A stretch of 64,000 nt of DNA from Actinomycetota bacterium. GTDB taxonomy: Bacteria > Actinomycetota > Actinomycetes > Nanopelagicales > Nanopelagicaceae. Below the pieces are notes generated by a model. It was given only the letters and a program-made list of their open reading frames with translations, was not told where the DNA came from and ran no database searches. Made by a program: the position numbers and the translations under genes. The stretch spans positions 62,001 to 126,000 of the forward strand of contig BGON01000002.1 of NCBI GenBank assembly GCA_003569265.1, given 5' to 3'. Shown here one piece after another: positions 1-64,000 of the stretch (its first letter is position 1; each line of letters starts with the position of its first letter).

Positions 1-616
1 CACGGTGTGCTCGTTGCAGGGCCTGCTGTGCATTTTGCTCAACGAGCAAGATTGTCACACCCTGCTTATTGATCTCAGTAATAATACGAAAGATATTGGC
101 AATCATCTGAGGTGCAAGTCCCATCGATGGTTCATCAAGAAGTAAGACCTTAGGACGAGACATGAGAGCACGGCCAATAGCCAACATCTGCTGTTCTCCG
201 CCAGAGAGCGTTCCGCCAGCTTGTGAAACGCGCTCTTTCAAACGTGGGAAGAGTGTGTAGATCTTATCGAGATCCTCATCCATCTCAGCTTTGCGGTTTT
301 TTCGGTGAAACTTTCCCATCTCTAAATTCTCAAGAACTGTCATACCAGGAAAGATTCCGCGCCCTTCAGGTGCTTGTGAGATGCCAAGGTCGACGCGCTC
401 GTGTGCGGCAACATTTGAAATATCTTGGCCATCAAAGATGATGGCACCCGATGAGACTTTGCGAAGACCTGAGATTGTCTTGAGCGTTGTTGTCTTTCCG
501 GCGCCGTTAGCACCGATTAAGGTAACGATTTCACCTTCATTGACAACGACTGAGATTCCCTTGATCGCTTCGATCTTGCCGTAGTGAACATGGAGATCTT
601 TAATTTCAAGACGCAT
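1..616 (-). CDS. livF: LivF-type ABC transporter ATPase, copy 1 (partial, C-terminus off the left edge)
   Basis: ATP-binding subunit of a branched-chain amino-acid (HAAT-type) importer; hydrolyses ATP at the inner face of the membrane. About 205 of an expected 240 residues are in the window. Walker A GANGAGKT is near residues 35-42, the signature LSGGEQ near 137-142 and the Walker B stretch LLLDEP near 158-163. The start ATG lies inside the end of livG1 (11-base overlap), so the two are translationally coupled. All five nucleotide differences from copy 2 within the visible livF part are synonymous, so the visible protein is identical to the livF2 product. The true substrate (Leu/Ile/Val, other amino acids, urea or amides) cannot be read from the ATPase. 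Confidence 0.93.
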   Translation of the reverse strand, partial: MRLEIKDLHVHYGKIEAIKGISVVVNEGEIVTLIGANGAGKTTTLKTISGLRKVSSGAIIFDGQDISNVAAHERVDLGISQAPEGRGIFPGMTVLENLEMGKFHRKNRKAEMDEDLDKIYTLFPRLKERVSQAGGTLSGGEQQMLAIGRALMSRPKVLLLDEPSMGLAPQMIANIFRIITEINKQGVTILLVEQNAQQALQRAHR

Positions 617-909
617 CAGCTGGCACTCCTAAATAGGCCTCAATCACCTTGGGATCCTTTTGAACTTTACTTGGTAGGTCATCTGCGATTTTGACACCGA
701 AATCAAGGACAGCAACGCGATCAGAGATCCCCATAATCAAAGACATATCATGTTCGATAAGAAGAACGGTGTAACCGGCATCGCGAATGCGCTTGATCAA
801 TGCAGCAAGTTCAACTTTTTCTGCAGGGTTAAAACCAGCAGCTGGTTCATCTAGAAGTAGTAGCTGTGGGCTTGTTCCCATTGCACGTGCGATTTCAAGA
901 CGGCGCTGA
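1..909. repeat. Long direct repeat, copy A (livF plus 3' part of livG)
   Basis: Positions 1-909 match 4817-5725 with 7 mismatches and no gaps by direct reading (about 99.2% identity). The copy continues past the left edge. The match ends abruptly at 909/5725, in the middle of livG, after which the two livG genes diverge strongly. Confidence 0.95.
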
Positions 910-1382
910 TCTCCGTAAGGAAGGTTTTTACCTAACTGATCAGAACGATGCCCGATACCCATGAAATCGAGGAGCTCTTGTGCCCTCACGCGATCTCGCT
1001 TTTCCTCTTTGCGAGAGCGCGGAAGACCAAAGAGAGAGCCTATTAAACCTGAACGCTTATGAACATCGGTTGCGGTAATCACGTTCTCTAGCGCCGTCAT
1101 CTCCCCCCATAAACGAACATTCTGAAAAGTTCGAGCCATGCCTGCTCTTGCTATGTTGTGGCGCTTCATACCAAGGATGCTCTTGCCTTCAAAGATAATC
1201 TCACCGGCCGTTGCCTGATAGACACCGGTAATGACGTTAAAGACAGTTGTCTTACCAGCGCCGTTAGGGCCGATAAGGGCGCAGATTTCTCCCTTAAAGA
1301 CATCTAAGTCCACGTTATCTAGTGCAGTAACCCCACCAAAGCGCATTGTCAGATTTTTGAGTTCAAGAATCTTCTCTCTCAT
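606..1382 (-). CDS. livG: LivG-type ABC transporter ATPase, copy 1
   Basis: Second ATPase of the liv importer, 258 residues, the usual LivG length. Walker A GPNGAGKTT is near residues 38-46, the Q-loop region carries ARTFQNVRLW, the signature is the LivG-typical LPYGDQRR form, and Walker B LLLLDEPAAGFNPAE follows. The start ATG sits one base after the livM1 stop. The C-terminal 90 or so residues are identical to livG2 whereas the N-terminal part is clearly diverged, marking a conversion boundary inside the gene. It should form a heterodimer with LivF on the LivH/LivM channel. Confidence 0.94.
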   Translation of the reverse strand: MREKILELKNLTMRFGGVTALDNVDLDVFKGEICALIGPNGAGKTTVFNVITGVYQATAGEIIFEGKSILGMKRHNIARAGMARTFQNVRLWGEMTALENVITATDVHKRSGLIGSLFGLPRSRKEEKRDRVRAQELLDFMGIGHRSDQLGKNLPYGDQRRLEIARAMGTSPQLLLLDEPAAGFNPAEKVELAALIKRIRDAGYTVLLIEHDMSLIMGISDRVAVLDFGVKIADDLPSKVQKDPKVIEAYLGVPADAS

Positions 1383-2411
1383 TTATTTGACCGCCTTCTG
1401 TAGAATTTTTTCCCGTTTCTTACGGGGCAATAGACCATCTGGGCGAACGTTCATGATAACCAAAAGTACAAGCCCAAAGACGAGTTGGCGTGCATTACTA
1501 ATGAAGCGGATGCGCTCTGGAAGATAGGCAAGAATGGATGCGCCGAGAATTACTCCCCAAATATTGCCTAGTCCACCAAAGACTATGCAGGCTAAAACAA
1601 GAATTGAGGTATTAAATGTAAACATATCAGGAGCAATAAACATCGTTTTGGATGCATAGATCACTCCTCCAGCACCACCGACTGCAGCCCCGATTGTAAA
1701 GGACCAGAGTTTGTAAATGAGTAAGTTGACGCCCATAAGAGCTGCAACATCCTCATCTTGGCGAATTGCCTCCCATGCACGTCCCGGACGGCGCACAGTA
1801 AAGCGGCGCACCATCCAAATCACGAGCAAAATCATTATCAAAATAACCCAGAAGTAGGCTTTGTGATCATCTAACTCAAACTTCTGTCCCAGTATCGGTG
1901 GAGGTGTTGGAACACCAACAACTCCATTAGGGCCCCCGGTTACTGCGAGGTTAAGTGCGATGATGCGAACTATCTCGCCAAAGCCAAGTGTCACAATAGC
2001 TAAGTAATCACCGCGTAGACGCAAAGCAGGTAAGCCAAGTAGCAAACCTGCAAGCATTGCAAAAAAGATTCCAAAGGGAAGAATTTCCCATGTGTTCAGA
2101 GATGTCATCGTGCCCATGATGCCCATGGTGTAAGCACCGATTGCGAAAAAGGCAACGTAGCCAAGATCTAAGAGTCCCGACTTTCCGACCACGATATTGA
2201 GTCCAAGACCCATTAAAACAAATAATGCCATGGGATAGACAAGGACTGCCTGATAGGAGGAGATAGGAGTATTAAGAAATGAGGTAGGACCAAAATCACC
2301 GGCATAAGGAAGTAGTGCGACGAGTGTAATTACGATGAGAACGAAACTAGATCGAGCGGGCGGGCTCCAGTTCTCCCAGATAGAAGCACCCTTATCACGC
2401 AGATTTATCAT
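1383..2411 (-). CDS. livM: LivM-type permease, copy 1
   Basis: Membrane permease of the branched-chain amino-acid importer, 342 residues with multiple hydrophobic segments. Family landmarks are GLGLNIVVGKSGLLDLGYVAFFAIGAYT near residues 70-95, the LRLRGDYLAIVTLGFGEI stretch and the cytoplasmic RRPGRAWEAIRQDEDVAALMGV loop that contacts the ATPases. An extended hydrophilic N-terminus (about 20 residues, INLRDKGASIWENW) precedes the first membrane span. The start ATG overlaps the livH1 stop by one base (TGATG). Parallel to livM2 but clearly diverged. Confidence 0.94.
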   Translation of the reverse strand: MINLRDKGASIWENWSPPARSSFVLIVITLVALLPYAGDFGPTSFLNTPISSYQAVLVYPMALFVLMGLGLNIVVGKSGLLDLGYVAFFAIGAYTMGIMGTMTSLNTWEILPFGIFFAMLAGLLLGLPALRLRGDYLAIVTLGFGEIVRIIALNLAVTGGPNGVVGVPTPPPILGQKFELDDHKAYFWVILIMILLVIWMVRRFTVRRPGRAWEAIRQDEDVAALMGVNLLIYKLWSFTIGAAVGGAGGVIYASKTMFIAPDMFTFNTSILVLACIVFGGLGNIWGVILGASILAYLPERIRFISNARQLVFGLVLLVIMNVRPDGLLPRKKREKILQKAVK

Positions 2412-3364
2412 CAGGTCCTCGTTTGCTGGACGGCTTCACCGAAGATGCCATTGGGTTTTAGGAGTAAGACAAGTACAAGCACTGTAAAGACTGTTACAGA
2501 TTTCCACTGCGAGCCAAGAATAGCCGATGCGAATTGTTCAAGAACGCCCAGGAACAGGCCCCCATAGAAAGCACCACGCAGATTTCCGATTCCACCTAGA
2601 ACTGCCGTAGTAAAAGCAGCAAGACCTAGGTTAAAGCCAACATTGAACTGGGTTGTCTCATAGACAGTGGTGTAGAAAAACGCAGCTGCACCTGTTGTTA
2701 GGCCTCCTATAAAGAAGGTCAGTGAGACCACGCGATTGAGATTGATTCCCATGAGTTTGGAGATCTCCTCACTCATAGAGACAGCTCGAATCGCCTTTCC
2801 TAGTCGAGTTTTGGTCACAAAGCGATCGAGAGTAACAAAAATGAGAATTCCAGAGATGATTACCATCACTGTATCAATTCTAAAATTAGCACCAGCAAAC
2901 TCTCCAAATGACCACTTGTCTAAAAGACGAGGAGATGTCTGGGGACGAGAAAAAGTCACAATACGTGTCGTCTCAAGAAGAACTATGGATGTTGCGATCG
3001 CAGAGATTAAAAAGCCTAAGGGTTTGGCACCGAGGGCTCGCAGCCGTCGGTAAGCCACCAGCTCGACCAAAATACCCAAAAATCCACAAATGAGCATGGA
3101 GAAGACAAGAGCAAAGGTAAGTGTATAAATCAATCTAAAGCCATGGAGTGGCTGTGCATCAGTCTGGTTTTGTAAAATACCAACCTGTGCGACCACGGTT
3201 GCAAATGTTCCAACCATGAAGACTTCAGAGTTTGCAAAGTTAATAAGGCGTAGTACGCCATACACCATGGTGTAGCCAAGTGAGATTAAAACATAGATGA
3301 AGCCCAGCGCTATTCCCTGAAGACAGAGAGACCAGAATTGGCTTTCCAGAACCTGTAAATTCAT
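2411..3364 (-). CDS. livH: LivH-type permease, copy 1
   Basis: Partner permease of LivM, about 317 residues, with the conserved ALGFIYVLISLGYTMVYGVLRLINFANSE opening and the AAFTTAVLGGIGNLRGAFYGG motif. Two starts are possible: GTG at 3373 (MDIMNLQ) or ATG at 3364 (MNLQVLESQFW). I chose 3364 because it aligns with the livH2 N-terminus (MFAVLIDQFW) and has a weak GAAGTGG ribosome-binding site before it. It lies directly after the livK1 intercistronic hairpin. Confidence 0.9.
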   Translation of the reverse strand: MNLQVLESQFWSLCLQGIALGFIYVLISLGYTMVYGVLRLINFANSEVFMVGTFATVVAQVGILQNQTDAQPLHGFRLIYTLTFALVFSMLICGFLGILVELVAYRRLRALGAKPLGFLISAIATSIVLLETTRIVTFSRPQTSPRLLDKWSFGEFAGANFRIDTVMVIISGILIFVTLDRFVTKTRLGKAIRAVSMSEEISKLMGINLNRVVSLTFFIGGLTTGAAAFFYTTVYETTQFNVGFNLGLAAFTTAVLGGIGNLRGAFYGGLFLGVLEQFASAILGSQWKSVTVFTVLVLVLLLKPNGIFGEAVQQTRT

Positions 3365-3383
3365 AATATCCACTTCATTGTAG

Positions 3384-3427
3384 TAATCGTAGCCGCCTCT
3401 AAATTTAACAAGAGACGGCTACGATTA
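3384..3427 (-). promoter_or_regulatory. Intercistronic hairpin between livK1 and livH1
   Basis: Inverted repeat: 3384-3400 pairs with 3411-3427 (17 positions, one mismatch) around a 10-base loop. It falls between the livK1 stop and the livH1 start on the transcribed (minus) strand. No T-run follows it, so it looks more like an mRNA-stabilising or partially terminating element than a full terminator. Such hairpins commonly let the binding protein be made in excess over the permeases. Confidence 0.75.
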
Positions 3428-3446
3428 TTTGATACGTATTTATCTG

Positions 3447-4601
3447 TTATGCAACTGCTACGTACACAATCTTTCCAGCCTTGATTGTGAAGGCACCAAC
3501 TGCTGCTCCACCGATGATGTCGCCATATCGATCGAACTTAATTGTGTCTCCAGCAATACCCTTAAAGCTTCCTGCTGTGAGGCAGTTCTGCATTCCAGGG
3601 CGGGTTGTAACACCCTGCTTGATGCATGTAAGGAAGATATTTGTTGCATTGTAAGTCGATGTGACATAAGTACCTGGCTTTGAAATACCAGTCAACTTTG
3701 TATATGCAACCATCTGTGCTGCTGTTGCTACGTCCTCAAAAGGAACATCTGCAGCTGTTAGGCGTGCACCCTCTGCAGCTGTGTTACCAGCATTGTTAGG
3801 GAATGTAGCCTTGAGTACTCCATCACCTGCTGCGAAGATACCTGTGTATCCACCATCGCGAAGTGCTTTTACAAACTTTGCAGCATCTGGTGCATAGCCA
3901 CAGTAGATAACAACGTTAGCTCCTGATGCCTTCACCTTTGCTACTACTGATGTGTAATCACTTGTATTTTCAGGAACGCTATCGCTTCCTGCAATCTTGG
4001 CATCTCTAACAATGCTTGGCTTTGTGTAATCTGCTAGACCTTTTCCGTAAGCAGTCTTGTCATCAACGAGATAGACGCTAGGTGAAGAAACGCCCTTGAT
4101 CGCATAACGAGCAAGTGCTGGACCTTGGAATTTATCGTTAGCCACAACACGCTTGAAGATTGGGAAGCCGTTAACTGGGGCTTTCTTGTCTGTGAGTGAC
4201 ACACGTGTTGCAGACATAGAGATCATTGGAAGTCCTGTTGCCTTATATGCCGGCAAAGAAGCTTGAGTTGCACCAGAAAAAGCTGGTCCAATCAAACCGA
4301 TGACCTTCTTATTAGCAGCGATACCAGGGGCCACTACTGCAGCAACCTCTGCTAATCCCTGATCATCTGCGATTACAAGTTCAACCTTAACTGTTGGATT
4401 GGTTGCGTTGTACTCAGAGAGTGCAAACTTTGCCGCCGTTAACTCATCTTGACCAGTGAGAGCATTAGCTCCTGTTAGTGGTGCCTGAAATGCTAAGTAA
4501 ACTGTCTTTTGTGCAGCACCTGCTGATGAAACTGCTGAAACGCCGAAAAGCAACGTAGCGGCAGAAACAACGGCGAGGGACCGTTGGATCTTCTTATTCA
4601 T
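3447..4601 (-). CDS. livK: LivK-type substrate-binding protein, copy 1
   Basis: Extracytoplasmic ligand-binding protein (periplasmic-binding fold type I, Leu/Ile/Val-binding family), 384 residues. The ATG at 4601 is preferred to an upstream in-frame ATG at 4670. It gives a clear signal peptide (MNKKIQRS, hydrophobic core, SSAGAA cleavage region) matching livK2, and GGAAGG lies just upstream. There is no lipobox cysteine, so the protein appears secreted rather than lipid-anchored. Mature sequence begins near QKTVYLAFQAPLTG. Family motifs include IGPAFSGATQASLPAYKA and YVTSTYNATNIFL. First gene of the left liv operon. Ligand specificity is unproven. Confidence 0.93.
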   Translation of the reverse strand: MNKKIQRSLAVVSAATLLFGVSAVSSAGAAQKTVYLAFQAPLTGANALTGQDELTAAKFALSEYNATNPTVKVELVIADDQGLAEVAAVVAPGIAANKKVIGLIGPAFSGATQASLPAYKATGLPMISMSATRVSLTDKKAPVNGFPIFKRVVANDKFQGPALARYAIKGVSSPSVYLVDDKTAYGKGLADYTKPSIVRDAKIAGSDSVPENTSDYTSVVAKVKASGANVVIYCGYAPDAAKFVKALRDGGYTGIFAAGDGVLKATFPNNAGNTAAEGARLTAADVPFEDVATAAQMVAYTKLTGISKPGTYVTSTYNATNIFLTCIKQGVTTRPGMQNCLTAGSFKGIAGDTIKFDRYGDIIGGAAVGAFTIKAGKIVYVAVA

Positions 4602-4625
4602 GTAAAGCCTTCCATTAGATGTATC

Positions 4626-4637
4626 TGTCCCGGGATG
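4626..4637. promoter_or_regulatory. Candidate operator upstream of livK1 (near-palindrome TGTCCCGGGATG)
   Basis: Lies 25-36 bases upstream of the livK1 ATG. The same core is a perfect 12-bp palindrome at the equivalent place before livK2 (9488-9499). Conservation in an otherwise diverged leader suggests a shared regulator or transcription-start element. The binding protein is unknown. Confidence 0.45.
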
Positions 4638-4664
4638 GGGAAGGCACAAGGGTAGGGCAAACAC

Positions 4665-4687
4665 GCTCATTAGACTAGAGAATGAGC
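4665..4687 (-). terminator. Possible weak terminator after livF2
   Basis: Perfect 7-bp stem GCTCATT/AATGAGC (4665-4671 with 4681-4687) and a 9-base loop, 23 bases past the livF2 stop. It is followed on the minus strand only by a short T stretch (GTGTTTG), so termination may be partial. It sits between the two liv operons. Confidence 0.4.
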
Positions 4688-4709
4688 TCTGCAGGGAGTA
4701 ACTTTTTGG

Positions 4710-5432
4710 TTAAGAATGCGCCCCAGTGCCCAGGTATGCCTCGCGCACTGCAGGATCATTGAGTAGATCAGCAGCCTTTGCCTCTTTGACCACATTTCCA
4801 GTCTCGAGAATATAAGCACGGTGTGCTCGTTGCAGGGCCTGCTGTGCATTTTGCTCAACGAGCAAGATTGTCACACCCTGCTTATTGATCTCAGTAATAA
4901 TACGAAAGATATTGGCAATCATCTGAGGTGCAAGTCCCATCGATGGTTCATCAAGAAGTAAGACCTTAGGACGAGACATGAGAGCACGGCCAATAGCCAA
5001 CATCTGCTGCTCTCCCCCAGAGAGCGTTCCGCCAGCTTGTGAAACGCGCTCTTTCAAACGTGGGAAGAGTGTGTAGATCTTATCGAGATCCTCATCCATC
5101 TCAGCTTTGCGGTTTTTGCGGTGAAACTTTCCCATCTCTAAATTCTCAAGAACTGTCATGCCAGGAAAGATTCCGCGCCCTTCTGGTGCTTGTGAGATGC
5201 CAAGGTCGACGCGCTCGTGTGCGGCAACATTTGAAATATCTTGGCCATCAAAGATGATGGCACCCGATGAGACTTTGCGAAGACCTGAGATTGTCTTGAG
5301 CGTTGTTGTCTTTCCGGCGCCGTTAGCACCGATTAAGGTAACGATTTCACCTTCATTGACAACGACTGAGATTCCCTTGATCGCTTCGATCTTGCCGTAG
5401 TGAACATGGAGATCTTTAATTTCAAGACGCAT
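4710..5432 (-). CDS. livF: LivF-type ABC transporter ATPase, copy 2 (complete)
   Basis: Complete 240-residue ATPase of the second liv importer: Walker A GANGAGKT near 35-42, LSGGEQ near 137-142, LLLDEP near 158-163 and the LivF-typical QAPEGRGIFPGMTV stretch near 81-94. Last gene of the right-hand operon; its start overlaps the livG2 end by 11 bases. From 4817 onward it belongs to the 99%-identical repeat shared with copy 1. The last 35 or so codons cannot be compared because copy 1 runs off the window. Confidence 0.96.
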   Translation of the reverse strand: MRLEIKDLHVHYGKIEAIKGISVVVNEGEIVTLIGANGAGKTTTLKTISGLRKVSSGAIIFDGQDISNVAAHERVDLGISQAPEGRGIFPGMTVLENLEMGKFHRKNRKAEMDEDLDKIYTLFPRLKERVSQAGGTLSGGEQQMLAIGRALMSRPKVLLLDEPSMGLAPQMIANIFRIITEINKQGVTILLVEQNAQQALQRAHRAYILETGNVVKEAKAADLLNDPAVREAYLGTGAHS

Positions 5433-5725
5433 CAGCTGGCACTCCTAAATAGGCCTCAATCACCTTGGGATCCTTTTGAACTTTACTTGGTAGGTCATCT
5501 GCGATTTTGACACCGAAATCAAGGACAGCAACGCGATCAGAGATCCCCATAATCAAAGACATATCATGTTCGATAAGAAGAACGGTGTAACCGGCATCGC
5601 GGATTCGCTTGATCAATGCAGCAAGTTCAACTTTTTCTGCAGGGTTAAAACCAGCAGCTGGTTCATCTAGAAGTAGTAGCTGTGGGCTTGTTCCCATTGC
5701 ACGTGCGATTTCAAGACGGCGCTGA
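4817..5725. repeat. Long direct repeat, copy B (livF2 plus 3' part of livG2)
   Basis: Partner of 1-909, with 7 mismatches over 909 aligned bases. Each mismatch I translated keeps the same amino acid. Orientation is direct and the repeat spacing is 4816 bases, the length of one complete liv operon unit. Confidence 0.95.
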
Positions 5726-6198
5726 ACACCATAAGGAAGATTCTTTGCCAAGCGATCTGAATACTCATCGATTCCGATGAACTTTAAGATTTCAAGTGCG
5801 CGTTCGCGGTTCTCGCGCTCTTCACGGCGAGCACGCGGCATGCCAAATAAAGCACCAATTAACCCACTCTTTTTATGCGCATCCGTTGCAGTTATAACGT
5901 TTTCAAGAGTTGTCATATCTCCCCATAAACGAATGTTTTGGAAAGTACGAGCAATTCCCATCTGGGTAATTTCAAAGCGCTTTTGCTTATTGATTACTGT
6001 TCCAGCAAAAGTGATGGTTCCACTAGTTGGCTTATAAACACCGGTAACAACATTAAAGACTGTGGTCTTACCGGCACCATTTGGACCAATTAAAGCGAGA
6101 ATCTCACCTTTTTTTACTTCAAGGTTCACCTCGCCAAGTGCTGTGACTCCACCGAATTTCATTGTAATGTTTTCAAGGGAAAGAAGTGTCTCAGCCAT
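5422..6198 (-). CDS. livG: LivG-type ABC transporter ATPase, copy 2
   Basis: 258-residue ATPase: Walker A GPNGAGKTT near residues 38-46, ARTFQNIRLWGDMTTLENV, signature LPYGVQRR and Walker B LLLLDEPAAGFNPAE. The C-terminal third is identical to livG1, while residues before about 155 differ at many positions. The start overlaps the livM2 stop by one base. Acts with LivF2 on LivH2/LivM2. Confidence 0.95.
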   Translation of the reverse strand: MAETLLSLENITMKFGGVTALGEVNLEVKKGEILALIGPNGAGKTTVFNVVTGVYKPTSGTITFAGTVINKQKRFEITQMGIARTFQNIRLWGDMTTLENVITATDAHKKSGLIGALFGMPRARREERENRERALEILKFIGIDEYSDRLAKNLPYGVQRRLEIARAMGTSPQLLLLDEPAAGFNPAEKVELAALIKRIRDAGYTVLLIEHDMSLIMGISDRVAVLDFGVKIADDLPSKVQKDPKVIEAYLGVPADAS

Positions 6199-7235
6199 TA
6201 TGCATTTACCTCTTTCTTAAGAATAGCCTTTTCGCGCTTTTTACGTGGCAACAATCCATCTGGACGGAAGTTCATAACAACTACAAGAACTGTTCCAAAT
6301 ACAAGTAGACGAGCATCTGAGATAAATCGGATGCGGTCAGGTAGATAACCAAGAATTGTGGCTCCCACTACAACACCCCAGATATTTCCAATTCCACCAA
6401 ACACAACACAAGAAAGGATCAAAATCGAAACATTTAGCGTAAACATTTCAGGTGCGATAAATAAGTTCTTAGATGCATAAAGAACACCAGCAGCACCACC
6501 TACAGCTGCACCTAATGTAAATGACCAGATCTTGTACTTAAGAGTTGGTACACCCATGAGCTCGGCGGCATCTTCATCCTGACGAATAGCCTCCCAAGCA
6601 CGACCCGGACGGCGCACGCTCAGGCGACGAATCATCCAGATAGTTAACATAATCATTATGACAACAACCCAGAAAAAGACTTTTTGATCATCTAACTTAA
6701 ACTTCAAAGGCCCAATATCTGGAGGCATCGGAACATTTGCAATTCCATTTGGTCCCTTACTCCAGGATGAGTTAAGTAATACCAAGCGAACGATTTCACC
6801 AAAACCTAAAGTAACGATGGCAAGGTAATCACCGCGCAAGCGAAGCGTTGGAAGACCGAGAATCACACCGGCCAACATTGCAAAGCCGATGCCAAATGGC
6901 ATGATTTCCCACGTGTTTAATCCTGTGTGCGTTCCCATTAATGCCATTGTGTAGGCACCAATTGCAAAGAAAGCCACATAACCTAAATCGAGCATTCCTG
7001 ATTTACCGACAACAATATTGAGACCTAAGGCCATCAAAACGAAAACACCTACTGGGTATACCAAGACGGCATCGTATGCAGCGATTGGAGTTGCTAAGAA
7101 AGAAGCTCCCGCAAATGGGAGAAGTCCAACAAGAATGACTGAGCCAACTGCAATTGCAATTCGCTTGGGGCGATTAGCTCGCTCCCAAATATCTGCGCCC
7201 CAGTCGCGAAGATTCCAATAGTTTCTAACTTTCAT
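6198..7235 (-). CDS. livM: LivM-type permease, copy 2
   Basis: 345 residues, several membrane spans, with the same landmarks as copy 1: GLNIVVGKSGMLDLGYVAFFAIGAYT, LRLRGDYLAIVTLGFGEIVR and RRPGRAWEAIRQDEDAAELMGV. It has a hydrophilic N-terminal lead (MKVRNYWNLRDWGADIWER) like its paralogue. Three bases separate it from livH2. The C-terminus keeps the FRPDGLLPRKKREK motif shared with copy 1. Confidence 0.95.
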   Translation of the reverse strand: MKVRNYWNLRDWGADIWERANRPKRIAIAVGSVILVGLLPFAGASFLATPIAAYDAVLVYPVGVFVLMALGLNIVVGKSGMLDLGYVAFFAIGAYTMALMGTHTGLNTWEIMPFGIGFAMLAGVILGLPTLRLRGDYLAIVTLGFGEIVRLVLLNSSWSKGPNGIANVPMPPDIGPLKFKLDDQKVFFWVVVIMIMLTIWMIRRLSVRRPGRAWEAIRQDEDAAELMGVPTLKYKIWSFTLGAAVGGAAGVLYASKNLFIAPEMFTLNVSILILSCVVFGGIGNIWGVVVGATILGYLPDRIRFISDARLLVFGTVLVVVMNFRPDGLLPRKKREKAILKKEVNA

Positions 7236-7238
7236 GAG

Positions 7239-8189
7239 TTATGCCCTCGTTGTCTGGACGGCTTCGCCAAATAGGCCATTTGGCTTAAAGAGAAGAACAA
7301 GAACTAAGACGATGAAGACAGTTACTGCCTTCCACTGGGTGCCAAGGACTGCAGAGGCATAAACCTCAAGAAGACCTAATGTGAGTCCACCGAAGAAAGC
7401 ACCGCGGATATTTCCAATTCCACCTAGTACAGCTGCAGTAAAAGCTGCCATACCCATTGTGAAACCAATATTAAATTTAGTGTATTCAAAGACTGTGATG
7501 TAGAAAAAGCCTGCAGCACCTGTAGCTAATCCGCCCACAAGAAATGTTGTGGTGATAACGCGGTTCAGGTTTACACCCATAAGTTTGGCTGCATCTTCAT
7601 TTTGGGATACCGCACGAATTGCCTTACCCATACGTGAGAGCTTAATAAATCGCTCAAGAACAAAGAAAATACCTGCAGCAGCGATAATTGTAATTACGGT
7701 ATCAAGGCGAATGTTTGCGCCCCACACTTCAGTCAAAATAATCTTTTCAAGAACGCGGGGAGCTCCCACTGGTCGCGAGCTTGTCAAAAGACGCATCACT
7801 TCTTGCAAAGCAATTGAAATACCGATTGCAGAAATCAGAGTTGCTAGTCGGTTAGTGCCCTTTATGCGGAGACGACGGTAAGCAACAAATTCAACAAAGA
7901 CTGCAGTGAGTCCGGCAACTAGCATGGACATAAATAAACTTGTAATGAGTACCAAAGCCAGCTTTGCACCCGTGGCTGGTTCAGAAGTCTGCGTGTAATG
8001 GAAAATATCGCGAGAGGTTATAACTGTTCCAAATGTTCCCCACATAAAGATCTCGGAGTTCGCAAAGTTAATCATGCGTAGCACTCCATAAACCATGGTG
8101 TATCCAAGGGAGATCAAAACGTAGATAAATCCAAGGGCGATTCCTGCAATTGTCAGCGACCAGAACTGATCAATTAGTACTGCAAACAT
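7239..8189 (-). CDS. livH: LivH-type permease, copy 2
   Basis: 316-residue permease with IALGFIYVLISLGYTMVYGVLRMINFANSE and AAFTAAVLGGIGNIRGAFFGG. The ATG at 8189 is chosen because AAGGAG stands 4 bases before it and the N-terminus (MFAVLIDQFWSL) aligns with LivH1. The longer reading frame to 8285 would run through the intercistronic hairpin and gives a basic, non-family leader. Second gene of the right-hand operon. Confidence 0.95.
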   Translation of the reverse strand: MFAVLIDQFWSLTIAGIALGFIYVLISLGYTMVYGVLRMINFANSEIFMWGTFGTVITSRDIFHYTQTSEPATGAKLALVLITSLFMSMLVAGLTAVFVEFVAYRRLRIKGTNRLATLISAIGISIALQEVMRLLTSSRPVGAPRVLEKIILTEVWGANIRLDTVITIIAAAGIFFVLERFIKLSRMGKAIRAVSQNEDAAKLMGVNLNRVITTTFLVGGLATGAAGFFYITVFEYTKFNIGFTMGMAAFTAAVLGGIGNIRGAFFGGLTLGLLEVYASAVLGTQWKAVTVFIVLVLVLLFKPNGLFGEAVQTTRA

Positions 8190-8243
8190 TGTTCTCCTTC
8201 GCTGATGTCTCTGCGCGAGTATAAACGTACATGTTACGCAAGA

Positions 8244-8290
8244 GGTGGGTGTCTTGGCCTCTTTTTCAAGAGATTTCCAAAACACCCACC
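8244..8290 (-). promoter_or_regulatory. Intercistronic hairpin between livK2 and livH2
   Basis: 8244-8257 (GGTGGGTGTCTTGG) pairs with 8277-8290, 14 positions with one C-A mismatch. A smaller CTCTT/AAGAG stem sits inside the loop. It has the same position as the livK1-livH1 hairpin although the sequence is unrelated. No T-run follows on the minus strand. Confidence 0.75.
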
Positions 8291-8317
8291 AACTTGTTAA
8301 GCGTCAGTCCTAGTTAA

Positions 8318-9466
8318 TTACTTAATGATTCCTGTGTTAACTAGAACACCATTCTTTGTTGTGAAACCAGCAAATAGTCCGTATGAAATGTCGCCATTTG
8401 CATCGAACTTAATTGTGTTTCCAGAGATGCTCTTACCGCTGTATGCGTTAACGAAAGCAAGCATCTTTGTGCGTGTTGTCTTTCCAGCCTTGATTCCAGC
8501 TAGCAAGATGTTTGCAGCATCGAATGACTCAACTGAGTAAACACCAGATGAAACGCCCATCTTCTTTACGAAGTCAGCTTCCATCTTCTTATCGATTCCA
8601 GCAAGTCCGCCTACGCCAGTTACCTTTGAACCTTCAGCTGCAGCTCCTGCAAGCTTTGGGAACTCCTGGTTGAATACTCCGTCGCCGCCAGCAAATACTG
8701 CCTTTGAACCTGAGTCACGAAGCTGCTTGATGAACACAGCAGCTTGGCTGTAGTAACCAGTGTAGATAACAACAGTTGCGCCAGATGTCTTGATCTTTGC
8801 AATTGTTGGGCTGAAATCTGTTGTTGTGTTTGGAACTGAGTCTCCGCCAACAACTGATGCTCCAGCAACCTTCTTCAAACCAGCTTCAACGAAGCCACGA
8901 AGAGGTACTGCGTATGCTGATTGGTCATCGAAAACAAAGACCTTTGCAGCTGAAACGCCTGCTGTTGCGTACTTAGCCAAAGCTGGACCCTGAAGGTCAT
9001 CTTTACCTACGACGCGGTGGAAAATTGGTCCACCAAAGTCAGGAGATGTTGGGTCAGTTAGTGACACGCGTGTTGCTGATGGTGAAATCAACGCCATGCT
9101 TACTGACTTGTAATATGGAAGTGAAGCAATTGTTGCACCTGAGTAAGCAGGTCCTACAACTCCAAGAACGTTCTTGTTTGAAGCAACACCTGGAGCAACT
9201 GTTCCAGCTACTGCTGGGTCTCCCTGGTCATCGATTGAAACTAGCTTGATCTTGAAGCCTGGATTCTTTGCTTCGAATAGTTTGATTGCATACTTGACTG
9301 CGTTTTGCTCATCGATACCAGTTGATGCTTCTCCACCTGAAAGTGGGCCTTGGTAACCGATTGTGTAAGTCTTAGCAGCTGCACTAGCTGTTGGAACTGA
9401 TGCAATGCCAAAAGCTAGGGCTGCAGCAGATACAACGGCAAGTGAACTCTTGATCTTCTTGTTCAT
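8318..9466 (-). CDS. livK: LivK-type substrate-binding protein, copy 2
   Basis: 382-residue binding protein with a signal peptide (MNKKIKSS, hydrophobic core, TASAAA cleavage region) and no lipobox cysteine. The mature part starts near KTYTIGYQGPLSGGEASTG. VVGPAYSGATIASLPYYKS and VYSVESFDAANILLAGI are family landmarks. AGGAAAGG lies about 8 bases before the ATG. First gene of the complete liv operon, preceded by the perfect TGTCCCGGGACA palindrome. It has diverged from LivK1 through most of its length, so the two systems may differ in ligand. Confidence 0.94.
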   Translation of the reverse strand: MNKKIKSSLAVVSAAALAFGIASVPTASAAAKTYTIGYQGPLSGGEASTGIDEQNAVKYAIKLFEAKNPGFKIKLVSIDDQGDPAVAGTVAPGVASNKNVLGVVGPAYSGATIASLPYYKSVSMALISPSATRVSLTDPTSPDFGGPIFHRVVGKDDLQGPALAKYATAGVSAAKVFVFDDQSAYAVPLRGFVEAGLKKVAGASVVGGDSVPNTTTDFSPTIAKIKTSGATVVIYTGYYSQAAVFIKQLRDSGSKAVFAGGDGVFNQEFPKLAGAAAEGSKVTGVGGLAGIDKKMEADFVKKMGVSSGVYSVESFDAANILLAGIKAGKTTRTKMLAFVNAYSGKSISGNTIKFDANGDISYGLFAGFTTKNGVLVNTGIIK

Positions 9467-9607
9467 TTAGTGCCTTTCCTGTTCTTGTGTCCCGGGACAG
9501 GGAGGCGATTAGGTTAATGGCTGGGGCAGCGTATTAACAAGCCCGATTGAGCATGAAAAGGCCGGCTTTGATTGCAGTTATGTAACGTTTTGGCAGATCT
9601 GCAGAAG
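9467..9607 (-). promoter_or_regulatory. livK2 leader and promoter region with TGTCCCGGGACA palindrome
   Basis: 141-base gap between pdtaR and livK2. It contains the perfect 12-bp palindrome TGTCCCGGGACA at 9488-9499, 22-33 bases before the livK2 ATG. A weak promoter match can be read on the minus strand (TTTTCA, 17 bases, TAATAC), which I regard as tentative. The small AAAGGCCGGCTTT inverted repeat has no loop or T-run and is not convincing as a pdtaR terminator. Confidence 0.45.
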
Positions 9608-10189
9608 TTAGCTCTCGGGTACGGCCTGCGGGCTAATGACGGCCTCGGCCACCTGTTTCATAGTTAATCGGCGATCCATGGCCGCTCTTTGAATCCAAGA
9701 AAAGGCCTCTGGTTCTGAGAGATTAAGCGCCTTCATCAAAATACCTTTTGCCCGATCAATAATCTTTCGTGTTTCAAGACGATCATGTAAATCTGCAACT
9801 TCTGCGGCAAGTGAGCGCATTTGTGTGTGACGACTAATTGCAATTTCAATTGCAGGGATTAAATCTCCAACAGTAAAAGGCTTCACAACATATGCCATGA
9901 CTCCGGCATCGCGCGCTCTATCTACTAATTCTTTTTGAGAAAAAGCTGTCAGCATCAATACAGGTGCAAGATCAATAATTTTCTCAGCTGCCGAGATTCC
10001 ATCTAATACCGGCATCTTCACATCAAGAATAGCTAAATCTGGTTTGTGTTCATTTGCTAAATCAATTGCCTCTTGGCCATTTGTTGCCTCTGCAACAACC
10101 TCATAGCCAGCGACTTGCAACATCTCAACTAGGTCCATGCGGATAAGTGCTTCATCTTCGGCAACGAGGATGCGAACCTTTTGTATCAT
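9608..10189 (-). CDS. pdtaR: ANTAR-domain response regulator (PdtaR-like)
   Basis: 193 residues. An N-terminal receiver domain (about 5-120) has acidic residues EDE at 11-13, phospho-acceptor Asp56 in LAILDVKMP, Thr81 and Lys103. The C-terminal ANTAR RNA-binding domain (about 125-185) carries ETRKIIDRAKGILM and AFSWIQRAAMDRRLTM. ANTAR regulators bind dual-hexaloop hairpins in nascent RNA and prevent termination, usually on command of a histidine kinase; no kinase is nearby. The ATG at 10189 is the only plausible start and lies one base after the tRNA gene, with no room for a ribosome-binding site. Location beside pyk is shared with other Actinobacteria. Confidence 0.92.
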   Translation of the reverse strand: MIQKVRILVAEDEALIRMDLVEMLQVAGYEVVAEATNGQEAIDLANEHKPDLAILDVKMPVLDGISAAEKIIDLAPVLMLTAFSQKELVDRARDAGVMAYVVKPFTVGDLIPAIEIAISRHTQMRSLAAEVADLHDRLETRKIIDRAKGILMKALNLSEPEAFSWIQRAAMDRRLTMKQVAEAVISPQAVPES

Positions 10190-10190
10190 G

Positions 10191-10263
10191 TGCCCCGAGT
10201 CGGATTTGAACCGACACTGTGCAGTGTTTGAGACTGCCCTCTCTACCGTTGGAGTACCGAGGC
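10191..10263 (-). tRNA. tRNA with CAA anticodon (nominal Leu) but a short variable loop
   Basis: 73-base cloverleaf read on the minus strand. Acceptor GCCTCGG pairs with TCGGGGC using two wobbles. The D stem is CTC/GAG with GGTAGA in the loop. Anticodon stem GCAGT/ACTGC holds loop CTCAAAC, giving anticodon CAA. The variable loop is 5 bases (ACAGT). The T arm is GTCGG-TTCAAAT-CCGAC and the discriminator is A73. CCA is not encoded. Leucine tRNAs normally have a long variable arm (class II), so identity is uncertain. It lies 28 bases after pyk and one base before pdtaR on the same strand, so it is probably cut from a pyk-tRNA-pdtaR transcript. Confidence 0.88.
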
Positions 10264-10291
10264 GTTAAGTGATATCCGAACGGGCCTAATC

Positions 10292-11731
10292 TTAGCGGTA
10301 AGCCGCAGCTACCCCACCAACAGCATCTCCCACGCGGTGAACGCGCATCGCGTTCGTTCCTCCTGGAATTCCAGGAGGAGATCCAGCAACAATCATCACT
10401 TGATCACCTAATTGAGCGCGACCTGAATCAATTAGAACAGTGTCAACCAACTTCACCATTTGATCAGTTGCACCAACGATAGGAGTGAGCATTGATTCAA
10501 CACCCCACGAAAGTGCAAGACGGTTATATGTTCCAACCTCTGGAGTCATAGCAAGAATTGGAATAGGTGAGCGCAAACGTGACATACGACGCGCTGAATC
10601 TCCGCTTTGTGTAAATGCCACTAAATACTTTGCCCCAACAATTGCCCCAACTTCAGTTGCAGCCTTTGTAATTGCTCCACCTTTAGTACGTGGGGCTGTC
10701 TTTATTGGGCGAATACGCTCTAAGCCGCCTTCTTCAGTTTTTTGAATAATGCGCGCCATTGTTTGAACGGCCTCAATTGCGAAATCTCCCACACTTGTTT
10801 CACCTGAGAGCATCAGAGCGTCTGCACCATCTAGAACTGCGTTTGCACAATCTGTAGCTTCCGCACGCGTTGGGCGTGAATTTGTAATCATGGAGTCAAG
10901 CATCTGCGTTGCAACAATTACTGGCTTTGCCATATCTCGGGCTAGCTCAATGCACTGCTTTTGTACCAATGGCACATCTTCGATGGGAAGCTCCACGCCT
11001 AGATCGCCACGAGCGACCATAATGCCATCAAAGGCTTCAACGATCTCAACTAGGTTTTCCACGGCCTGTGGCTTTTCGATCTTGGCAATAACTGGAACTC
11101 GAATACCTTCTTCATCCATAATCTTATGGACATCTTTAATATCATCGGCGCTTCTAACAAATGAGAGCGCAATAAAATCAGCACCGGCACGCAATCCCCA
11201 ACGAAGATCATCTCTATCTTTTTCAGATAGTGCTGGGACTGAAACTGCCACACCAGGCAAGTTAATTCCTTTGTTGTTACTCACCGCGCCAGGTTCAATA
11301 ACCTTAGTAACAACATCATTTGCCTTAACTTCAACAACTTCAACTGTTACTTTTCCATCATCAATCAGTATTCGATCCCCAACTTTGCAATCCCCTGGTA
11401 AACCTTTATAAGTTGTTCCCACGCGCTCTTTTGTTCCCTCAACCTCATCAGTTGTAATAACAAATATGTCACCACGTGCTAAATCATGTGGCCCTGCTTT
11501 AAAGCGAGCAAGGCGAATCTTCGGACCCTGAAGGTCAACAAGAATGGCAACTGAGCGCCCAGCAGCTTTTGCCGCCTTGCGAACAGAATCAAGACGCTCC
11601 TGATGCTCTTCATATGAACCGTGAGAGAGATTCAACCGTGCCATATTCATTCCAGCGGCAATGAGCTCCTTCACCTTTTTAGGAGAATCAACGGCTGGAC
11701 CCATGGTGCACACAATCTTTGCTCTACGCAT
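10292..11731 (-). CDS. pyk: Pyruvate kinase
   Basis: 479 residues, typical bacterial length. Converts phosphoenolpyruvate and ADP to pyruvate and ATP in glycolysis. N-terminal RRAKIVCTMGPAVDSPKKV and MNMARLNLSHGS (substrate/K+ site), the B domain near 70-170, VIAKIEKPQAVENL with the catalytic lysine, the Mg2+ site IMVARGDLGVELP and PVIVATQMLDSMI are all present, followed by a C-terminal allosteric domain. Starts ten bases after the gltD stop, on the same strand. Confidence 0.98.
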   Translation of the reverse strand: MRRAKIVCTMGPAVDSPKKVKELIAAGMNMARLNLSHGSYEEHQERLDSVRKAAKAAGRSVAILVDLQGPKIRLARFKAGPHDLARGDIFVITTDEVEGTKERVGTTYKGLPGDCKVGDRILIDDGKVTVEVVEVKANDVVTKVIEPGAVSNNKGINLPGVAVSVPALSEKDRDDLRWGLRAGADFIALSFVRSADDIKDVHKIMDEEGIRVPVIAKIEKPQAVENLVEIVEAFDGIMVARGDLGVELPIEDVPLVQKQCIELARDMAKPVIVATQMLDSMITNSRPTRAEATDCANAVLDGADALMLSGETSVGDFAIEAVQTMARIIQKTEEGGLERIRPIKTAPRTKGGAITKAATEVGAIVGAKYLVAFTQSGDSARRMSRLRSPIPILAMTPEVGTYNRLALSWGVESMLTPIVGATDQMVKLVDTVLIDSGRAQLGDQVMIVAGSPPGIPGGTNAMRVHRVGDAVGGVAAAYR

Positions 11732-11740
11732 GTGGCTACC

Positions 11741-13195
11741 TTAAACCATGAGTTGACGGGTTGTGGGTTCAATGGGTGAGGGAAGTTGAGTCTCTCCAGT
11801 GAGATATTTGTCAACGGCTGCTGCCGCACTTCGACCTTCTGCAATTGCCCAGACAATTAGTGATTGTCCACGCCCTGCATCTCCTGCAACGAAAATACCT
11901 TCTTCACTTGTTTCAAAATCAGCATTACGGGCAATCATTCCACGATCATCTAACTTTACTTCTAGCTGCGAAATGAGATCTGACTGCTCAGGGCCCGTGA
12001 AACCCAATGCAAGAAATACGAAATCTGCGCGAATCTCTTTATGTGATTTCTCTACTGGCTCAAACTTTCCATTTTCAAACTTTGTTTCAACAATACGAAT
12101 TGCCCGCAAATTTCCATCGGCATCACCCAGAAACTCTTCCGTACTCACTGAGAACATGCGGTTATCTGTTTCCTCATGCGCACTTGAAACACGATAAATC
12201 ATAGGATACGTAGGCCATGGCTGTGAATCTGGTCGTTCATCACTTGGTCGCGGCATAATTTCTAGTTGAGTAATTGATGCCGCGCCTTGGCGAATTGATG
12301 TTCCTAGGCAATCTGCTCCGGTGTCACCACCGCCCAGAATCACTACATGCTTACCTGCAACATTAATGGGTGAAACTTCTATCTCACCCAGCGCCTGCTT
12401 ATTACCCCAAGGCAAAAACTCCATGGCTTGGTACACACCCTTAAATTCACGGCCCGGAATTGGTAAGTCACGCCATTTAGTTGCACCGACTGCTAGAACA
12501 ATTGCATCGTATTTCTTGCGAAGGTCGGCTCCTGTTAATTCAACTCCGACATCAACACCGGCACGAAAACGTGTTCCCTCTTTTTCCATCTGCACTAAAC
12601 GGCGATCAAGGATGTGTTTTTCCATTTTAAACTCTGGAATTCCATAGCGAAGAAGTCCACCAATTTTATCGGCTCTCTCATAGACGGCCACGGTGTGACC
12701 AGCGCGTGTGAGTTGTTGGGCCGCAGCTAATCCCGCCGGTCCTGAACCAATAACAGCAACAGTCTTACCGGTGATGCGATCTGGTGCTAGTGGCTTAACT
12801 TGACCATTATCGAAAGCTTCTTCAATGGTGCGCAGCTCTACTTGCTTAATTGTCACGGCATCGCGATTAATCGCAACCACACATGCAGTCTCACATGGGG
12901 CTGGACACAAACGTCCAGTGAACTCAGGAAAGTTATTTGTGGCATGCAAGCGATTAATCGCCTCGGTCTTATCTCCGCGCCAAATCAAATCATTCCACTC
13001 AGGGATCAAATTTCCGAGTGGGCAACCTGAGTGACAGAAAGGAATACCGCAATCCATGCAGCGCCCTGCTTGCTTTTGTAAGTGTTCAAAGCTTTGTGGT
13101 TCATATACTTCGCGCCAATCTTGAATTCGAACATCTACTGGACGGCGTGTTGGAGTTTCGCGCTCAGTTGTCATAAAACCTTTTGGATCAGCCAT
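11741..13195 (-). CDS. gltD: Glutamate synthase small subunit
   Basis: 484 residues. Supplies electrons from NADPH to GltB for making glutamate from glutamine and 2-oxoglutarate. Cys clusters for two 4Fe-4S centres are near residues 45-60 ([14 protein letters not shown]) and 95-110 (CPAPCETAC). FAD and NAD(P) Rossmann motifs follow ([13 protein letters not shown] near 150, [15 protein letters not shown] near 290), with [18 protein letters not shown] at the C-terminus. The ATG at 13195 is chosen over an in-frame TTG at 13204 because GGAGGT stands 8 bases before it. The start overlaps the gltB end by 8 bases. Confidence 0.97.
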
Positions 13196-16100
13196 GTGCA
13201 GCAACCTCCATCACCAATGCATCTACTGGTAAACCTTCACGTGTTGCCCGTGCCATTGCATCGAGTACGCGCGCATAATCGCGTGGCATAACTAGAGAAA
13301 TTCTCTTGATTGCACTGTCCCAATCCTTAATGAGATCACTAGCAACAACAGAACCAGTCTCTTCGGCAAAATCAGAAATCAAAGATCGCAGAATCTCTTT
13401 TTGTTCTTCTGGAACAGCCAGAATGTCCACCATATCTGTATTCACATTTGCTGAATCAAGATCTAGAACAAAAGCTCGTCCTCCAGACATACCGGCAGCA
13501 AAGTTACGTCCTGTACGCCCAAGGACAACAACGCTTCCCCCGGTCATGTATTCACAACCATGATCACCGATACCTTCAACAATTGCAGTAGCTCCTGAGT
13601 TTCTAACACAGAAGCGCTCACCGACAACACCGCGAATCATGATCTGACCAGATGTTGCACCGTAACCAATAACATTTCCGGCAATAACATTTTCGTGTGA
13701 GCTGAAAGTAGATTTCTCATCTGGTCGAACAATGATGCGACCGCCTGAAATTCCCTTACCCACGTAGTCATTAGAATCACCATAAAGACGAATTGTTAAA
13801 CCTCGTGGAATAAATGCGCCGAGTGATTGCCCAGCCGAACCATGCAAAGTCACATCGATTGTGTCATCAGGTAGTCCTACTCCCCCATGCTTGCGCGTGA
13901 TTTCAGCGCCCAACATCGTTCCAACAGTTCTATTCACGTTTCGAACAGGAAGATCAATGCGTACTAATTCTTTGTTCGCTAGTGCAGCTTGTGAGAGTGA
14001 AATAAGTTGGTTATCTAGCGCAGCATCAAGTCCATGATCTTGCACTGAAGTGTTGTGTAGCGGGCTGATGACATCTGGACGTGTTAGCAGTGGTGAAAGA
14101 TCAAGGCCGCTGGCCTTCCAGTGATCAACTGCGCGCTTTGTATCTAAATACTCAACATGGCCAACTGCTTCAAGCAGAGTCTTAAAGCCAAGGCTGGCCA
14201 AAATCTCTCTGACCTCTTCTGCAATATATTCAAAGAAAGTCTCAACGAATTCAGGCTTACCAGTAAAGCGCTTGCGCAGTTCAGGGTTCTGGGTCGCAAC
14301 ACCAACCGGGCATGTGTCCAAATGACACACACGCATCATGATGCAACCAGAAACAACAAGTGGCGCGGTAGCAAAACCAAACTCTTCTGCGCCAAGGAGC
14401 GCAGCAATAACAACATCGCGACCTGTCTTTAATTGACCATCAGTTTGAACAACGATGCGATCACGTAAATTGTTAAGCAATAGTGTCTGCTGGGTTTCAG
14501 CTAAGCCAAGCTCCCATGGAGCACCTGCATGCTTGAGTGAAGTCAGCGGTGATGCACCAGTTCCACCATCATGGCCAGAGATCAGAACAACATCGGCATG
14601 TGCCTTACTCACACCAGCTGCAACTGTTCCGACACCCACTTCAGCCACAAGTTTGACGTGAACACGTGCATTCTTATTAGCATTCTTTAAATCATGAATG
14701 AGCTGTGCAAGATCTTCAATTGAATAAATATCGTGGTGAGGAGGAGGTGAAATAAGACCTACGCCAGGGGTTGAATAGCGGACCTTTGCCACCCATGGAT
14801 ACACCTTGTTACCAGGAAGTTGTCCACCTTCACCTGGCTTTGCACCTTGTGCAATTTTAATTTGAATGTCATCTGAATTAACCAGATAATCACTAGTAAC
14901 ACCAAAGCGGCCCGATGCAACCTGCTTGATCGCAGAACGCTTTGAATCTCCATTGGCCATCTTTAGATAGCGCTCTGGATCTTCGCCACCTTCACCCGTA
15001 TTTGATTTACCACCTAAACGGTTCATAGCAATTGCCAAAGTTTCATGGGCCTCTTGAGAAATCGAACCATATGACATCGCACCAGTTGAAAAGCGCTTAA
15101 TAATCTCTGATGCAGATTCCACTTCATCTATTGAAATGGCAGCACGCACACCCTCATTGAAACCAAAGAGTCCGCGCAATGTCATCAAGCGTGTGCTCTG
15201 ATCATTGACTCGGTCGGTATATCGCTTGAAGATGTCATAGCGCTTATTGCGAGTGGAGTGCTGCAATGTAAAGACTGTCTCTGGATCAAATAAATGCGGT
15301 TCACCTTCACGGCGCCACTGATATTCCCCACCGATAGGCAATCTCTTCGTTCCAGGAATTGCTCCTCCTGGCGGATATGCAATGTGGTGACGCGCAATAG
15401 TCTCTTGGGCAATGACATCTAAATTGACTCCACCTAAGCGAGATGTTGTGCCGACAAAATACTCATCTACTAACTCTTGACTCAAACCAATAGCTTCAAA
15501 TACTTGAGCTCCTGTGTATGAAGCAATGGTGCTAATGCCCATCTTGGACATCACTTTGAGAACGCCTTTACCTAAAGACTTAATTAAGTTGCGCACAGCC
15601 TTCTCGGGTGTAATTCCTGTAATTACTCCCTGCAGAACTAAATCTTCAGCTGTCTCCATAGCTAAATATGGATTAACAGCTGCTGCTCCATATCCGATTA
15701 AGAGAGCAACGTGGTGCACTTCTCTCACATCTCCAGCTTCAATAACGAGTCCCACCTTGGTACGTGTTTTTTCGCGAATCAAATGGTGGTGCACAGTAGA
15801 AGTTAATAAAAGAGATGGAATGGGTGCTTCTTCAGCATCTGCATCACGATCTGACAAAACGATGATGTGCGCACCATCATTAATGGCCTGTGAAACCTCA
15901 GCTTTTATCTCTTCAAGGCGCTCACGAAGTGAGTCACCACCATCTGCAACAAAGAACAAACCACGAATCACATGGGCACTTAAGCCCGGGTATTCACCAT
16001 CAGCGTTAACGTGAATAATCTTTGCTAACTCATCATTATCAATAACAGGAAAAGCCAATGAGATTTGGCGACAGCTACTTGGGCCGGGATCCAATAAATT

Positions 16101-17705
16101 GTGCTCTGGCCCCATTGAAGTTCCAAGGCTTGTAACCAACTCTTCGCGAATGGCATCTAGAGGCGGATTAGTAACCTGTGCAAAAAGTTGAGAGAAATAG
16201 TCAAAGATTAAACGTGGCTTATCGGAAAGGGCTGCAATAGGAGTGTCTGTTCCCATTGAACCTAGAGCTTCTAATCCATTTTTTGCCATTGGTGTAATAA
16301 GAATGCGAACTTCTTCTTCGGTGTAACCAAATGCGCGCTGACGGCGCAACACTGATGAGTGAGGGTAAATAATATGTTCGCGCGAAGGTAGATCACTTAA
16401 CTTGACCATTCCGTCTTGGATCCATTCTCCGTAAGGAGAAGAGTCAGCTAATTGATCTTTGATTTCAGAATCTTCAATAATTCGTCCAGCTTCAATGTCT
16501 ACTAAGAACATCTTGCCAGGCTGCAAACGTCCCTTTCTGACAATGTTTTGCGCAGGAATGTCCAGAACGCCAACTTCAGATGAGAGCACAACAAGTCCAT
16601 CATTTGTTACCCAAAAACGTGACGGACGTAAACCATTTCGATCAAGAACTGCGCCAACTTGATGTCCATCGGTAAATGTCACACATGCAGGACCATCCCA
16701 TGGCTCCATCAATGATGCATGGAATGCATAAAAATCACGGCGATTCTGCGGCATCGTTTCATGATTTTCCCACGCTTCAGGAATCATCATTAAGATTGCA
16801 TGGGGCAAAGAGCGACCACCCAAATAGAGCAGCTCTAGAACTTCGTCAAAGGAAGCCGAGTCACTACCTGACATTTCAACAATCGGGAATAAACGCTTGA
16901 GATCTCCTGGAATTAAATCACTTTCAAGTAAAGACTCACGTGCACGCATCCAATTTCGGTTTCCCTTAACAGTATTGATTTCACCGTTGTGGGCAATAAA
17001 GCGATAAGGGTGCGCCAGTGGCCAAGAAGGAAAAGTGTTAGTTGAAAAGCGTGAGTGGACAAGTGCAAGTGGTGAAACAACTCGCTCATCAGAGAGATCT
17101 GGGAAAAACTCTTCTAGTTGTCCTGTTGTAAGCATGCCCTTGTAAACAATTGTTTGGGATGAAAGAGAAGGGAAATACACTTTCAAACCATGTTCGGCGC
17201 GTTTGCGTAAACAGAATGCTATTCGATCAAGAGCTAAGCCTGATTCCCCATTTGCTCCTGAAAGAAAAATCTGTTGAAAATTCGGCATTACTGAAAGTGC
17301 AGTTTTTCCAAGAGATGTTGAGTTGATTGGTAGTTCACGCCATCCTAGGACTTTCAATCCTTCTTCTTCTGCAATCTTCTCTATTGCGGCTTTGACATCG
17401 ACACCCTTTTCAACAAATGCAATGCCAGATGCATAGGAGCCAGCTGACGGTAAATCAAAAGTAGTTACTTCTTGATAAAACTTATCTGGAATACGAATAA
17501 GAATTCCTGCACCATCACCACTATCTGGTTCTGCTCCAGATGCACCGCGGTGTTCTAAGTTGCGAAGTGCGGTGAGAGCTTTTTCAACAATCTCATGTGT
17601 TGCTACTTTATTGAGCGTTGCCACCATCGCCACACCGCAGGCATCATGTTCTTGCGCAGGGTCATAGAGACCTTGTGCATGCGGGTAATTGGAAGACAAA
17701 GCCAC
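13188..17705 (-). CDS. gltB: Glutamate synthase large subunit
   Basis: 1505 residues. An N-terminal class II glutamine amidotransferase has the nucleophile Cys23 in HDACGVAMV, exposed after removal of a 22-residue propeptide. A central domain precedes the FMN-binding synthase domain ([41 protein letters not shown]). The 3Fe-4S cysteines [12 protein letters not shown] lie near residue 1125, and a glycine-rich beta-helix C-terminus follows ([21 protein letters not shown]-like end). GTG start with AGGAG 10 bases upstream. Forms the GltBD complex with the next gene; together with glutamine synthetase it assimilates ammonium. Confidence 0.97.
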
Positions 17706-17803
17706 GGCGTCAGAGCTCCTGTTGTCGAAAATGATATGAGGGACAACCTTGGCCCTGTGTTACTGGTAAAGGGTAGCAAGAAATGCGCTAATTTCCACAG
17801 CAG

Positions 17804-18511
17804 CTAAATTCCAGAGATATTGGCAACCATTCCTATTGCTGCGGTGATGAGCATGCCCAAACAGCCTCCGATGATCACTCGGATCGTTGGGACCAAGAGC
17901 TTTGAGCCCGCGGTCCTGGCGCTGAGTATTCCGGTGAGAAATAAGCCAACTACTGTGAAGGCAACAATGCTCGATGCTTTAGCACCGATAGTTGGTGCAA
18001 AGGCTCCCAAGAATGGGATGAATCCTCCTGCTGTAAAACTTAGCGCTGAGGCAACTGCTGCCTGAATTGGGCGGGCCTTTGTGTGGGGATACTGACCCAA
18101 CTCATCACGCAAGTGCGCAGCAAGTGGATCTTTCTTATGCATCTCTTGTGCCACAGTTAACGCAAGTTCAGGTGAAAGACCTCGAGCGATATAAATGTGT
18201 TGGAGCTCTAAAAGTTCTCCTTCAGGATCTACAGCAAGATGTTCAATTTCTAATTGGCGATCTGATTCTTCAATATCGTTTTGAGAACGAACAGAAACAT
18301 ATTCTCCTACTGCCATAGACATTGCACCTGCAGAAATTCCCGCAAGCCCTACCGTCAAAAGGAGATCAGTTTTACCGGCCGCAGCAACACCAATCATCAA
18401 AGATGCTGTTGAGACTAAGCCATCATTTGCACCAAGAACTGCAGCACGCAACCAACCTGCACGATGAGTGCGGTGGTGAAGATTGCGTTGGTATACCTCT
18501 TCTAGTGCCAT
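17804..18511 (-). CDS. VIT1/CCC1-family transporter (predicted iron/manganese export)
   Basis: 235 residues. Two N-terminal membrane spans (AAVLGANDGLVSTASLMIGVAAA and the GLAGISAGAMSMAVGEYVSVRSQND stretch, both diagnostic) are followed by a hydrophilic middle with acidic helices (about 80-140), the likely metal-binding region. Three C-terminal spans complete the protein. Family members move Fe2+ or Mn2+ out of the cytosol; the metal cannot be decided here. It lies 21 bases after lgt and 98 bases before gltB, all on the same strand. The 98-base gap before gltB shows only a weak AGGG/CCCT stem and a possible TATCAT -10 for gltB. Confidence 0.9.
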   Translation of the reverse strand: MALEEVYQRNLHHRTHRAGWLRAAVLGANDGLVSTASLMIGVAAAGKTDLLLTVGLAGISAGAMSMAVGEYVSVRSQNDIEESDRQLEIEHLAVDPEGELLELQHIYIARGLSPELALTVAQEMHKKDPLAAHLRDELGQYPHTKARPIQAAVASALSFTAGGFIPFLGAFAPTIGAKASSIVAFTVVGLFLTGILSARTAGSKLLVPTIRVIIGGCLGMLITAAIGMVANISGI

Positions 18512-18532
18512 ATCGATAAGCCTACCTGAAAG

Positions 18533-19339
18533 CTAGTGGGCTTTGCGCGATTGTGTGCGAAATGTCACTGCGCTGGCCACAATGACAATCAAACTGACCC
18601 AGATATTTAGGCGCAATCCAGCAATAGTGTTAGCAAAGTCAATTCGAATGGATTCAATTGCTAAGCGTCCTATGGAGTACACCATTACATAGAGTGAAAA
18701 GATCTGCCCCGGTACAAGGCGATTACCCAATCTGATAAGTACAAAAGCCAAACCTGCACACCATATCGATTCATAGAGAAATGTTGGGTGAAAGGTTTCA
18801 AATGCAGAGTAGCCCGTTGGTCGAAACTGTGCGGGAACTTCTAACGCCCACGGCGCATTTAATGGTCGCCCGAATAGTTCAATATTGAACCAATTGCCAA
18901 ATCTGCCAATTGCTTGGGCAAATAAAATCCCAGGAGCTAGCGCATCCAAAAAGTGAGCAAAATTTGGCAATTGCGTGCGCTTAGCTAATTGGCGATACCT
19001 CCACCATGCACCAATAACACCGAGTGAAATTGCCCCCCAAATACCCAAACCGCCTTCCCAGATTTTGAAAACATCAACTGGGTTTCCGCCAGAACCAAAA
19101 TATGCATCTGGTGAGGTGATCACGTGATACATGCGCCCACCAATTATTCCTACAGGAACGGCAGTGATGGCAACCTCTGAAACAACTGACTTAGCTTCCG
19201 GTGCGTGAGCACGAAAGCGCTTATCCCCCAACCAGATGGCAATGGCAATACCAGTAATTATGCATAAGGCGTAGAGATGAAAAGTAAATGGGCCCAACTC
19301 CAACGATGAAACTGTTGGTGATGGAATTGAGCGAATCAA
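18533..19339 (-). CDS. lgt: Prolipoprotein diacylglyceryl transferase
   Basis: 268 residues, polytopic. Transfers diacylglycerol from phosphatidylglycerol to the lipobox cysteine of prolipoproteins. Diagnostic stretches are IGGRMYHVI, WEGGLGIWG, the Lgt signature AIGRFGNWFNIELFGRP near residues 135-155, and HPTFLYES. The start is TTG at 19339, reached right after the upstream stop codon. The resulting N-terminus (IRSIPSPTVSSLELGPFTFHLYALCI) fits the family exactly and no ATG or GTG alternative exists. Its presence together with lspA shows that lipoproteins are made. Confidence 0.96.
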   Translation of the reverse strand: MIRSIPSPTVSSLELGPFTFHLYALCIITGIAIAIWLGDKRFRAHAPEAKSVVSEVAITAVPVGIIGGRMYHVITSPDAYFGSGGNPVDVFKIWEGGLGIWGAISLGVIGAWWRYRQLAKRTQLPNFAHFLDALAPGILFAQAIGRFGNWFNIELFGRPLNAPWALEVPAQFRPTGYSAFETFHPTFLYESIWCAGLAFVLIRLGNRLVPGQIFSLYVMVYSIGRLAIESIRIDFANTIAGLRLNIWVSLIVIVASAVTFRTQSRKAH

Positions 19340-19342
19340 GGT

Positions 19343-20062
19343 TTAGCTTGCTTCGAACGCTGCAGCGAACTCTTCAAGAAGGAATGCGTTGTTCTTGCGC
19401 TCCCACAACTTACCGTTGAAGAACACGGTTGGAGTTCCTTGAACCTTGTATTTTGCCATTGAATCATAAGCTGCTTTCACTTTATCTAGCTTTGAACCTT
19501 TGGTCACACAATCAATGAAACTCTGTGAAGTAAGACCTGCATAACTACCAATTTTGATTAAATTTTCTGTCGAATAGAAGCCTGAATTTTCAAGTACTGG
19601 CTGCACCAAATACATAGCCTTATGAAAATCAAGATAACGGCCTTCATCGGCAGCGCAGTAAGCAGCATTTGCGGCTGAGACTGATTCATTGCCCAAGAAT
19701 GAGAGAACGTGATAAACAACATTGGCTTTTTTAGCGCGCACTAAATCATCAATAAACTCACCATTGGCCTGTTCAAAGGTATTACAGACTGGACACTGTG
19801 GGTCTTCCCAAATATCTACAGTTTTTGCTGCACCGTTATTAAATGTAATGCCAGAACCATTAGCATCATCAACTGTTGAAGTAACTGTAGGTCCAACTTT
19901 AAAATCCTTCAAGATCGTAAATGACTCATTGGCTTTACTCTTTTCACCAACAACGCTGAAAATAGCGCCTGATGCAACAACCAGGGTGACCATTCCTATT
20001 ACTAACCATCGTGTGAAGTTATCTCCGCCAGATGCTTTAGTTGCCTTCGCCTGCTTTGCCAT
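19343..20062 (-). CDS. Membrane-anchored DsbA-like thiol-disulfide oxidoreductase
   Basis: 239 residues. A single N-terminal membrane anchor (about 18-38) follows a lysine-rich cytoplasmic start. A thioredoxin-fold DsbA domain carries the active-site CPVC in WEDPQCPVCNTFEQ near residues 90-93 and the cis-proline region KVQGTPTVFFNGK near 215. Predicted to form or rearrange disulfides in extracytoplasmic proteins. Immediately downstream of the MauE-like gene (TAAATG junction) and just before lgt, the same order as in many Actinobacteria. Confidence 0.9.
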   Translation of the reverse strand: MAKQAKATKASGGDNFTRWLVIGMVTLVVASGAIFSVVGEKSKANESFTILKDFKVGPTVTSTVDDANGSGITFNNGAAKTVDIWEDPQCPVCNTFEQANGEFIDDLVRAKKANVVYHVLSFLGNESVSAANAAYCAADEGRYLDFHKAMYLVQPVLENSGFYSTENLIKIGSYAGLTSQSFIDCVTKGSKLDKVKAAYDSMAKYKVQGTPTVFFNGKLWERKNNAFLLEEFAAAFEAS

Positions 20063-20569
20063 TTACTGCTCCTCGATATTGTGAAGTGGTTTTTCAATGC
20101 TCAAACGACCGTAGGGGAAAAAGTATAGATAGATACCGCATAAAGCCAAACCTAAATCGCGCAGAATCTCCTTGAGATAGGCGCTATGTGCCTCGGCAGC
20201 TTTACTTGGATCAACTTCGCCTCCCCCGCCAAAGCATCCGCAATCAATGAGGATGCCACGGGCCCACACCGAGATAATTGCAGCGATAAAAACAATCATT
20301 ATGGCAATACCAATTACTGCAGCCAATCGTGTGGTGAGACCAATAATAAGAAGAATTCCAAGAGCTATCTCGAGCCACGGTAATGCGTAGCCTATTAGGT
20401 GCGCCAGATTTGTTGGCAAGATTTTATAGGCAGCAACTGCGCTGGCTGATTCAGAGGGTTTGAAAGCTTTTAAACCCCCTGCTACTAACAACACTCCGCC
20501 AAGAAGAATGCGACAGAGCAGCGTGATAAAGGATTGGTATTTCATATTGAATTTATTCACGGCCTTCAC
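20063..20569 (-). CDS. MauE/DoxX-like membrane protein
   Basis: 168 residues, four predicted membrane spans, with LLCRILLGGVLLVAGGLKAFKP at the start. A conserved CGCFG motif (DCGCFGGGGEVD) near residues 110-120 is typical of MauE-type proteins, thought to pass redox equivalents to partner thioredoxin-fold proteins. The adjacent DsbA-like gene makes a redox pair likely. Start is uncertain: GTG 20569 overlaps trpA by 17 bases with AGGAG close by, GTG 20560 and ATG 20545 also fit. Confidence 0.82.
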   Translation of the reverse strand: MKAVNKFNMKYQSFITLLCRILLGGVLLVAGGLKAFKPSESASAVAAYKILPTNLAHLIGYALPWLEIALGILLIIGLTTRLAAVIGIAIMIVFIAAIISVWARGILIDCGCFGGGGEVDPSKAAEAHSAYLKEILRDLGLALCGIYLYFFPYGRLSIEKPLHNIEEQ

Positions 20570-21359
20570 GCACTCCTAACGCCAACTCTTTTGCTAATGC
20601 TGAAATCGAATCTAGGCCTTCTTGCTCAGATTTGGCATTTAAAAGCAGTTTAATAAAAGCAGAACCAACAATGACACCATCAGCATAGGCTGCAACTTGC
20701 TTTGCCTGTTCACGTGTTGAAACACCCAAACCAACTGAGACTGGCAGCGCAGTTGTCTTTTTCACCCTTGCAACTAAGGCACTAGCATCAACTGAAACAT
20801 TCGTTCTTGCTCCCGTTACTCCCATGACAGATGCTGCATAAACAAAGCCACCTGTTTTAGAGGTTACTTGAGTCAAGCGAGCATCTGAAGTACTTGGTGC
20901 AACAACATAAATCGGATTGATTCCGGAGTTTCCGACTGCCTCTAACCAGCGTCCAGATTCTTCGATTGTGAGATCTGGGGTAATAACCCCAGAGCCACCA
21001 TTGTCTGCAATGGATTGTGCAAACTCTTTCACGCCATATTTTTCAATCGGATTCCAATAAGTCATAACAACTGCTGCAACACCAGTAGAACTTGCCACCT
21101 TTAGCGCGGAAAAAACATCTGCAGCAATTGTCCCACCTTTGATGGAAATCTCTGCTGCTTCTTGAATAGTTGGGCCATCCATAATGGGATCGCTGTAGGG
21201 ATATCCAATTTCAATTGCGTCAACGCCAGCGTCAGCCAAGGCTTTGATTGCTTTTTCACAACCTGACTTGGAAGGAAATCCTGCTGGAATATATGCAATA
21301 AGTGCGGCTCTATTTTCTGCACGAACTTTTTCAAAAACTAAATCTAAAGCCGTGCTCAC
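20553..21359 (-). CDS. trpA: Tryptophan synthase alpha chain
   Basis: 268 residues. Cleaves indole-3-glycerol phosphate to indole and glyceraldehyde 3-phosphate, feeding indole to TrpB. TIM-barrel landmarks are [20 protein letters not shown] with the catalytic Glu, [28 protein letters not shown], and the phosphate-binding GLGVSTREQ and [12 protein letters not shown] start overlapping the trpB stop (GTGA). Last gene of the trp run. Confidence 0.97.
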
Positions 21360-22552
21360 AACGGAATTCCGAAATAATCTGCAGCTGTCTGAACATCCTT
21401 ATCCCCACGGCCAGATAGGTTAATGAGCAGAGTCGCATCAGGACCTAACTCATTTCCAATCACTAATGCACCAGCTAATGCATGAGCAGTTTCAATCGCT
21501 GGAATTATTCCTTCAGTCCGAGAAAAGAGAGAGAAAGCGGCCATGGCAGCATCATCATTAACTGCGCGATATTCGGCACGACCAATGTCATGCAAGTATG
21601 CATGCTCTGGACCTACGCCTGGATAATCTAAACCGGCAGAGATTGAATGAGATTCAACGGTTTGTCCATTTTCATCTTGCAAAACGTAAGAGCGAGTCCC
21701 GTGCAAAACACCCTCTGAACCACCGCTAATTGTTGCTGCATGGCGACCAGTTTCAATTCCATCGCCTCCTGCTTCTAATCCAATCAAGCGCACACCAGCA
21801 TCTGGAATGAATGCATGGAAAATTCCTATTGCATTGGACCCTCCCCCAACGCATGCAAGAACAGCATCAGGTAATTTCCCGGTTAATGCTAGAACTTGTT
21901 CACGAGATTCTTCACCAATTATTTTATGGAAATCGCGCACCATCGTTGGAAATGGGTGTGGTCCCGCAACGGTGCCCAACATGTAATGTGTTGTTGCAAC
22001 ATTTGTTACCCAATCGCGCATTGCTTCATTGATGGCATCTTTTAACGTGCGAGAACCTGAAGTCACTGGAAATACTTCAGCACCTAACAATTTCATTCGG
22101 GCAACATTGAGTGCTTGACGGCGGGTGTCTTCTTCGCCCATGTAAACAACACACTCAAGTCCCATTAACGCTGCAGCCGTTGCCGCAGCAACACCATGTT
22201 GACCTGCACCTGTTTCAGCGATGATGCGCTTCTTGCCCATTTTCTTTGTAAGTAAAGCTTGACCTAAAACATTATTAATCTTGTGACTACCAGTGTGGTT
22301 AAGATCCTCGCGCTTGAGCAAAATTCTTGCTCCGCCAGCATGTTCAGAAAATCTCTTAGCTTCTGTGATGATGCTTGGACGTCCTGTATATGTGCGGTGA
22401 AGTTCGGCAAGCTCTGCTTGAAAAACTGGATCGGTCTTTGCAGCATTGTGGGCTGCTTCTAACTCATCCAAAGCTCCAATAAGTGCTTCAGGCACAAAGC
22501 GTCCACCGTATTGACCAAAATGGCCAAGAACATCACTCAACTGGTTTGTCAT
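21356..22552 (-). CDS. trpB: Tryptophan synthase beta chain
   Basis: 398 residues, PLP enzyme condensing indole with serine. [21 protein letters not shown] opens the protein. The PLP lysine is in [19 protein letters not shown] near residues 80-100, the monovalent-cation and glycine-rich loop [10 protein letters not shown] is near 230, and LEAGGDG and the [14 protein letters not shown] loop follow. Overlaps trpC and trpA by four bases each. Confidence 0.98.
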
Positions 22553-23334
22553 GAGCCAATCCTATCCTCGCCTAGAAGTTCACGCATCGCCAACTCTGGA
22601 TTGGAAGATTTAACCAAGGCCTCACCCACCAAAATTGCGCTAGCGCCATTACTTTGTGCAAACTCCACCTCGGCCCGTGTAGAGATTCCAGATTCTGCCA
22701 CCCGTACCACATCCTTTGGAATGAGTGGTAACAGTTCGGCAAATGCGCCAGTATCAACATCTAATGTTTTTAGATTACGAGAGTTAACACCAACAATACG
22801 TGGTGAAATATCTAACGCTCTTTCAAGTTCATCATGGGTATGCACTTCGACAAGTGAGCGCATGCCTAAGCCTTCAGCCAGTTGATGAAAATCAATAAGC
22901 TGTGACTTACTTAATGCTGCAACTATCAGAAGGACAACATCGGCACCATGAGCACGTGCTTCAAAGAATTGATACTCGTCAACCATAAAATCTTTACGCA
23001 AAATTGGAATATTCACTCGTGAACGAACGGCATCTAAATCAGCAAGTGATCCACCAAAGCGACGTCTTTCAGTTAAAACACTGATGACACTGGCTCCAGC
23101 GCTTTCATACTGCTCGGCTAAACTTGCTGGATCTGCAATTGTGGCAAGTGCTCCCTTACTAGGGGAAGAGCGCTTAACTTCAGCAATCACTGAGAGCTCA
23201 TTCCTCAGCAATGTATCTAAAGGATCTCGCACCGGCGCCGCTTTATCCATCGCCTCTTGCAGTTGAGCTAATGGTTTTCTGCGAGCTACTAAATCCTCAC
23301 GTACCCCTTCAATGATTGAATCGAGAACGCTCAT
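22549..23334 (-). CDS. trpC: Indole-3-glycerol phosphate synthase
   Basis: 261 residues. Closes the indole ring from carboxyphenylamino-deoxyribulose phosphate. Motifs [13 protein letters not shown] (catalytic Lys), [46 protein letters not shown] and VAESGIST are in family order. Monofunctional: no TrpF domain is fused. Its ATG overlaps the TGA of the preceding small membrane ORF. Confidence 0.97.
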
Positions 23335-23501
23335 TTTTTATCCTGCTCAGTTGGATCAATACCTTCATCAAGTGCGCTCCACGTATTTAGCACACGAGGT
23401 TTTCTCTCATAGCGTGAAGAAAGCTTGAACTTCTTACCAATAAGTAGAACTAAGGAATAAACAACAAGGATACTCACGCCAATTGCTATTGATTGCTCCA
23501 T
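23331..23501 (-). CDS. 56-residue single-span membrane protein inside the trp operon
   Basis: Not recognised as a named family. Read directly: ATG at 23501, which shares its A with the trpE TAA (TAATG), and TGA at 23331, which overlaps the trpC ATG (ATGA). A hydrophobic span IAIGVSILVVYSLVLLIG (residues 5-22) is followed by a basic KKFKLSSRYERKPR (23-36) and an acidic tail ([12 protein letters not shown]). This predicts one transmembrane helix with a cytoplasmic tail. Other Actinobacteria also carry trp-associated membrane proteins at this place, but larger and of different sequence. Double translational coupling argues that it is a real gene. Function unknown. Confidence 0.8.
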   Translation of the reverse strand: MEQSIAIGVSILVVYSLVLLIGKKFKLSSRYERKPRVLNTWSALDEGIDPTEQDKK

Positions 23502-24985
23502 TAGTTCTTTCGCAATCTATTTGCCGAATCAACTGCCATTAAGACCGCCGCTGCCTTATTTCTGCACTCTTGATTTTCTGACTCTGCATCAGAATCTGCG
23601 ACGATTCCGGCCCCGGCTTGCACATATGCAACGCCAGCATGAATTAGGGCGGTTCTAATCGCTATACATGTGTCGATGTTTCCTGTGAAATCTAGATAGC
23701 CAACAATGCCTCCATAGACTCCGCGGCGCGTTGGTTCGAGTTTTTCAATAATCTCCATGGCCCGAGGCTTAGGTGCTCCAGATAAAGTCCCAGCAGGAAA
23801 GACTGCAAAGAGTGCATCTACTGGAGTTGAGTTGGCTCCTAATGTTCCAGTAACCGTTGAAACGATATGCATCACATGTGAATATCTTTCAATGTGCATG
23901 AAATCGATAACTTCCACTGATCCTGGAGCACACACCCGTCCAAGATCATTTCTGCCTAAATCAACCAGCATTAAATGCTCTGCACGCTCTTTTGGATCTG
24001 CCAAGAGTTCTTCACCTAGTCGGTGATCCTCTTCTGGCGATGCAGAACGTTTTCTAGTGCCGGCGATTGGATGAATCATCACTTCACGTTGATTAACTTT
24101 CACTAACGCTTCAGGACTTGATCCCACAACTGTGATTCCCTCATTGAAACGGAAGAGATACATATACGGACTTGGATTATTAAGACGCAGCATGCGATAA
24201 ACATCGATTGCATCGGCAGAACATGGCATTGAAAAACGTTGGGAAAGAACTATCTGGAAAGCTTCTCCAGCCAGTATCTCCTCTTTTGCAATAGCAATCT
24301 TTGCTTTGAACTCATCCGGACTCATGTTGGCATTAAAGGCTGGTGAAGCATGTGAATCAATCTGGACAATATCTCCATCAAGAGGCACAGCTAAGTCTGC
24401 CTGCATGCGATCTAATCGCTCATTACATGCACTGAAAGCTTCATCAATTCGATCATCGCTACCATCCCAGTTGATGGCATTGGCAATTAAAGTAATAGTT
24501 CCATCACTGTGATCTAGGACAGCTAAATCACTGGTCAACATAAAACTTAACTCTGGAAGTGGCAAATCTTTTTTTGAAAGGCTCGGGAGTTTTTCCAAAC
24601 GACGCACAACGTCATAACCCATAAAACCAACTAAGCCACCCGTTAGAGGAGGCAATCCTGCAATGGTCGGTGATTTCAAATGTGCTGCCGAAAGGCGCAA
24701 CGCTTCAAGTGGGTCGATGCCTGTTGGTGCACCAGCCGGCGCTGTGCCCTGCCAGTAAGCCTTTCCATCTTTTTCACTCAGCGTTGCTTCACTTCGTACA
24801 CCAATAAATGAATACCGCGACCATGCACCGCCATGTTCAGCAGATTCCAACAAAAAGGTATTGGCGGCGTTCTTGGCTAATTTTCTATAGACGCCCAAGG
24901 GTGTTTCACCATCTGCAAGTAGGCGTCTTGAAACTGGTATTACATTTGAAATCTTGGCATAACCACGAAATTCTTCAAGGTTCAT
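23501..24985 (-). CDS. trpE: Anthranilate synthase component I
   Basis: 494 residues. Makes anthranilate from chorismate, using ammonia from a TrpG subunit not found in this window. An LLESAE motif near residue 45 is the tryptophan-binding feedback site, suggesting inhibition by tryptophan. The catalytic half has GEAFQIVLSQRF, HPIAGTRKRS, LVDLGRNDLGRV, AGTLSGAPKPRAMEIIEKLE and YVQAGAGIVADSD. The start at 24985 is chosen over an in-frame ATG at 25147: it gives the family N-terminus and has AGGAAAG upstream, whereas the extension would cover hisI. Two bases separate it from the hisI stop. Confidence 0.96.
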   Translation of the reverse strand: MNLEEFRGYAKISNVIPVSRRLLADGETPLGVYRKLAKNAANTFLLESAEHGGAWSRYSFIGVRSEATLSEKDGKAYWQGTAPAGAPTGIDPLEALRLSAAHLKSPTIAGLPPLTGGLVGFMGYDVVRRLEKLPSLSKKDLPLPELSFMLTSDLAVLDHSDGTITLIANAINWDGSDDRIDEAFSACNERLDRMQADLAVPLDGDIVQIDSHASPAFNANMSPDEFKAKIAIAKEEILAGEAFQIVLSQRFSMPCSADAIDVYRMLRLNNPSPYMYLFRFNEGITVVGSSPEALVKVNQREVMIHPIAGTRKRSASPEEDHRLGEELLADPKERAEHLMLVDLGRNDLGRVCAPGSVEVIDFMHIERYSHVMHIVSTVTGTLGANSTPVDALFAVFPAGTLSGAPKPRAMEIIEKLEPTRRGVYGGIVGYLDFTGNIDTCIAIRTALIHAGVAYVQAGAGIVADSDAESENQECRNKAAAVLMAVDSANRLRKN

Positions 24986-24987
24986 TC

Positions 24988-25329
24988 TTACTTTCCTAGC
25001 GCTAACGGGGTATGAAAACAGGTTTTTTTCCCCGTATGGCAGGCAACACCAGTTTGTTGCACGCTGATAAGTAATGCATCGCCATCGCAATCCAAAGCAA
25101 CAGAGATTACTTTTTGGAAGTGACCAGAAGTCGCACCTTTCACCCACAGCTCATTTCGAGAGCGTGACCAGTAGGTAGCTTTGCCGGTGCTAAGAGTGAG
25201 CGCTAATGACTCAGAGTTCATATAAGCAAGCATCAAAACTTCATGGGAAGTTGAGTCTTGAACTACGGCAGGAATGAGCGTTGTCGAATCTTTAAGCATC
25301 GCCGTAATTGCTGGATCAAGAGCGCTCAT
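24988..25329 (-). CDS. hisI: Phosphoribosyl-AMP cyclohydrolase
   Basis: 113 residues, the short monofunctional form without a HisE domain. Third step of histidine synthesis. Landmarks are [39 protein letters not shown], the metal-binding DCDGDALL aspartates, and [13 protein letters not shown] with the conserved cysteines. Links the his genes to trpE in a single run. Confidence 0.96.
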
Positions 25330-25343
25330 AGGTTAATTCTGCC

Positions 25344-26117
25344 TTACCTAACGGCCACGGCGCGCACGGGATAATTGTGCGAATCAAGGTATGACTTCAC
25401 ATCCCCAATACGGTGAATCCCGAAGTGGAACACGCTGGCTGCGAGTAGTGCGTCTGCGCCAGCATCCAGGGCTGCACTAAAATCTGCCAAAGTTCCAGCG
25501 CCTCCACTGGCAATCAATGGCACCTTTGAAACTGAACGCATAGCTGTAATCATCCCGATGTCATAACCAGCACGGGTTCCATCTGCATCCATTGAGTTAA
25601 GAAGAATTTCGCCCACACCCAGTGCGCATGCTTTCTCAACCCACTCAATTGCATCGATACCTGTGCCCTCTCGGCCACCATGAGTTGTTACTTCAAAACC
25701 AGAATCTGTCCGAGCACGACGAGCATCTACTGAGAGAACAAGTACTTGGGAACCAAAGCGATCTGCAATTTCAGCAATCAACTCTGGGCGTGCAATGGCG
25801 GCAGTATTGATTGAAATTTTGTCAGCACCAGCCCGAAGTAAGCGATCGACATCGGCAACATTTCTAATTCCTCCACCAACGGTGAGTGGAATAAATACTT
25901 GCTCAGCCGTGCGGCGCACAACATCTAGAGTTGTCTCACGCCCATCAACACTTGCTGAAATATCAAGAAAAGTTAACTCATCGGCGCCTTCTGCTCCATA
26001 AAGAGCAGCCATTTCAACTGGATCCCCTGCATCAACTAGATTTGTAAAGTTAACACCCTTAACCACGCGTCCATCAGTGACATCTAGGCAGGGAATGATG
26101 CGAACTGAAAGTGTCAT
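25344..26117 (-). CDS. hisF: Imidazole glycerol phosphate synthase cyclase subunit
   Basis: 257 residues, TIM barrel. With HisH it converts PRFAR and glutamine-derived ammonia to imidazole glycerol phosphate and [25 protein letters not shown] carries catalytic Asp11, VLSVDARR carries the second catalytic Asp, and [19 protein letters not shown] and [11 protein letters not shown] are phosphate-binding stretches. Its ATG overlaps the priA stop (ATGA). Confidence 0.98.
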
Positions 26118-26839
26118 CGCCCTGTAATCCTCAGCGCTTCTTGCAAGGTAAAGGCACCGGCGTATAAAGCTTTACCGACGATTGCCCCTTCAACACCTGT
26201 TGCATTGAGATCACACAAAGCTTGAATATCGAGCAAAGAAGAGATCCCACCACTAGCCACTACTGGTTTAGAAGTTGCTGCACACACAGATTTGAGTAGT
26301 TCTAAATTCGGTCCAGCAAGCGTGCCATCTTTTGTCACATCAGTGACTACATAGCGAAAACAACCATCTTTATCTAACCTTGAAAGCGTTTCAAAGAGAT
26401 CTCCGCCCTCTTTGGTCCACCCACGTGCAGCAAGAACGTGGCCGCGCACATCAAGTCCAACAGCAATGCGATCTCCGAATTCACCAATGACTCGCGCAGT
26501 CCATTCAGGATCCTCTAGCGCTGCAGTTCCAAGATTTACTCGTGCACACCCTGTTGCAAGTGCTCTGCGCAAAGATTCATCATCTCTTATGCCACCGGAG
26601 AGCTCAACTTTGATATCGAGTGCACCAACAACCTCTGCCAACAACATAGCGTTGCTGCCACGACCAAAAGCAGCATCTAGATCAACTAAGTGCAACCATT
26701 CAGCGCCAGCTGCTTGAAACTCAAGTGCAACTTCTAACGGCGCTCCATAAATACTCTCTTTAGCAAGTTCTCCTTGCACTAAGCGCACAGCACGCCCATC
26801 TTTCACATCAACTGCAGGTAGAAGTTCTAGGTAACTCAT
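26114..26839 (-). CDS. priA: HisA/PriA-type isomerase (probably dual HisA and TrpF)
   Basis: 241 residues. ProFAR isomerase, resembling actinobacterial PriA closely ([75 protein letters not shown]). PriA also performs the TrpF step, and no trpF is seen among the trp genes here, so dual function is likely but inferred. The ATG at 26839 overlaps the hisH TGA (ATGA) and is preferred to the upstream start at 26854. Confidence 0.93.
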
Positions 26840-27438
26840 AGCGCCTTCACCCAATTCTTTATTAACGCTAATCCAGCATCCCCTGATTTCTCTGGATGAA
26901 ATTGTGTTGCCGAAACATAGCCATCTTCAACTGCGGCTAAAAACTTTTCACCATGAACACTCCACCCCTGCATTTTCCCCACCGATTTCTTGGCTGCATA
27001 TGAGTGAACAAAATAAAATGATTCCCCTGCAACACCTTTAAATAGCGTGGAGTTAGGATCACTCTCAACGCTATTCCAGCCCATGTGAGGAAGTATCGGT
27101 GCATTAAGGCGAGAAACTTCACCTTCCCACACTCCAACTCCAGCATGATTCCCATTTTCACCATGCTCACTGCCCTCTTGAAAAAGAATCTGCATACCAA
27201 TGCAAATTCCTAAGATTGGTCTTTCATTAGAAATTCGTTCACGGATAATGGCCGCACCATCAACAGTTCGTAATCCCCGCATACAAGCAGCAAAAGCACC
27301 AACACCTGGAACAACTAGGCCATCAGCTTCAAGTGCTACGGCGCGATCTGCCGTGACAACGACATCGACACCAGAGGTAGCAAATGCTCTTTGCGCCGAA
27401 CGTAAGTTGCCTGAACCATAATCAAGAATTGCGATCAA
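26836..27438 (-). CDS. hisH: Imidazole glycerol phosphate synthase glutaminase subunit
   Basis: 200 residues, class I amidotransferase. Nucleophile Cys is in [15 protein letters not shown] near residue 80, the oxyanion region is VVPGVGAF near 45, and the catalytic His-Glu pair is in [13 protein letters not shown] near 180. Channels ammonia to HisF. Overlaps hisB and priA by four bases each. Confidence 0.97.
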
Positions 27439-28019
27439 AGAGAGCCTTTAGTCGACGGGATACCTGCAACTCTTCCATCAAGTGAAACTGCATCGCGCAG
27501 TGCACGGGCAACTGCTTTGAATTGTGCTTCGAAAACATGGTGTGCATTTCTTCCTTCAAGCACCCGAATATGCAATGCAATATGAGCTTCAGCAACAATT
27601 GATTCCCAAATATGTTTTCCAAGTGTTGTATCAAAGGTTCCGATGAGTTCAACAATCTCTGGCTGACGGTGAACTAAATAAGGACGACCAGAAAGGTCAA
27701 CAGCTGCTTGAACTAAAACCTCATCAAGTGGAACCATGGAATCACCGAAACGGCGAATGCCAGCCTTATCCCCTAAAGCCTCACGTAGGGCTTGGCCAAA
27801 TGCGAGTGATGTGTCTTCAACGCTATGGTGAGAATCAACCTCAACATCACCTGTTGTCTTGATCGTGAGATTAAAGCCAGAGTGCTTACCTAGCTGGGAC
27901 ATCATGTGATCAAAAAATGGCACACCTGTTGAAACGTCGATCACGCCCTGTCCATCTAAATTAAGTTCAACTAAAACATGTGACTCTTTAGTTTCTCTTT
28001 CGACTCGTGCTGTTCTCAT
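27435..28019 (-). CDS. hisB: Imidazoleglycerol-phosphate dehydratase
   Basis: 194 residues, the monofunctional dehydratase without the phosphatase domain. Metal-binding motifs GVPFFDHMMSQLGKHSGFNL, EVDSHHSVEDTSLAFGQAL and ILEGRNAHHVFEAQFKAVARAL (read as VLEGRNAHHVFEAQFKA) are complete. Strong ribosome-binding site AGGAGAGG, twelve bases after the hisC stop. Confidence 0.97.
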   Translation of the reverse strand: MRTARVERETKESHVLVELNLDGQGVIDVSTGVPFFDHMMSQLGKHSGFNLTIKTTGDVEVDSHHSVEDTSLAFGQALREALGDKAGIRRFGDSMVPLDEVLVQAAVDLSGRPYLVHRQPEIVELIGTFDTTLGKHIWESIVAEAHIALHIRVLEGRNAHHVFEAQFKAVARALRDAVSLDGRVAGIPSTKGSL

Positions 28020-28031
28020 GGTGGCCTCTCC

Positions 28032-29117
28032 TTAGATGAGTTCTTTTAATGCAGATATAAATAATGTGTTTTCGGCTTCATTGCCAACAGTTACGCGCAA
28101 ATACCCTGGTAGGCCGACATCTCGAATTAGGACGCCTTTACCTAGTAGTTCATGCCAAAGTTTAGGGGCATCGACGCTAAATCCTGTAAAGAGGATGAAG
28201 TTTGCGCTGCTGGGCACAGTCGCAAGGCCCAATGCATGTAGTTGCGCAGTCAATGACTCCCGAGCTTGTATTAGCTCAGAGACATATCCCAGTAGTTCAT
28301 CTTTAAAATCAATAGCAACTGATGCCGCTGCTTGAGTCAATGCACTGAGGTGATACGGCAATCTCACAAGCATCATGGCATCTTTTACCGAGCTATCACA
28401 GACCATATAACCCACTCGCGCCCCTGCAAATGCAAATGCCTTGCTCATTGTCCGAATCACAACAACATGAGGATTATTAGCAATAAGTGTTACTGCAGAT
28501 TGCTCTGAAGAGAACTCAGCGTAAGCCTCATCAACGATAAGTAGTCCCCCTACTTGGGCCACAGTGTTAGCAAGTAACTTAATTTCAGAGATCGAAACTG
28601 AGCCACCAGTTGGATTATTTGGTGTGGTAATAAAAGTGAGTACTGGTTTTGTTTCCGCAATCTGCTTAGTTGCCATTTCAACATTGAGGGAGAAATCAGC
28701 ATTTCGTCTTCCATCAATCCAATTAGTTCCACACACCTTTGCAATCAGTGGGTGCATTGAATATGAGGGTGTAAAGCCAAGTGCATTGTCCTGCCCAAAA
28801 GCTAAAAAGATGGATTGAATAATTTCATTACTGCCATTAGCTGCCCAGATATTATCGAGCGTGATCTTCACTTGAGAAGTTGAATTGATATACCCAGCCA
28901 ACTTGCTGCGAAGCTCGTTGGCATCACGATCGGGGTAACGATTCAGCTTGGCTGCAACACCCAACACGGCATCAGCAATCGCTTTCTGCAAAGCAGGTGA
29001 AGGTGAATATGGATTTTCATTAGTGTTAAGTGATGCCTGTGCAGGAATTTGCGGGGCTCCATATGGCGCAAGCGGAGTTAACTCCTTACGCAGTGGCAAC
29101 CAAGTTGGCCAACTCAT
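28032..29117 (-). CDS. hisC: Histidinol-phosphate aminotransferase
   Basis: 361 residues, class I/II aminotransferase fold, PLP-dependent. LNTNENPYSPSP opens the substrate site, NGSNEIIQSI is near residue 95, TTPNNPTGG near 165, VDEAYAEF near 200, and the PLP lysine is in TMSKAFAFAGARVGY near 230. Starts directly after the hisD stop (TAAATG). Confidence 0.96.
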   Translation of the reverse strand: MSWPTWLPLRKELTPLAPYGAPQIPAQASLNTNENPYSPSPALQKAIADAVLGVAAKLNRYPDRDANELRSKLAGYINSTSQVKITLDNIWAANGSNEIIQSIFLAFGQDNALGFTPSYSMHPLIAKVCGTNWIDGRRNADFSLNVEMATKQIAETKPVLTFITTPNNPTGGSVSISEIKLLANTVAQVGGLLIVDEAYAEFSSEQSAVTLIANNPHVVVIRTMSKAFAFAGARVGYMVCDSSVKDAMMLVRLPYHLSALTQAAASVAIDFKDELLGYVSELIQARESLTAQLHALGLATVPSSANFILFTGFSVDAPKLWHELLGKGVLIRDVGLPGYLRVTVGNEAENTLFISALKELI

Positions 29118-30425
29118 TTATGAATTTTCCAATCTGATAGTCATAGCTTGTCCGTGGGCAGGTAGGTCCTCAGAATTAGCTAATGTCACAACGGTTGGAA
29201 CTAAGTCAGTAAATGCTTTTTCGCTATATTCAATAAAGTGCAGACCACGCAGAAATGTCTGAACTGATAAACCACTTGAGTGGCAAGCACATCCACCAGT
29301 AGGCAATACGTGATTAGAGCCGGCTGAATAATCTCCTAGGGAGACTGGTGAAAAGCGACCGATAAATACTGCTCCAGCATTTCTAATCTGTGAAGCATCT
29401 TCTCGTGCATTCTTGGTCTGGATTTCTAAATGTTCTGCAGCATAGGCATTAACAACATCAATCCCCTGCTTCGTGTCATCAACTAAGACAATTGCTGACT
29501 GAACTCCAGACAAGGCTGAAGTAATACGATCTTTGTGCTTGGTCTTACTTACTTGTATTTTCAATTCGGCCTCAACGTCTTTGGCTAACTCAATTGAATC
29601 TGTTACCAAAATAGCTGCAGCAATAACATCGTGCTCTGCTTGGCTAATTAAATCTGCAGCAACATCTGTTGCTCGCGCGGAGGAATCTGCAAGAATTGCT
29701 ATCTCGGTTGGTCCAGCCTCTGAGTCAATTCCAATTACCCCCCGTAGGGCTCGCTTAGCTGCAGCAACATAGATATTGCCCGGTCCCGTAACAAGATCAC
29801 TCTTCTCACACAACCCTTCAACACCATAAGCAAACATTGCAATCGCCTGGGCTCCCCCAACGGCATATACCTCAGTAATACCAAGAAGTGCGCACGTGGC
29901 CAAAATAGTTGGGTGAGGTAATCCTGCAAACTCTTTTTGAGGCGGTGAGGCAACAGCTATTGATGAAACTTTTGCGATTTGAGCGGGCACAACATTCATC
30001 ACAACGCTGCTTGGATAAACCGCACGACCGCCTGGTACGTAAAGGCCAACACGATCAACTGGAATCCACTTCTCAGTAACACTTCCTCCATCAACTACAG
30101 TTGTGGTTTTATCCGCTCTCACCTGATCATTGTGAACTTTTCGCACTTGCTTAATAGAAATCTCTAGCGCAGTTCGAATTGCAGGATCTAATGATGCTAA
30201 CGCAGAATCTAAAGCCTTCTGTGGGACTCGAATGGAGACTGGAGTAACCCCATCAAATTCTTGGGCTAACTTAATAAGTTCGCTTTCACCACCGGTTTTT
30301 ACGCGGTGTAAAATTGGCTCAACCAAGGCCATAGCTTGGGCAACATCTAAAAGCGCACGCGGAAGTTCGGCGTTGTATCCAGCCTTATTGAGGGCTTTGC
30401 CACGAAGATCAACTGTGCGAATCAC
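29118..30425 (-). CDS. hisD: Histidinol dehydrogenase
   Basis: 435 residues. Zinc- and NAD-dependent enzyme for the last two oxidations to histidine. [25 protein letters not shown] near residue 125, [44 protein letters not shown] with zinc ligands and AEHLEI with the catalytic pair are all present. GTG start. First gene of the long his-trp run; only 42 bases separate it from dnaE upstream, with no clear promoter, so read-through from dnaE is possible. Confidence 0.97.
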
Positions 30426-30467
30426 ATGCCAATTGTAACGGCTGTGCTCTGCACGATGGACTTGGAT

Positions 30468-33400
30468 TTAAACCAGGCAGTTAGGCCCAAGAATTGATTT
30501 CAAATCTGCGCTCAATGATGGAGAAGCTGTGACCGATGCATCAATCTTCATAACGGTGCTGCTTCCATTTTCGCCCAAGGAAAGATGAACTTCTCGCTTT
30601 CCAGGATGTGAACGCAGGATTTCCTTAATGCGATCAACCACAGGTGGTGTGCATTGAGACATTGGAATTGAAATTACTAAAGGACCAGTTGGGCCTGCTG
30701 AAATATCTGGCATCGACATCTCAAGAGCTGTAAATCGCAGATTCTCTTCACGGCGATCAACGCGGCCACGAACGGTCACTATTCGATCCTCAGTTAATGA
30801 CATTGAATATTGATTGTAGGTATTTGAGAAGAAGAGAACTTCAAGGGATCCTTCAAGATCTTCAATCGTCACAACGGCCCAAGAAGCACCTTGCCTTGAA
30901 ACTTTTCGAGTAACGCTTGTAATTAAGCCCCCGATAGTGACAACGGATTCATGTTGAGCGCCTTCATCAACTAGTTCGCTGATAGACATGTCTGTGTTTG
31001 CTCGAAGCACATGTTCAACCCCTAAGAGTGGATGATCAGAAACATATAGTCCCAACATCTCACGCTCATAACTGAGCAACATCGCCTTATCCCACTCACC
31101 TGTTGGAATCTCTAAATCCAAACCTGAAACTTCTGTAATAGCTTCCCCGCCAAATAAATCAAACTGACCAATAGCCTCGGCTCGCTTGCTCTCAATTACT
31201 GAATCAATTGCTTCAAGGTGAACAGCAATCAAACCTTTACGAGTTGATCCTAGAGAGCCAAATGCTCCAGCTTTAATCAAAGATTCAATCGTTTTCTTAT
31301 TACACACTTGTGCATCAACTTTTGCCAAGAAATCACCAAATGAAGCGAACCGCCCTTTACTCTCACGCGCTCCTTTAATGGATGCAACTACACCTTCACC
31401 AACATTTCTAATCGCTGCAAGACCAAAGCGAATATCTTTCCCACGCGGGGTGTATTCACCATTTGATTCATTGACATCAGGTGGCAACACATTGATACCC
31501 ATGCGACGGCACTCACTCAAATACAGAGCTGATTTATCTTTATCGTCTCTAACACTGGTTAAAAGCGCAGCCATATATTCAGTGGGATAATTAGTTTTTA
31601 GATAAGCGGTCCAATATGAAACGACGCCATAGCCTGCAGAGTGAGCGCGGTTGAAAGCGTAATCAGAGAATGGAATAAGAACGTCCCACAGGCGTTTGAT
31701 TGCCGTAGTTGAAAAACCATTAGCCTTCATCCCCGCTTCAAAAGGAATGTATTCCTTATCCAAAATATCTTTGTTCTTCTTACCCATCGCCTTACGCAAA
31801 AGATCTGCGCGCCCAAGAGAGAAACCAGCAACCTTTTGGGCAATTGCCATTACTTGTTCCTGGTAAACAATCAGACCATATGTGTCACCAAGAATTTCTT
31901 GCAATGGTTGTGAAAGTTCTTGGTGAATAGGTTCAACTGGCTTGCGCTTGTTTTTGCGATCGGCGTAGTTGTTATGTGCATTTTCACCCATAGGACCTGG
32001 ACGATAGAGAGCGATAACAGCTGAGATATCTTCAAATGAATCTGGGGACATTGATTTAAGCAAAGCTCGCATTGGTCCACCATCGAGTTGGAAGACGCCG
32101 AGCGTGTCACCTCGAGAGAGCAGCTCATAAGTCTTTTTATCATCAAGAGTTAAATCCTCTAAAACCACATCAATATTTTGGTTCTCTTTTATATTTAATA
32201 AGGCATCATCTAAAACAGAGAGATTTCGAAGCCCCAAGAAGTCCATCTTGAGTAAGCCAATAGATTCACATGCACCCATATCGAACTGCGTGATGATTGC
32301 CCCATCTGCTTCACGGCGATGGATAGGAATAATATCGAGCAATGGTTCGCGAGAGAGAATTACTCCAGCTGCGTGAACACCCCACTGGCGCTTTAATCCC
32401 TCAAGACCACGGGCCGTATCAACAACTCGCTTTGAATCTGGATCTGATTCGTAAAGGGAGCGGAACTCCCCCGCTTCACCGTAGCGATCATCTTTAGAAT
32501 CAAATATCCCGGCAAGAGAAATATCTTTTCCCATCACAGATGGGGGTAGAGCCTTTGTTAGTTTCTCACCAATGACATATGGATAACCAAGCACGCGTGT
32601 TGAGTCCTTAATTGCTTGCTTGGATTTAATAGTTCCATAGGTGATGATCTGAGCAACTCGATCTTCACCATATTTATTGGTTGCATAACGAATCATTTCG
32701 CTGCGACGACGCTCATCAAAGTCCAAGTCGATATCAGGCATAGAAATACGTTCTGGATTAAGAAAGCGCTCGAACAAAAGCCCATGCTCAAGTGGATCTA
32801 AGCCAGTGATACCAAGTGAATAGGCAACTAAAGAGCCAGGTGCAGAACCTCTACCTGGGCCAACGCGAATACCAACTTTCTTGGCATGTCCGACTAAGTC
32901 AGCAACAACAAGGAAGTAACCCGGAAAGCCCATCTTCTCCATCACGCCAAGTTCATAATCAAGACGAGATTCATGGGCTGGCGTAAGCTTTGCGCCTAAA
33001 CGCTCTTTCATCCCGCGCACAGATTCTTTCTTAAGCCATGAATCCTCTGTCTCTCCAGCTGGAACATTAAATTGTGGAAGGAGGTTTTCATTTTCTCGCA
33101 TCGTCACATCACAGCGCTCGGCAATAAGTAGTGTGTTATCGCAACTCAATGGAATGTCTTTAAAGAGCTCTCGCATCTGCGCCGGAGTTTTGACATAGAA
33201 AGAGTCGTTATCGAATTTAAAGCGCTTGGGATCTGCCAATGTGGAACCCGATTGAACACAGAGCAAGGCCTCATGTGCTCCAGAATCTGCTTGCAGTGTG
33301 TAGTGCAGATCATTGGTTGCAAGAAGTGGAAGGCCTAGCTCCTTACCAAGTTTGAGTAGGTCATCCTTGACACGGCTTTCAATTTCAATACCGTGATCCA

Positions 33401-33965
33401 TCACCTCTAAAAAGAAATTGCCTTCACCAAAAATATCTCGATAATCACTAGCGGCCTTGATTGCCTCTTTATATGCACCCATGCGCAAGCGCGTTTGAAT
33501 CTCTCCACCTGGGCAACCAGTTGTTGCAATAAGTCCTTTTGAATACTGAGCAAGGAGTTCGCGATCCATGCGGGGCTTGTAGTAATAGCCTTCAAGGGAT
33601 GCAAGAGATGACAAACGAAAGAGATTTCCTAGACCAACATTATCCTCAGCCAAAATCGTCATGTGCGTATAAGCACCACCACCTGAAACATCATCTTCAC
33701 CGCCGCTAGCCCACTGCACTCTCTTTTTATCAAAGCGAGATTCAGGGGCAACGTAGGCTTCAATTCCAATAATTGGCTTAACGCCTATTTTTTTCGCTTG
33801 CTTATAAAACTCATAAGCACCAAAAACATTTCCATGATCTGTCATTGCAATTGCAGGCATGCCCTGTCTGGCAACTTCTTGCATTAAATCGGGAACACGT
33901 GCTGCACCATCGAGCATTGAATACTCGGTATGGACGTGCAGATGTACGAAATTCTCGGAAGTCAT
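30468..33965 (-). CDS. dnaE: DNA polymerase III alpha subunit
   Basis: 1165 residues. Replicative polymerase. The N-terminal PHP domain keeps its metal-binding histidines and aspartates (HLHVHTEYSMLDG, AMTDHGNVFG), as expected of an active proofreading PHP exonuclease in Actinobacteria. The polymerase core has GPGRGSAPGSLVAYSLGITGLDPL and the catalytic PDIDLDFDERRR near residue 405. It also carries GLKRQWGVHAAGVI, the fingers YQEQVMAIAQKVAGFSLGRADLLRKAMGKK, and an OB fold near 1000-1075 (VTIGGLITSVTRKVSR). Single copy of the main alpha subunit; the error-prone DnaE2 lies at 58-61 kb. Confidence 0.98.
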   Translation of the reverse strand: MTSENFVHLHVHTEYSMLDGAARVPDLMQEVARQGMPAIAMTDHGNVFGAYEFYKQAKKIGVKPIIGIEAYVAPESRFDKKRVQWASGGEDDVSGGGAYTHMTILAEDNVGLGNLFRLSSLASLEGYYYKPRMDRELLAQYSKGLIATTGCPGGEIQTRLRMGAYKEAIKAASDYRDIFGEGNFFLEVMDHGIEIESRVKDDLLKLGKELGLPLLATNDLHYTLQADSGAHEALLCVQSGSTLADPKRFKFDNDSFYVKTPAQMRELFKDIPLSCDNTLLIAERCDVTMRENENLLPQFNVPAGETEDSWLKKESVRGMKERLGAKLTPAHESRLDYELGVMEKMGFPGYFLVVADLVGHAKKVGIRVGPGRGSAPGSLVAYSLGITGLDPLEHGLLFERFLNPERISMPDIDLDFDERRRSEMIRYATNKYGEDRVAQIITYGTIKSKQAIKDSTRVLGYPYVIGEKLTKALPPSVMGKDISLAGIFDSKDDRYGEAGEFRSLYESDPDSKRVVDTARGLEGLKRQWGVHAAGVILSREPLLDIIPIHRREADGAIITQFDMGACESIGLLKMDFLGLRNLSVLDDALLNIKENQNIDVVLEDLTLDDKKTYELLSRGDTLGVFQLDGGPMRALLKSMSPDSFEDISAVIALYRPGPMGENAHNNYADRKNKRKPVEPIHQELSQPLQEILGDTYGLIVYQEQVMAIAQKVAGFSLGRADLLRKAMGKKNKDILDKEYIPFEAGMKANGFSTTAIKRLWDVLIPFSDYAFNRAHSAGYGVVSYWTAYLKTNYPTEYMAALLTSVRDDKDKSALYLSECRRMGINVLPPDVNESNGEYTPRGKDIRFGLAAIRNVGEGVVASIKGARESKGRFASFGDFLAKVDAQVCNKKTIESLIKAGAFGSLGSTRKGLIAVHLEAIDSVIESKRAEAIGQFDLFGGEAITEVSGLDLEIPTGEWDKAMLLSYEREMLGLYVSDHPLLGVEHVLRANTDMSISELVDEGAQHESVVTIGGLITSVTRKVSRQGASWAVVTIEDLEGSLEVLFFSNTYNQYSMSLTEDRIVTVRGRVDRREENLRFTALEMSMPDISAGPTGPLVISIPMSQCTPPVVDRIKEILRSHPGKREVHLSLGENGSSTVMKIDASVTASPSLSADLKSILGPNCLV

Positions 33966-33984
33966 GGTGGTCGTAGATTATTGC

Positions 33985-34926
33985 TTACGGAAGAACTGCA
34001 TCAGATAGCAACGCCAATGAGCGTGTGAGATCGGCTGGGTATGGCGCGCTAAAACTCAGGTGCTCGCCAGTAATAGGGTGGTCAAACATGAGCTCTTTGG
34101 CGTGTAGCCAGGGCCGTCTCATCTCTAGAGATTTAGCCAATACCGGATCTGCCCCATAGGTAGTGTCTCCAACAAGTGGATGGTTAAGTGCAGAGAAGTG
34201 AACACGGATTTGGTGTGTGCGCCCAGTTTCTAACTCAACTTTTGCTAAAGAAACGCCGCGATAGAACTCAATGACTTCATAGTGTGTAATGGAGTCTTTC
34301 CCTGTTGCCACCACAGCAAAACGATGATCCTCTTTTGGATGCCGATCAATCGGTGCGTCAATTGTTCCAGTGGTGGGATCCATATGTCCTTGAATCAGCG
34401 CATGATAAATCTTCTCCACAGTGCGATTTCTAAAGGCATCCTTTAATACTGTAAATGCACGATCACTCTTTGCGACAATCATTAAGCCACTAGTGCCAAC
34501 ATCTAGGCGATGGACAATGCCTTGTCGCTCTGCAGCCCCACTTGTTGAAATTGAATACCCGGCTGCCATCAATGCACCAACAACAGTTGGACCCATCCAG
34601 CCTGGACTTGGATGGGCAGCACATCCCACCGGCTTGTCGATAACAACAATGGCATCATCGTCATAAACAATTGAAAGACCTTCAAGAGGTGTGAGCGGAA
34701 TTGGATCTTGGTTAATTGGAGCCGGCATCAACACATCAATTACTTGGTTTGCGCTGACTCGATCAGATTTAGCCATAGCTTTTCCCGATGTAGTGATATC
34801 GCCATCTTCTAATAGTTTGACGACGGCTGTGCGAGAAAGACCCAGCACGCGAGTGAGAGCACTATCGATTCGCTCACCGGCCACGCCTTCTGGCACTGAC
34901 AGTGTGCGCTGTTCTCGAGTGCTCAT
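33985..34926 (-). CDS. RluD-family 23S rRNA pseudouridine synthase
   Basis: 313 residues. The N-terminal S4 RNA-binding domain is at about 15-75 (RIDSALTRVLGLSRTAVVKLLEDGDI). The RluA-type catalytic domain has the nucleophilic Asp in the signature GIVHRLDVGTSGLMIVAKSDRA near residue 140, then HALIQGHMDPTTGTIDAPIDRHP and ELETGRTHQIRVHFSALNHPLVGD. Likely modifies 23S rRNA helix 69 as RluD does; the exact sites cannot be read. Overlaps lspA by four bases, a neighbour pair common in bacteria. Confidence 0.93.
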   Translation of the reverse strand: MSTREQRTLSVPEGVAGERIDSALTRVLGLSRTAVVKLLEDGDITTSGKAMAKSDRVSANQVIDVLMPAPINQDPIPLTPLEGLSIVYDDDAIVVIDKPVGCAAHPSPGWMGPTVVGALMAAGYSISTSGAAERQGIVHRLDVGTSGLMIVAKSDRAFTVLKDAFRNRTVEKIYHALIQGHMDPTTGTIDAPIDRHPKEDHRFAVVATGKDSITHYEVIEFYRGVSLAKVELETGRTHQIRVHFSALNHPLVGDTTYGADPVLAKSLEMRRPWLHAKELMFDHPITGEHLSFSAPYPADLTRSLALLSDAVLP

Positions 34927-35405
34927 ATCAACTCTTCTTTTTTAATAGGCGGGATATTGCGCGCAGTTAAAACAATGGAAATAAAGGCTGCGACCACGAT
35001 TGCAGTATCTGCAATATTGAATATAGGCCAATGTGGCAGTTGCATCCAATCGATAACATGGCCCCGCAGCAATCCTGGCTCTCTAAAAATGCGATCTGTC
35101 AGATTTCCTAAAACCCCACCCATAACTAAGCCTAAAACAACTGCCCATCCCTTTGAGGTCAGTGAAGGTGCGTAATAAGCAATTGCGATTAATACGGCGA
35201 TTCCAAAAAGAGAGAGAAACAAGGTTGCCCCTGTAGCAAATGAAAAGGCAGCGCCAGAGTTTCTGATGAAGTTGAGTTGGAAGAGTGAGCCGATAATTTT
35301 TACTGGACCACGATTAGCCAAATACTCCACTGCCCAGATTTTGGTAGCTAAATCTGCAAGCCAGATCAGCCAGGCAACACCTAAGAGTGTGCGCCACACG
35401 CGCAC
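34923..35405 (-). CDS. lspA: Lipoprotein signal peptidase
   Basis: 160 residues, four membrane spans. Aspartic protease that removes the signal peptide after Lgt acts. NFIRNSGAAFSFATG near residue 50, GVLGNLTDRIF with the first catalytic Asp near 105, and WPIFNIADTAIV with the second near 130 are intact. GTG start two bases after the stop of the DksA-like gene. Confidence 0.96.
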   Translation of the reverse strand: MRVWRTLLGVAWLIWLADLATKIWAVEYLANRGPVKIIGSLFQLNFIRNSGAAFSFATGATLFLSLFGIAVLIAIAYYAPSLTSKGWAVVLGLVMGGVLGNLTDRIFREPGLLRGHVIDWMQLPHWPIFNIADTAIVVAAFISIVLTARNIPPIKKEELI

Positions 35406-35407
35406 TG

Positions 35408-36214
35408 TTAGCGCCGTTCTTCCTTCTGCTTACAGATCATGCACAAAGTGGCCCGTGGGAATACTTGTAAACGGGCCTTACCAATTGCACTTCCGCATTC
35501 TTCGCAGTTTCCATAGCTCTTAGAGTCGATTCGATCCAAGGCACGCTCTGTTTGCAAAACCATGTCACGGGCATTAATCACTAGTGACATCTCATGTTCG
35601 CGTTCAAAAGTTTTCGTTCCAGCATCTGCTTGATCATCTCCGGCGCCTTCACCAGATTCTTGAATAAGAGAGTCCATCTCTAACTCAACCTTAGCTAGTT
35701 CAACACGAAGGCGAGCCAACTCTTTAGAAATCTCAGTACGAATGCTCTTTAGCTCTGCTGCAGTCCATGGTGATTCACTATCACTAACAACGATGGGTGT
35801 TGGAGCGACTTTGATTGGCTTAAGTGGCGCAGATTTCTTTCCACTTTTAACTGGGCGTGGTGGTGGTGGCATTACCAATCGACGCTCTTCAACTACTGGC
35901 GCAGCAACTGGCGCAGAAATTGTCGAGACTGAAACTGTTTGAGATTTCTCATCAACAGTCAAAGTTGTCTTAGATGGAAATGGCTTACCCGGAGCTTTTT
36001 TAACTGGAATTCTCTTTACCGATGCTTTTTTAGCTGAGGACTTCTTTGCAGGAGCCTTTTTGGCTGCTGGTTTCTTAGCTGAAGCCTTTTTGGAGGGAGC
36101 TTTTTTAGCTACCTTTTTCTTTGCAAGAGCCTTTTTAGCTACCTTTTTCTTTGCAGGAGCCTTTTTGGCAGCAGCCTTCTTGGCAGATGCTTTCTTGATC
36201 GGCTTCTTAGGCAT
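35408..36214 (-). CDS. TraR/DksA-type zinc-finger protein with lysine-alanine-rich tail
   Basis: 268 residues in two parts. Residues 1-75 are a low-complexity [11 protein letters not shown] repeat like a histone-H1 or HU-type tail, and 80-150 is a proline-rich linker. Residues 165-268 are a DksA-like coiled coil ([21 protein letters not shown]) ending in a C4 zinc finger CEECGSAIG...CMICK. DksA proteins enter the RNA polymerase secondary channel; the tail would add DNA or RNA affinity. The coiled-coil tip lacks an obvious DxxDxA motif. At DNA level the tail holds near-identical direct repeats around 36105-36154. Divergent from ileS. Confidence 0.85.
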
Positions 36215-36306
36215 GTCGCGAACCTTAATGCCCTTAAGGGGCTGTTACCAATTAGCCACGGGCATAATTTGGCTTAAGTAGGCGATAGTATTGAGCCACT
36301 ACCGCA
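36215..36306 (+). promoter_or_regulatory. Divergent promoter region between the DksA-like gene and ileS
   Basis: Contains the 10-bp palindrome CCCTTAAGGG at 36231-36240 close to the DksA-like start, and a TAGTAT hexamer at 36286-36291 that could be the -10 for the T-box leader, with transcription starting near 36298. No good -35 at standard spacing was found, so the call is tentative. Confidence 0.4.
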
Positions 36307-36307
36307 T

Positions 36308-36491
36308 ATGAGCATTGACGGGGCCATCACCTCACGAGTTTGCTAGAAGAAATGGTGAAAACCATCTAGAACTAGCTGTGGATAGAAAATCTAAGTGGCG
36401 TGAATTTCACGCAAGGCGGGTGGTACCGCGAGATCTGCGCCAGCAGGTCACGTCCCTCCAGAGTTGTTTTCCTACTCGTGGAGGATTTTTT
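36308..36491 (+). promoter_or_regulatory. T-box riboswitch controlling ileS
   Basis: Classic T-box core GGGTGGTACCGCG at 36418-36430; its TGGT pairs with the ACCA end of uncharged tRNA-Ile. Stem I is very short (AGCA 36311-36314 with TGCT 36341-36344), and an ATC isoleucine specifier at 36326-36328 sits in its loop region. An ATGGT-GAAA-ACCAT hairpin (about 36352-36365) is a stem II candidate and GCGTGA/TCACGC (36398-36412) is stem III. The ileS ribosome-binding site GGAGG (36480-36484) can be masked by CCTCC at 36455-36459. That stem is followed by six T, so it could also terminate transcription. Actinobacterial ileS T-boxes with ultrashort stem I are known to act on translation. Confidence 0.93.
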
Positions 36492-39400
36492 ATGTCGTTT
36501 CGCGCAATCCCAGCAGCTGTTGATCTGCCTGCCGTCGAACATGCGATATTAAAGTTCTGGCGCGATAACGAGATTTTCGAAAAAACTGTTTCTGCCCGTG
36601 AAGGCGCACCTGCATGGATGTTTTATGAAGGTCCCCCAACTGCAAATGGAATGCCAGGAACTCACCACATTGAAGCACGTGTTTTTAAAGATGTCTTTCC
36701 GCGCTTTCACACAATGAAGGGAAAGCATGTAATCCGCAAAGCTGGTTGGGATTGTCATGGTTTGCCAGTTGAAATCGCTGTTGAAAAAGAGTTGGGCTTT
36801 GCCGGTAAAGGCGATATCGAAAAATATGGAATTGCAGCATTTAACGAAAAGTGCCGTGAATCAGTACAACGACATGTTGGTGCATTTACAGACATGACAC
36901 ATCGCATGGGCTTCTGGGTTGATTTTGATGAAGCGTATTGGACCATGTCACCTGAATATGTTGAGAGTGTGTGGTGGTCTCTTAAAGAAATCTGGAAAAA
37001 GGGATTACTCGTTCAAGATCATCGCGTTGCGCCATATTGCCCGCGCTGTGGAACTGGACTCTCAGACCATGAGTTAGCACAAGGCTATGACACAGTTACA
37101 GATCCCTCGGTTTATGTTCGCTTCCCCATTACTTCTGGAGACTTAGTTGCACTCAAGGCCAGTTTCCTTGTCTGGACAACGACTCCATGGACCTTGGTAT
37201 CAAATACTGCAATTGCAGTTCATCCAGAAGTGGATTATGTGGCTGTTGAAGTAACTGTAGATGAAGTCAGTGAAGTACTAGTTGTTGCTGAGGCGTTATT
37301 AGAGAGCGTTAAGGGTGAGAAGAAGATTGTGAAGAAAATGCTCGGAAAAGAACTGGAGCGCACAACATATAAGCGTCCCTTTGATTTTGTAGAGATTCCA
37401 GATGCGCATTACGTTGTTCTTGCAACCTATGTAACAACAGAAGATGGAACTGGACTAGTCCATCAATCACCAGCATTTGGTGCTGATGACTTGGCGGTGT
37501 GCCGTGCATATGGTTTGCCCGTAGTAAATCCCATTGCACCAGATGGACACTTCTTAAAAGAGGTTGATGTTGTTGGTGGGATCTTCTTTAAAGAAGCTGA
37601 CAAACTCTTGGTTAAAGAATTAAAGGCCCGTGGAGCTCTCTACAAGCACCAACCATATGAACACACATATCCTCATTGCTGGCGCTGTCACACACCCTTG
37701 ATGTATTACGCGCAACCATCCTGGTATATCCGCACCACTTCAATTAAAGATGCCCTGCTTCGCGAAAATGCGGCTACTGATTGGCATCCAGAGACGATTA
37801 AAGAAGGCCGATACGGTGATTGGCTCAACAACAATATTGACTGGGCCCTTTCCCGTAATCGTTTTTGGGGTACTCCCCTACCTATCTGGCGCTGTGAAAA
37901 CACGCATGAGATCTGTGTTGATTCGCTAGCTGAGTTAGGCGCACTTGCTGGACAAGAGCTCTCAAATTTAGATCCACACCGCCCATTTGTTGATGACATT
38001 ACTTTTGCATGCGCGCAGTGTGATTCCACGATGGTGCGCGTGCCTGAGGTAATTGACTGTTGGTATGACTCTGGAGCAATGCCATTTGCGCAATGGGGAT
38101 ACCCGCACAAGCAAGGCTCTGCTGAAAAGTTTAAAGAGTCCTACCCTGCCGACTTTATTTGCGAAGCTATCGATCAAACACGTGGCTGGTTTTACACTCT
38201 CATGACAATTGGAACCCTGGTCTTTGATAAATCCTCTTATAAGAGTGTTCTTTGCCTTGGACATATCTTGGATAAAGATGGCCGCAAAATGAGTAAGCAC
38301 GTGGGCAATGTTTTAGAGCCAATCGCACTGATGGATCAACATGGCGCAGATGCTGTTCGTTGGTACATGTTGGCCGCAGGTTCGCCATGGGCGGCACGTC
38401 GTGTTGGCCATGATGCAATCAATGAAGTCGTTCGGAAGACTCTTCTAACTTATTGGAACACCGTCTCTTTCCACGCTCTCTATGCCAATGCATCAGCGTT
38501 TGATTTAAGTCAGGGCACAAAGGTCGCAGATCGACCACTCATGGATCGCTGGATTATCTCTGAACTCAATCTTTTGATTGAGGAAGTTGACGCAGCTCTC
38601 ACTGATTTTGATTCACAGGTTGCAGGGCGCGCACTAGCTAGATTCATCGATGATCTTTCTAACTGGTATGTGCGCCGATCACGTCGCAGGTTCTGGGATG
38701 GAGATACCAGCGCCCTTTCCACTTTGCATGAGTGTTTAGTAACTCTGACTCAACTTCTCTCTCCAATGGTGCCATTTATTACTGAGCAAGTCTGGCAAGA
38801 GTTAGTTATCCCAGCAGATTCATCGGCAGTTGCTTCAGTGCATCTCTCTGATTTTCCAGTTGCAGATTCAGCAGTGATTGATCGCGAATTGGGAAACCAA
38901 GTGGCATTGACTAGACGCATTGTTGAACTTGGCCGTGCATCACGTGCAGAATCTGGCATAAAGATTCGACAGCCATTGGGCCGTGCACTTATTGCAGCAA
39001 GTGGATGGGCAGCATTGCCAGAACAGATGCGTGAGCAGATTGCAGATGAGCTCAACGTGATTGATTTGCAAGACATCGCTCATGCCGATGGAGATTTAGT
39101 CGATATCTCTATTAAAGCTAACTTCAAATCACTGGGTGCCAAATATGGTGGCGCGGTCCAAGAGATTGCTAAGGCCATTGCGGCAAGTGATGCAACTGCC
39201 CTTGTGAAAACACTTCGCGCCTCTGGAACAACCCAGCTAGGAATCTGGGAAATTGCTTTGGATGACCTCGTTGTAACAGAGGTGCCAAAGACTGGTTGGA
39301 TGGTTGCCTCACATGAAGGTGAGAGCGTGGCACTTGATCTAGAGCTCACCCCAGCACTTATTGCTGCGGGGCATGTTCGTGAAGTGATTCGATTTATTCA

Positions 39401-39605
39401 AGAGCGTAGAAAGAGCGATGGTTTTGAAATCTCAGATCGCATCGATGTGAAATGGAATGCAACAGCACAAATAGCTAGCGCAATTGCCAGCGATGAAGCT
39501 CATATTAAGGATGAAGTGCTAGCACTATCTATGGTTCAAGACTCAACACTTGCAATTGAAGATAATGAACTTGGAATTGCTATCAAACTTACTAAAGCTG
39601 GCTAA
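36492..39605 (+). CDS. ileS: Isoleucyl-tRNA synthetase
   Basis: 1037 residues, class I synthetase. The HIGH-equivalent is in PPTANGMPGTHHIEARVFKD near residues 48-66, and the KMSKS loop is DGRKMSKHVGN near residue 600. The editing domain lies between (FLVWTTTPWTLVSNTAIAVHP, GTGLVHQSPAFGADD). The sequence looks like the type 2, eukaryote-like form also found in mycobacteria, a form often tolerant of mupirocin. The start at 36492 has GGAGG 7 bases upstream; the longer frame from 36315 would translate the T-box. The only long plus-strand gene before 61 kb. It overlaps the convergent yggT by 14 bases. Confidence 0.97.
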   Translation: MSFRAIPAAVDLPAVEHAILKFWRDNEIFEKTVSAREGAPAWMFYEGPPTANGMPGTHHIEARVFKDVFPRFHTMKGKHVIRKAGWDCHGLPVEIAVEKELGFAGKGDIEKYGIAAFNEKCRESVQRHVGAFTDMTHRMGFWVDFDEAYWTMSPEYVESVWWSLKEIWKKGLLVQDHRVAPYCPRCGTGLSDHELAQGYDTVTDPSVYVRFPITSGDLVALKASFLVWTTTPWTLVSNTAIAVHPEVDYVAVEVTVDEVSEVLVVAEALLESVKGEKKIVKKMLGKELERTTYKRPFDFVEIPDAHYVVLATYVTTEDGTGLVHQSPAFGADDLAVCRAYGLPVVNPIAPDGHFLKEVDVVGGIFFKEADKLLVKELKARGALYKHQPYEHTYPHCWRCHTPLMYYAQPSWYIRTTSIKDALLRENAATDWHPETIKEGRYGDWLNNNIDWALSRNRFWGTPLPIWRCENTHEICVDSLAELGALAGQELSNLDPHRPFVDDITFACAQCDSTMVRVPEVIDCWYDSGAMPFAQWGYPHKQGSAEKFKESYPADFICEAIDQTRGWFYTLMTIGTLVFDKSSYKSVLCLGHILDKDGRKMSKHVGNVLEPIALMDQHGADAVRWYMLAAGSPWAARRVGHDAINEVVRKTLLTYWNTVSFHALYANASAFDLSQGTKVADRPLMDRWIISELNLLIEEVDAALTDFDSQVAGRALARFIDDLSNWYVRRSRRRFWDGDTSALSTLHECLVTLTQLLSPMVPFITEQVWQELVIPADSSAVASVHLSDFPVADSAVIDRELGNQVALTRRIVELGRASRAESGIKIRQPLGRALIAASGWAALPEQMREQIADELNVIDLQDIAHADGDLVDISIKANFKSLGAKYGGAVQEIAKAIAASDATALVKTLRASGTTQLGIWEIALDDLVVTEVPKTGWMVASHEGESVALDLELTPALIAAGHVREVIRFIQERRKSDGFEISDRIDVKWNATAQIASAIASDEAHIKDEVLALSMVQDSTLAIEDNELGIAIKLTKAG

Positions 39606-39873
39606 CTAACCCCATAAGTAATTGAACTCCAAAAAAGAGAACAATGAAACTTAAATCTAGGCTGACCGCGCCTAGGCGAAGTGGCGGGATGAAGCGTCCA
39701 ACAAATGCCATTGGCTTATCGGTGATGCTGTACACGAGTTCAACAAGCATCAGGCCAATACCTTTTGGTCGCCAATTTCGTGCAAACATACGAACATAAT
39801 CAAGGATTAATCGTGCGAGTAGTGCAAAAAGAAATAATTGCAGGACGTTAGCTAGTAACGCTCCGATGTTCAC
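39592..39873 (-). CDS. YggT-family membrane protein
   Basis: 93 residues with two hydrophobic segments (LLANVLQLFLFALLARLILDYV and SFIVLFFGVQLLMGLV) flanking ELVYSITDKPMAFVGRFIPPLRLGAVSLDLS, the family signature. YggT proteins sit after sepF in many Gram-positive bacteria and are linked to division or membrane homeostasis. Its 3' end overlaps the convergent ileS end. In mycobacteria and Streptomyces divIVA follows here; it does not in this window. Confidence 0.9.
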   Translation of the reverse strand: MNIGALLANVLQLFLFALLARLILDYVRMFARNWRPKGIGLMLVELVYSITDKPMAFVGRFIPPLRLGAVSLDLSFIVLFFGVQLLMGLVSQL

Positions 39874-39878
39874 TGAGA

Positions 39879-40337
39879 TCAGCTCTGGTTAAAGAAACTT
39901 GCTTGTGCTGCAGCTGACTTATCTTCAACATCGATTGAAACATTAGCAGGAGACAACAGGAAGACCTTCTTTGTCACTCGCTCAATTGTTCCGTGCAAAC
40001 CAAATGCAAGGCCACTTGCAAAGTCAACTAAGCGCTTGTGCTCTGACTCATCCATATCAGTCAAATTAATAATGACTGGATTGCCTAAACGAAAGTGCTC
40101 ACCGATTGTGCGGGCCTCGTTATAAAAACGTGGGTGCAATGTGACGATGCGATCTAGAACAGGTAAATCTAATTGCGGTGCTGCATCTACTGAAGAAACT
40201 TGACGAGGTAAGCGCGGTTTGATTCGCACTTCACTTGATGTCGTTGCAGAGGAAGTTGTAGAGGCAATTGGTGTATCGAATTCTGGGTCGTCCATCAAAC
40301 CTAAGTAGTTCGCGACGCGCTTGAGTGCATTAGCCAT
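39879..40337 (-). CDS. sepF: Cell division protein SepF
   Basis: 152 residues. The N-terminal amphipathic membrane-targeting helix MANALKRVANYLGLMDD is followed by a low-complexity Ser/Thr linker (about 24-55). The SepF domain has the motif IVTLHPRFYNEARTIGEHFRLGNPVIINLTDMDESEHKRLVDFASGLAFG. Tethers FtsZ to the membrane, taking the place of FtsA, which is absent from this cluster. Confidence 0.95.
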   Translation of the reverse strand: MANALKRVANYLGLMDDPEFDTPIASTTSSATTSSEVRIKPRLPRQVSSVDAAPQLDLPVLDRIVTLHPRFYNEARTIGEHFRLGNPVIINLTDMDESEHKRLVDFASGLAFGLHGTIERVTKKVFLLSPANVSIDVEDKSAAAQASFFNQS

Positions 40338-40358
40338 ATGACAACGGTACCTGCAGCC

Positions 40359-41027
40359 CTAGCGCGAACCCAGGATTTGGCTACCTATGCGAATATGTGT
40401 CGCACCATAGGCAATCGCCTCTTTAAAGTCCCCACTCATGCCAGCTGATAACTTATCTGCCTTTGGAAAATCGGCCATAAAAGCCTTATGTATTGCTGAT
40501 AATTTGGAAAAGGCAACTGTGGGATCAACGCCTAAAGGGGCAACTGCCATGAGCCCTTGAAGTCTGTGGGTCGCAGATTTTTCAATCGCCTGGGCCAATT
40601 CATAGAGCTTTTGCTCACTGACTCCCCCGCGCCCCACTGAATCATCAAGTGAAACCTGACAGAAAATATCCAATGGATACAGGGCGTTTTTCTCAATCAC
40701 TTCAAAATGTCGAATCTCATCCAATGAATGAATCACATTGGCCCAAGAGGTAATTGATTTCAACTTATTACTTTGAATCTGACCTTGAAAATGCCAAGTT
40801 CCGACCACAGCTGCAGCCTTTGGCGCGGCATCTGAATCTCTGTTCTCGCCAAAGTGAGTAATTCCAAGATCACGCAAAATCTCAACATCACTGGCTGGAA
40901 AAGTCTTAGTTACAGCAATCAGGGTTATCTCATCGAGGGATCTACCAGCACTTAACGCAGCCTTTGATATCTGATCACGAACGGCCTCTAAATTTGAAGT
41001 GATCTCACTTCTGCGATCTATAGCCAC
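40359..41027 (-). CDS. YggS-family PLP-binding protein
   Basis: 222 residues. PLP homeostasis protein, TIM-barrel fold without known catalysis. The PLP lysine is in ITLIAVTKTFPASDVEIL near residue 38, with ITHFGENRDSDAAPKAA, WHFQGQIQSNK, LSAGMSGDFKEAIAYGATHIRIGSQILG at the C-terminus. GTG start overlapping the end of the previous gene by 10 bases. Confidence 0.94.
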   Translation of the reverse strand: MAIDRRSEITSNLEAVRDQISKAALSAGRSLDEITLIAVTKTFPASDVEILRDLGITHFGENRDSDAAPKAAAVVGTWHFQGQIQSNKLKSITSWANVIHSLDEIRHFEVIEKNALYPLDIFCQVSLDDSVGRGGVSEQKLYELAQAIEKSATHRLQGLMAVAPLGVDPTVAFSKLSAIHKAFMADFPKADKLSAGMSGDFKEAIAYGATHIRIGSQILGSR

Positions 41028-41677
41028 ACCACACCCGCATTTCTACCTGTGATGTTATGGCGACGATAAGAGAAATACTCATTATCTTCCAGGGTGCATC
41101 TTGATGTTGCTTCATATGTCACACCATGGGCCACTAAGTCAGCTATCAAAGCTCTAGGAAGATCTAGCGCTGGCGTTAAGTTATTGGTCAATGACGTCGC
41201 GGCCGGATGCTTAGCAGTTACTTCATCTGCTAAATCCTGTGGAACTTCATAACAGCGCCCACAAATAGATGCACCCAACTGGGCATGAATCTGACCAGCA
41301 CCCAGCTTTCTCATTGCATCCAGCGCTTTAATTGCAACCGAGTTCATAAGCCCTCGCCGACCAACATGCACCGCACCAACAACAGTTGATGATGAGAGCA
41401 ACAGTGGAATGCAGTCTGCAACCATCACAGCTAATGCAATTCCTGGCAGGGTAGTAATGAGTGCATCACATGTCGGATCATCACCTAGTGTTTTTATTTC
41501 TACAACTTCATCCCCATGCACCTGATTCATAAACTGAACCGGCCCAGTAATTTTTGCTAAGAGTTGACGATTGGTTGCAACGCTCTCTGGGTCATCACCA
41601 ACGTGTTGGGCCAAGTTCAATGACTCATAGGGCGCAAGGCTTGCGCCATTGCGCCTAGTAGTAAAAACGCTAGGCAA
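41018..41677 (-). CDS. pgeF: YfiH/PgeF-family (laccase-domain) protein
   Basis: 219 residues. Family members act as multicopper-like polyphenol oxidases or purine nucleoside phosphorylases, and in some bacteria edit wrongly built peptidoglycan precursors, fitting the neighbourhood. The metal-site His and Cys residues are present: MNQVHGDEVV, VMVADCIPLLL, GAVHVGRRGLMNSV. The start must be the TTG at 41677, because an in-frame stop (the ftsZ TAA) lies three codons upstream; AAGGG precedes it. Confidence 0.92.
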   Translation of the reverse strand: MPSVFTTRRNGASLAPYESLNLAQHVGDDPESVATNRQLLAKITGPVQFMNQVHGDEVVEIKTLGDDPTCDALITTLPGIALAVMVADCIPLLLSSSTVVGAVHVGRRGLMNSVAIKALDAMRKLGAGQIHAQLGASICGRCYEVPQDLADEVTAKHPAATSLTNNLTPALDLPRALIADLVAHGVTYEATSRCTLEDNEYFSYRRHNITGRNAGVVWL

Positions 41678-41683
41678 TGTCCC

Positions 41684-42817
41684 TTACTTCATAAAGTCAG
41701 GAACGTCGATCTCATCCTCGGCTACGAGTTCTTCGAAAGTAACTCGGCGGCGTGGCGTTGAATCAGAGTCTAAATCCAGTGCAACTGAGATTGGGTCGTT
41801 GCTTGGAATTGGATTAGCAACCCCACCCAAAGTGGCAGCATCAATAACTGGTGTAACAACCTTGCGGGGCTCCCCACCTTCAAAGCCAGCTGCAACTACG
41901 GTGATACGAACTTCATCACCTAAAGCATCATCAATAGTTGTCCCAAAGATAAACTTGGCATTTGGATGCACTGCTGATTGAACTAACTCGCACGCCTCAT
42001 TAACTTCAAACAAACCAAGATCTGATCCACCTGAAATTGAAAGCAAGACACCCATAGCACCATCAATGGATGCCTCAAGTAGTGGAGAAGAGATAGCTAA
42101 CTCTGCAGCGCGCAGTGCGCGATTTTCTCCACGCGCAGAACCGATACCCATCAACGCAGAACCCGCCCCTGACATCACTGCCTTCACATCTGCAAAGTCT
42201 AGATTGATTAAACCTGGCTGCGTAATGATCTCAGTAATTCCTTGAACACCAGAGAGCAGAACTTGATCGGCGCTCTTGAAAGCATCAGCCAATGTAATGG
42301 TGCGATCTGAAATTGCTAGAAGGCGATCATTTGGAATAACAATTAATGTATCCACTTCTGCTCTGAGCGCTTCAATCCCAACGTCAGCTTGTGCTGAGCG
42401 AAGCTTTGCTTCAAAGGAAAATGGACGAGTAACAACACCGATAGTTAATGCGCCAATATCTTGAGCAATCTTTGCAACAATTGGCGCCGCACCTGTTCCA
42501 GTTCCGCCACCTTCACCTGCGGTAACAAAAACCATATCTGCACCACGCAAGATTTCTTCGATGTCATCTGCGTGATCAAGTGCTGCTTCGCGACCCTTTT
42601 CTGGATCCATGCCAGCACCAAGACCACGTGTTGTTTTTCTACCAATATCTAATTTCACATCTGCATCACTCATTAACAAATGTTGCGCATCTGTATTAAT
42701 TGCAATGAACTCAACACCTTTGAGTCCAACATCAATCATGCGATTGATCGCATTTACTCCACCGCCACCAATGCCAACAACTTTGATGACTGCTAAATAA
42801 TTCTGCGGTGAAGCCAC
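41684..42817 (-). CDS. ftsZ: Cell division protein FtsZ
   Basis: 377 residues. Tubulin-like GTPase of the division ring. Nucleotide loops include [16 protein letters not shown], the tubulin signature [12 protein letters not shown] near residue 105, and the T7 loop [22 protein letters not shown] near residue 205. The linker is short and the C-terminal peptide [11 protein letters not shown], where SepF binds, is conserved. GTG start with AAGGAGG 7 bases upstream, a strong site. A 131-base gap separates it from ftsQ. Confidence 0.98.
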
Positions 42818-42937
42818 TTGTATCCTCCTTGAGAACCATAAACCTCTACTTGAGCCTTATAATTCAACGTTTTCTATAAGGCGAACGTAAAGTGCGCAAG
42901 GCTCTTAATCAAACACCGACATGATTTATTTATTGTG

Positions 42938-42960
42938 TCGTTAAAAACTTTATTTAACGA
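42938..42960 (-). terminator. Possible weak terminator or stem at the ftsQ stop
   Basis: Perfect 8-bp inverted repeat TCGTTAAA/TTTAACGA (42938-42945 with 42953-42960) includes the last codons and stop of ftsQ. AT-rich and without a following T-run, so termination is doubtful. The rest of the 42818-42937 gap is AT-rich leader for ftsZ, where an ftsZ-specific promoter would be expected but none was clear. Confidence 0.35.
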
Positions 42961-43591
42961 TAGGCGCATGTGGTGCAGAGAGATCCATCCGCTTTAACTT
43001 TGCATTTTCTGGTTGTGTCAATAAAGCCTTATAAACCTTGGCTTTTAACTCATTATCTGTTGCTAATCCCCAACGAACTTCAACGTTGCGACCCTCAACA
43101 TCAACCTCCAAGACATAGGCCCCGGTACTGCGGACCTTAAGAATCTTTAGAGCTGACCTCATCTCATCTGGCAATGAGGTCAAAAACTTCACGGCCGTGA
43201 CAGCAATTTCAAGGTTGCCAGCCTGAATCTGCGGCAATGTGTCAGGCAGATTGCCCTTGACCACAAATGCTTTTCCTGATTCATCTATCCCTTGATTATT
43301 AAAGATAGCAACAGGTGTTCTAGTTGTAATCGAAATCGTAACTTTGCCTGAAATCCAATTTCTGCTCACTTGTGCATCGTGCACAAAGGCGAATTTTTCA
43401 TAGCTCGCAGCAACTGCGCGAGGTTCTACTCGTGCAAGCTTTTCGCCTATCTTGACATTTTGCGGCAAGAATTGATCTGTGCCTTTGACTTCAACTGAGC
43501 TCACGGTAAAGAGGGTCGACCAACCTAGGCCATATGAGGCAAGGCCTAAAATGATTACAGCAGCAAGTGCAATAAGGCGTTTGTTTTTCAT
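42950..43591 (-). CDS. ftsQ: Cell division protein FtsQ
   Basis: 213 residues, short for the family. A single N-terminal membrane anchor (about 5-25) is followed by a POTRA domain starting at LFTVSSVEVKGTDQFLPQNVKIGEKL. A beta domain ends in VEVRWGLATDNELKAKVYKALL. Bridges the cytoplasmic ring and the septal synthase through FtsL/FtsB. The start abuts the murC stop (TAAATG). Confidence 0.92.
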   Translation of the reverse strand: MKNKRLIALAAVIILGLASYGLGWSTLFTVSSVEVKGTDQFLPQNVKIGEKLARVEPRAVAASYEKFAFVHDAQVSRNWISGKVTISITTRTPVAIFNNQGIDESGKAFVVKGNLPDTLPQIQAGNLEIAVTAVKFLTSLPDEMRSALKILKVRSTGAYVLEVDVEGRNVEVRWGLATDNELKAKVYKALLTQPENAKLKRMDLSAPHAPIVK

Positions 43592-44980
43592 TTATCCGAA
43601 ACGACGGCTGAGTCCGTCAACGATAATGGGTGCAAGAGAGCTGACATCTCCAGCTCCCAGAGTGATGATGACATCTTGAGGTTGCGCAGAACCTATGACT
43701 GAATCAGTTACTTCAATGAAATTAGGGATGTATTCGCCATGGCTCATTGCATCGGTGATTAAGCGTGATGTGACACCTGTGATTGGTTTTTCACTGGCCG
43801 AGTAGACCTCTAGAACTATTGCGCGATCTGCCATATCTAACGCCTTGGCGAACTGGGCAGAAAAAGCTTTGGTTCGTGAATAGCGATGTGGTTGGAAAAT
43901 AACAATGAGTCGGCCATCTCCTGCATAGCGACGTGCAGCCTTTAATGTGACATCGATTTCTGTGGGGTGATGTCCATAATCATCAATCACTCTAATTCCA
44001 TGCACAGTGCCTTTAAGTTCAAAGCGACGGCCGGTGCCTCTAAAAACAGCTAATCCCGTTAATAATTCAGGGGCAGGAAAGCCAAGATTTAACCCTGTAG
44101 CCAAGACCGCTGCAGCGTTAAGTAAGTTGTGATGGCCTGGTACTTGAAGTTCGATGAAACCTACAACTTTACCCCGCCAAATTGCACGAGCACGTGAGCC
44201 CATCGCCTCCAAATCAATGGAATCTAGACGTAAATCGCAGCTTTCATCGACTCCATAGGAGATCAATGTGCACGTTTTCACAGTTGAGGCTAAAGCTTTA
44301 GCACCTTGATCATCTGCGCAGTAAGTAAGGAAGCCATCTTGGTTAATGGTTGCTGCAAAATCTTTAAAAGCTTGGGCCACATCCTCTAGAGTTGCAAAGA
44401 AATCAACGTGATCATGTTCAACATTTGTCACAATGGCGCCATAAGGATGATATTCAATAAATGAGCCGTCGGATTCATCAGCCTCAGCAACAAATATCTC
44501 GCCAGTGCCGCGATGAGCATTAGAACCAGAGGCAGTAATTGTTCCGCCAATTGCAAAGGATGGATCTGCCCCACAGGCTTGTAGTGCCACAGCCATCATG
44601 GAAGAAGTTGTTGTCTTTCCGTGTGTCCCAGCTACAGCAATGCTTTTAGATTCTGACATCAAAATTGAAAGTGCAGCGGCTCGTGTAAGAGTGGTCAGCT
44701 TTAACTCTTGTGCCCGCATGAGCTCTGGGTTTGAAGTTGAGATCGCCGTTGAGTAAACAACTAAATCAGCACCATCAACATTACCAGCAGAATGCGCAGT
44801 TGCAATCGTTGCACCAAGTGCCTGCAGAGCTTTCACTACTGATGAATCTTTAGCATCTGAACCACTGACTGTGATTCCATGAGAGAGTGAGATTCGCGCC
44901 AAACCACTCATGCCTGCGCCACCAATACCAATGAAGTGGACGCGCTTACCAATGAGTGATCGCAAAGTTGGCTTATTCAT
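43592..44980 (-). CDS. murC: UDP-N-acetylmuramate--L-alanine ligase
   Basis: 462 residues, Mur ligase. HFIGIGGAGMSGLARISLSHG near residue 15, the ATP loop VAGTHGKTTTSSMMA near 110, EADESDGSFIEYHP near 170, NVEHDHVDFF, and the C-terminal DDYGHHPTEIDVTLKAAR are in place. Adds the first amino acid of the peptidoglycan stem. Overlaps murG by four bases. Confidence 0.98.
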   Translation of the reverse strand: MNKPTLRSLIGKRVHFIGIGGAGMSGLARISLSHGITVSGSDAKDSSVVKALQALGATIATAHSAGNVDGADLVVYSTAISTSNPELMRAQELKLTTLTRAAALSILMSESKSIAVAGTHGKTTTSSMMAVALQACGADPSFAIGGTITASGSNAHRGTGEIFVAEADESDGSFIEYHPYGAIVTNVEHDHVDFFATLEDVAQAFKDFAATINQDGFLTYCADDQGAKALASTVKTCTLISYGVDESCDLRLDSIDLEAMGSRARAIWRGKVVGFIELQVPGHHNLLNAAAVLATGLNLGFPAPELLTGLAVFRGTGRRFELKGTVHGIRVIDDYGHHPTEIDVTLKAARRYAGDGRLIVIFQPHRYSRTKAFSAQFAKALDMADRAIVLEVYSASEKPITGVTSRLITDAMSHGEYIPNFIEVTDSVIGSAQPQDVIITLGAGDVSSLAPIIVDGLSRRFG

Positions 44981-46056
44981 CGTGACTCCAAGGCGTGCTG
45001 TCCCAAAGCTGCGATTTTTAGGGCTGCATCTGCATCAAGTGCTGAACCTTCTAACGGGGCAGAACTGCTGGATTTGAGTAGTGCATCGATATGAGTTTCT
45101 AAATATGAGAGAGTAAATTCCTTTTGATCAACTACTTCTGCCCGTCCATCTGCAACTAATCCACGTGCATTATGGAACTGTTCTCCATTTCCAATGGGTA
45201 GCGGCACAAAAAGAGCGTAACGGCCAAGTGCCCTAAATTCAGCGCAGGTAACTGCGCCGCTGCGGGCAATGATCAGATCAGCGGCTAAATAGGCATCAGC
45301 CATCTGGTCCACATATGCCACTGGACGATAAAGATCTGTTGCTGGTGGCACAGTATTAGCGCGGCCCACTGAGTGCATCACGGCAATACCTTTAGTTGAA
45401 AAGTTAGGCACGCTTTGCTCAATGACTTTATTTATTACAACAGAGCCTTGTGAGCCACCCATAACAAATACCAGTGGTTGCGCTACATCAAATCCCAAAC
45501 GGATTTTTGCTTGTGCTCGAACACTCTGCCAATTGGCACCTGCCCCCTTGAGCGCATCTGCCACATCACTTCGAAGTGGTAAACCCGTAATCAACGCATC
45601 ACTAAACAGGCCTGTATTAACCCCATGTGCAACTGCTAAATAAGGAGTAAAAAGAGCGCCAAGTCGATTTGCCCAACCAGGTTTTGCATTTGCTTCATGA
45701 ATAATCGTTGAAAGGCCAAGAATGCGTGCAGCGATGTATGCAGGAGCGCTGACATAACCACCAAAACCAATGAGTAAATCTGCACCTTTTAATAATGCGT
45801 GGCAGGCCTTTACTGAAGCAACTAACTCAAAGGGAATTCTGGCCCATGTAAGTGAAGGTGTTCTCGAGATTCTTACCTTTGGAATATTGGAAACGCTAAA
45901 ACCAGCTGCTGGAATTAAAGTATTTTCTAAGCCTTTGGCTGTTCCTAAAAAAGTAATCTCATCCTGGGGATTGGCACTCTTCCACACACGTGCCACAGCC
46001 AATGCCGGTTCGATATGGCCGGCGGTGCCACCGCCAGCAAAAACTATCGAAGCCAT
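44977..46056 (-). CDS. murG: UDP-GlcNAc:lipid I transferase MurG
   Basis: 359 residues, GT-B fold glycosyltransferase family 28. The N-terminal FAGGGTAGHIEPALAVARV contacts the membrane lipid, HEANAKPGWANRLGAL is near residue 125, and the donor-binding region VMGGSQGSVVINK and IIARSGAVTCAEFRALGRYALFVPLPIGNGEQFHNAR follow. Makes lipid II. Its start lies within the ftsW end (13-base overlap). Confidence 0.97.
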   Translation of the reverse strand: MASIVFAGGGTAGHIEPALAVARVWKSANPQDEITFLGTAKGLENTLIPAAGFSVSNIPKVRISRTPSLTWARIPFELVASVKACHALLKGADLLIGFGGYVSAPAYIAARILGLSTIIHEANAKPGWANRLGALFTPYLAVAHGVNTGLFSDALITGLPLRSDVADALKGAGANWQSVRAQAKIRLGFDVAQPLVFVMGGSQGSVVINKVIEQSVPNFSTKGIAVMHSVGRANTVPPATDLYRPVAYVDQMADAYLAADLIIARSGAVTCAEFRALGRYALFVPLPIGNGEQFHNARGLVADGRAEVVDQKEFTLSYLETHIDALLKSSSSAPLEGSALDADAALKIAALGQHALESR

Positions 46057-47219
46057 TTCGGTATGCCTGTTTTTTCTAGCTCTTGATAAATTGCCGGATC
46101 TCTACGGGCGGCACCAATAACAAATGCGATTCCCATATAAGTAGCAATCAAGGCTGAACCTCCATAGGAAAGTAGTGGCAAAGTTACACCCACCACTGGA
46201 AGAACGCTGACTGCAGAGCCAATATTGAGCACGGTTTGAATGCCTATCCAGCACCCAATACCCGAACAGACATAGCGCACCATTGGATCTTGGGTGCGAA
46301 GAGCGATTTTAAATATTGAGAACAAAAGAGTGGAAAGTAGTAACAAAGTTGCGATAGTTCCAAAAAGACCAAGCTCTTCCCCTATGACTGAAAAGATAAA
46401 GTCTGTGTGAGCTTCAGGAAGATTTCCCCACTTTTGACGGCTGGCTCCAAGTCCAACACCAAATAAACCACCGCTAGCTAAGCCTAAAAGGCTGTGAGCA
46501 GGCTGCCAGCCCACTGATTTGTATTGTTCTTCAGCAAATGGATTAAGAAAAACAGAGAAGCGTGCAACGCGATATGGAGCAGAGATAATCAGTGCTGCAA
46601 TTCCTAAAAAACCCACAGCTGAAATCGCTGCAAATAACTTTAGATGCACCCCTGAAACCCAGAGCATTCCTGCCAATACAAAGGCAAATACGGAGGCTGT
46701 TCCTAAGTCTTTTCCTAGAAGCACCAATAAAATACAGAGCAAAAATGCTGGTGCAATCAGTTTGAGAACATTGGCTTGAATATCTCCTGCGCGCTCACGT
46801 TTTGCCAAAATCGAGCCAGCCCACAAAATCATTAAGAACTTGGCGATTTCACTAGGTTGAACATCTACAAAGCCAAGTGAAATCCAGTTGTTATTACCAT
46901 TCACGCTTTTACCAACACCTGGTATCTGCACAACGGCAAGTAGGCCCACTGAAGCCAGAACACCAAAACGAGCAAAGAACTTCCAACGAGTGAGAGAAAA
47001 GCGAGACAGAGCCCATGCCATAGGAATAGCCAGCACCAGGAACATCAACTGGCGAAAGAGGATTGTCCACGTGGCGCCTTTATTTTCAAGAGAGTAAATA
47101 GATGAAGCAGAAAAAACCATAATCAAACCAAAAATACTCAAAGCAAACGTGCTTCCAACTAGCATGTAATACAGATTGATAGGGCGAGTGAAAAGATTGC
47201 TGTGCTTCTGTGTTTTCAT
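46044..47219 (-). CDS. ftsW: Septal peptidoglycan glycosyltransferase FtsW
   Basis: 391 residues, SEDS family, about ten membrane spans. Landmarks are GLIMVFSASS, ALSRFSLTRWK, VQPSEIAKFLMILW with the catalytic region, GKDLGTASVFAFVLAGMLWVSG, the GGLFGVGLGASRQKWGNLPEAHTDFIFSVIGEELG loop, and LPLLSYGGSALIATYMGIAF. Pairs with FtsI for septal wall synthesis. ATGA overlap with murD. Confidence 0.97.
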   Translation of the reverse strand: MKTQKHSNLFTRPINLYYMLVGSTFALSIFGLIMVFSASSIYSLENKGATWTILFRQLMFLVLAIPMAWALSRFSLTRWKFFARFGVLASVGLLAVVQIPGVGKSVNGNNNWISLGFVDVQPSEIAKFLMILWAGSILAKRERAGDIQANVLKLIAPAFLLCILLVLLGKDLGTASVFAFVLAGMLWVSGVHLKLFAAISAVGFLGIAALIISAPYRVARFSVFLNPFAEEQYKSVGWQPAHSLLGLASGGLFGVGLGASRQKWGNLPEAHTDFIFSVIGEELGLFGTIATLLLLSTLLFSIFKIALRTQDPMVRYVCSGIGCWIGIQTVLNIGSAVSVLPVVGVTLPLLSYGGSALIATYMGIAFVIGAARRDPAIYQELEKTGIPKWLR

Positions 47220-48583
47220 TTACTCACAACCTTCTTGACTGCAGCTGCAAAGCAATCGCCGCGATCGGCATATGAGATGAATTGATCCATGGACGCGCAC
47301 GCCGGGGCTAAAAGAACCGTATCGCCGGCTTTGGCAAAGCCGTGGGCAGCGCTCACAGCTTTTTCCATTAACTCTTGCGATGAATCACCCTCAATAAGAA
47401 TGCGTGGAACATCTGGGCAGAACTTAATAAGTGCAGCTTCAATTAATCCTCTGTCAGTCCCAATAAGAATCGCAGCCTTAATCCGCTTGGCGGTGCGCTC
47501 TACTAACTGATCCATAGACGCACCTTTAGCTAATCCCCCCGCAATCCAAATCACTGACTCATGTGAGAGCAGTGATGCTGTTGCTGCATGTGGGTTAGTT
47601 GCTTTGGAGTCATCAACCCAGTTAATTGAATCGGAAGAATAAATCGTTTCAATGCGATGGCGCCCGGGTCGAAAACCCTTGATTGCAGCGCGAATGTCCT
47701 CATGAGAAACCCCAACAGCTCGGGCAAGTGCTGCCGCAGCTAAGGTATTTGAAACATTGTGCGGAATTGTTGGCTTTACTTCCACTAACTCGGCAAACAT
47801 TGAGGCTTCTTGGGTATCGTGCACAAAAGCGCGATCTACTAAGAGCTCTTCCACTAAGCCAATCTCACCTGGAGCCGGTGTATCTAGGCTATAAAACACT
47901 TTTCTTCCCTGCCAATGGCTGGTGCGTTTAACTATTTCGCCATCATCAGCGTTTAACACAGCTGTAGATGCGCGATCTAGAATGCTGAGCTTAGCTTTTG
48001 CATACTCATCAAAGCTTCCATGCCAATCAATGTGATCATCGGCAATATTGAGAATTGCACTTGCCACAAATTGAGCCTGCTTTGACCAGTGAAGTTGAAA
48101 AGAGGAAAGCTCTAGAACGAGGACTTCATATGCATCACTGCGATCTACTACTTCAATGACCGTCTCACCAACGTTTCCGCATGCAGTTGCCTTTAACCCA
48201 CCGCGTTTTAATATCGCAGCAACCATTTCAACCGTTGTTGTCTTGCCATTAGTGCCAGTCAGGGCCAGCCACTTTTGCCCAGGTGCAATCTCACTCTTTA
48301 TCTGCCAGGCCAAATCAACTTCATTGAGCAGAGGCAAACCTGCTTTCATAGCGCCAGCAACTAAAGGATGGGCTTGGCGCCAGCCCGGTGAAACAACTAC
48401 TGAATCAAAATCCTTGATTACTACACTCTTGGCATCAATAACTCGGTGCTCTGATTTAGCGGCGGGATTTTCATCGGTAATGCTCACAACTGCCCCTCTT
48501 TTTATAAGTGAACGGGCAACAGCATTTCCCGTAACACCTGCACCAAGAATGAGAATTCTCTGGCCATCAAAAGAGAGTGACAT
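47216..48583 (-). CDS. murD: UDP-MurNAc-L-alanine--D-glutamate ligase
   Basis: 455 residues, Mur ligase. LILGAGVTGNAVARSL near the N-terminus, ATP loop ALTGTNGKTTTVEMVA near 110, NIADDHIDWHG, GRHRIETI, WVDDSKATNPHAATASL and LLAPACASMDQFISYADRGDCF are present. The order mraY-murD-ftsW is the normal dcw order. Five bases separate it from mraY. Confidence 0.97.
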   Translation of the reverse strand: MSLSFDGQRILILGAGVTGNAVARSLIKRGAVVSITDENPAAKSEHRVIDAKSVVIKDFDSVVVSPGWRQAHPLVAGAMKAGLPLLNEVDLAWQIKSEIAPGQKWLALTGTNGKTTTVEMVAAILKRGGLKATACGNVGETVIEVVDRSDAYEVLVLELSSFQLHWSKQAQFVASAILNIADDHIDWHGSFDEYAKAKLSILDRASTAVLNADDGEIVKRTSHWQGRKVFYSLDTPAPGEIGLVEELLVDRAFVHDTQEASMFAELVEVKPTIPHNVSNTLAAAALARAVGVSHEDIRAAIKGFRPGRHRIETIYSSDSINWVDDSKATNPHAATASLLSHESVIWIAGGLAKGASMDQLVERTAKRIKAAILIGTDRGLIEAALIKFCPDVPRILIEGDSSQELMEKAVSAAHGFAKAGDTVLLAPACASMDQFISYADRGDCFAAAVKKVVSK

Positions 48584-48588
48584 GGTTA

Positions 48589-49653
48589 TTACTTAGCTAC
48601 CCACTGTGCATAAAACAGACCTAATCCGCCAGCAACACTGAGTCCAGCAATAATCCAAAAGCGAATAACAACAGTTATTTCAGCCCATCCCTTTAATTCA
48701 AAGTGATGGTGAAGTGGGGCCATACGAAAGACTCGCTTGCCACCACTGAGTTTGAAATAAAGCGTTTGAATGACTACCGACATTGTGACGATAACAAATA
48801 ATCCACCCAGTGGGATCAATAGCAGCTCAACGCGAAGCGTGGTTGCAAAGCCCGCAATAGCGGCTCCTAGGGCTAAAGAGCCAGTGTCGCCCATAATGAT
48901 TTTAGCTGGTGCGGTATTCCACCAAAGGAATCCTGTGCAACCACCAGCAAATGCAGCAGCAAGCACCGCTAAATCAAGTGGATCGCGCACTTGATAACAA
49001 TTACTTGTTGTTAACACACCGGCTGTGCAACTTTGACCAAACTCCCACACACCGATTAATACAAAAGCTAAGAAAGTCATAATCGTTGCGCCCGTTGCTA
49101 AACCATCTAGGCCATCAGTTAAATTCACGCCATTACTTGCCGACATCACCATCAAGATGACAAAAGCAATAACTAAACCTGTGCCAAGGTAGATAGAGGT
49201 TTCTTTAACCGTTGATAGGTACTGCGAAATTGGAGTGAGTTGGTTTTGATCGGCAAACTGCAGACCACCATAGCCAAAGAGACCGGCAAGTGAGGCTTGG
49301 GCTAAAAGTTTGTATCGTCCCTTAAGGCCACGAGAGTTTTGGCGTGAAACTTTGAGCCAATCATCTATGAATCCAACACAACCTAAGCCAATAACCAACC
49401 CAATAACCAAGAGCGCTGAAGCGGTCATTGAATTTCCTGTAAGAAGATGTGCCATGAGATAACCAAAAATCGCGGCCAGAATAAAGATGATGCCGCCCAT
49501 AGTTGGCGTGCCATGCTTTACCTTATGTGTCGATGGACCATCGTCTCGAATAATCTGACCAAAGCCACGTGCAGCAAGAATTCGAATTAAAACCTTTGTA
49601 CCAAAGAGAGCAAAGGCTAGAGCAAAAGCACCTGCGATAAGGATCTGTCTCAT
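48589..49653 (-). CDS. mraY: Phospho-MurNAc-pentapeptide translocase MraY
   Basis: 354 residues, about ten membrane spans. Makes lipid I. DDGPSTHKVKHGTPTMGGIIF, GFIDDWLKVSRQNSRGLKGRYKLL, SASNGVNLTDGLDGLATG with catalytic Asp residues and IIMGDTGSLALG are intact, as is the HHHFELKGW loop (PLHHHFELKGWAE). Overlaps murF by four bases. Confidence 0.98.
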   Translation of the reverse strand: MRQILIAGAFALAFALFGTKVLIRILAARGFGQIIRDDGPSTHKVKHGTPTMGGIIFILAAIFGYLMAHLLTGNSMTASALLVIGLVIGLGCVGFIDDWLKVSRQNSRGLKGRYKLLAQASLAGLFGYGGLQFADQNQLTPISQYLSTVKETSIYLGTGLVIAFVILMVMSASNGVNLTDGLDGLATGATIMTFLAFVLIGVWEFGQSCTAGVLTTSNCYQVRDPLDLAVLAAAFAGGCTGFLWWNTAPAKIIMGDTGSLALGAAIAGFATTLRVELLLIPLGGLFVIVTMSVVIQTLYFKLSGGKRVFRMAPLHHHFELKGWAEITVVIRFWIIAGLSVAGGLGLFYAQWVAK

Positions 49654-51026
49654 GAATCGACTCCACTCTTTTCTTTCCAGGCACGCTCTAGTGATTCTGC
49701 GAGAACTTCAAAACCTTGCGACCTAGATGCTTTCACTAGAACAACATCACCAGGTGCCAAGTATTCAACTAAGTCAAGAGCTGACTCAATGCTCCGGCGA
49801 TGGTGAACCACCATTGCGCCAACGGGTTCTCCATATTCAGGAGCATCGATTTCAACTAAATGATCTATTCCTAATTCAACCGCAAGGGCGCCAATTGCAG
49901 CGCTCTGTGGTGCTTGTGTCTGGCCAAGTTCATTCATCTTTCCAACAAAAGCCCATGCAGATCCGCCACGCTCTTGGGCAAAGAGGGCTAATGCACGTAA
50001 GGCTGCACCCATAGATTCTGGGTTAGCGTTATATGCATCGTTAATGATCAGTAAATCAGCGCTTTCATGAAGTTCCATACGCCACTTACTATCTATTTCA
50101 CCGGTTGATAAAGAGCTAGCAATTAACTCCAAAGGCAGTGAAAGCGCTGTACCAACTGCGGCAACTGCAAGAGCGTTTGATACTTGATGTGCACCCACCG
50201 CGCGCATTCCTACTGCATCTCGCCCTGCTGGTGTAACTAAATCAAAATGTGGCCGTCCTTCTCGCATTTCAACATCTGCAGCTCTTACTTGAGTATCTGC
50301 TTTTTCACCGAAGAGAATTACTTGACCTTGATGCAGGGAGGCCATCTTAGGCGTGAACTCATCATAAGTTCCTAAGATTGCAATACCGTCTTTATCCAGA
50401 GATTGGATAAGTTCGCTCTTGGTCTTTGCAATCACTTCTTGCGACCCAAACTCACCAATGTGGGCGGTCCCAACAGTTAGGACAACACCGATATTTGGTT
50501 TTGCAATCTCACACAACCGAGCGATATCGCCCACATGCCGTGCACCCATTTCAAGGATACAAAAGCGGGTGCGATCATCACATTGCAGCAAAGTGATAGG
50601 CAGACCTAAATCATTATTAAATGAGCCAGCTGGTGCAACAGTTGGACCAACTGCGCCTAACATGTGCGTTAAGAGATCTTTAGTACTTGTCTTTCCTTGC
50701 GATCCTGTGATGCCAATAACTATTAGTTTGTCCAAGCGCTTTCGAACAAATGTAGCCAGAATTGACAGAGCCTCCAGCACATCTGAAACAACAATGCATG
50801 GGCCATCTATGCGCTCTGAAGTGAGAGAGAGCATCGAACCATTTCGATACGCATCGGCGGCAAAATCATGGCCATCTGCGTTTTCACCTTTAAGGGCTAA
50901 AAAGAAACAACCAGGGGTTGCTAAGCGAGAATCAAAGACCGGTGCTTTTGAAACTAGTAAATCTTTATCACAAAAGACTTCTCCGCCCACTAAAAGGGCT
51001 ATTTCTCCAGCGGTTAAGGTAATCAT
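49650..51026 (-). CDS. murF: UDP-MurNAc-tripeptide--D-alanyl-D-alanine ligase
   Basis: 458 residues, Mur ligase. ATP loop GITGSQGKTSTKDLLTHML near 110, LEMGARHVGDIARL, NVGTAHIGEFGS (read as TVGTAHIGEFGSQEVIA), and NDAYNANPESMGAALRAL are present. Adds D-Ala-D-Ala to the stem peptide. ATGA overlap with murE. Confidence 0.97.
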   Translation of the reverse strand: MITLTAGEIALLVGGEVFCDKDLLVSKAPVFDSRLATPGCFFLALKGENADGHDFAADAYRNGSMLSLTSERIDGPCIVVSDVLEALSILATFVRKRLDKLIVIGITGSQGKTSTKDLLTHMLGAVGPTVAPAGSFNNDLGLPITLLQCDDRTRFCILEMGARHVGDIARLCEIAKPNIGVVLTVGTAHIGEFGSQEVIAKTKSELIQSLDKDGIAILGTYDEFTPKMASLHQGQVILFGEKADTQVRAADVEMREGRPHFDLVTPAGRDAVGMRAVGAHQVSNALAVAAVGTALSLPLELIASSLSTGEIDSKWRMELHESADLLIINDAYNANPESMGAALRALALFAQERGGSAWAFVGKMNELGQTQAPQSAAIGALAVELGIDHLVEIDAPEYGEPVGAMVVHHRRSIESALDLVEYLAPGDVVLVKASRSQGFEVLAESLERAWKEKSGVDS

Positions 51027-52513
51027 TTTTTATCTTCAATCGCCTTAGCTAACTCAATGCGATCATCGAACTCATGCACTTGGCCATTAATTTCTTGGCC
51101 CTTTTCGTGTCCCTTACCTAAAACCATCACGACATCGCCAGCTTGCGCCAAGTTGACCGCTGTGCGAATAGCTTGTGCTCTATCAACAATGACTTCACTA
51201 GGTGGGACCACATCTATATCTAAAACCATCTGGACCAGAATGTCTTCAGCTTTTTCAGAACGCGGATTATCGCTGGTATAGATGGCTATATCTGCACCTT
51301 CATGAAGTGCTTCACCCATCAAAGAACGCTTAGTTTTATCCCGATCTCCCCCACAACCCAGCACTGCAATTACTTTGCCATCTGCTATCTCTGCCGCAGC
51401 TTCTAACACTCGTTTTACTGCATCTGGTGAGTGCGCATAATCAACTAGGGCTGTGAAGTTTTGTCCAAGGCGAACCGCCTCTAAGCGACCAACTGCCCCA
51501 GTAAGGGTTGGCAAGATGGCAGCGATATCAATGGGATCAATTCCACTTTCAACTGCAATGGCAACTGCCATTAAAAGATTGTCATAATTAAAGCCGCCAT
51601 ACAAAGCAGTTTTACCTTCAATGAGGATTCCGCCACTTCCGCGTATAGAAACCGATGCTCCAACATAGTCCGATGCGATTGAGGCGTAATGCCAAGTGGC
51701 CGTGGTATCTAATCTAGACAAAGTAACAACTGGAAGCTCTGTTTGTGCAGCTAAGCGCTTGCCATAAGGATCGTCAAGATTAATCACGGCTAGATCAGCG
51801 TATTCAAATGTAAATAATTTTGCTTTTGCTCCAAAGTAATCTTCCATGTCTTTATGAAAATCAAGATGGTCTTGTGAAAGATTGGTAAATCCAACGACAG
51901 CAAAGTGACTGCCACGGATACGCTCCAAAGTAATTGCATGGCTTGAAACTTCCATGATCAGATTGCGCATATGGCGCTCACGCATCACAGCAGATAGAGC
52001 CTGTAAATCTGAGCTTTCAGGGGTTGTTCGCTTACTTGCAATGCTTTCAACGCCAATACGAGTTTCAACAGTTCCGATAAGTCCGCTTTCACGTCCTGCA
52101 GCGGTCATGATTTGGTGGAGCAGCGTTGTTACTGTGGTTTTGCCATTAGTTCCTGTGACACCAACGCTATAGAGATCGCGCATTGGCTCGGAATAAAACC
52201 AGGCACTTGCGATACCAGCAGCCCGCCTTGGATTTGTTGAGATGAGAACTGGAACACCCTTTATATCTTTAGCACCTTGGGCATCTGTAAGAACAGCAAC
52301 TGCCCCGCGGGCTATGGCATCAGATGCAAATTGTGCCCCATGGAATTTTTCACCAGGCAGAGCAATAAAGAGATCTCCAGGTAAAACTGCATTACTAGAT
52401 TGAGAAATTCCGCTGACTTCAATGCTTTCTAATTCTTTGGAGGAAGATTCCGCGCCAACTATCGCGCATAGCGCTGAGAGTTTTTTCTGGTGACTAGTTA
52501 TTGGCCGTTGCAT
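51023..52513 (-). CDS. murE: UDP-MurNAc-tripeptide synthetase MurE (meso-diaminopimelate type)
   Basis: 496 residues, Mur ligase. ATP loop VGVTGTNGKTTVTTLLHQI near 110, SSHAITLERIRGSHFAVVGFTNLSQDHLDFHKDMEDYF and VDYAHSPDAVKRVLE are in place. The DNPR motif in YTSDNPRSEKAEDIL marks specificity for meso-diaminopimelate rather than lysine. The start lies 20 bases inside the end of the upstream transpeptidase gene. Confidence 0.97.
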   Translation of the reverse strand: MQRPITSHQKKLSALCAIVGAESSSKELESIEVSGISQSSNAVLPGDLFIALPGEKFHGAQFASDAIARGAVAVLTDAQGAKDIKGVPVLISTNPRRAAGIASAWFYSEPMRDLYSVGVTGTNGKTTVTTLLHQIMTAAGRESGLIGTVETRIGVESIASKRTTPESSDLQALSAVMRERHMRNLIMEVSSHAITLERIRGSHFAVVGFTNLSQDHLDFHKDMEDYFGAKAKLFTFEYADLAVINLDDPYGKRLAAQTELPVVTLSRLDTTATWHYASIASDYVGASVSIRGSGGILIEGKTALYGGFNYDNLLMAVAIAVESGIDPIDIAAILPTLTGAVGRLEAVRLGQNFTALVDYAHSPDAVKRVLEAAAEIADGKVIAVLGCGGDRDKTKRSLMGEALHEGADIAIYTSDNPRSEKAEDILVQMVLDIDVVPPSEVIVDRAQAIRTAVNLAQAGDVVMVLGKGHEKGQEINGQVHEFDDRIELAKAIEDKK

Positions 52514-54293
52514 CCTGGGCCCTCTTTATAGCTAAAGCTTTCTCATTCAGAGATACTGGAACAAATGTAGTGCCGGTAGGTGCAATATGGCGACTTTGCA
52601 AAACAAAAGACATTACTTTCTTAAATACTGGCCCACCTAATGCGCCGCCCCAGTGCAGACCTTTTGGATCTTGAATCGTCACGCTGATTACATAAGCTGG
52701 CTTATCTGCTGGTGCAAAACCAATAAATGAAGCAGTGTATCCGCGGTAGCAACCGCATGTGTCATCAATGCGCATCGCTGTTCCAGTCTTACCTGCCACA
52801 CGATATCCCGCAATTGCAGCACTTGGAGCAGTTCCATTTGCAGAAACAACACTTTCCATCATTAAACGCATTATTTTCGCAGTCTCTGTGCTGATCACTC
52901 GCTGGCTAGTGCGACCTGGCGCAGGTGTGAAGTTTCCACTGGCATCGCGAGTTCCTGCTATTACAGTAGGAGAAACTCGAACACCATCATTAGCAATCGT
53001 GGCAAAGATACTTGTAGCTTGCATCGCAGTCAGTGAATAACCCTGTCCAAAAGCCATTGTTGGCGCAGAAGTTCCTGACCAATCAGCTACTTTAGGAAGG
53101 ATTCCACGGGATTCTCCGGGCAAACCTGATCCAGTTTTTGATCCAACACCAAATTTAGTTAAGTAGTCAAAGAGCTGATCGTGAGATAAAAGTTCTCCCA
53201 CTTGAATAGATCCCGTATTACTTGAAACTGCCAAAATTCCTGCAGTTGTTAAGCGCTGTGTTGCATGCTTTTCGTGATCATGGAAAACCTTAGTTGAACG
53301 CTTGAGTGCGTAAGGAACTGTAAATACTGTTTCTGGAGTTACTTTCTTTTCTTCAAGGGCCGCAGCCAAAGTCATTACTTTGCCAGTTGATCCAGGTTCA
53401 TAGACATCTTGGACTGAAGGATTGCGCATGGCAACGAGTGAAACTTTTGAAGTGTTATTAGGATTAAATGTTGGCGCAGTTGCATGGGCCAAGATTTCAC
53501 CAGTCTTTGGATCCATCACAATGACAGTTCCGCTAATCGCATTAGATGCTTTGACGGCATCAGAGATAGCTTGCGATGCCACCCACTGAATATCCCGATC
53601 AACTGTAAGGCGCACAGTTGTGCCAGTTTGGGCTGGAATAATCTCTGATTGAGATCCAGGGATTTCAGCCCCATAGCCATTAGCAAATGAATACTTGCCA
53701 TCAATTCCTGAAATAGTTGAATTCATACTTGATTCAAGACCAGTTGCACCAACGCCATCATGATTAACAAAGCCGATAAGGGAAGCAATGAGTGATCCCG
53801 ATGGATATTCGCGAATGTATCCACGCTCTGGGAAGAAGCCAATAATTCGATCTGGACTCATTGCTGGATACTGTGAATTGAACTGAGAAATAGATTGAGT
53901 CAATTTCTGCCACAGCGCGGGCTTGGCATTTTGATAGACCATGTTCCATTTACGCTTACCCGTAATGCTGGCTTGAACTTGGGCAACAGGTAGATCAAGA
54001 ATCGGTGCAATGAAGTTTGCCACTCGTGCGGGGTTTGTAATCTGTGTCTGATCAACCACAATGCTAGTTGCTGCCACACTGCGGGCAAATGCCACTCCAT
54101 TAACATCAGTAATGTCACCACGTGGGGCAGGTAAAGATTTAGTGTTTTCCATTTCATTCACAGCGCGCATGCGGTAGTCGCCCGCTTGCACTGCCTGGAC
54201 CTGAACTAAGCGCAAACCAAATACGAACATTGCTAATGCCAATAAAAAGATGAGCGCTCTAATTCGATTATGAGCTAATGAAAAATTACCCAT
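52494..54293 (-). CDS. ftsI: Class B penicillin-binding protein (FtsI, septal transpeptidase)
   Basis: About 599 residues. One N-terminal membrane span (RIRALIFLLALAMFVFGLRLVQV), a pedestal domain opening with LPAPRGDITDVNGVAFARS, and a transpeptidase domain with the three active-site motifs: SxxK in YEPGSTGKVM, SxN in VSSNTGSI and KTG in VAGKTGTAM. A CGC pair (DDTCGCYRGY) follows the KTG motif. The ATG at 54293 overlaps the ftsL end by 8 bases; GTG at 54302 is an alternative. Confidence 0.95.
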   Translation of the reverse strand: MGNFSLAHNRIRALIFLLALAMFVFGLRLVQVQAVQAGDYRMRAVNEMENTKSLPAPRGDITDVNGVAFARSVAATSIVVDQTQITNPARVANFIAPILDLPVAQVQASITGKRKWNMVYQNAKPALWQKLTQSISQFNSQYPAMSPDRIIGFFPERGYIREYPSGSLIASLIGFVNHDGVGATGLESSMNSTISGIDGKYSFANGYGAEIPGSQSEIIPAQTGTTVRLTVDRDIQWVASQAISDAVKASNAISGTVIVMDPKTGEILAHATAPTFNPNNTSKVSLVAMRNPSVQDVYEPGSTGKVMTLAAALEEKKVTPETVFTVPYALKRSTKVFHDHEKHATQRLTTAGILAVSSNTGSIQVGELLSHDQLFDYLTKFGVGSKTGSGLPGESRGILPKVADWSGTSAPTMAFGQGYSLTAMQATSIFATIANDGVRVSPTVIAGTRDASGNFTPAPGRTSQRVISTETAKIMRLMMESVVSANGTAPSAAIAGYRVAGKTGTAMRIDDTCGCYRGYTASFIGFAPADKPAYVISVTIQDPKGLHWGGALGGPVFKKVMSFVLQSRHIAPTGTTFVPVSLNEKALAIKRAQDATANN

Positions 54294-54693
54294 TATCCAC
54301 ACTCTCAGCAGGTGTTACTGGTGGATTAAGACTTAGAAAGGTTGGGGATTCAGATGGCTTCATCCCTAACGCAGTTGCAGCTTTGGCTAAGTTCTCAGGT
54401 GCTGCAATGCCATCAATCTGACGATTGATTGCTTCACGTTGATCACTGACCATCTTTGCCTCAAGCTTTAAATGACTAAGCGTGAAAGCATCTTGTGCAA
54501 GCAATGTATTGATGAAGAGAAGGAACATCAATGCAAGGATGCCTACGACAGATACAAACTTGGCAAAATACTTACGGTTTTCTTGGCTCTGCTCTGAAAC
54601 ATCTGGAACTAATTTAAGTGCTACTTCTGCAGTCTTAGTTGCAATGATTTCACGTGAGCGAGTGATTACAGGAGCTAGCGCCGTCATTGCCAT
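54286..54693 (-). CDS. ftsL: FtsL-like division protein
   Basis: 135 residues. A cytoplasmic N-terminus of about 43 residues, one membrane span (FVSVVGILALMFLLFINTLLA), then a short coiled-coil (LSHLKLEAKMVSDQREAINRQIDGI) and a proline-rich tail. The sequence is poorly conserved, as usual for FtsL; the call rests on topology and its position between rsmH and ftsI. The start shares its A with the rsmH TAA (TAATG). Confidence 0.85.
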   Translation of the reverse strand: MAMTALAPVITRSREIIATKTAEVALKLVPDVSEQSQENRKYFAKFVSVVGILALMFLLFINTLLAQDAFTLSHLKLEAKMVSDQREAINRQIDGIAAPENLAKAATALGMKPSESPTFLSLNPPVTPAESVDNG

Positions 54694-55645
54694 TATGCAG
54701 CCACTCTTTCAATAGCACGCAGACGAACTGATGCCGAGCGCGGATTTTCATTGAGTTCTTCTTCTGTTGGAACTTCGCTGCCACGAATAACAAGTGAGAA
54801 CTTGGCAGCAAATTCAGGTAGATCAAATGGCAGACCACGAGGTGTGCCAGAGGTTGTCGATGCCACAAATAACTCTTTAACGATGCGATCTTCAAGGGAT
54901 TGAAATGACATCACTACTAAGCGAGCACCAATGTCGAGTAGCTCCATAGCCGCTGGAAGGGCACGGGTGATAGCACCCAGCTCATCATTGGTTTCAATGC
55001 GAAGAGCTTGGAAAGTGCGCTTGGCAGGGTTTCCACCCGTGCGACGAGTTGCCGCTGGTATCGCCTCTTTAATTAGATCGGCTAGCTGAGAAGTTGAGTT
55101 GAGCGGTGCAATCGCACGGGCTTTAACAATTCTCTCCACCACTCTTGTAGCAAACTTTTCTTCGCCATATGTGCGCAAAATCTTCACTAACTGGCCTGGC
55201 TCATAAGAGTTAACAATCTCGGCAGCCGTTAGTGATTGGCTGCGATCCATGCGCATATCTAGTGGGGCATCGTGTGAGTAAGAAAAGCCACGTTCGTTTG
55301 ATCTAGCTGCATAGAGGAAACCCCAAGATCAAAGAGAGCACCATCTATTTTTGTAAAACCGTGGGAAGCAACAACATCGCTAATCTGGTCAAAGGTTGCA
55401 TGGGAAGTGAGCAGGCGATCGGCAAATGGAGCAAGACGAGCAGTTGCCCCAGCAAGGGCATCTGCATCACGATCAATACCGATAACAGTCAAGTGAGGGA
55501 ATCTAGTGAGCAGCGCTTCGGTGTGACCACCTGCGCCAAGAGTTGCATCGACAATAACTGGATGAGCAGAGGCTTGAATAGCAGGGGTTAGTAAATTAAT
55601 ACAACGATCTAGCATCACAGATATATGTGCCACGTTGTTATTCAC
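54693..55645 (-). pseudogene. rsmH: rsmH (16S rRNA m4C1402 methyltransferase) with an apparent one-base deletion
   Basis: Two reading frames together make one RsmH. 55259-55645 encodes the N-terminal part (GTG start with GGGGGAG before it; SAM motif VDATLGAGGHTEALL, IGIDRDADAL, ALFDLGVSSMQLDQT). 54693 to about 55295 encodes the rest (MRMDRSQSLTAAEIVNSY, FQALRIETNDEL, SFQSLEDRIVKELF). Inserting one base near 55295 (TTCG to TTCCG on the plus strand) restores LDQT-ERGFSYSHDAPLDMRMD, the family consensus. The repaired product is about 317 residues, normal length. Either a sequencing/assembly error or a real break; I think error is likelier, as the downstream coupling to ftsL is intact. Confidence 0.88.
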
Positions 55646-55714
55646 CCTCTCCCCCTTTCAACTCATACGTAAGTTTTTTCTTTTCTTGCGCTTCACTGCA
55701 GTGCTCTCACCTCT

Positions 55715-55794
55715 GGTCACCGCCGGCCGACGGATCTGTTTTATAGCGGCGCCGGGGAAGTGGCGCCGTTATTTTCGAAAGGTCGGCGGTGACC
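55715..55794 (-). promoter_or_regulatory. Large nested hairpin in the mraZ-rsmH gap
   Basis: The outer arms 55715-55728 and 55781-55794 match over 11 bp (GGTCACCGCCG) plus two more after one mismatch. An inner 7-bp stem CGGCGCC/GGCGCCG (55747-55753 with 55762-55768) has an 8-base loop. It occupies half of the 162-base gap before rsmH. No T-run follows on the minus strand, so it may be an attenuator-like leader structure or a protein-binding site rather than a plain terminator. Confidence 0.65.
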
Positions 55795-55807
55795 ACAAAT
55801 GAGAGAG

Positions 55808-56239
55808 TTAGAACAAGCCTGGGAATACCTCCTCTGAAACATCGGCAAATCCCTTTTCGCGATCTGCTAGATATTTATTCCAAGAAGTTGCATCCCAAAT
55901 TTCAACGCGAGTGTTTGCACCAATAACAACGCAATCTTTTTCAAGTCCTGCATATGTGCGAAGTCCTTGAGGAATAGTTACGCGACCTTGACGATCAGGA
56001 ATCTCATCATGTGCACCTGCAAACATCACACGCATGTAATCGCGAGCTGATTTTGCAGTGACTGGCGCTTGTTTTAGCGTCTCTGTAATAACTGAAAACT
56101 CTGCTGATGGAAAAACATAGAGACAACGTTCTTGTCCTTTAGTAATTACTAAACCTGAAGAGAGTTCTTCACGAAATTTTGCGGGCAAAATTAAACGGCC
56201 CTTGTCATCAAGGCGTGGCTCGTGGGTGCCAAGAAACAT
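55808..56239 (-). CDS. mraZ: Transcriptional regulator MraZ
   Basis: 143 residues with two SpoVT/AbrB-like halves. [26 protein letters not shown] carries the first DxKGR motif, and [27 protein letters not shown] carries the second as DRQGR. MraZ forms rings that bind direct repeats at its own promoter and controls the dcw cluster. AGGGGG about 10 bases before the ATG. First gene of the cluster, preceded by the striking 10-bp-phased repeats. Confidence 0.96.
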
Positions 56240-56290
56240 TTTTAGCGCCCCCTTCCCCAGGTTCGCTGCGCTTACTTTCTACGCTTAATT

Positions 56291-56380
56291 CCCCACTTTA
56301 CTCCACTTTCCTCCTTTTTCAACCACCTATCGCCACTATTTACCCCTTTGAACCCCCAGTCGCCCCACCCCTCCCCACCT
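56291..56380 (-). repeat. Nine 10-bp phased repeats upstream of mraZ (candidate MraZ operator array)
   Basis: Read on the minus strand from 56380 to 56291, the sequence divides into nine consecutive 10-base units with GG at positions 7-8 in all nine and G at position 5 in eight. Examples are AGGTGGGGAG, AATAGTGGCG, GAAAGTGGAG and TAAAGTGGGG. E. coli MraZ is known to bind TGGGN repeats separated by 5 bases (10-base period) and Mycoplasma MraZ binds AAAGTGG repeats, and both forms appear here. The array ends 52 bases before the mraZ start and covers its likely promoter. Confidence 0.8.
56295..56322 (-). promoter_or_regulatory. Predicted mraZ (dcw cluster) promoter
   Basis: Minus strand: -35 TTGAAA (56322-56317), 16-base spacer, -10 TAAAGT (56300-56295), start expected near 56288, giving a leader of about 50 bases. 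Both hexamers lie inside the 10-bp repeat array, so bound MraZ would block RNA polymerase. Confidence 0.6.
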
Positions 56381-56393
56381 GTTTTTAAGCATG

Positions 56394-56418
56394 AAAAAAG
56401 GGCCCCCGACGGGAGCCC
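56394..56418 (-). terminator. Rho-independent terminator after the DUF3040 gene
   Basis: Minus strand: stem GGGCTCCC with GGGGGCCC (one T-G wobble) around a 3-base loop, followed by six T (56399-56394). Ends the DUF3040 transcript just before the mraZ promoter and isolates the dcw cluster from upstream genes. Confidence 0.88.
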
Positions 56419-56440
56419 TTGGATCGAAAGTGAGAGTTAG

Positions 56441-56782
56441 TTAGCCGTTATTGCGCTCATCCCAGCGTTGTTCAAGGCGAGCGCTCATGGAAGATGTGCG
56501 CTTGCTCTTTGGCATGGATGGTCGGCCGATCGATGAGATAGCTGTGATGACCCCGCCTAGAGCGATGATGAAGCCAAGAACTCCCACAGGTGTTGTCTTT
56601 GAAATCAGACCGGTAAAGAGGACCAGAATTCCAAGGACAACGAGTCCAAGGCCCAGCAGAATACGGTTTTTGCCAAGGGGCTTAACCTCACCAGAAAGAG
56701 CTGAAACTAGGCGTGGATCCTCCGTCATTAGCGCAGCTTCCATCTCCTGGAGCATTCGCTTCTCATGATCAGATAAGGCCAT
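56441..56782 (-). CDS. DUF3040 membrane protein
   Basis: 113 residues from the ATG at 56782, which gives the family N-terminus MALSDHEKRMLQEMEAALMTEDPRL. An upstream in-frame start at 56803 adds seven non-family residues and is rejected. Two membrane spans (RILLGLGLVVLGILVLFTGLI and VGVLGFIIALGGVITAISSI) and a basic tail follow. Actinobacterial family of unknown function, commonly found next to dinB and mraZ as here. Confidence 0.9.
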   Translation of the reverse strand: MALSDHEKRMLQEMEAALMTEDPRLVSALSGEVKPLGKNRILLGLGLVVLGILVLFTGLISKTTPVGVLGFIIALGGVITAISSIGRPSMPKSKRTSSMSARLEQRWDERNNG

Positions 56783-56826
56783 GGCCCAACAATAGAACAC
56801 CAATAGCGTCTCTGGCTACTTAGAAA

Positions 56827-58017
56827 TTACTCTTCTTCATCCTCAGCATCTTTAATGAGGCGGGCTGGGCGCACAGAACCCTTACCAAAACGGGCCCGGG
56901 CTTGATCCATAGCCCCTTCGGCTTGGCGCCACCCTACTTCGCGCTCGCCCAGCATCATCTGATGCGGTGCTCCCTCACTTAAGTTCTCTAGCGAGACTCC
57001 CACAAGGCGCAATCGGGCCCGCTCTATTCGAAGTGCTTTATACATCCCCTTCACTACTTCATACACATCATGGGTGCTATCGATCGGCAGCGGCAAAGTC
57101 TTACTGCGATTAATCGTTGAAAAATCAGCAAAGCGCACTTTGATACTTATTGTCTTTGCAAATAAATCACGATCGCGCAATCTGGCAGTTGCCCTCTCAG
57201 TTAAACGTAAAAACTCAGTCAATATCTCTTCAGGGTTATCTAGATCCTGCGCGAATGTCTCTGCTGCACTGATACTGCGATCAGGCTCTTCTGGTGTGAC
57301 ATCACGGTAATCGCGGCCCCATGCAAGTTCATATAAAGATGCACCATTTGCTTCACCGAGTGCTCTGATGAGTGTGGCCCGGGGCAGCTTTGCGATGTCT
57401 TCAATCGTTCTAAGTCCTAATCGCTCTAGAACTTCAGCCGTCTTTGGTCCCACTCCCCACATCGCTTGAATAGGTAGTGGATGTAAAAAGGTCAGAATGC
57501 GATCGGTTGTTATCTCTAACATCCCGTTGGGTTTGCAATTTGCTGATGCTAACTTAGCAATGAACTTAGAAGGTGCGATTCCGACTGAGCAGGTAATGCC
57601 CTCTTGCTCCTCTACTTTCTTGCGAATAGCAACTGCGATTTCACGCCCCGTACCAAGTAGTTTTTGTGAACCTGTCACATCTAAGAAAGCTTCATCTAAG
57701 GAAATCGGTTCAACCCAGGGTGTGAAACTATGAAAGATCTCCATGACATGTTCAGATACTTCTTGATAGCGCGGCATATCAACAGGTAAAAAGATTGCAT
57801 GCGGTGCTAATCGACGAGCACGCCCCACTGGCATTGCTGAGTGAATACCGAATTTGCGTGCTTCATAGTTAGCTGCAGAGACAACACCGCGTGCTCCCAT
57901 GCCAATAACAACGGCCTTTCCCTTTAACCCTGGGTTATCTCGCTCTGCCACGGAGGCAAAAAATGCATCCATATCAACATGAAGAATGGTGGCCTGGGTG
58001 GCGATTTCTTCACTCAT
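56827..58017 (-). CDS. dinB: Y-family DNA polymerase IV
   Basis: 396 residues. Translesion polymerase with complete catalytic residues: ILHVDMDAFFASV (Asp15) near the N-terminus and ISLDEAFLDVTG with Asp108/Glu109. This makes it an active Pol IV and not the catalytically dead ImuB. HhH segment (MWGVGPKTAEVLERLGLRTIEDIAKLP) and little-finger domain follow. HQMMLG near residue 350 is a possible clamp-binding motif. The ATG at 58017 overlaps the dnaE2 TGA; the start at 58047 is rejected. Confidence 0.95.
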   Translation of the reverse strand: MSEEIATQATILHVDMDAFFASVAERDNPGLKGKAVVIGMGARGVVSAANYEARKFGIHSAMPVGRARRLAPHAIFLPVDMPRYQEVSEHVMEIFHSFTPWVEPISLDEAFLDVTGSQKLLGTGREIAVAIRKKVEEQEGITCSVGIAPSKFIAKLASANCKPNGMLEITTDRILTFLHPLPIQAMWGVGPKTAEVLERLGLRTIEDIAKLPRATLIRALGEANGASLYELAWGRDYRDVTPEEPDRSISAAETFAQDLDNPEEILTEFLRLTERATARLRDRDLFAKTISIKVRFADFSTINRSKTLPLPIDSTHDVYEVVKGMYKALRIERARLRLVGVSLENLSEGAPHQMMLGEREVGWRQAEGAMDQARARFGKGSVRPARLIKDAEDEEE

Positions 58018-61000
58018 ATTGCCAGCGTACTTTCTTTTGTGCGCCAAGATTCATAGGCCGCGCGTAAATCCCATGCACCCGTTGCCCGAAGTGAAATACC
58101 ACGTGCCCCTGTGCGCCGGGTAATGCCACGAATGAGTAGCAGGGATGAGGAATAGAGGGTGCTGGCAAAGTCGGTTTGGGCATCGCTAAAGAAAGTTGAA
58201 TCACTGCATCCATATCCATCATCCAGGCTTACAAAGATGACGCGCTTTCCACTTCTCACCGGCGGGGTTTGCATCGCAACTTTTATCCCCGCAACTAATA
58301 CCGAAGAGCGCGAACGCTGAGCTAGTAAATCACAGGAGCGCACGGCGCCAATAGAGTTAAGAAAATCGCTATAGAAACTGACTAAGTGTTCAGACATATC
58401 AATACCTAATCGCGCTATTTCATGTTGAACTATTTCAGCAGGACTCATATCAGGTAGTCCGCTGGTAATTAATGTGGGAGGCGCAAAAGCTAAATTCATC
58501 TGTGCCCCGGTCACCCCAGCGTTAGGTGATTTCTGTAGATCAGAGAAATGCAGCAGCAAATCACGGCGGTTAACATCGGTATGCAAGCGATCAAAAGCAC
58601 CAGTCAAGATTGCACTTTCTGTAACAGGTGCGCTGCACCCAGAGCGGCGCACAAAATCAGTTAAATCTATATAGGGCCGTCCAGCGATAATCGATGCAAC
58701 TTCCCCATCACTAATCTTTGTAATGGTGGAGAGTGCAATACGAACCGCGCTGCCATTATCTTCCACCCGATACACAGCATCAGATTCATTGATATCAAGG
58801 GGTGCAACCTTTAACCCCATCTGCCGCACTTCATCAACGAGTAAACGCCTTGGATACATCCCAGGATCATGTGTGAGCACACCAGCTAAAAACGCTGCTG
58901 GGTAATGGGTTTTAAGCCAGGCTGATTGATAAGTGGGCAGGGCAAAGGCTGCAGCATGTGCTTTACAAAAACCAAAGGATGCAAAGGCCCGCAGAACCTC
59001 CCAGATCTCATTAACGATAGGTAGTTCATAGCCCTTGGCCGTTGCAGCAGGAAAGAACCAATCACATACTTCTTGTTGTCCATCCCTATCCCCCAACGCC
59101 CGCCGCTTTTCATCAGCGCTAGCCAGTGAAACCCCCGTCATCGTTGCAATGATTTCAATGACCTGTTCATGGAAAACAACAACACCTTCGGTATCGCGCA
59201 AAATCTCATAGAGATCTGGGTGAATGATTTGGGCTTTAGCCCAGCCATGACGGGCCTTTAAAAAGGGGGTAATCATGTCTGATTTCACTGGCCCTGGGCG
59301 AAAGAGTGAGATATCAATAATTAAATCAGTAAATGTTTTAGGTTCTAACTTTCCAACAAGTTCGCGCTGGCCCGGAGATTCAATTTGAAATAAGCCTAAA
59401 GTATTAGTGGATTGAATTAAGGCATAAGTATCAGCATCATTCAAGGGCACGGCATCGATATCAACGTGGACATCTTCCGTGCGCTCTATCTCAGTTAAGG
59501 CATAAGAAATAGCTGACTGCATCCTCACACCCAAGACATCGAGCTTTAACAAACCAATAGCTTCAACATCATCTTTATCAAAGACCACCATGGGATAACC
59601 GCTGGCATTAGAAAGAAGTGGTGTGCGATCAAGTAAGCCGCCATCAGATAAAACAATGGCGCATGGATGCATCGATAAATGCCGTGGCAATCCATCTAAC
59701 CGCTCAGCTAGTGCAATCGTCATTGCAGTTAATGGCGCAGAGATATTAAGAGAGCGTAGTTCAGGTAAGTTCTCTAGGGTCTTTGAGATATTACGGGCTC
59801 GAACATGTGGCATCGACTTTGCCAACATATCAATCTCCATGCCGGGCAGGCCAAGGGCCGCCCCAGCATCTCGTATTGCATGGCGGGCACGGTATGTATC
59901 AACCATGGCAACAGTTGCACATCGAGATTGATTGCCCTGCACATCCCAATCAGTATTGCCATAGCGTTTAAAAACCATGTCATAGATCTCAAGTCGTCTA
60001 TGTGATTCAACATCTATATCGATATCGGGCAAAGCTCTGCGCAGCGGTGAACAAAAGCGCTCCATCAATAGGCCATGCTGCAGTGGATCAACGCCAGAGA
60101 TTCCAAGTAAGTGACAGATTAAAGAACCCGCACCACTTCCTCGTGCTGCAACTCGAATACCAGCACCACGCGCCATGTCACAGATATCGGCAACAGTTAA
60201 AAAATATGATTCAAAGCCAAGAGTTGCAACTGTTGATAGTTCATCATCAAGGCGTGTGCGAGCTTTTTTAATCATCCCACTATCGCTATAGCGCCAGTTG
60301 ATTGCAGCTTCACTACGAGTGCGCAGCAATACCCGCATCTGGTGGGCTGAATCTGCCCCCACCACATGGGCTTCAGGTAGATGGGCACCGCCTAAACCAA
60401 TATCTCGCTGAGGAGATAACAAAGAGCGCTCTGCCCATGCACGCGTTGTTGCTAGTAATTGGCGCGGCGTTCGCTCCCCTGCTGCCCGTGCAATTTCACC
60501 GGCCAGTGAAATCATTTCATCACTTGATTTTAAAAAGCCTTCAGCATTGTGTCGTTCAATATGGCGTGGATGCAACGGCACTAGCTGGCGAGCGCAATCT
60601 AAAACATCTGCCACAGGACCATCGGCCCTATCTCGCATGCGAACTGCGTTAGTAATAAGGGCATCAATATCGTGATCACGGGCGAAAATTAAGGACTTTG
60701 CCGCATGGGATGTGGAGCGTGGACCTTTGCCAGCCACCAGATGTGAAACACATTCAATAGCATTATCTGCAAATAAATCACGGGTTTGATTAAAGGCGCT
60801 GAAAGCTGCATCAATGCGGTTATCGGTAATGAGTGAGCCCACTAAAGAGTGCGGTCCGTGCAGGGCATAGACGTTAGTGCTGTAATGGCTAAAGCGTTGT
60901 AGGAAATCAAGGGTGAGAACCAGATTACGGCTATCACTTGTCATTGCAAGAGATGTCAGTAACCTACACAGCGAGCGCCATCCCCCATCACTATGTGCCA

Positions 61001-61241
61001 AAAGAGTCAGACGGTTATTACTGCCTCCCATATCAACTGCCAGATTGACTCCAATAATTGGAGCGATACCAAAATCAACACAGCTCTGTGCAAAGCGAAT
61101 CGCACCGGCTAACCCATCACGATCAGTTAACGCCAGCGCTGGCATCTCAAAGGTGGCAGCCCGCTCTACTAAATCAGCTGGTTGTGTCGTGCCGTATTTG
61201 AGTGAATAAGCACTGGCAACGTTGAGGTGAATAAAGCTCAT
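58014..61241 (-). CDS. dnaE2: Error-prone DNA polymerase III alpha subunit DnaE2 (ImuC)
   Basis: 1075 residues, shorter than DnaE1, as usual for DnaE2. The PHP domain is degenerate: HLNVASAYSLKYG and LTDRDGLAGA replace the HLHVHTEYS and TDHGN metal ligands of DnaE1, so no proofreading is expected. The polymerase site is intact (AARGSGAGSLICHLLGISGVDPLQHG, ALPDIDIDVESHRR near residue 425). Further motifs are HLSMHPCAIVLSDG, VVFHEQVIEIIATMTGVSLASADEKRRALGD and a C-terminal OB fold. Coupled by ATGA overlaps to the DUF6504 gene upstream and dinB downstream. Confidence 0.95.
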   Translation of the reverse strand: MSFIHLNVASAYSLKYGTTQPADLVERAATFEMPALALTDRDGLAGAIRFAQSCVDFGIAPIIGVNLAVDMGGSNNRLTLLAHSDGGWRSLCRLLTSLAMTSDSRNLVLTLDFLQRFSHYSTNVYALHGPHSLVGSLITDNRIDAAFSAFNQTRDLFADNAIECVSHLVAGKGPRSTSHAAKSLIFARDHDIDALITNAVRMRDRADGPVADVLDCARQLVPLHPRHIERHNAEGFLKSSDEMISLAGEIARAAGERTPRQLLATTRAWAERSLLSPQRDIGLGGAHLPEAHVVGADSAHQMRVLLRTRSEAAINWRYSDSGMIKKARTRLDDELSTVATLGFESYFLTVADICDMARGAGIRVAARGSGAGSLICHLLGISGVDPLQHGLLMERFCSPLRRALPDIDIDVESHRRLEIYDMVFKRYGNTDWDVQGNQSRCATVAMVDTYRARHAIRDAGAALGLPGMEIDMLAKSMPHVRARNISKTLENLPELRSLNISAPLTAMTIALAERLDGLPRHLSMHPCAIVLSDGGLLDRTPLLSNASGYPMVVFDKDDVEAIGLLKLDVLGVRMQSAISYALTEIERTEDVHVDIDAVPLNDADTYALIQSTNTLGLFQIESPGQRELVGKLEPKTFTDLIIDISLFRPGPVKSDMITPFLKARHGWAKAQIIHPDLYEILRDTEGVVVFHEQVIEIIATMTGVSLASADEKRRALGDRDGQQEVCDWFFPAATAKGYELPIVNEIWEVLRAFASFGFCKAHAAAFALPTYQSAWLKTHYPAAFLAGVLTHDPGMYPRRLLVDEVRQMGLKVAPLDINESDAVYRVEDNGSAVRIALSTITKISDGEVASIIAGRPYIDLTDFVRRSGCSAPVTESAILTGAFDRLHTDVNRRDLLLHFSDLQKSPNAGVTGAQMNLAFAPPTLITSGLPDMSPAEIVQHEIARLGIDMSEHLVSFYSDFLNSIGAVRSCDLLAQRSRSSVLVAGIKVAMQTPPVRSGKRVIFVSLDDGYGCSDSTFFSDAQTDFASTLYSSSLLLIRGITRRTGARGISLRATGAWDLRAAYESWRTKESTLAI

Positions 61242-61513
61242 ACGTTACGGATAATCCATTGACCGCTAACTTCATCGCGCTCTAGTTCAAATGTTGTTAG
61301 CGCCCCAATAGGTGCAGCCTCAACGCGCCAGAGAGCACGTGCTTGATCATCAGGTCTGTACTTGCCATCGCTAATGCGATTCCACCAACCCCCTGCTTCA
61401 CACCACCTTGATAAGACTGCATGGATGCGAAAGCGCCGTCCCTTGAAGGTGAATTCAATGGGCGTTGTTGCACCATCGATCGTGACATCGTGGGCGGGAT
61501 TGACCTGCATCAT
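61238..61513 (-). CDS. DUF6504-type small protein of the SOS operon
   Basis: About 91 residues from ATG 61513 (or 90 from 61510). The sequence has the DUF6504 pattern: FTFKGRRFRIHAVLSRWCEAGGWWNRI, ALWRVEAA and FELERDEVSGQWIIRNV. Members sit next to dinB or dnaE2 in Actinobacteria; function is unknown. A longer frame to 61624 would run through the SOS box and is rejected. Its stop overlaps the dnaE2 start (ATGA). Confidence 0.82.
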   Translation of the reverse strand: MMQVNPAHDVTIDGATTPIEFTFKGRRFRIHAVLSRWCEAGGWWNRISDGKYRPDDQARALWRVEAAPIGALTTFELERDEVSGQWIIRNV

Positions 61514-61536
61514 GGGCTGAGGAGCCTTTCTTAGTA

Positions 61537-61554
61537 TTCGAACAGATGTTCGAA
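61537..61554. promoter_or_regulatory. LexA-binding SOS box
   Basis: TTCGAACAGATGTTCGAA, a perfect match to the actinobacterial/Gram-positive LexA site TCGAAC-N4-GTTCGA. It lies 24-41 bases upstream of the DUF6504 start, so the DUF6504-dnaE2-dinB operon should be DNA-damage inducible. LexA itself is not in the window. Confidence 0.92.
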
Positions 61555-61607
61555 AAATAGACCCCTGGACTGACAAATAGCAAGTGCGCAAGCGTGTCGT
61601 GGCTCTG

Positions 61608-61629
61608 AGTAGTTGAAATTTCAACTACT
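61608..61629. promoter_or_regulatory. Perfect 22-bp palindrome before the DoxX-like gene
   Basis: Half-site AGTAGTTGAAA followed directly by its reverse complement TTTCAACTACT, with no spacer and no mismatch. It is 38-59 bases upstream of the DoxX-like ATG. The size and symmetry suit a dimeric repressor, MarR-type being a guess. A TATTCA at 61644-61649 could be the -10, so the palindrome would overlap the -35 region. Confidence 0.7.
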
Positions 61630-61666
61630 ATTGCCCCAGTTCGTATTCACCAATCTAAGGAGCCCC

Positions 61667-62080
61667 ATGGACGTAGTACTCGTAATCGCTCGCATCTTGT
61701 TTGCTGGCCTCTTCATCTCTTCAGGAATCAGCCACCTCACCAAGCTCGATGCAATGACCGGCTATGCCCAATACAAGAAGGTCCCAGCTGCAAAGCTCAG
61801 CGTGATCGTTTCAGGTCTGATGATTCTTGTTGGCGGCCTCTACATCGCATTTGGTGTCTATGCAGATCTTGGCGCACTACTTATCGCTCTCTTCTTAATC
61901 CCAACAGCTTTCATGATGCACGCATTCTGGAAAGAGACTGATGCAACAGCTAAGCAAAATGAAACTATTGGATTCTTTAAAGATCTCTCACTTGCTGGCG
62001 CAGCGCTCATAATCTTCGTACTAGTTGGTTCTGGTACAGATTTTGGTCCAAGCATTACATCTGCATTCTTTAGCTTATAA
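61667..62080 (+). CDS. DoxX-family membrane protein
   Basis: 137 residues, four membrane spans, with LFAGLFISSGISHLTKLDAMTGYAQYKKVPAAKLSVIVSGLMILVGGLYI, typical of DoxX. Family members are linked to redox or thiol stress and to quinone-dependent oxidations; the exact role is unknown. The ATG at 61667 has AAGGAG 4 bases before it; the in-frame start at 61613 lies inside the palindrome and is rejected. Divergent from the SOS operon. Confidence 0.9.
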   Translation: MDVVLVIARILFAGLFISSGISHLTKLDAMTGYAQYKKVPAAKLSVIVSGLMILVGGLYIAFGVYADLGALLIALFLIPTAFMMHAFWKETDATAKQNETIGFFKDLSLAGAALIIFVLVGSGTDFGPSITSAFFSL

Positions 62081-62093
62081 AAAGTTAGTCAGT

Positions 62094-62132
62094 AAAGCCC
62101 CTGCGGAGAAATCTGCGGGGGCTTTATTTTTT
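62094..62132. terminator. Terminator between DoxX-like and MFS genes
   Basis: A 14-bp stem starting AAAGCCCC (62094-62107 with 62112-62125) has a GAAA tetraloop and includes two G-T wobbles. It is followed on the plus strand by ATTTTTT. It also overlaps the stop codon of the convergent MFS gene and can serve both directions. Confidence 0.93.
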
Positions 62133-63320
62133 GATGATGTGTGATTGATACCCGGCCAGCAGCAACATAAGAACCGGATACATCATTGCAACAGGAAGTG
62201 AAGTTATTTGAGCAAGAGCGCCAGTAACAGATGGCCCAATGAAATAACCAGCAATACCAATTACTCCCACACGTGCAATGGCAACTGATGAGGCCATTCC
62301 AGGAACCTCAGAGGCTGCCAAAATATAGGCAGGAAACATCGGACCAATACCTAATCCAGCACAAGCAAAACCAATGTTGACGATAATCAAAGCTAGAACT
62401 GGTTGTGTGTCAGAGAGTGGCACACCAATTACAATTCCAGCACCTAAACCAATACCACCTAAATAACCACCGTAGAGCACTGTCTTTCGTGGTCCAAAGT
62501 AATCTAAAGCTTTATCGCCCATAAATCGGGCAGTAATCATTGCTAGTGAAAAGACAGCAAAAGCTGAAGCATTCACGCCAATACCAAAGCCCATGTCATC
62601 GCGCAACAAGATAGCGCCCCAATCACTGGCAGCACCTTCTGCAATCAACCCACCGAGTAGACCAATGCCCATCCCCCATAGTGGAAGAACTGATTTTCCA
62701 AATAGCGGAATCTTGGCTTCTGTCTCTTCATCTCCACCGCTATGTTCATCTAAATCTGCAGATAGCAGCATGCGCACAGCTGGAATAAATAAGAAAAAGC
62801 AAACGATGCCCACTCCAACTAAGTTATCGCGAGGTGAAACATGCTTAGCAATTGATCCACCTAAAACCGTTGTTGCAAAGGCACCTGATGACCACAGAGC
62901 ATGAAATGAAGACATGACACGGCGTCCTAAGAGTTTTTCAATGACAACAGCTTGGGTATTAGATGCGATATCCATACTGGAATACCCAAGGCCCATGATG
63001 AAGAGACCAAAAATTAAAGTAATCGGAGAAGTTGAAAAGCCCATCAAGATCAAACCAATAGGCATGATGATGATGGCAACTCGAATAACTGCTTTTGTGC
63101 CATAGGAGTGCACTAATCGCCCAGCTAACTGCGCGCCAAGGATTGCTCCTGCTGTGCTGGAAATAAGGATTAATCCCAACTGTCCATTATTTAGCCCATT
63201 GGCATCGCGGATCTCTGGGATGCGAGCAACCCAGGCCATAGAGACAACACCCATGAAGAAAAAGGTTGCCAAGAGACCTTTGCGCGCACGCGTTGCACTT
63301 GTGAATAAATCATTGCTCAT
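62124..63320 (-). CDS. MFS transporter (FucP/YbjJ-like)
   Basis: 398 residues, twelve predicted spans. LLATFFFMGVVSMAWVARIPEIRDANGLNNGQLGLILI opens the protein and resembles the YbjJ/FucP-type branch. GRLVHSYGTKAVIR is the loop 2-3 motif, SSMDIASNTQAVVIEKLLGRRVMSSFHALWSSGAFA follows, and a long hydrophilic central loop carries acidic residues (DLDEHSGGDEETEAK). Substrate unknown; sugar or drug/metabolite export are both possible. Confidence 0.87.
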   Translation of the reverse strand: MSNDLFTSATRARKGLLATFFFMGVVSMAWVARIPEIRDANGLNNGQLGLILISSTAGAILGAQLAGRLVHSYGTKAVIRVAIIIMPIGLILMGFSTSPITLIFGLFIMGLGYSSMDIASNTQAVVIEKLLGRRVMSSFHALWSSGAFATTVLGGSIAKHVSPRDNLVGVGIVCFFLFIPAVRMLLSADLDEHSGGDEETEAKIPLFGKSVLPLWGMGIGLLGGLIAEGAASDWGAILLRDDMGFGIGVNASAFAVFSLAMITARFMGDKALDYFGPRKTVLYGGYLGGIGLGAGIVIGVPLSDTQPVLALIIVNIGFACAGLGIGPMFPAYILAASEVPGMASSVAIARVGVIGIAGYFIGPSVTGALAQITSLPVAMMYPVLMLLLAGYQSHIIKK

Positions 63321-63452
63321 AAGGTGATAACGGTAACTGAGTATGCCCCAATAGTCTGCCTACACTGCCCTTTATCCTTAAGGTTCTCCCAACTCTAAAA
63401 AGCCTTCAGCGATATAGAATCAAACCCATACCAACTCAACAAGGAGCTCTCC
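63321..63452. other. Divergent intergenic region (MFS / Fe-ADH)
   Basis: 132 bases between divergent genes. A TAGAAT hexamer at 63415-63420 is a good -10 match for the plus-strand gene but has no clear -35. No palindrome or hairpin stood out. Confidence 0.35.
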
Positions 63453-64000
63453 GTGGACAACATCACTGCCTTTAATAATCATCTTCCAGTCAAGGTTCGC
63501 TTTGGAGAGGGCGTGGCGCAAACGTTGCCAGCAGTTGTTGCAGAGCTTGGTGCCAGCAAAGTCTTTTTGATGGTTGATAAAGATATTGAGAAGTTCAATC
63601 CAGCGGCAGCAAAGCTCATTGATCAGATGAAGGCAGCTGCTGGCATCACTGTTACGGTCTTTGAAAAGCCTGCAGGTGAGCCAACAATTCAAATGGTCGA
63701 TGAATCAATCGCAGCACTTAAGGCAGCAGGCTCTGATGTTGTTGTTGCACTCGGTGGTGGCTCAGTTATAGATACTGCTAAAGCTGCGCGTCTATGCGCC
63801 CAACTCAACTGCACATTCCGTGAGTTCCAATCAAAGCCACCTGTTTATCCAGCACCAACACTTCCACTTGTTGCTCTGCCAACATCTGCTGGAACAGGCT
63901 CTGAAGTATCTGGTGGCTCTGTTATCTCTGATCCAGAAGCTGGTCGCAAAGCAGGTATTGCTAATGGAAACCTTCGCGCGCAAGTTGCACTGGTTGACCC
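63453..64000 (+). CDS. Iron-containing alcohol dehydrogenase (partial, C-terminus off the right edge)
   Basis: 182 codons visible. GTG start at 63453 with AAGGAG 6 bases upstream. The protein begins MDNITAFNNHLPVKVRFGEG and has the nucleotide-binding VVVALGGGSVIDTAKAA near residues 95-110 and PLVALPTSAGTGSEVSGGSVISD near 138-160, the family signature. The C-terminal metal-binding histidines lie outside the window. Substrate (alcohol, lactaldehyde, maleylacetate, phosphonate aldehyde) cannot be fixed from this part. Confidence 0.9.
   Translation, partial: MDNITAFNNHLPVKVRFGEGVAQTLPAVVAELGASKVFLMVDKDIEKFNPAAAKLIDQMKAAAGITVTVFEKPAGEPTIQMVDESIAALKAAGSDVVVALGGGSVIDTAKAARLCAQLNCTFREFQSKPPVYPAPTLPLVALPTSAGTGSEVSGGSVISDPEAGRKAGIANGNLRAQVALVD

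Follow-up and report, generated by a model that had tools for sequence, protein, structure and literature searches.

The mraZ promoter in the window, the 64,000-nucleotide stretch of DNA analysed here, is overlain by an array of phased G cores that probably constitutes an upstream-extended, putative MraZ operator; judged from the sequence, the probability of this reading is about 0.7. The array sits at an mraZ/dcw promoter, holds at least three same-strand GTG/TGGG boxes at a 10-base period, and keeps its phase between species. The window derives from an acI freshwater actinobacterium (GTDB Nanopelagicaceae, class Actinomycetes), whose 642 kb genome is 42% complete. In what follows, "family" denotes the acI group and "class" the class to which it belongs. 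The features are collected in Table 1.

Table 1. Features of the mraZ promoter region in window coordinates, with boxes named by the position of their GG run
Feature	Coordinates	Strand	Remarks
Array of nine 10-base units	56291..56380	minus	every unit has GG at its positions 7-8
Box 0, AAAGTGGGGA	56290..56299	minus	overlaps -10 element; GG in 89/89 family upstreams, own genome counted
Box -10, AAAGTGGAGT	56300..56309	minus	within promoter spacer; GG in 89/89 family upstreams
Box -20, AAAAAGGAGG	56310..56319	minus	overlaps end of -35 element; no TG before GG; GG in 89/89
Box -30, TAGGTGGTTG	56320..56329	minus	overlaps start of -35 element; GG in 89/89 family upstreams
Box -40, ATAGTGGCGA	56330..56339	minus	GG in 89/89 family upstreams
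Weak box, AAAGGGG	56343..56349	minus	GG run from -52; GG at -50 in 81/88 of the family
Box CTGGGGG	56353..56359	minus	GG run from -63; within the window's ten extra bases relative to siblings L004, L006 and L034
Distal doublet, proximal member, GTGGGG	56363..56368	minus	run from -72
Distal doublet, distal member, GGTGGGG	56373..56379	minus	run from -82 (siblings: -72)
-35 element, TTGAAA	56317..56322	minus	sigma-70-like match
-10 element, TAAAGT	56295..56300	minus	sigma-70-like match, 16 nt from -35
mraZ	55808..56239	minus	143 aa; presumed to regulate the array; PF02381 in two stretches (138.1 bits)
Intrinsic-terminator-like hairpin	56398..56420	minus	follows the upstream DUF3040 gene

Architecture of the array

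The initial annotation described nine back-to-back 10-mers with an invariant GG at unit positions 7-8, and direct reading of the minus strand from 56380 to 56291 finds this in 9/9. The accompanying consensus, NNN[A/T]G[G/T]GGNN, holds for the GG but is looser elsewhere, as position 4 is A or T in 7/9, position 5 is G in 8/9, and position 6 is G or T in 8/9; the unit GAAAAAGGAG breaks it at positions 5 and 6. The longest in-phase GG run is nine at period 10 and only 2 or 3 at any of the remaining periods between 6 and 15. Likewise, the suggested autocorrelation of the region peaks for GG pairs at lags 10 and 20 (15 and 11 pairs), with 9 and 9, and 7 and 7, at the neighbouring lags. Nine GG at period 10 arise in 1/20,000 dinucleotide shuffles of the 90 nt array and 0/20,000 of a 160 nt region; at any period from 6 to 15, they arise in 0/4,000 shuffles at either length, where the maximum is eight. 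On these shuffles, chance and composition are rejected as the source of the array. Tandem Repeats Finder (TRF) recovers just 2.2 copies of the array repeat because the units have little in common beyond the G core.

As predicted, the array overlies the promoter: TTGAAA-16-TAAAGT, the sole sigma-70-like match in 56200-56480, lies inside it, and mraZ then follows. By the start of each GG run, the boxes in the window fall at 0, -10, -20, -30, -40, -52, -63, -72, and -82, a mean spacing of 82/8 = 10.25, as compared to 72/7 = 10.3 for the usual eight-step array of the family. An exact 10-base spacing therefore applies to the proximal boxes from 0 to -40, but with the GG-run start as landmark the distal spacing is 10-11. 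As the distal runs start off the exact step, the exact 10-base phase is carried there by runs of four or five G. TGG cores, allowing up to two bases from phase, occupy six of the slots in the window rather than nine. As read here, the array comprises five boxes on the promoter, then a weak link, then a distal group rich in G.

A three-box pattern was also sought across the window's own genome (42% complete). It gives six matches, four of them inside the array, and the reversed control gives two. Both matches outside the array lie within open frames (one of 408 aa; for the other, frames of 196 and 117 aa on opposite strands) and do not resemble an intergenic operator. A further candidate for this promoter, an MtrA site, was rejected. 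The MtrA consensus consists of GTAAC-type half-sites, and exact GTAAC/GTTAC is absent from the 400 nt upstream of mraZ in the three loci searched (the window, L034, and L004).

The presumed regulator and its transcript

MraZ is a ring-forming, AbrB-like protein, and the product of the first gene downstream of the array is clearly one by its sequence, with the conserved residues intact. D11, K13, G14, and R15, together with Q84, G85, and R86, are invariant across 16 aligned MraZ sequences and are kept in the window protein. It matches solved MraZ chains with E values of 4e-20 to 1e-21, those of PDB 9qlr, 9sx6, 9sz7, 9qlg, and 9r4j at about 1e-21. It shares 99% identity with MraZ of IMCC19121 (L034), 93% with the protein from a Candidatus Planktophila record (L052), and 90% with its counterparts on two Planktophila chromosomes (L080, L085). 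The structure predicted from 13 close sequences is poor (mean pLDDT 44.6).

Several observations concern the leader and the region downstream. Between mraZ and rsmH, a divergent mraW RNA (RF01746; 55693-55812, minus strand) matches the full model at 26.6 bits (E 0.0035), below the gathering score of 50, and the fold z-score for 55690-55807 is -7.4. The CTTCCCC of the mraW RNA loop occurs 400-900 nt past the mraZ start in 90/90 family, 8/8 class, and 0/21 other-phylum loci. The mraZ leader (56240-56284, minus strand) carries the complementary GGGGAAG, found in 87/90 family, 0/8 class, and 0/21 other loci. Within 260 nt downstream of CTTCCCC, 82/90 family loci also carry GGGGRAG or GGGGRGG, which in the window directly precedes rsmH. 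Pairing of CTTCCCC with GGGGAAG, either long-range or as a pseudoknot, is possible. The rsmH gene (54693-55645, minus strand) is present as two open frames, both matching PF01795, where L034 has a single frame of 317 aa; the split reflects either a frameshift in the window genome or an assembly error.

Conservation of the phase in the acI family

The initial annotation proposed alignment of related upstream regions as a check, and the family does keep both the 10-base period and the GG positions. Among 90 distinct family upstreams, the window's own genome included, 89 hold a conserved GTAAAGTGG anchor. From this anchor, GG is present in every one of them at 0, -10, -20, -30, and -40 (Table 1), in 81/88 at both -50 and -60, in 59/87 at -70, and in 6/86 at -80, as compared to 1/88 at -45 and 6/88 at -55 off phase. 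This persists in 39 representatives whose distal segments share under 55% identity: GG stands at -50, -60, and -70 in 27, 32, and 15 of them, and off phase at -45, -55, -65, and -75 in 2, 4, 4, and 5. In 117 family upstreams, 151 of the 177 occurrences of upstream GTGG fall at phase 0-2 of 10, and a strict distal pair, found in 71/117, falls at phase 0-2 of 10 in 67.

Run lengths were taken from a larger set of 118 family upstreams, of which 113 were used and five dropped, with duplicates counted once; L106, whose start was not recognised, was dropped from the family upstreams, and for 20 unnamed loci the start was placed by match coordinate rather than start codon. The exact run from the anchor is five steps in 17, six in 1, seven in 28, eight in 62, and nine in 5 (the window, L039, L086, L100, and L128). 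Tolerating shifts of one or two bases gives five in 10, seven in 25, eight in 66, nine in 10, ten in 1, and eleven in 1. Thus the nine units of the initial annotation stand as nine exact GG steps in the window, but eight is usual in the family (62/113). By GG-run start, the family boxes lie at 0, -10, -20, -30, and -40, then mostly near -51, -62, and -72. TGG is present in 18/94 at box -20, in 89/94 at -40, in 28/93 at -52 to -50, in 71/~92 at -62 to -60, and in 63/~91 at -72 to -70.

The closest relatives differ from the window by a whole step. Siblings L004, L006, and L034, whose MraZ is 99% identical, have eight steps; the window is one 10-base step longer, and the distal doublet is shifted from -62/-72 to -72/-82. 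This ninth step is known from assembled sequence. The exact run of five in 17/113 includes L008 and L036, whose MraZ is also 99% identical to that of the window.

A whole-step difference is what growth by slippage could produce, and the G-rich composition and the short 10-base repeat detected by TRF point the same way. If so, only three or four core boxes of the G-rich stretch would be functional. However, the sequence between the cores varies without loss of phase: runs begun at -40 reach 3-5 steps in 95/113, and those begun at -45, -43, and -47 reach 0 steps in 111, 106, and 108 of 113. Slippage alone is rejected on this persistence, and is considered highly unlikely as an account of the array. 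A phase that is stable while the inter-core letters drift instead points to a protein that would read the DNA along one face of the helix.

The G-runs could also have been kept as a G-quadruplex that controls the promoter, as has been claimed for the mraZ promoter of Staphylococcus aureus in an account given in PMC11796246. The window does contain a canonical motif at -82 to -59 (56376-56353, minus strand). Across relatives this motif is not kept, occurring between -95 and -43 in just 28/113 family upstreams, window included, and in 41 when the span is -95 to +5 (four of 117 upstreams were too short and were dropped). The 85 upstreams that do not have the motif nevertheless carry GG at -50, -60, and -70 in 70, 75, and 46 cases, and off phase at -45, -55, -65, and -75 in 2, 7, 19, and 16. 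A quadruplex also has no reason to hold a 10-base phase. It is rejected as the cause of the conservation and, as an explanation of the array, is very unlikely. As a guess, the quadruplexes reported at other mraZ promoters may be MraZ boxes that were noticed for their G-runs.

A general box model and the family-class comparison

A general box model was built from 102 mraZ upstreams outside the family, seeded with AAAGTGGAGT, and has the consensus AAAGTGGAGN, which closely resembles the mycoplasma box in the literature, (AAAGTGKN3)3. The model outscores all 60 shuffles in 116/116 family, 48/48 class, and 50/54 other-phylum upstreams, L051 (24 nt upstream) and L200 (short) having been dropped from the scan. 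In the window it stops after six units, with a score of 32.4 (shuffles 5.8, sd 2.3, highest 14.7). Of the initial annotation, the MraZ-box-like unit, the overlap with the -35 and -10 elements, and the phase kept in the family are supported.

The best model segment in the family (116) has five units in 68, six in 23, seven in 19, four in 4, eight in 1, and nine in 1. In the class (48) it has five units in 27, four in 12, six in 5, and three in 4, and in 54 upstreams from other classes (the other-phylum set) it ranges from one to six, mostly three or four. For counts tied to the promoter, upstreams were placed on the -35 pattern where possible; the unplaced ones (27/118 family, 14/48 class, 54/54 other-phylum) were left out. 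In the placeable upstreams, 91/118 of the family and 34/48 of the class, the boxes share one register to the -35 element. TGG cores over 13 slots round the promoter have a family mode of six (39/91; range 3-8) and a class mode of four (12/34; range 4-7), most class members having four or five. Runs of contiguous GG across the promoter number 5-9 in the family (mode eight, 44/91) and 3-8 in the class (mode five, 11/34), and 11/34 of the class have seven or eight. As model units, TGG cores, and GG runs all overlap between the two groups, the family excess in number is modest. The description of the array as three times as long as the E. coli MraZ box was therefore an overstatement, since only six of its units score as boxes or have TGG, where most of the class has four or five.

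The clearer difference between family and class is one of position: upstream of the promoter as opposed to just after it. Box +3, downstream of the -10 element, is present in 30/34 of the class and 6/91 of the family, and in the class TGG seldom extends to slots +4 and +5 (6/34 and 1/34). The upstream boxes -2, -3, and -4 are present in 90/91, 74/89, and 81/89 of the family and in 10, 8, and 8 of 34 in the class. The operator may accordingly have been extended in opposite directions in different actinobacterial lines, downstream of the -10 element in most placed class members and upstream in acI.

The main rival to the extended operator concerns this upstream part. Here, just the promoter-proximal boxes would form the MraZ operator, and the G-rich distal doublet would be bound by a different protein or act as an activator-type element, which must lie on the promoter's side of the helix. 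Such a division would account for the change at -40/-50, with exact spacing below it and 10-11 spacing and GTGGGG cores above. It would also fit the point at which the model stops, at six units in the window and at five in 68/116 of the family, and the exact run that ends at five in 17/113, or in 10/113 when shifts of up to two bases are allowed. The distal cores, however, are likewise GTGG on the same strand and in the same phase, and boxes elsewhere in the actinobacteria also alternate, by eye, between GTGGAG and GTGGGG. An operator limited to the core boxes, with an unrelated element beyond them, is a possible but tentative explanation and the main rival. The upstream-extended operator has its own difficulties: in the window just six units score as boxes and six slots have TGG, box -20 has no TG, the box near -50 is weak, GG at -80 is found in just 6/86, the exact run is five in 17/113 (L008 and L036 among them), and by model unit count there is little to separate family from class. 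Near -50, the drop in box quality and the 1-2-base shift fit, in sequence terms, an extended operator in which a five-box promoter operator would be joined to the distal doublet.

Proposed mechanism

If the array is an extended operator, regulation likely involves: synthesis of MraZ from the first gene of the operon; its binding to successive boxes along a single helical face; and, at the boxes on the -35 element, the spacer, and the -10 element, obstruction of RNA polymerase, by which MraZ would repress its own operon. As boxes 0 to -30 overlap the -10 element, spacer, and -35 element, bound MraZ would exclude the polymerase. The upstream boxes typical of the family would raise occupancy cooperatively through extra contacts with the oligomer already bound or with another one, and their most likely contribution is thus added affinity and cooperativity. 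As in the initial annotation, it may be that MraZ binds here, that its ring wraps about 90 bp, and that control is graded.

As to how a many-subunit MraZ ring might use its operator, one possibility would be that the eight phased G cores usual in the family each provide a contact to one subunit of an MraZ octamer, with about 80 bp of DNA wound once round the ring in nucleosome-like fashion, the promoter within the wrapped turn, and the 10.25-10.3 bp spacing reflecting the helical repeat on a curved surface. This proposal arises because the usual GG run is eight and the spacing falls within 10.0-10.5. The TGG count argues against eight full boxes, and the proposal is regarded as unlikely. If true, the three-to-five-box operators found elsewhere would leave some of the ring unfilled, and the ninth step in the window would begin a second turn.

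The sign of control could also differ from repression. According to PMC8475190, MraZ acts as a repressor of its own cluster in E. coli and Mycoplasma genitalium, and in M. gallisepticum, by the same account, MraZ overexpression was accompanied by more FtsZ. The family constitutes a natural operator series of five to nine phased steps in one promoter register, so that box number, position, and helical phase are separable by experiment.

Comparison with known MraZ operators

The E. coli MraZ box, reportedly described by Eraso and co-workers in 2014, is said to consist of three TGGGN repeats with 5-base spacers. The Mollicutes box is (AAAGTGKN3)3 (Fisunov et al. 2016, as cited in PMC5282649), and mycoplasma MraZ binds as an octamer in the account of PMC5282649. 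MraZ is described as a toroidal octamer in PMC7761207. The same source places the E. coli boxes downstream of the -10 element and describes, for Burkholderia cenocepacia, an MraZ-bound fragment with four 7-nt repeats and 3-nt spacers, again downstream of -10.

A search of the open-licence literature, a body without the main MraZ papers (Eraso 2014, White 2022, Fisunov 2016), found nothing on mraZ promoters of acI or on more than four MraZ boxes. MraZ boxes are already known; an upstream array of such length is new as far as that literature goes.

The window array shares with the Mollicutes box the direct repeats, the GTG core, the 10-base period, and the location at a dcw promoter. It differs in extent, with six TGG-core boxes within nine phased GG steps where the Mollicutes have three boxes, and the extra ones lie mostly upstream of the -35 element. 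With the E. coli boxes it has in common the G core, the 10-base period, and an autoregulated dcw promoter; the three E. coli boxes lie below the -10 element, whereas those of the window run from the -10 element up to -82 from the anchor. The B. cenocepacia site is built on a comparable 7+3 nt plan but, unlike the window array, lies downstream of -10. The mraZ promoters of other class members (34/48 placed) share with the window three boxes in identical register after the -35 element; unlike the family, their next box is downstream, at +3.
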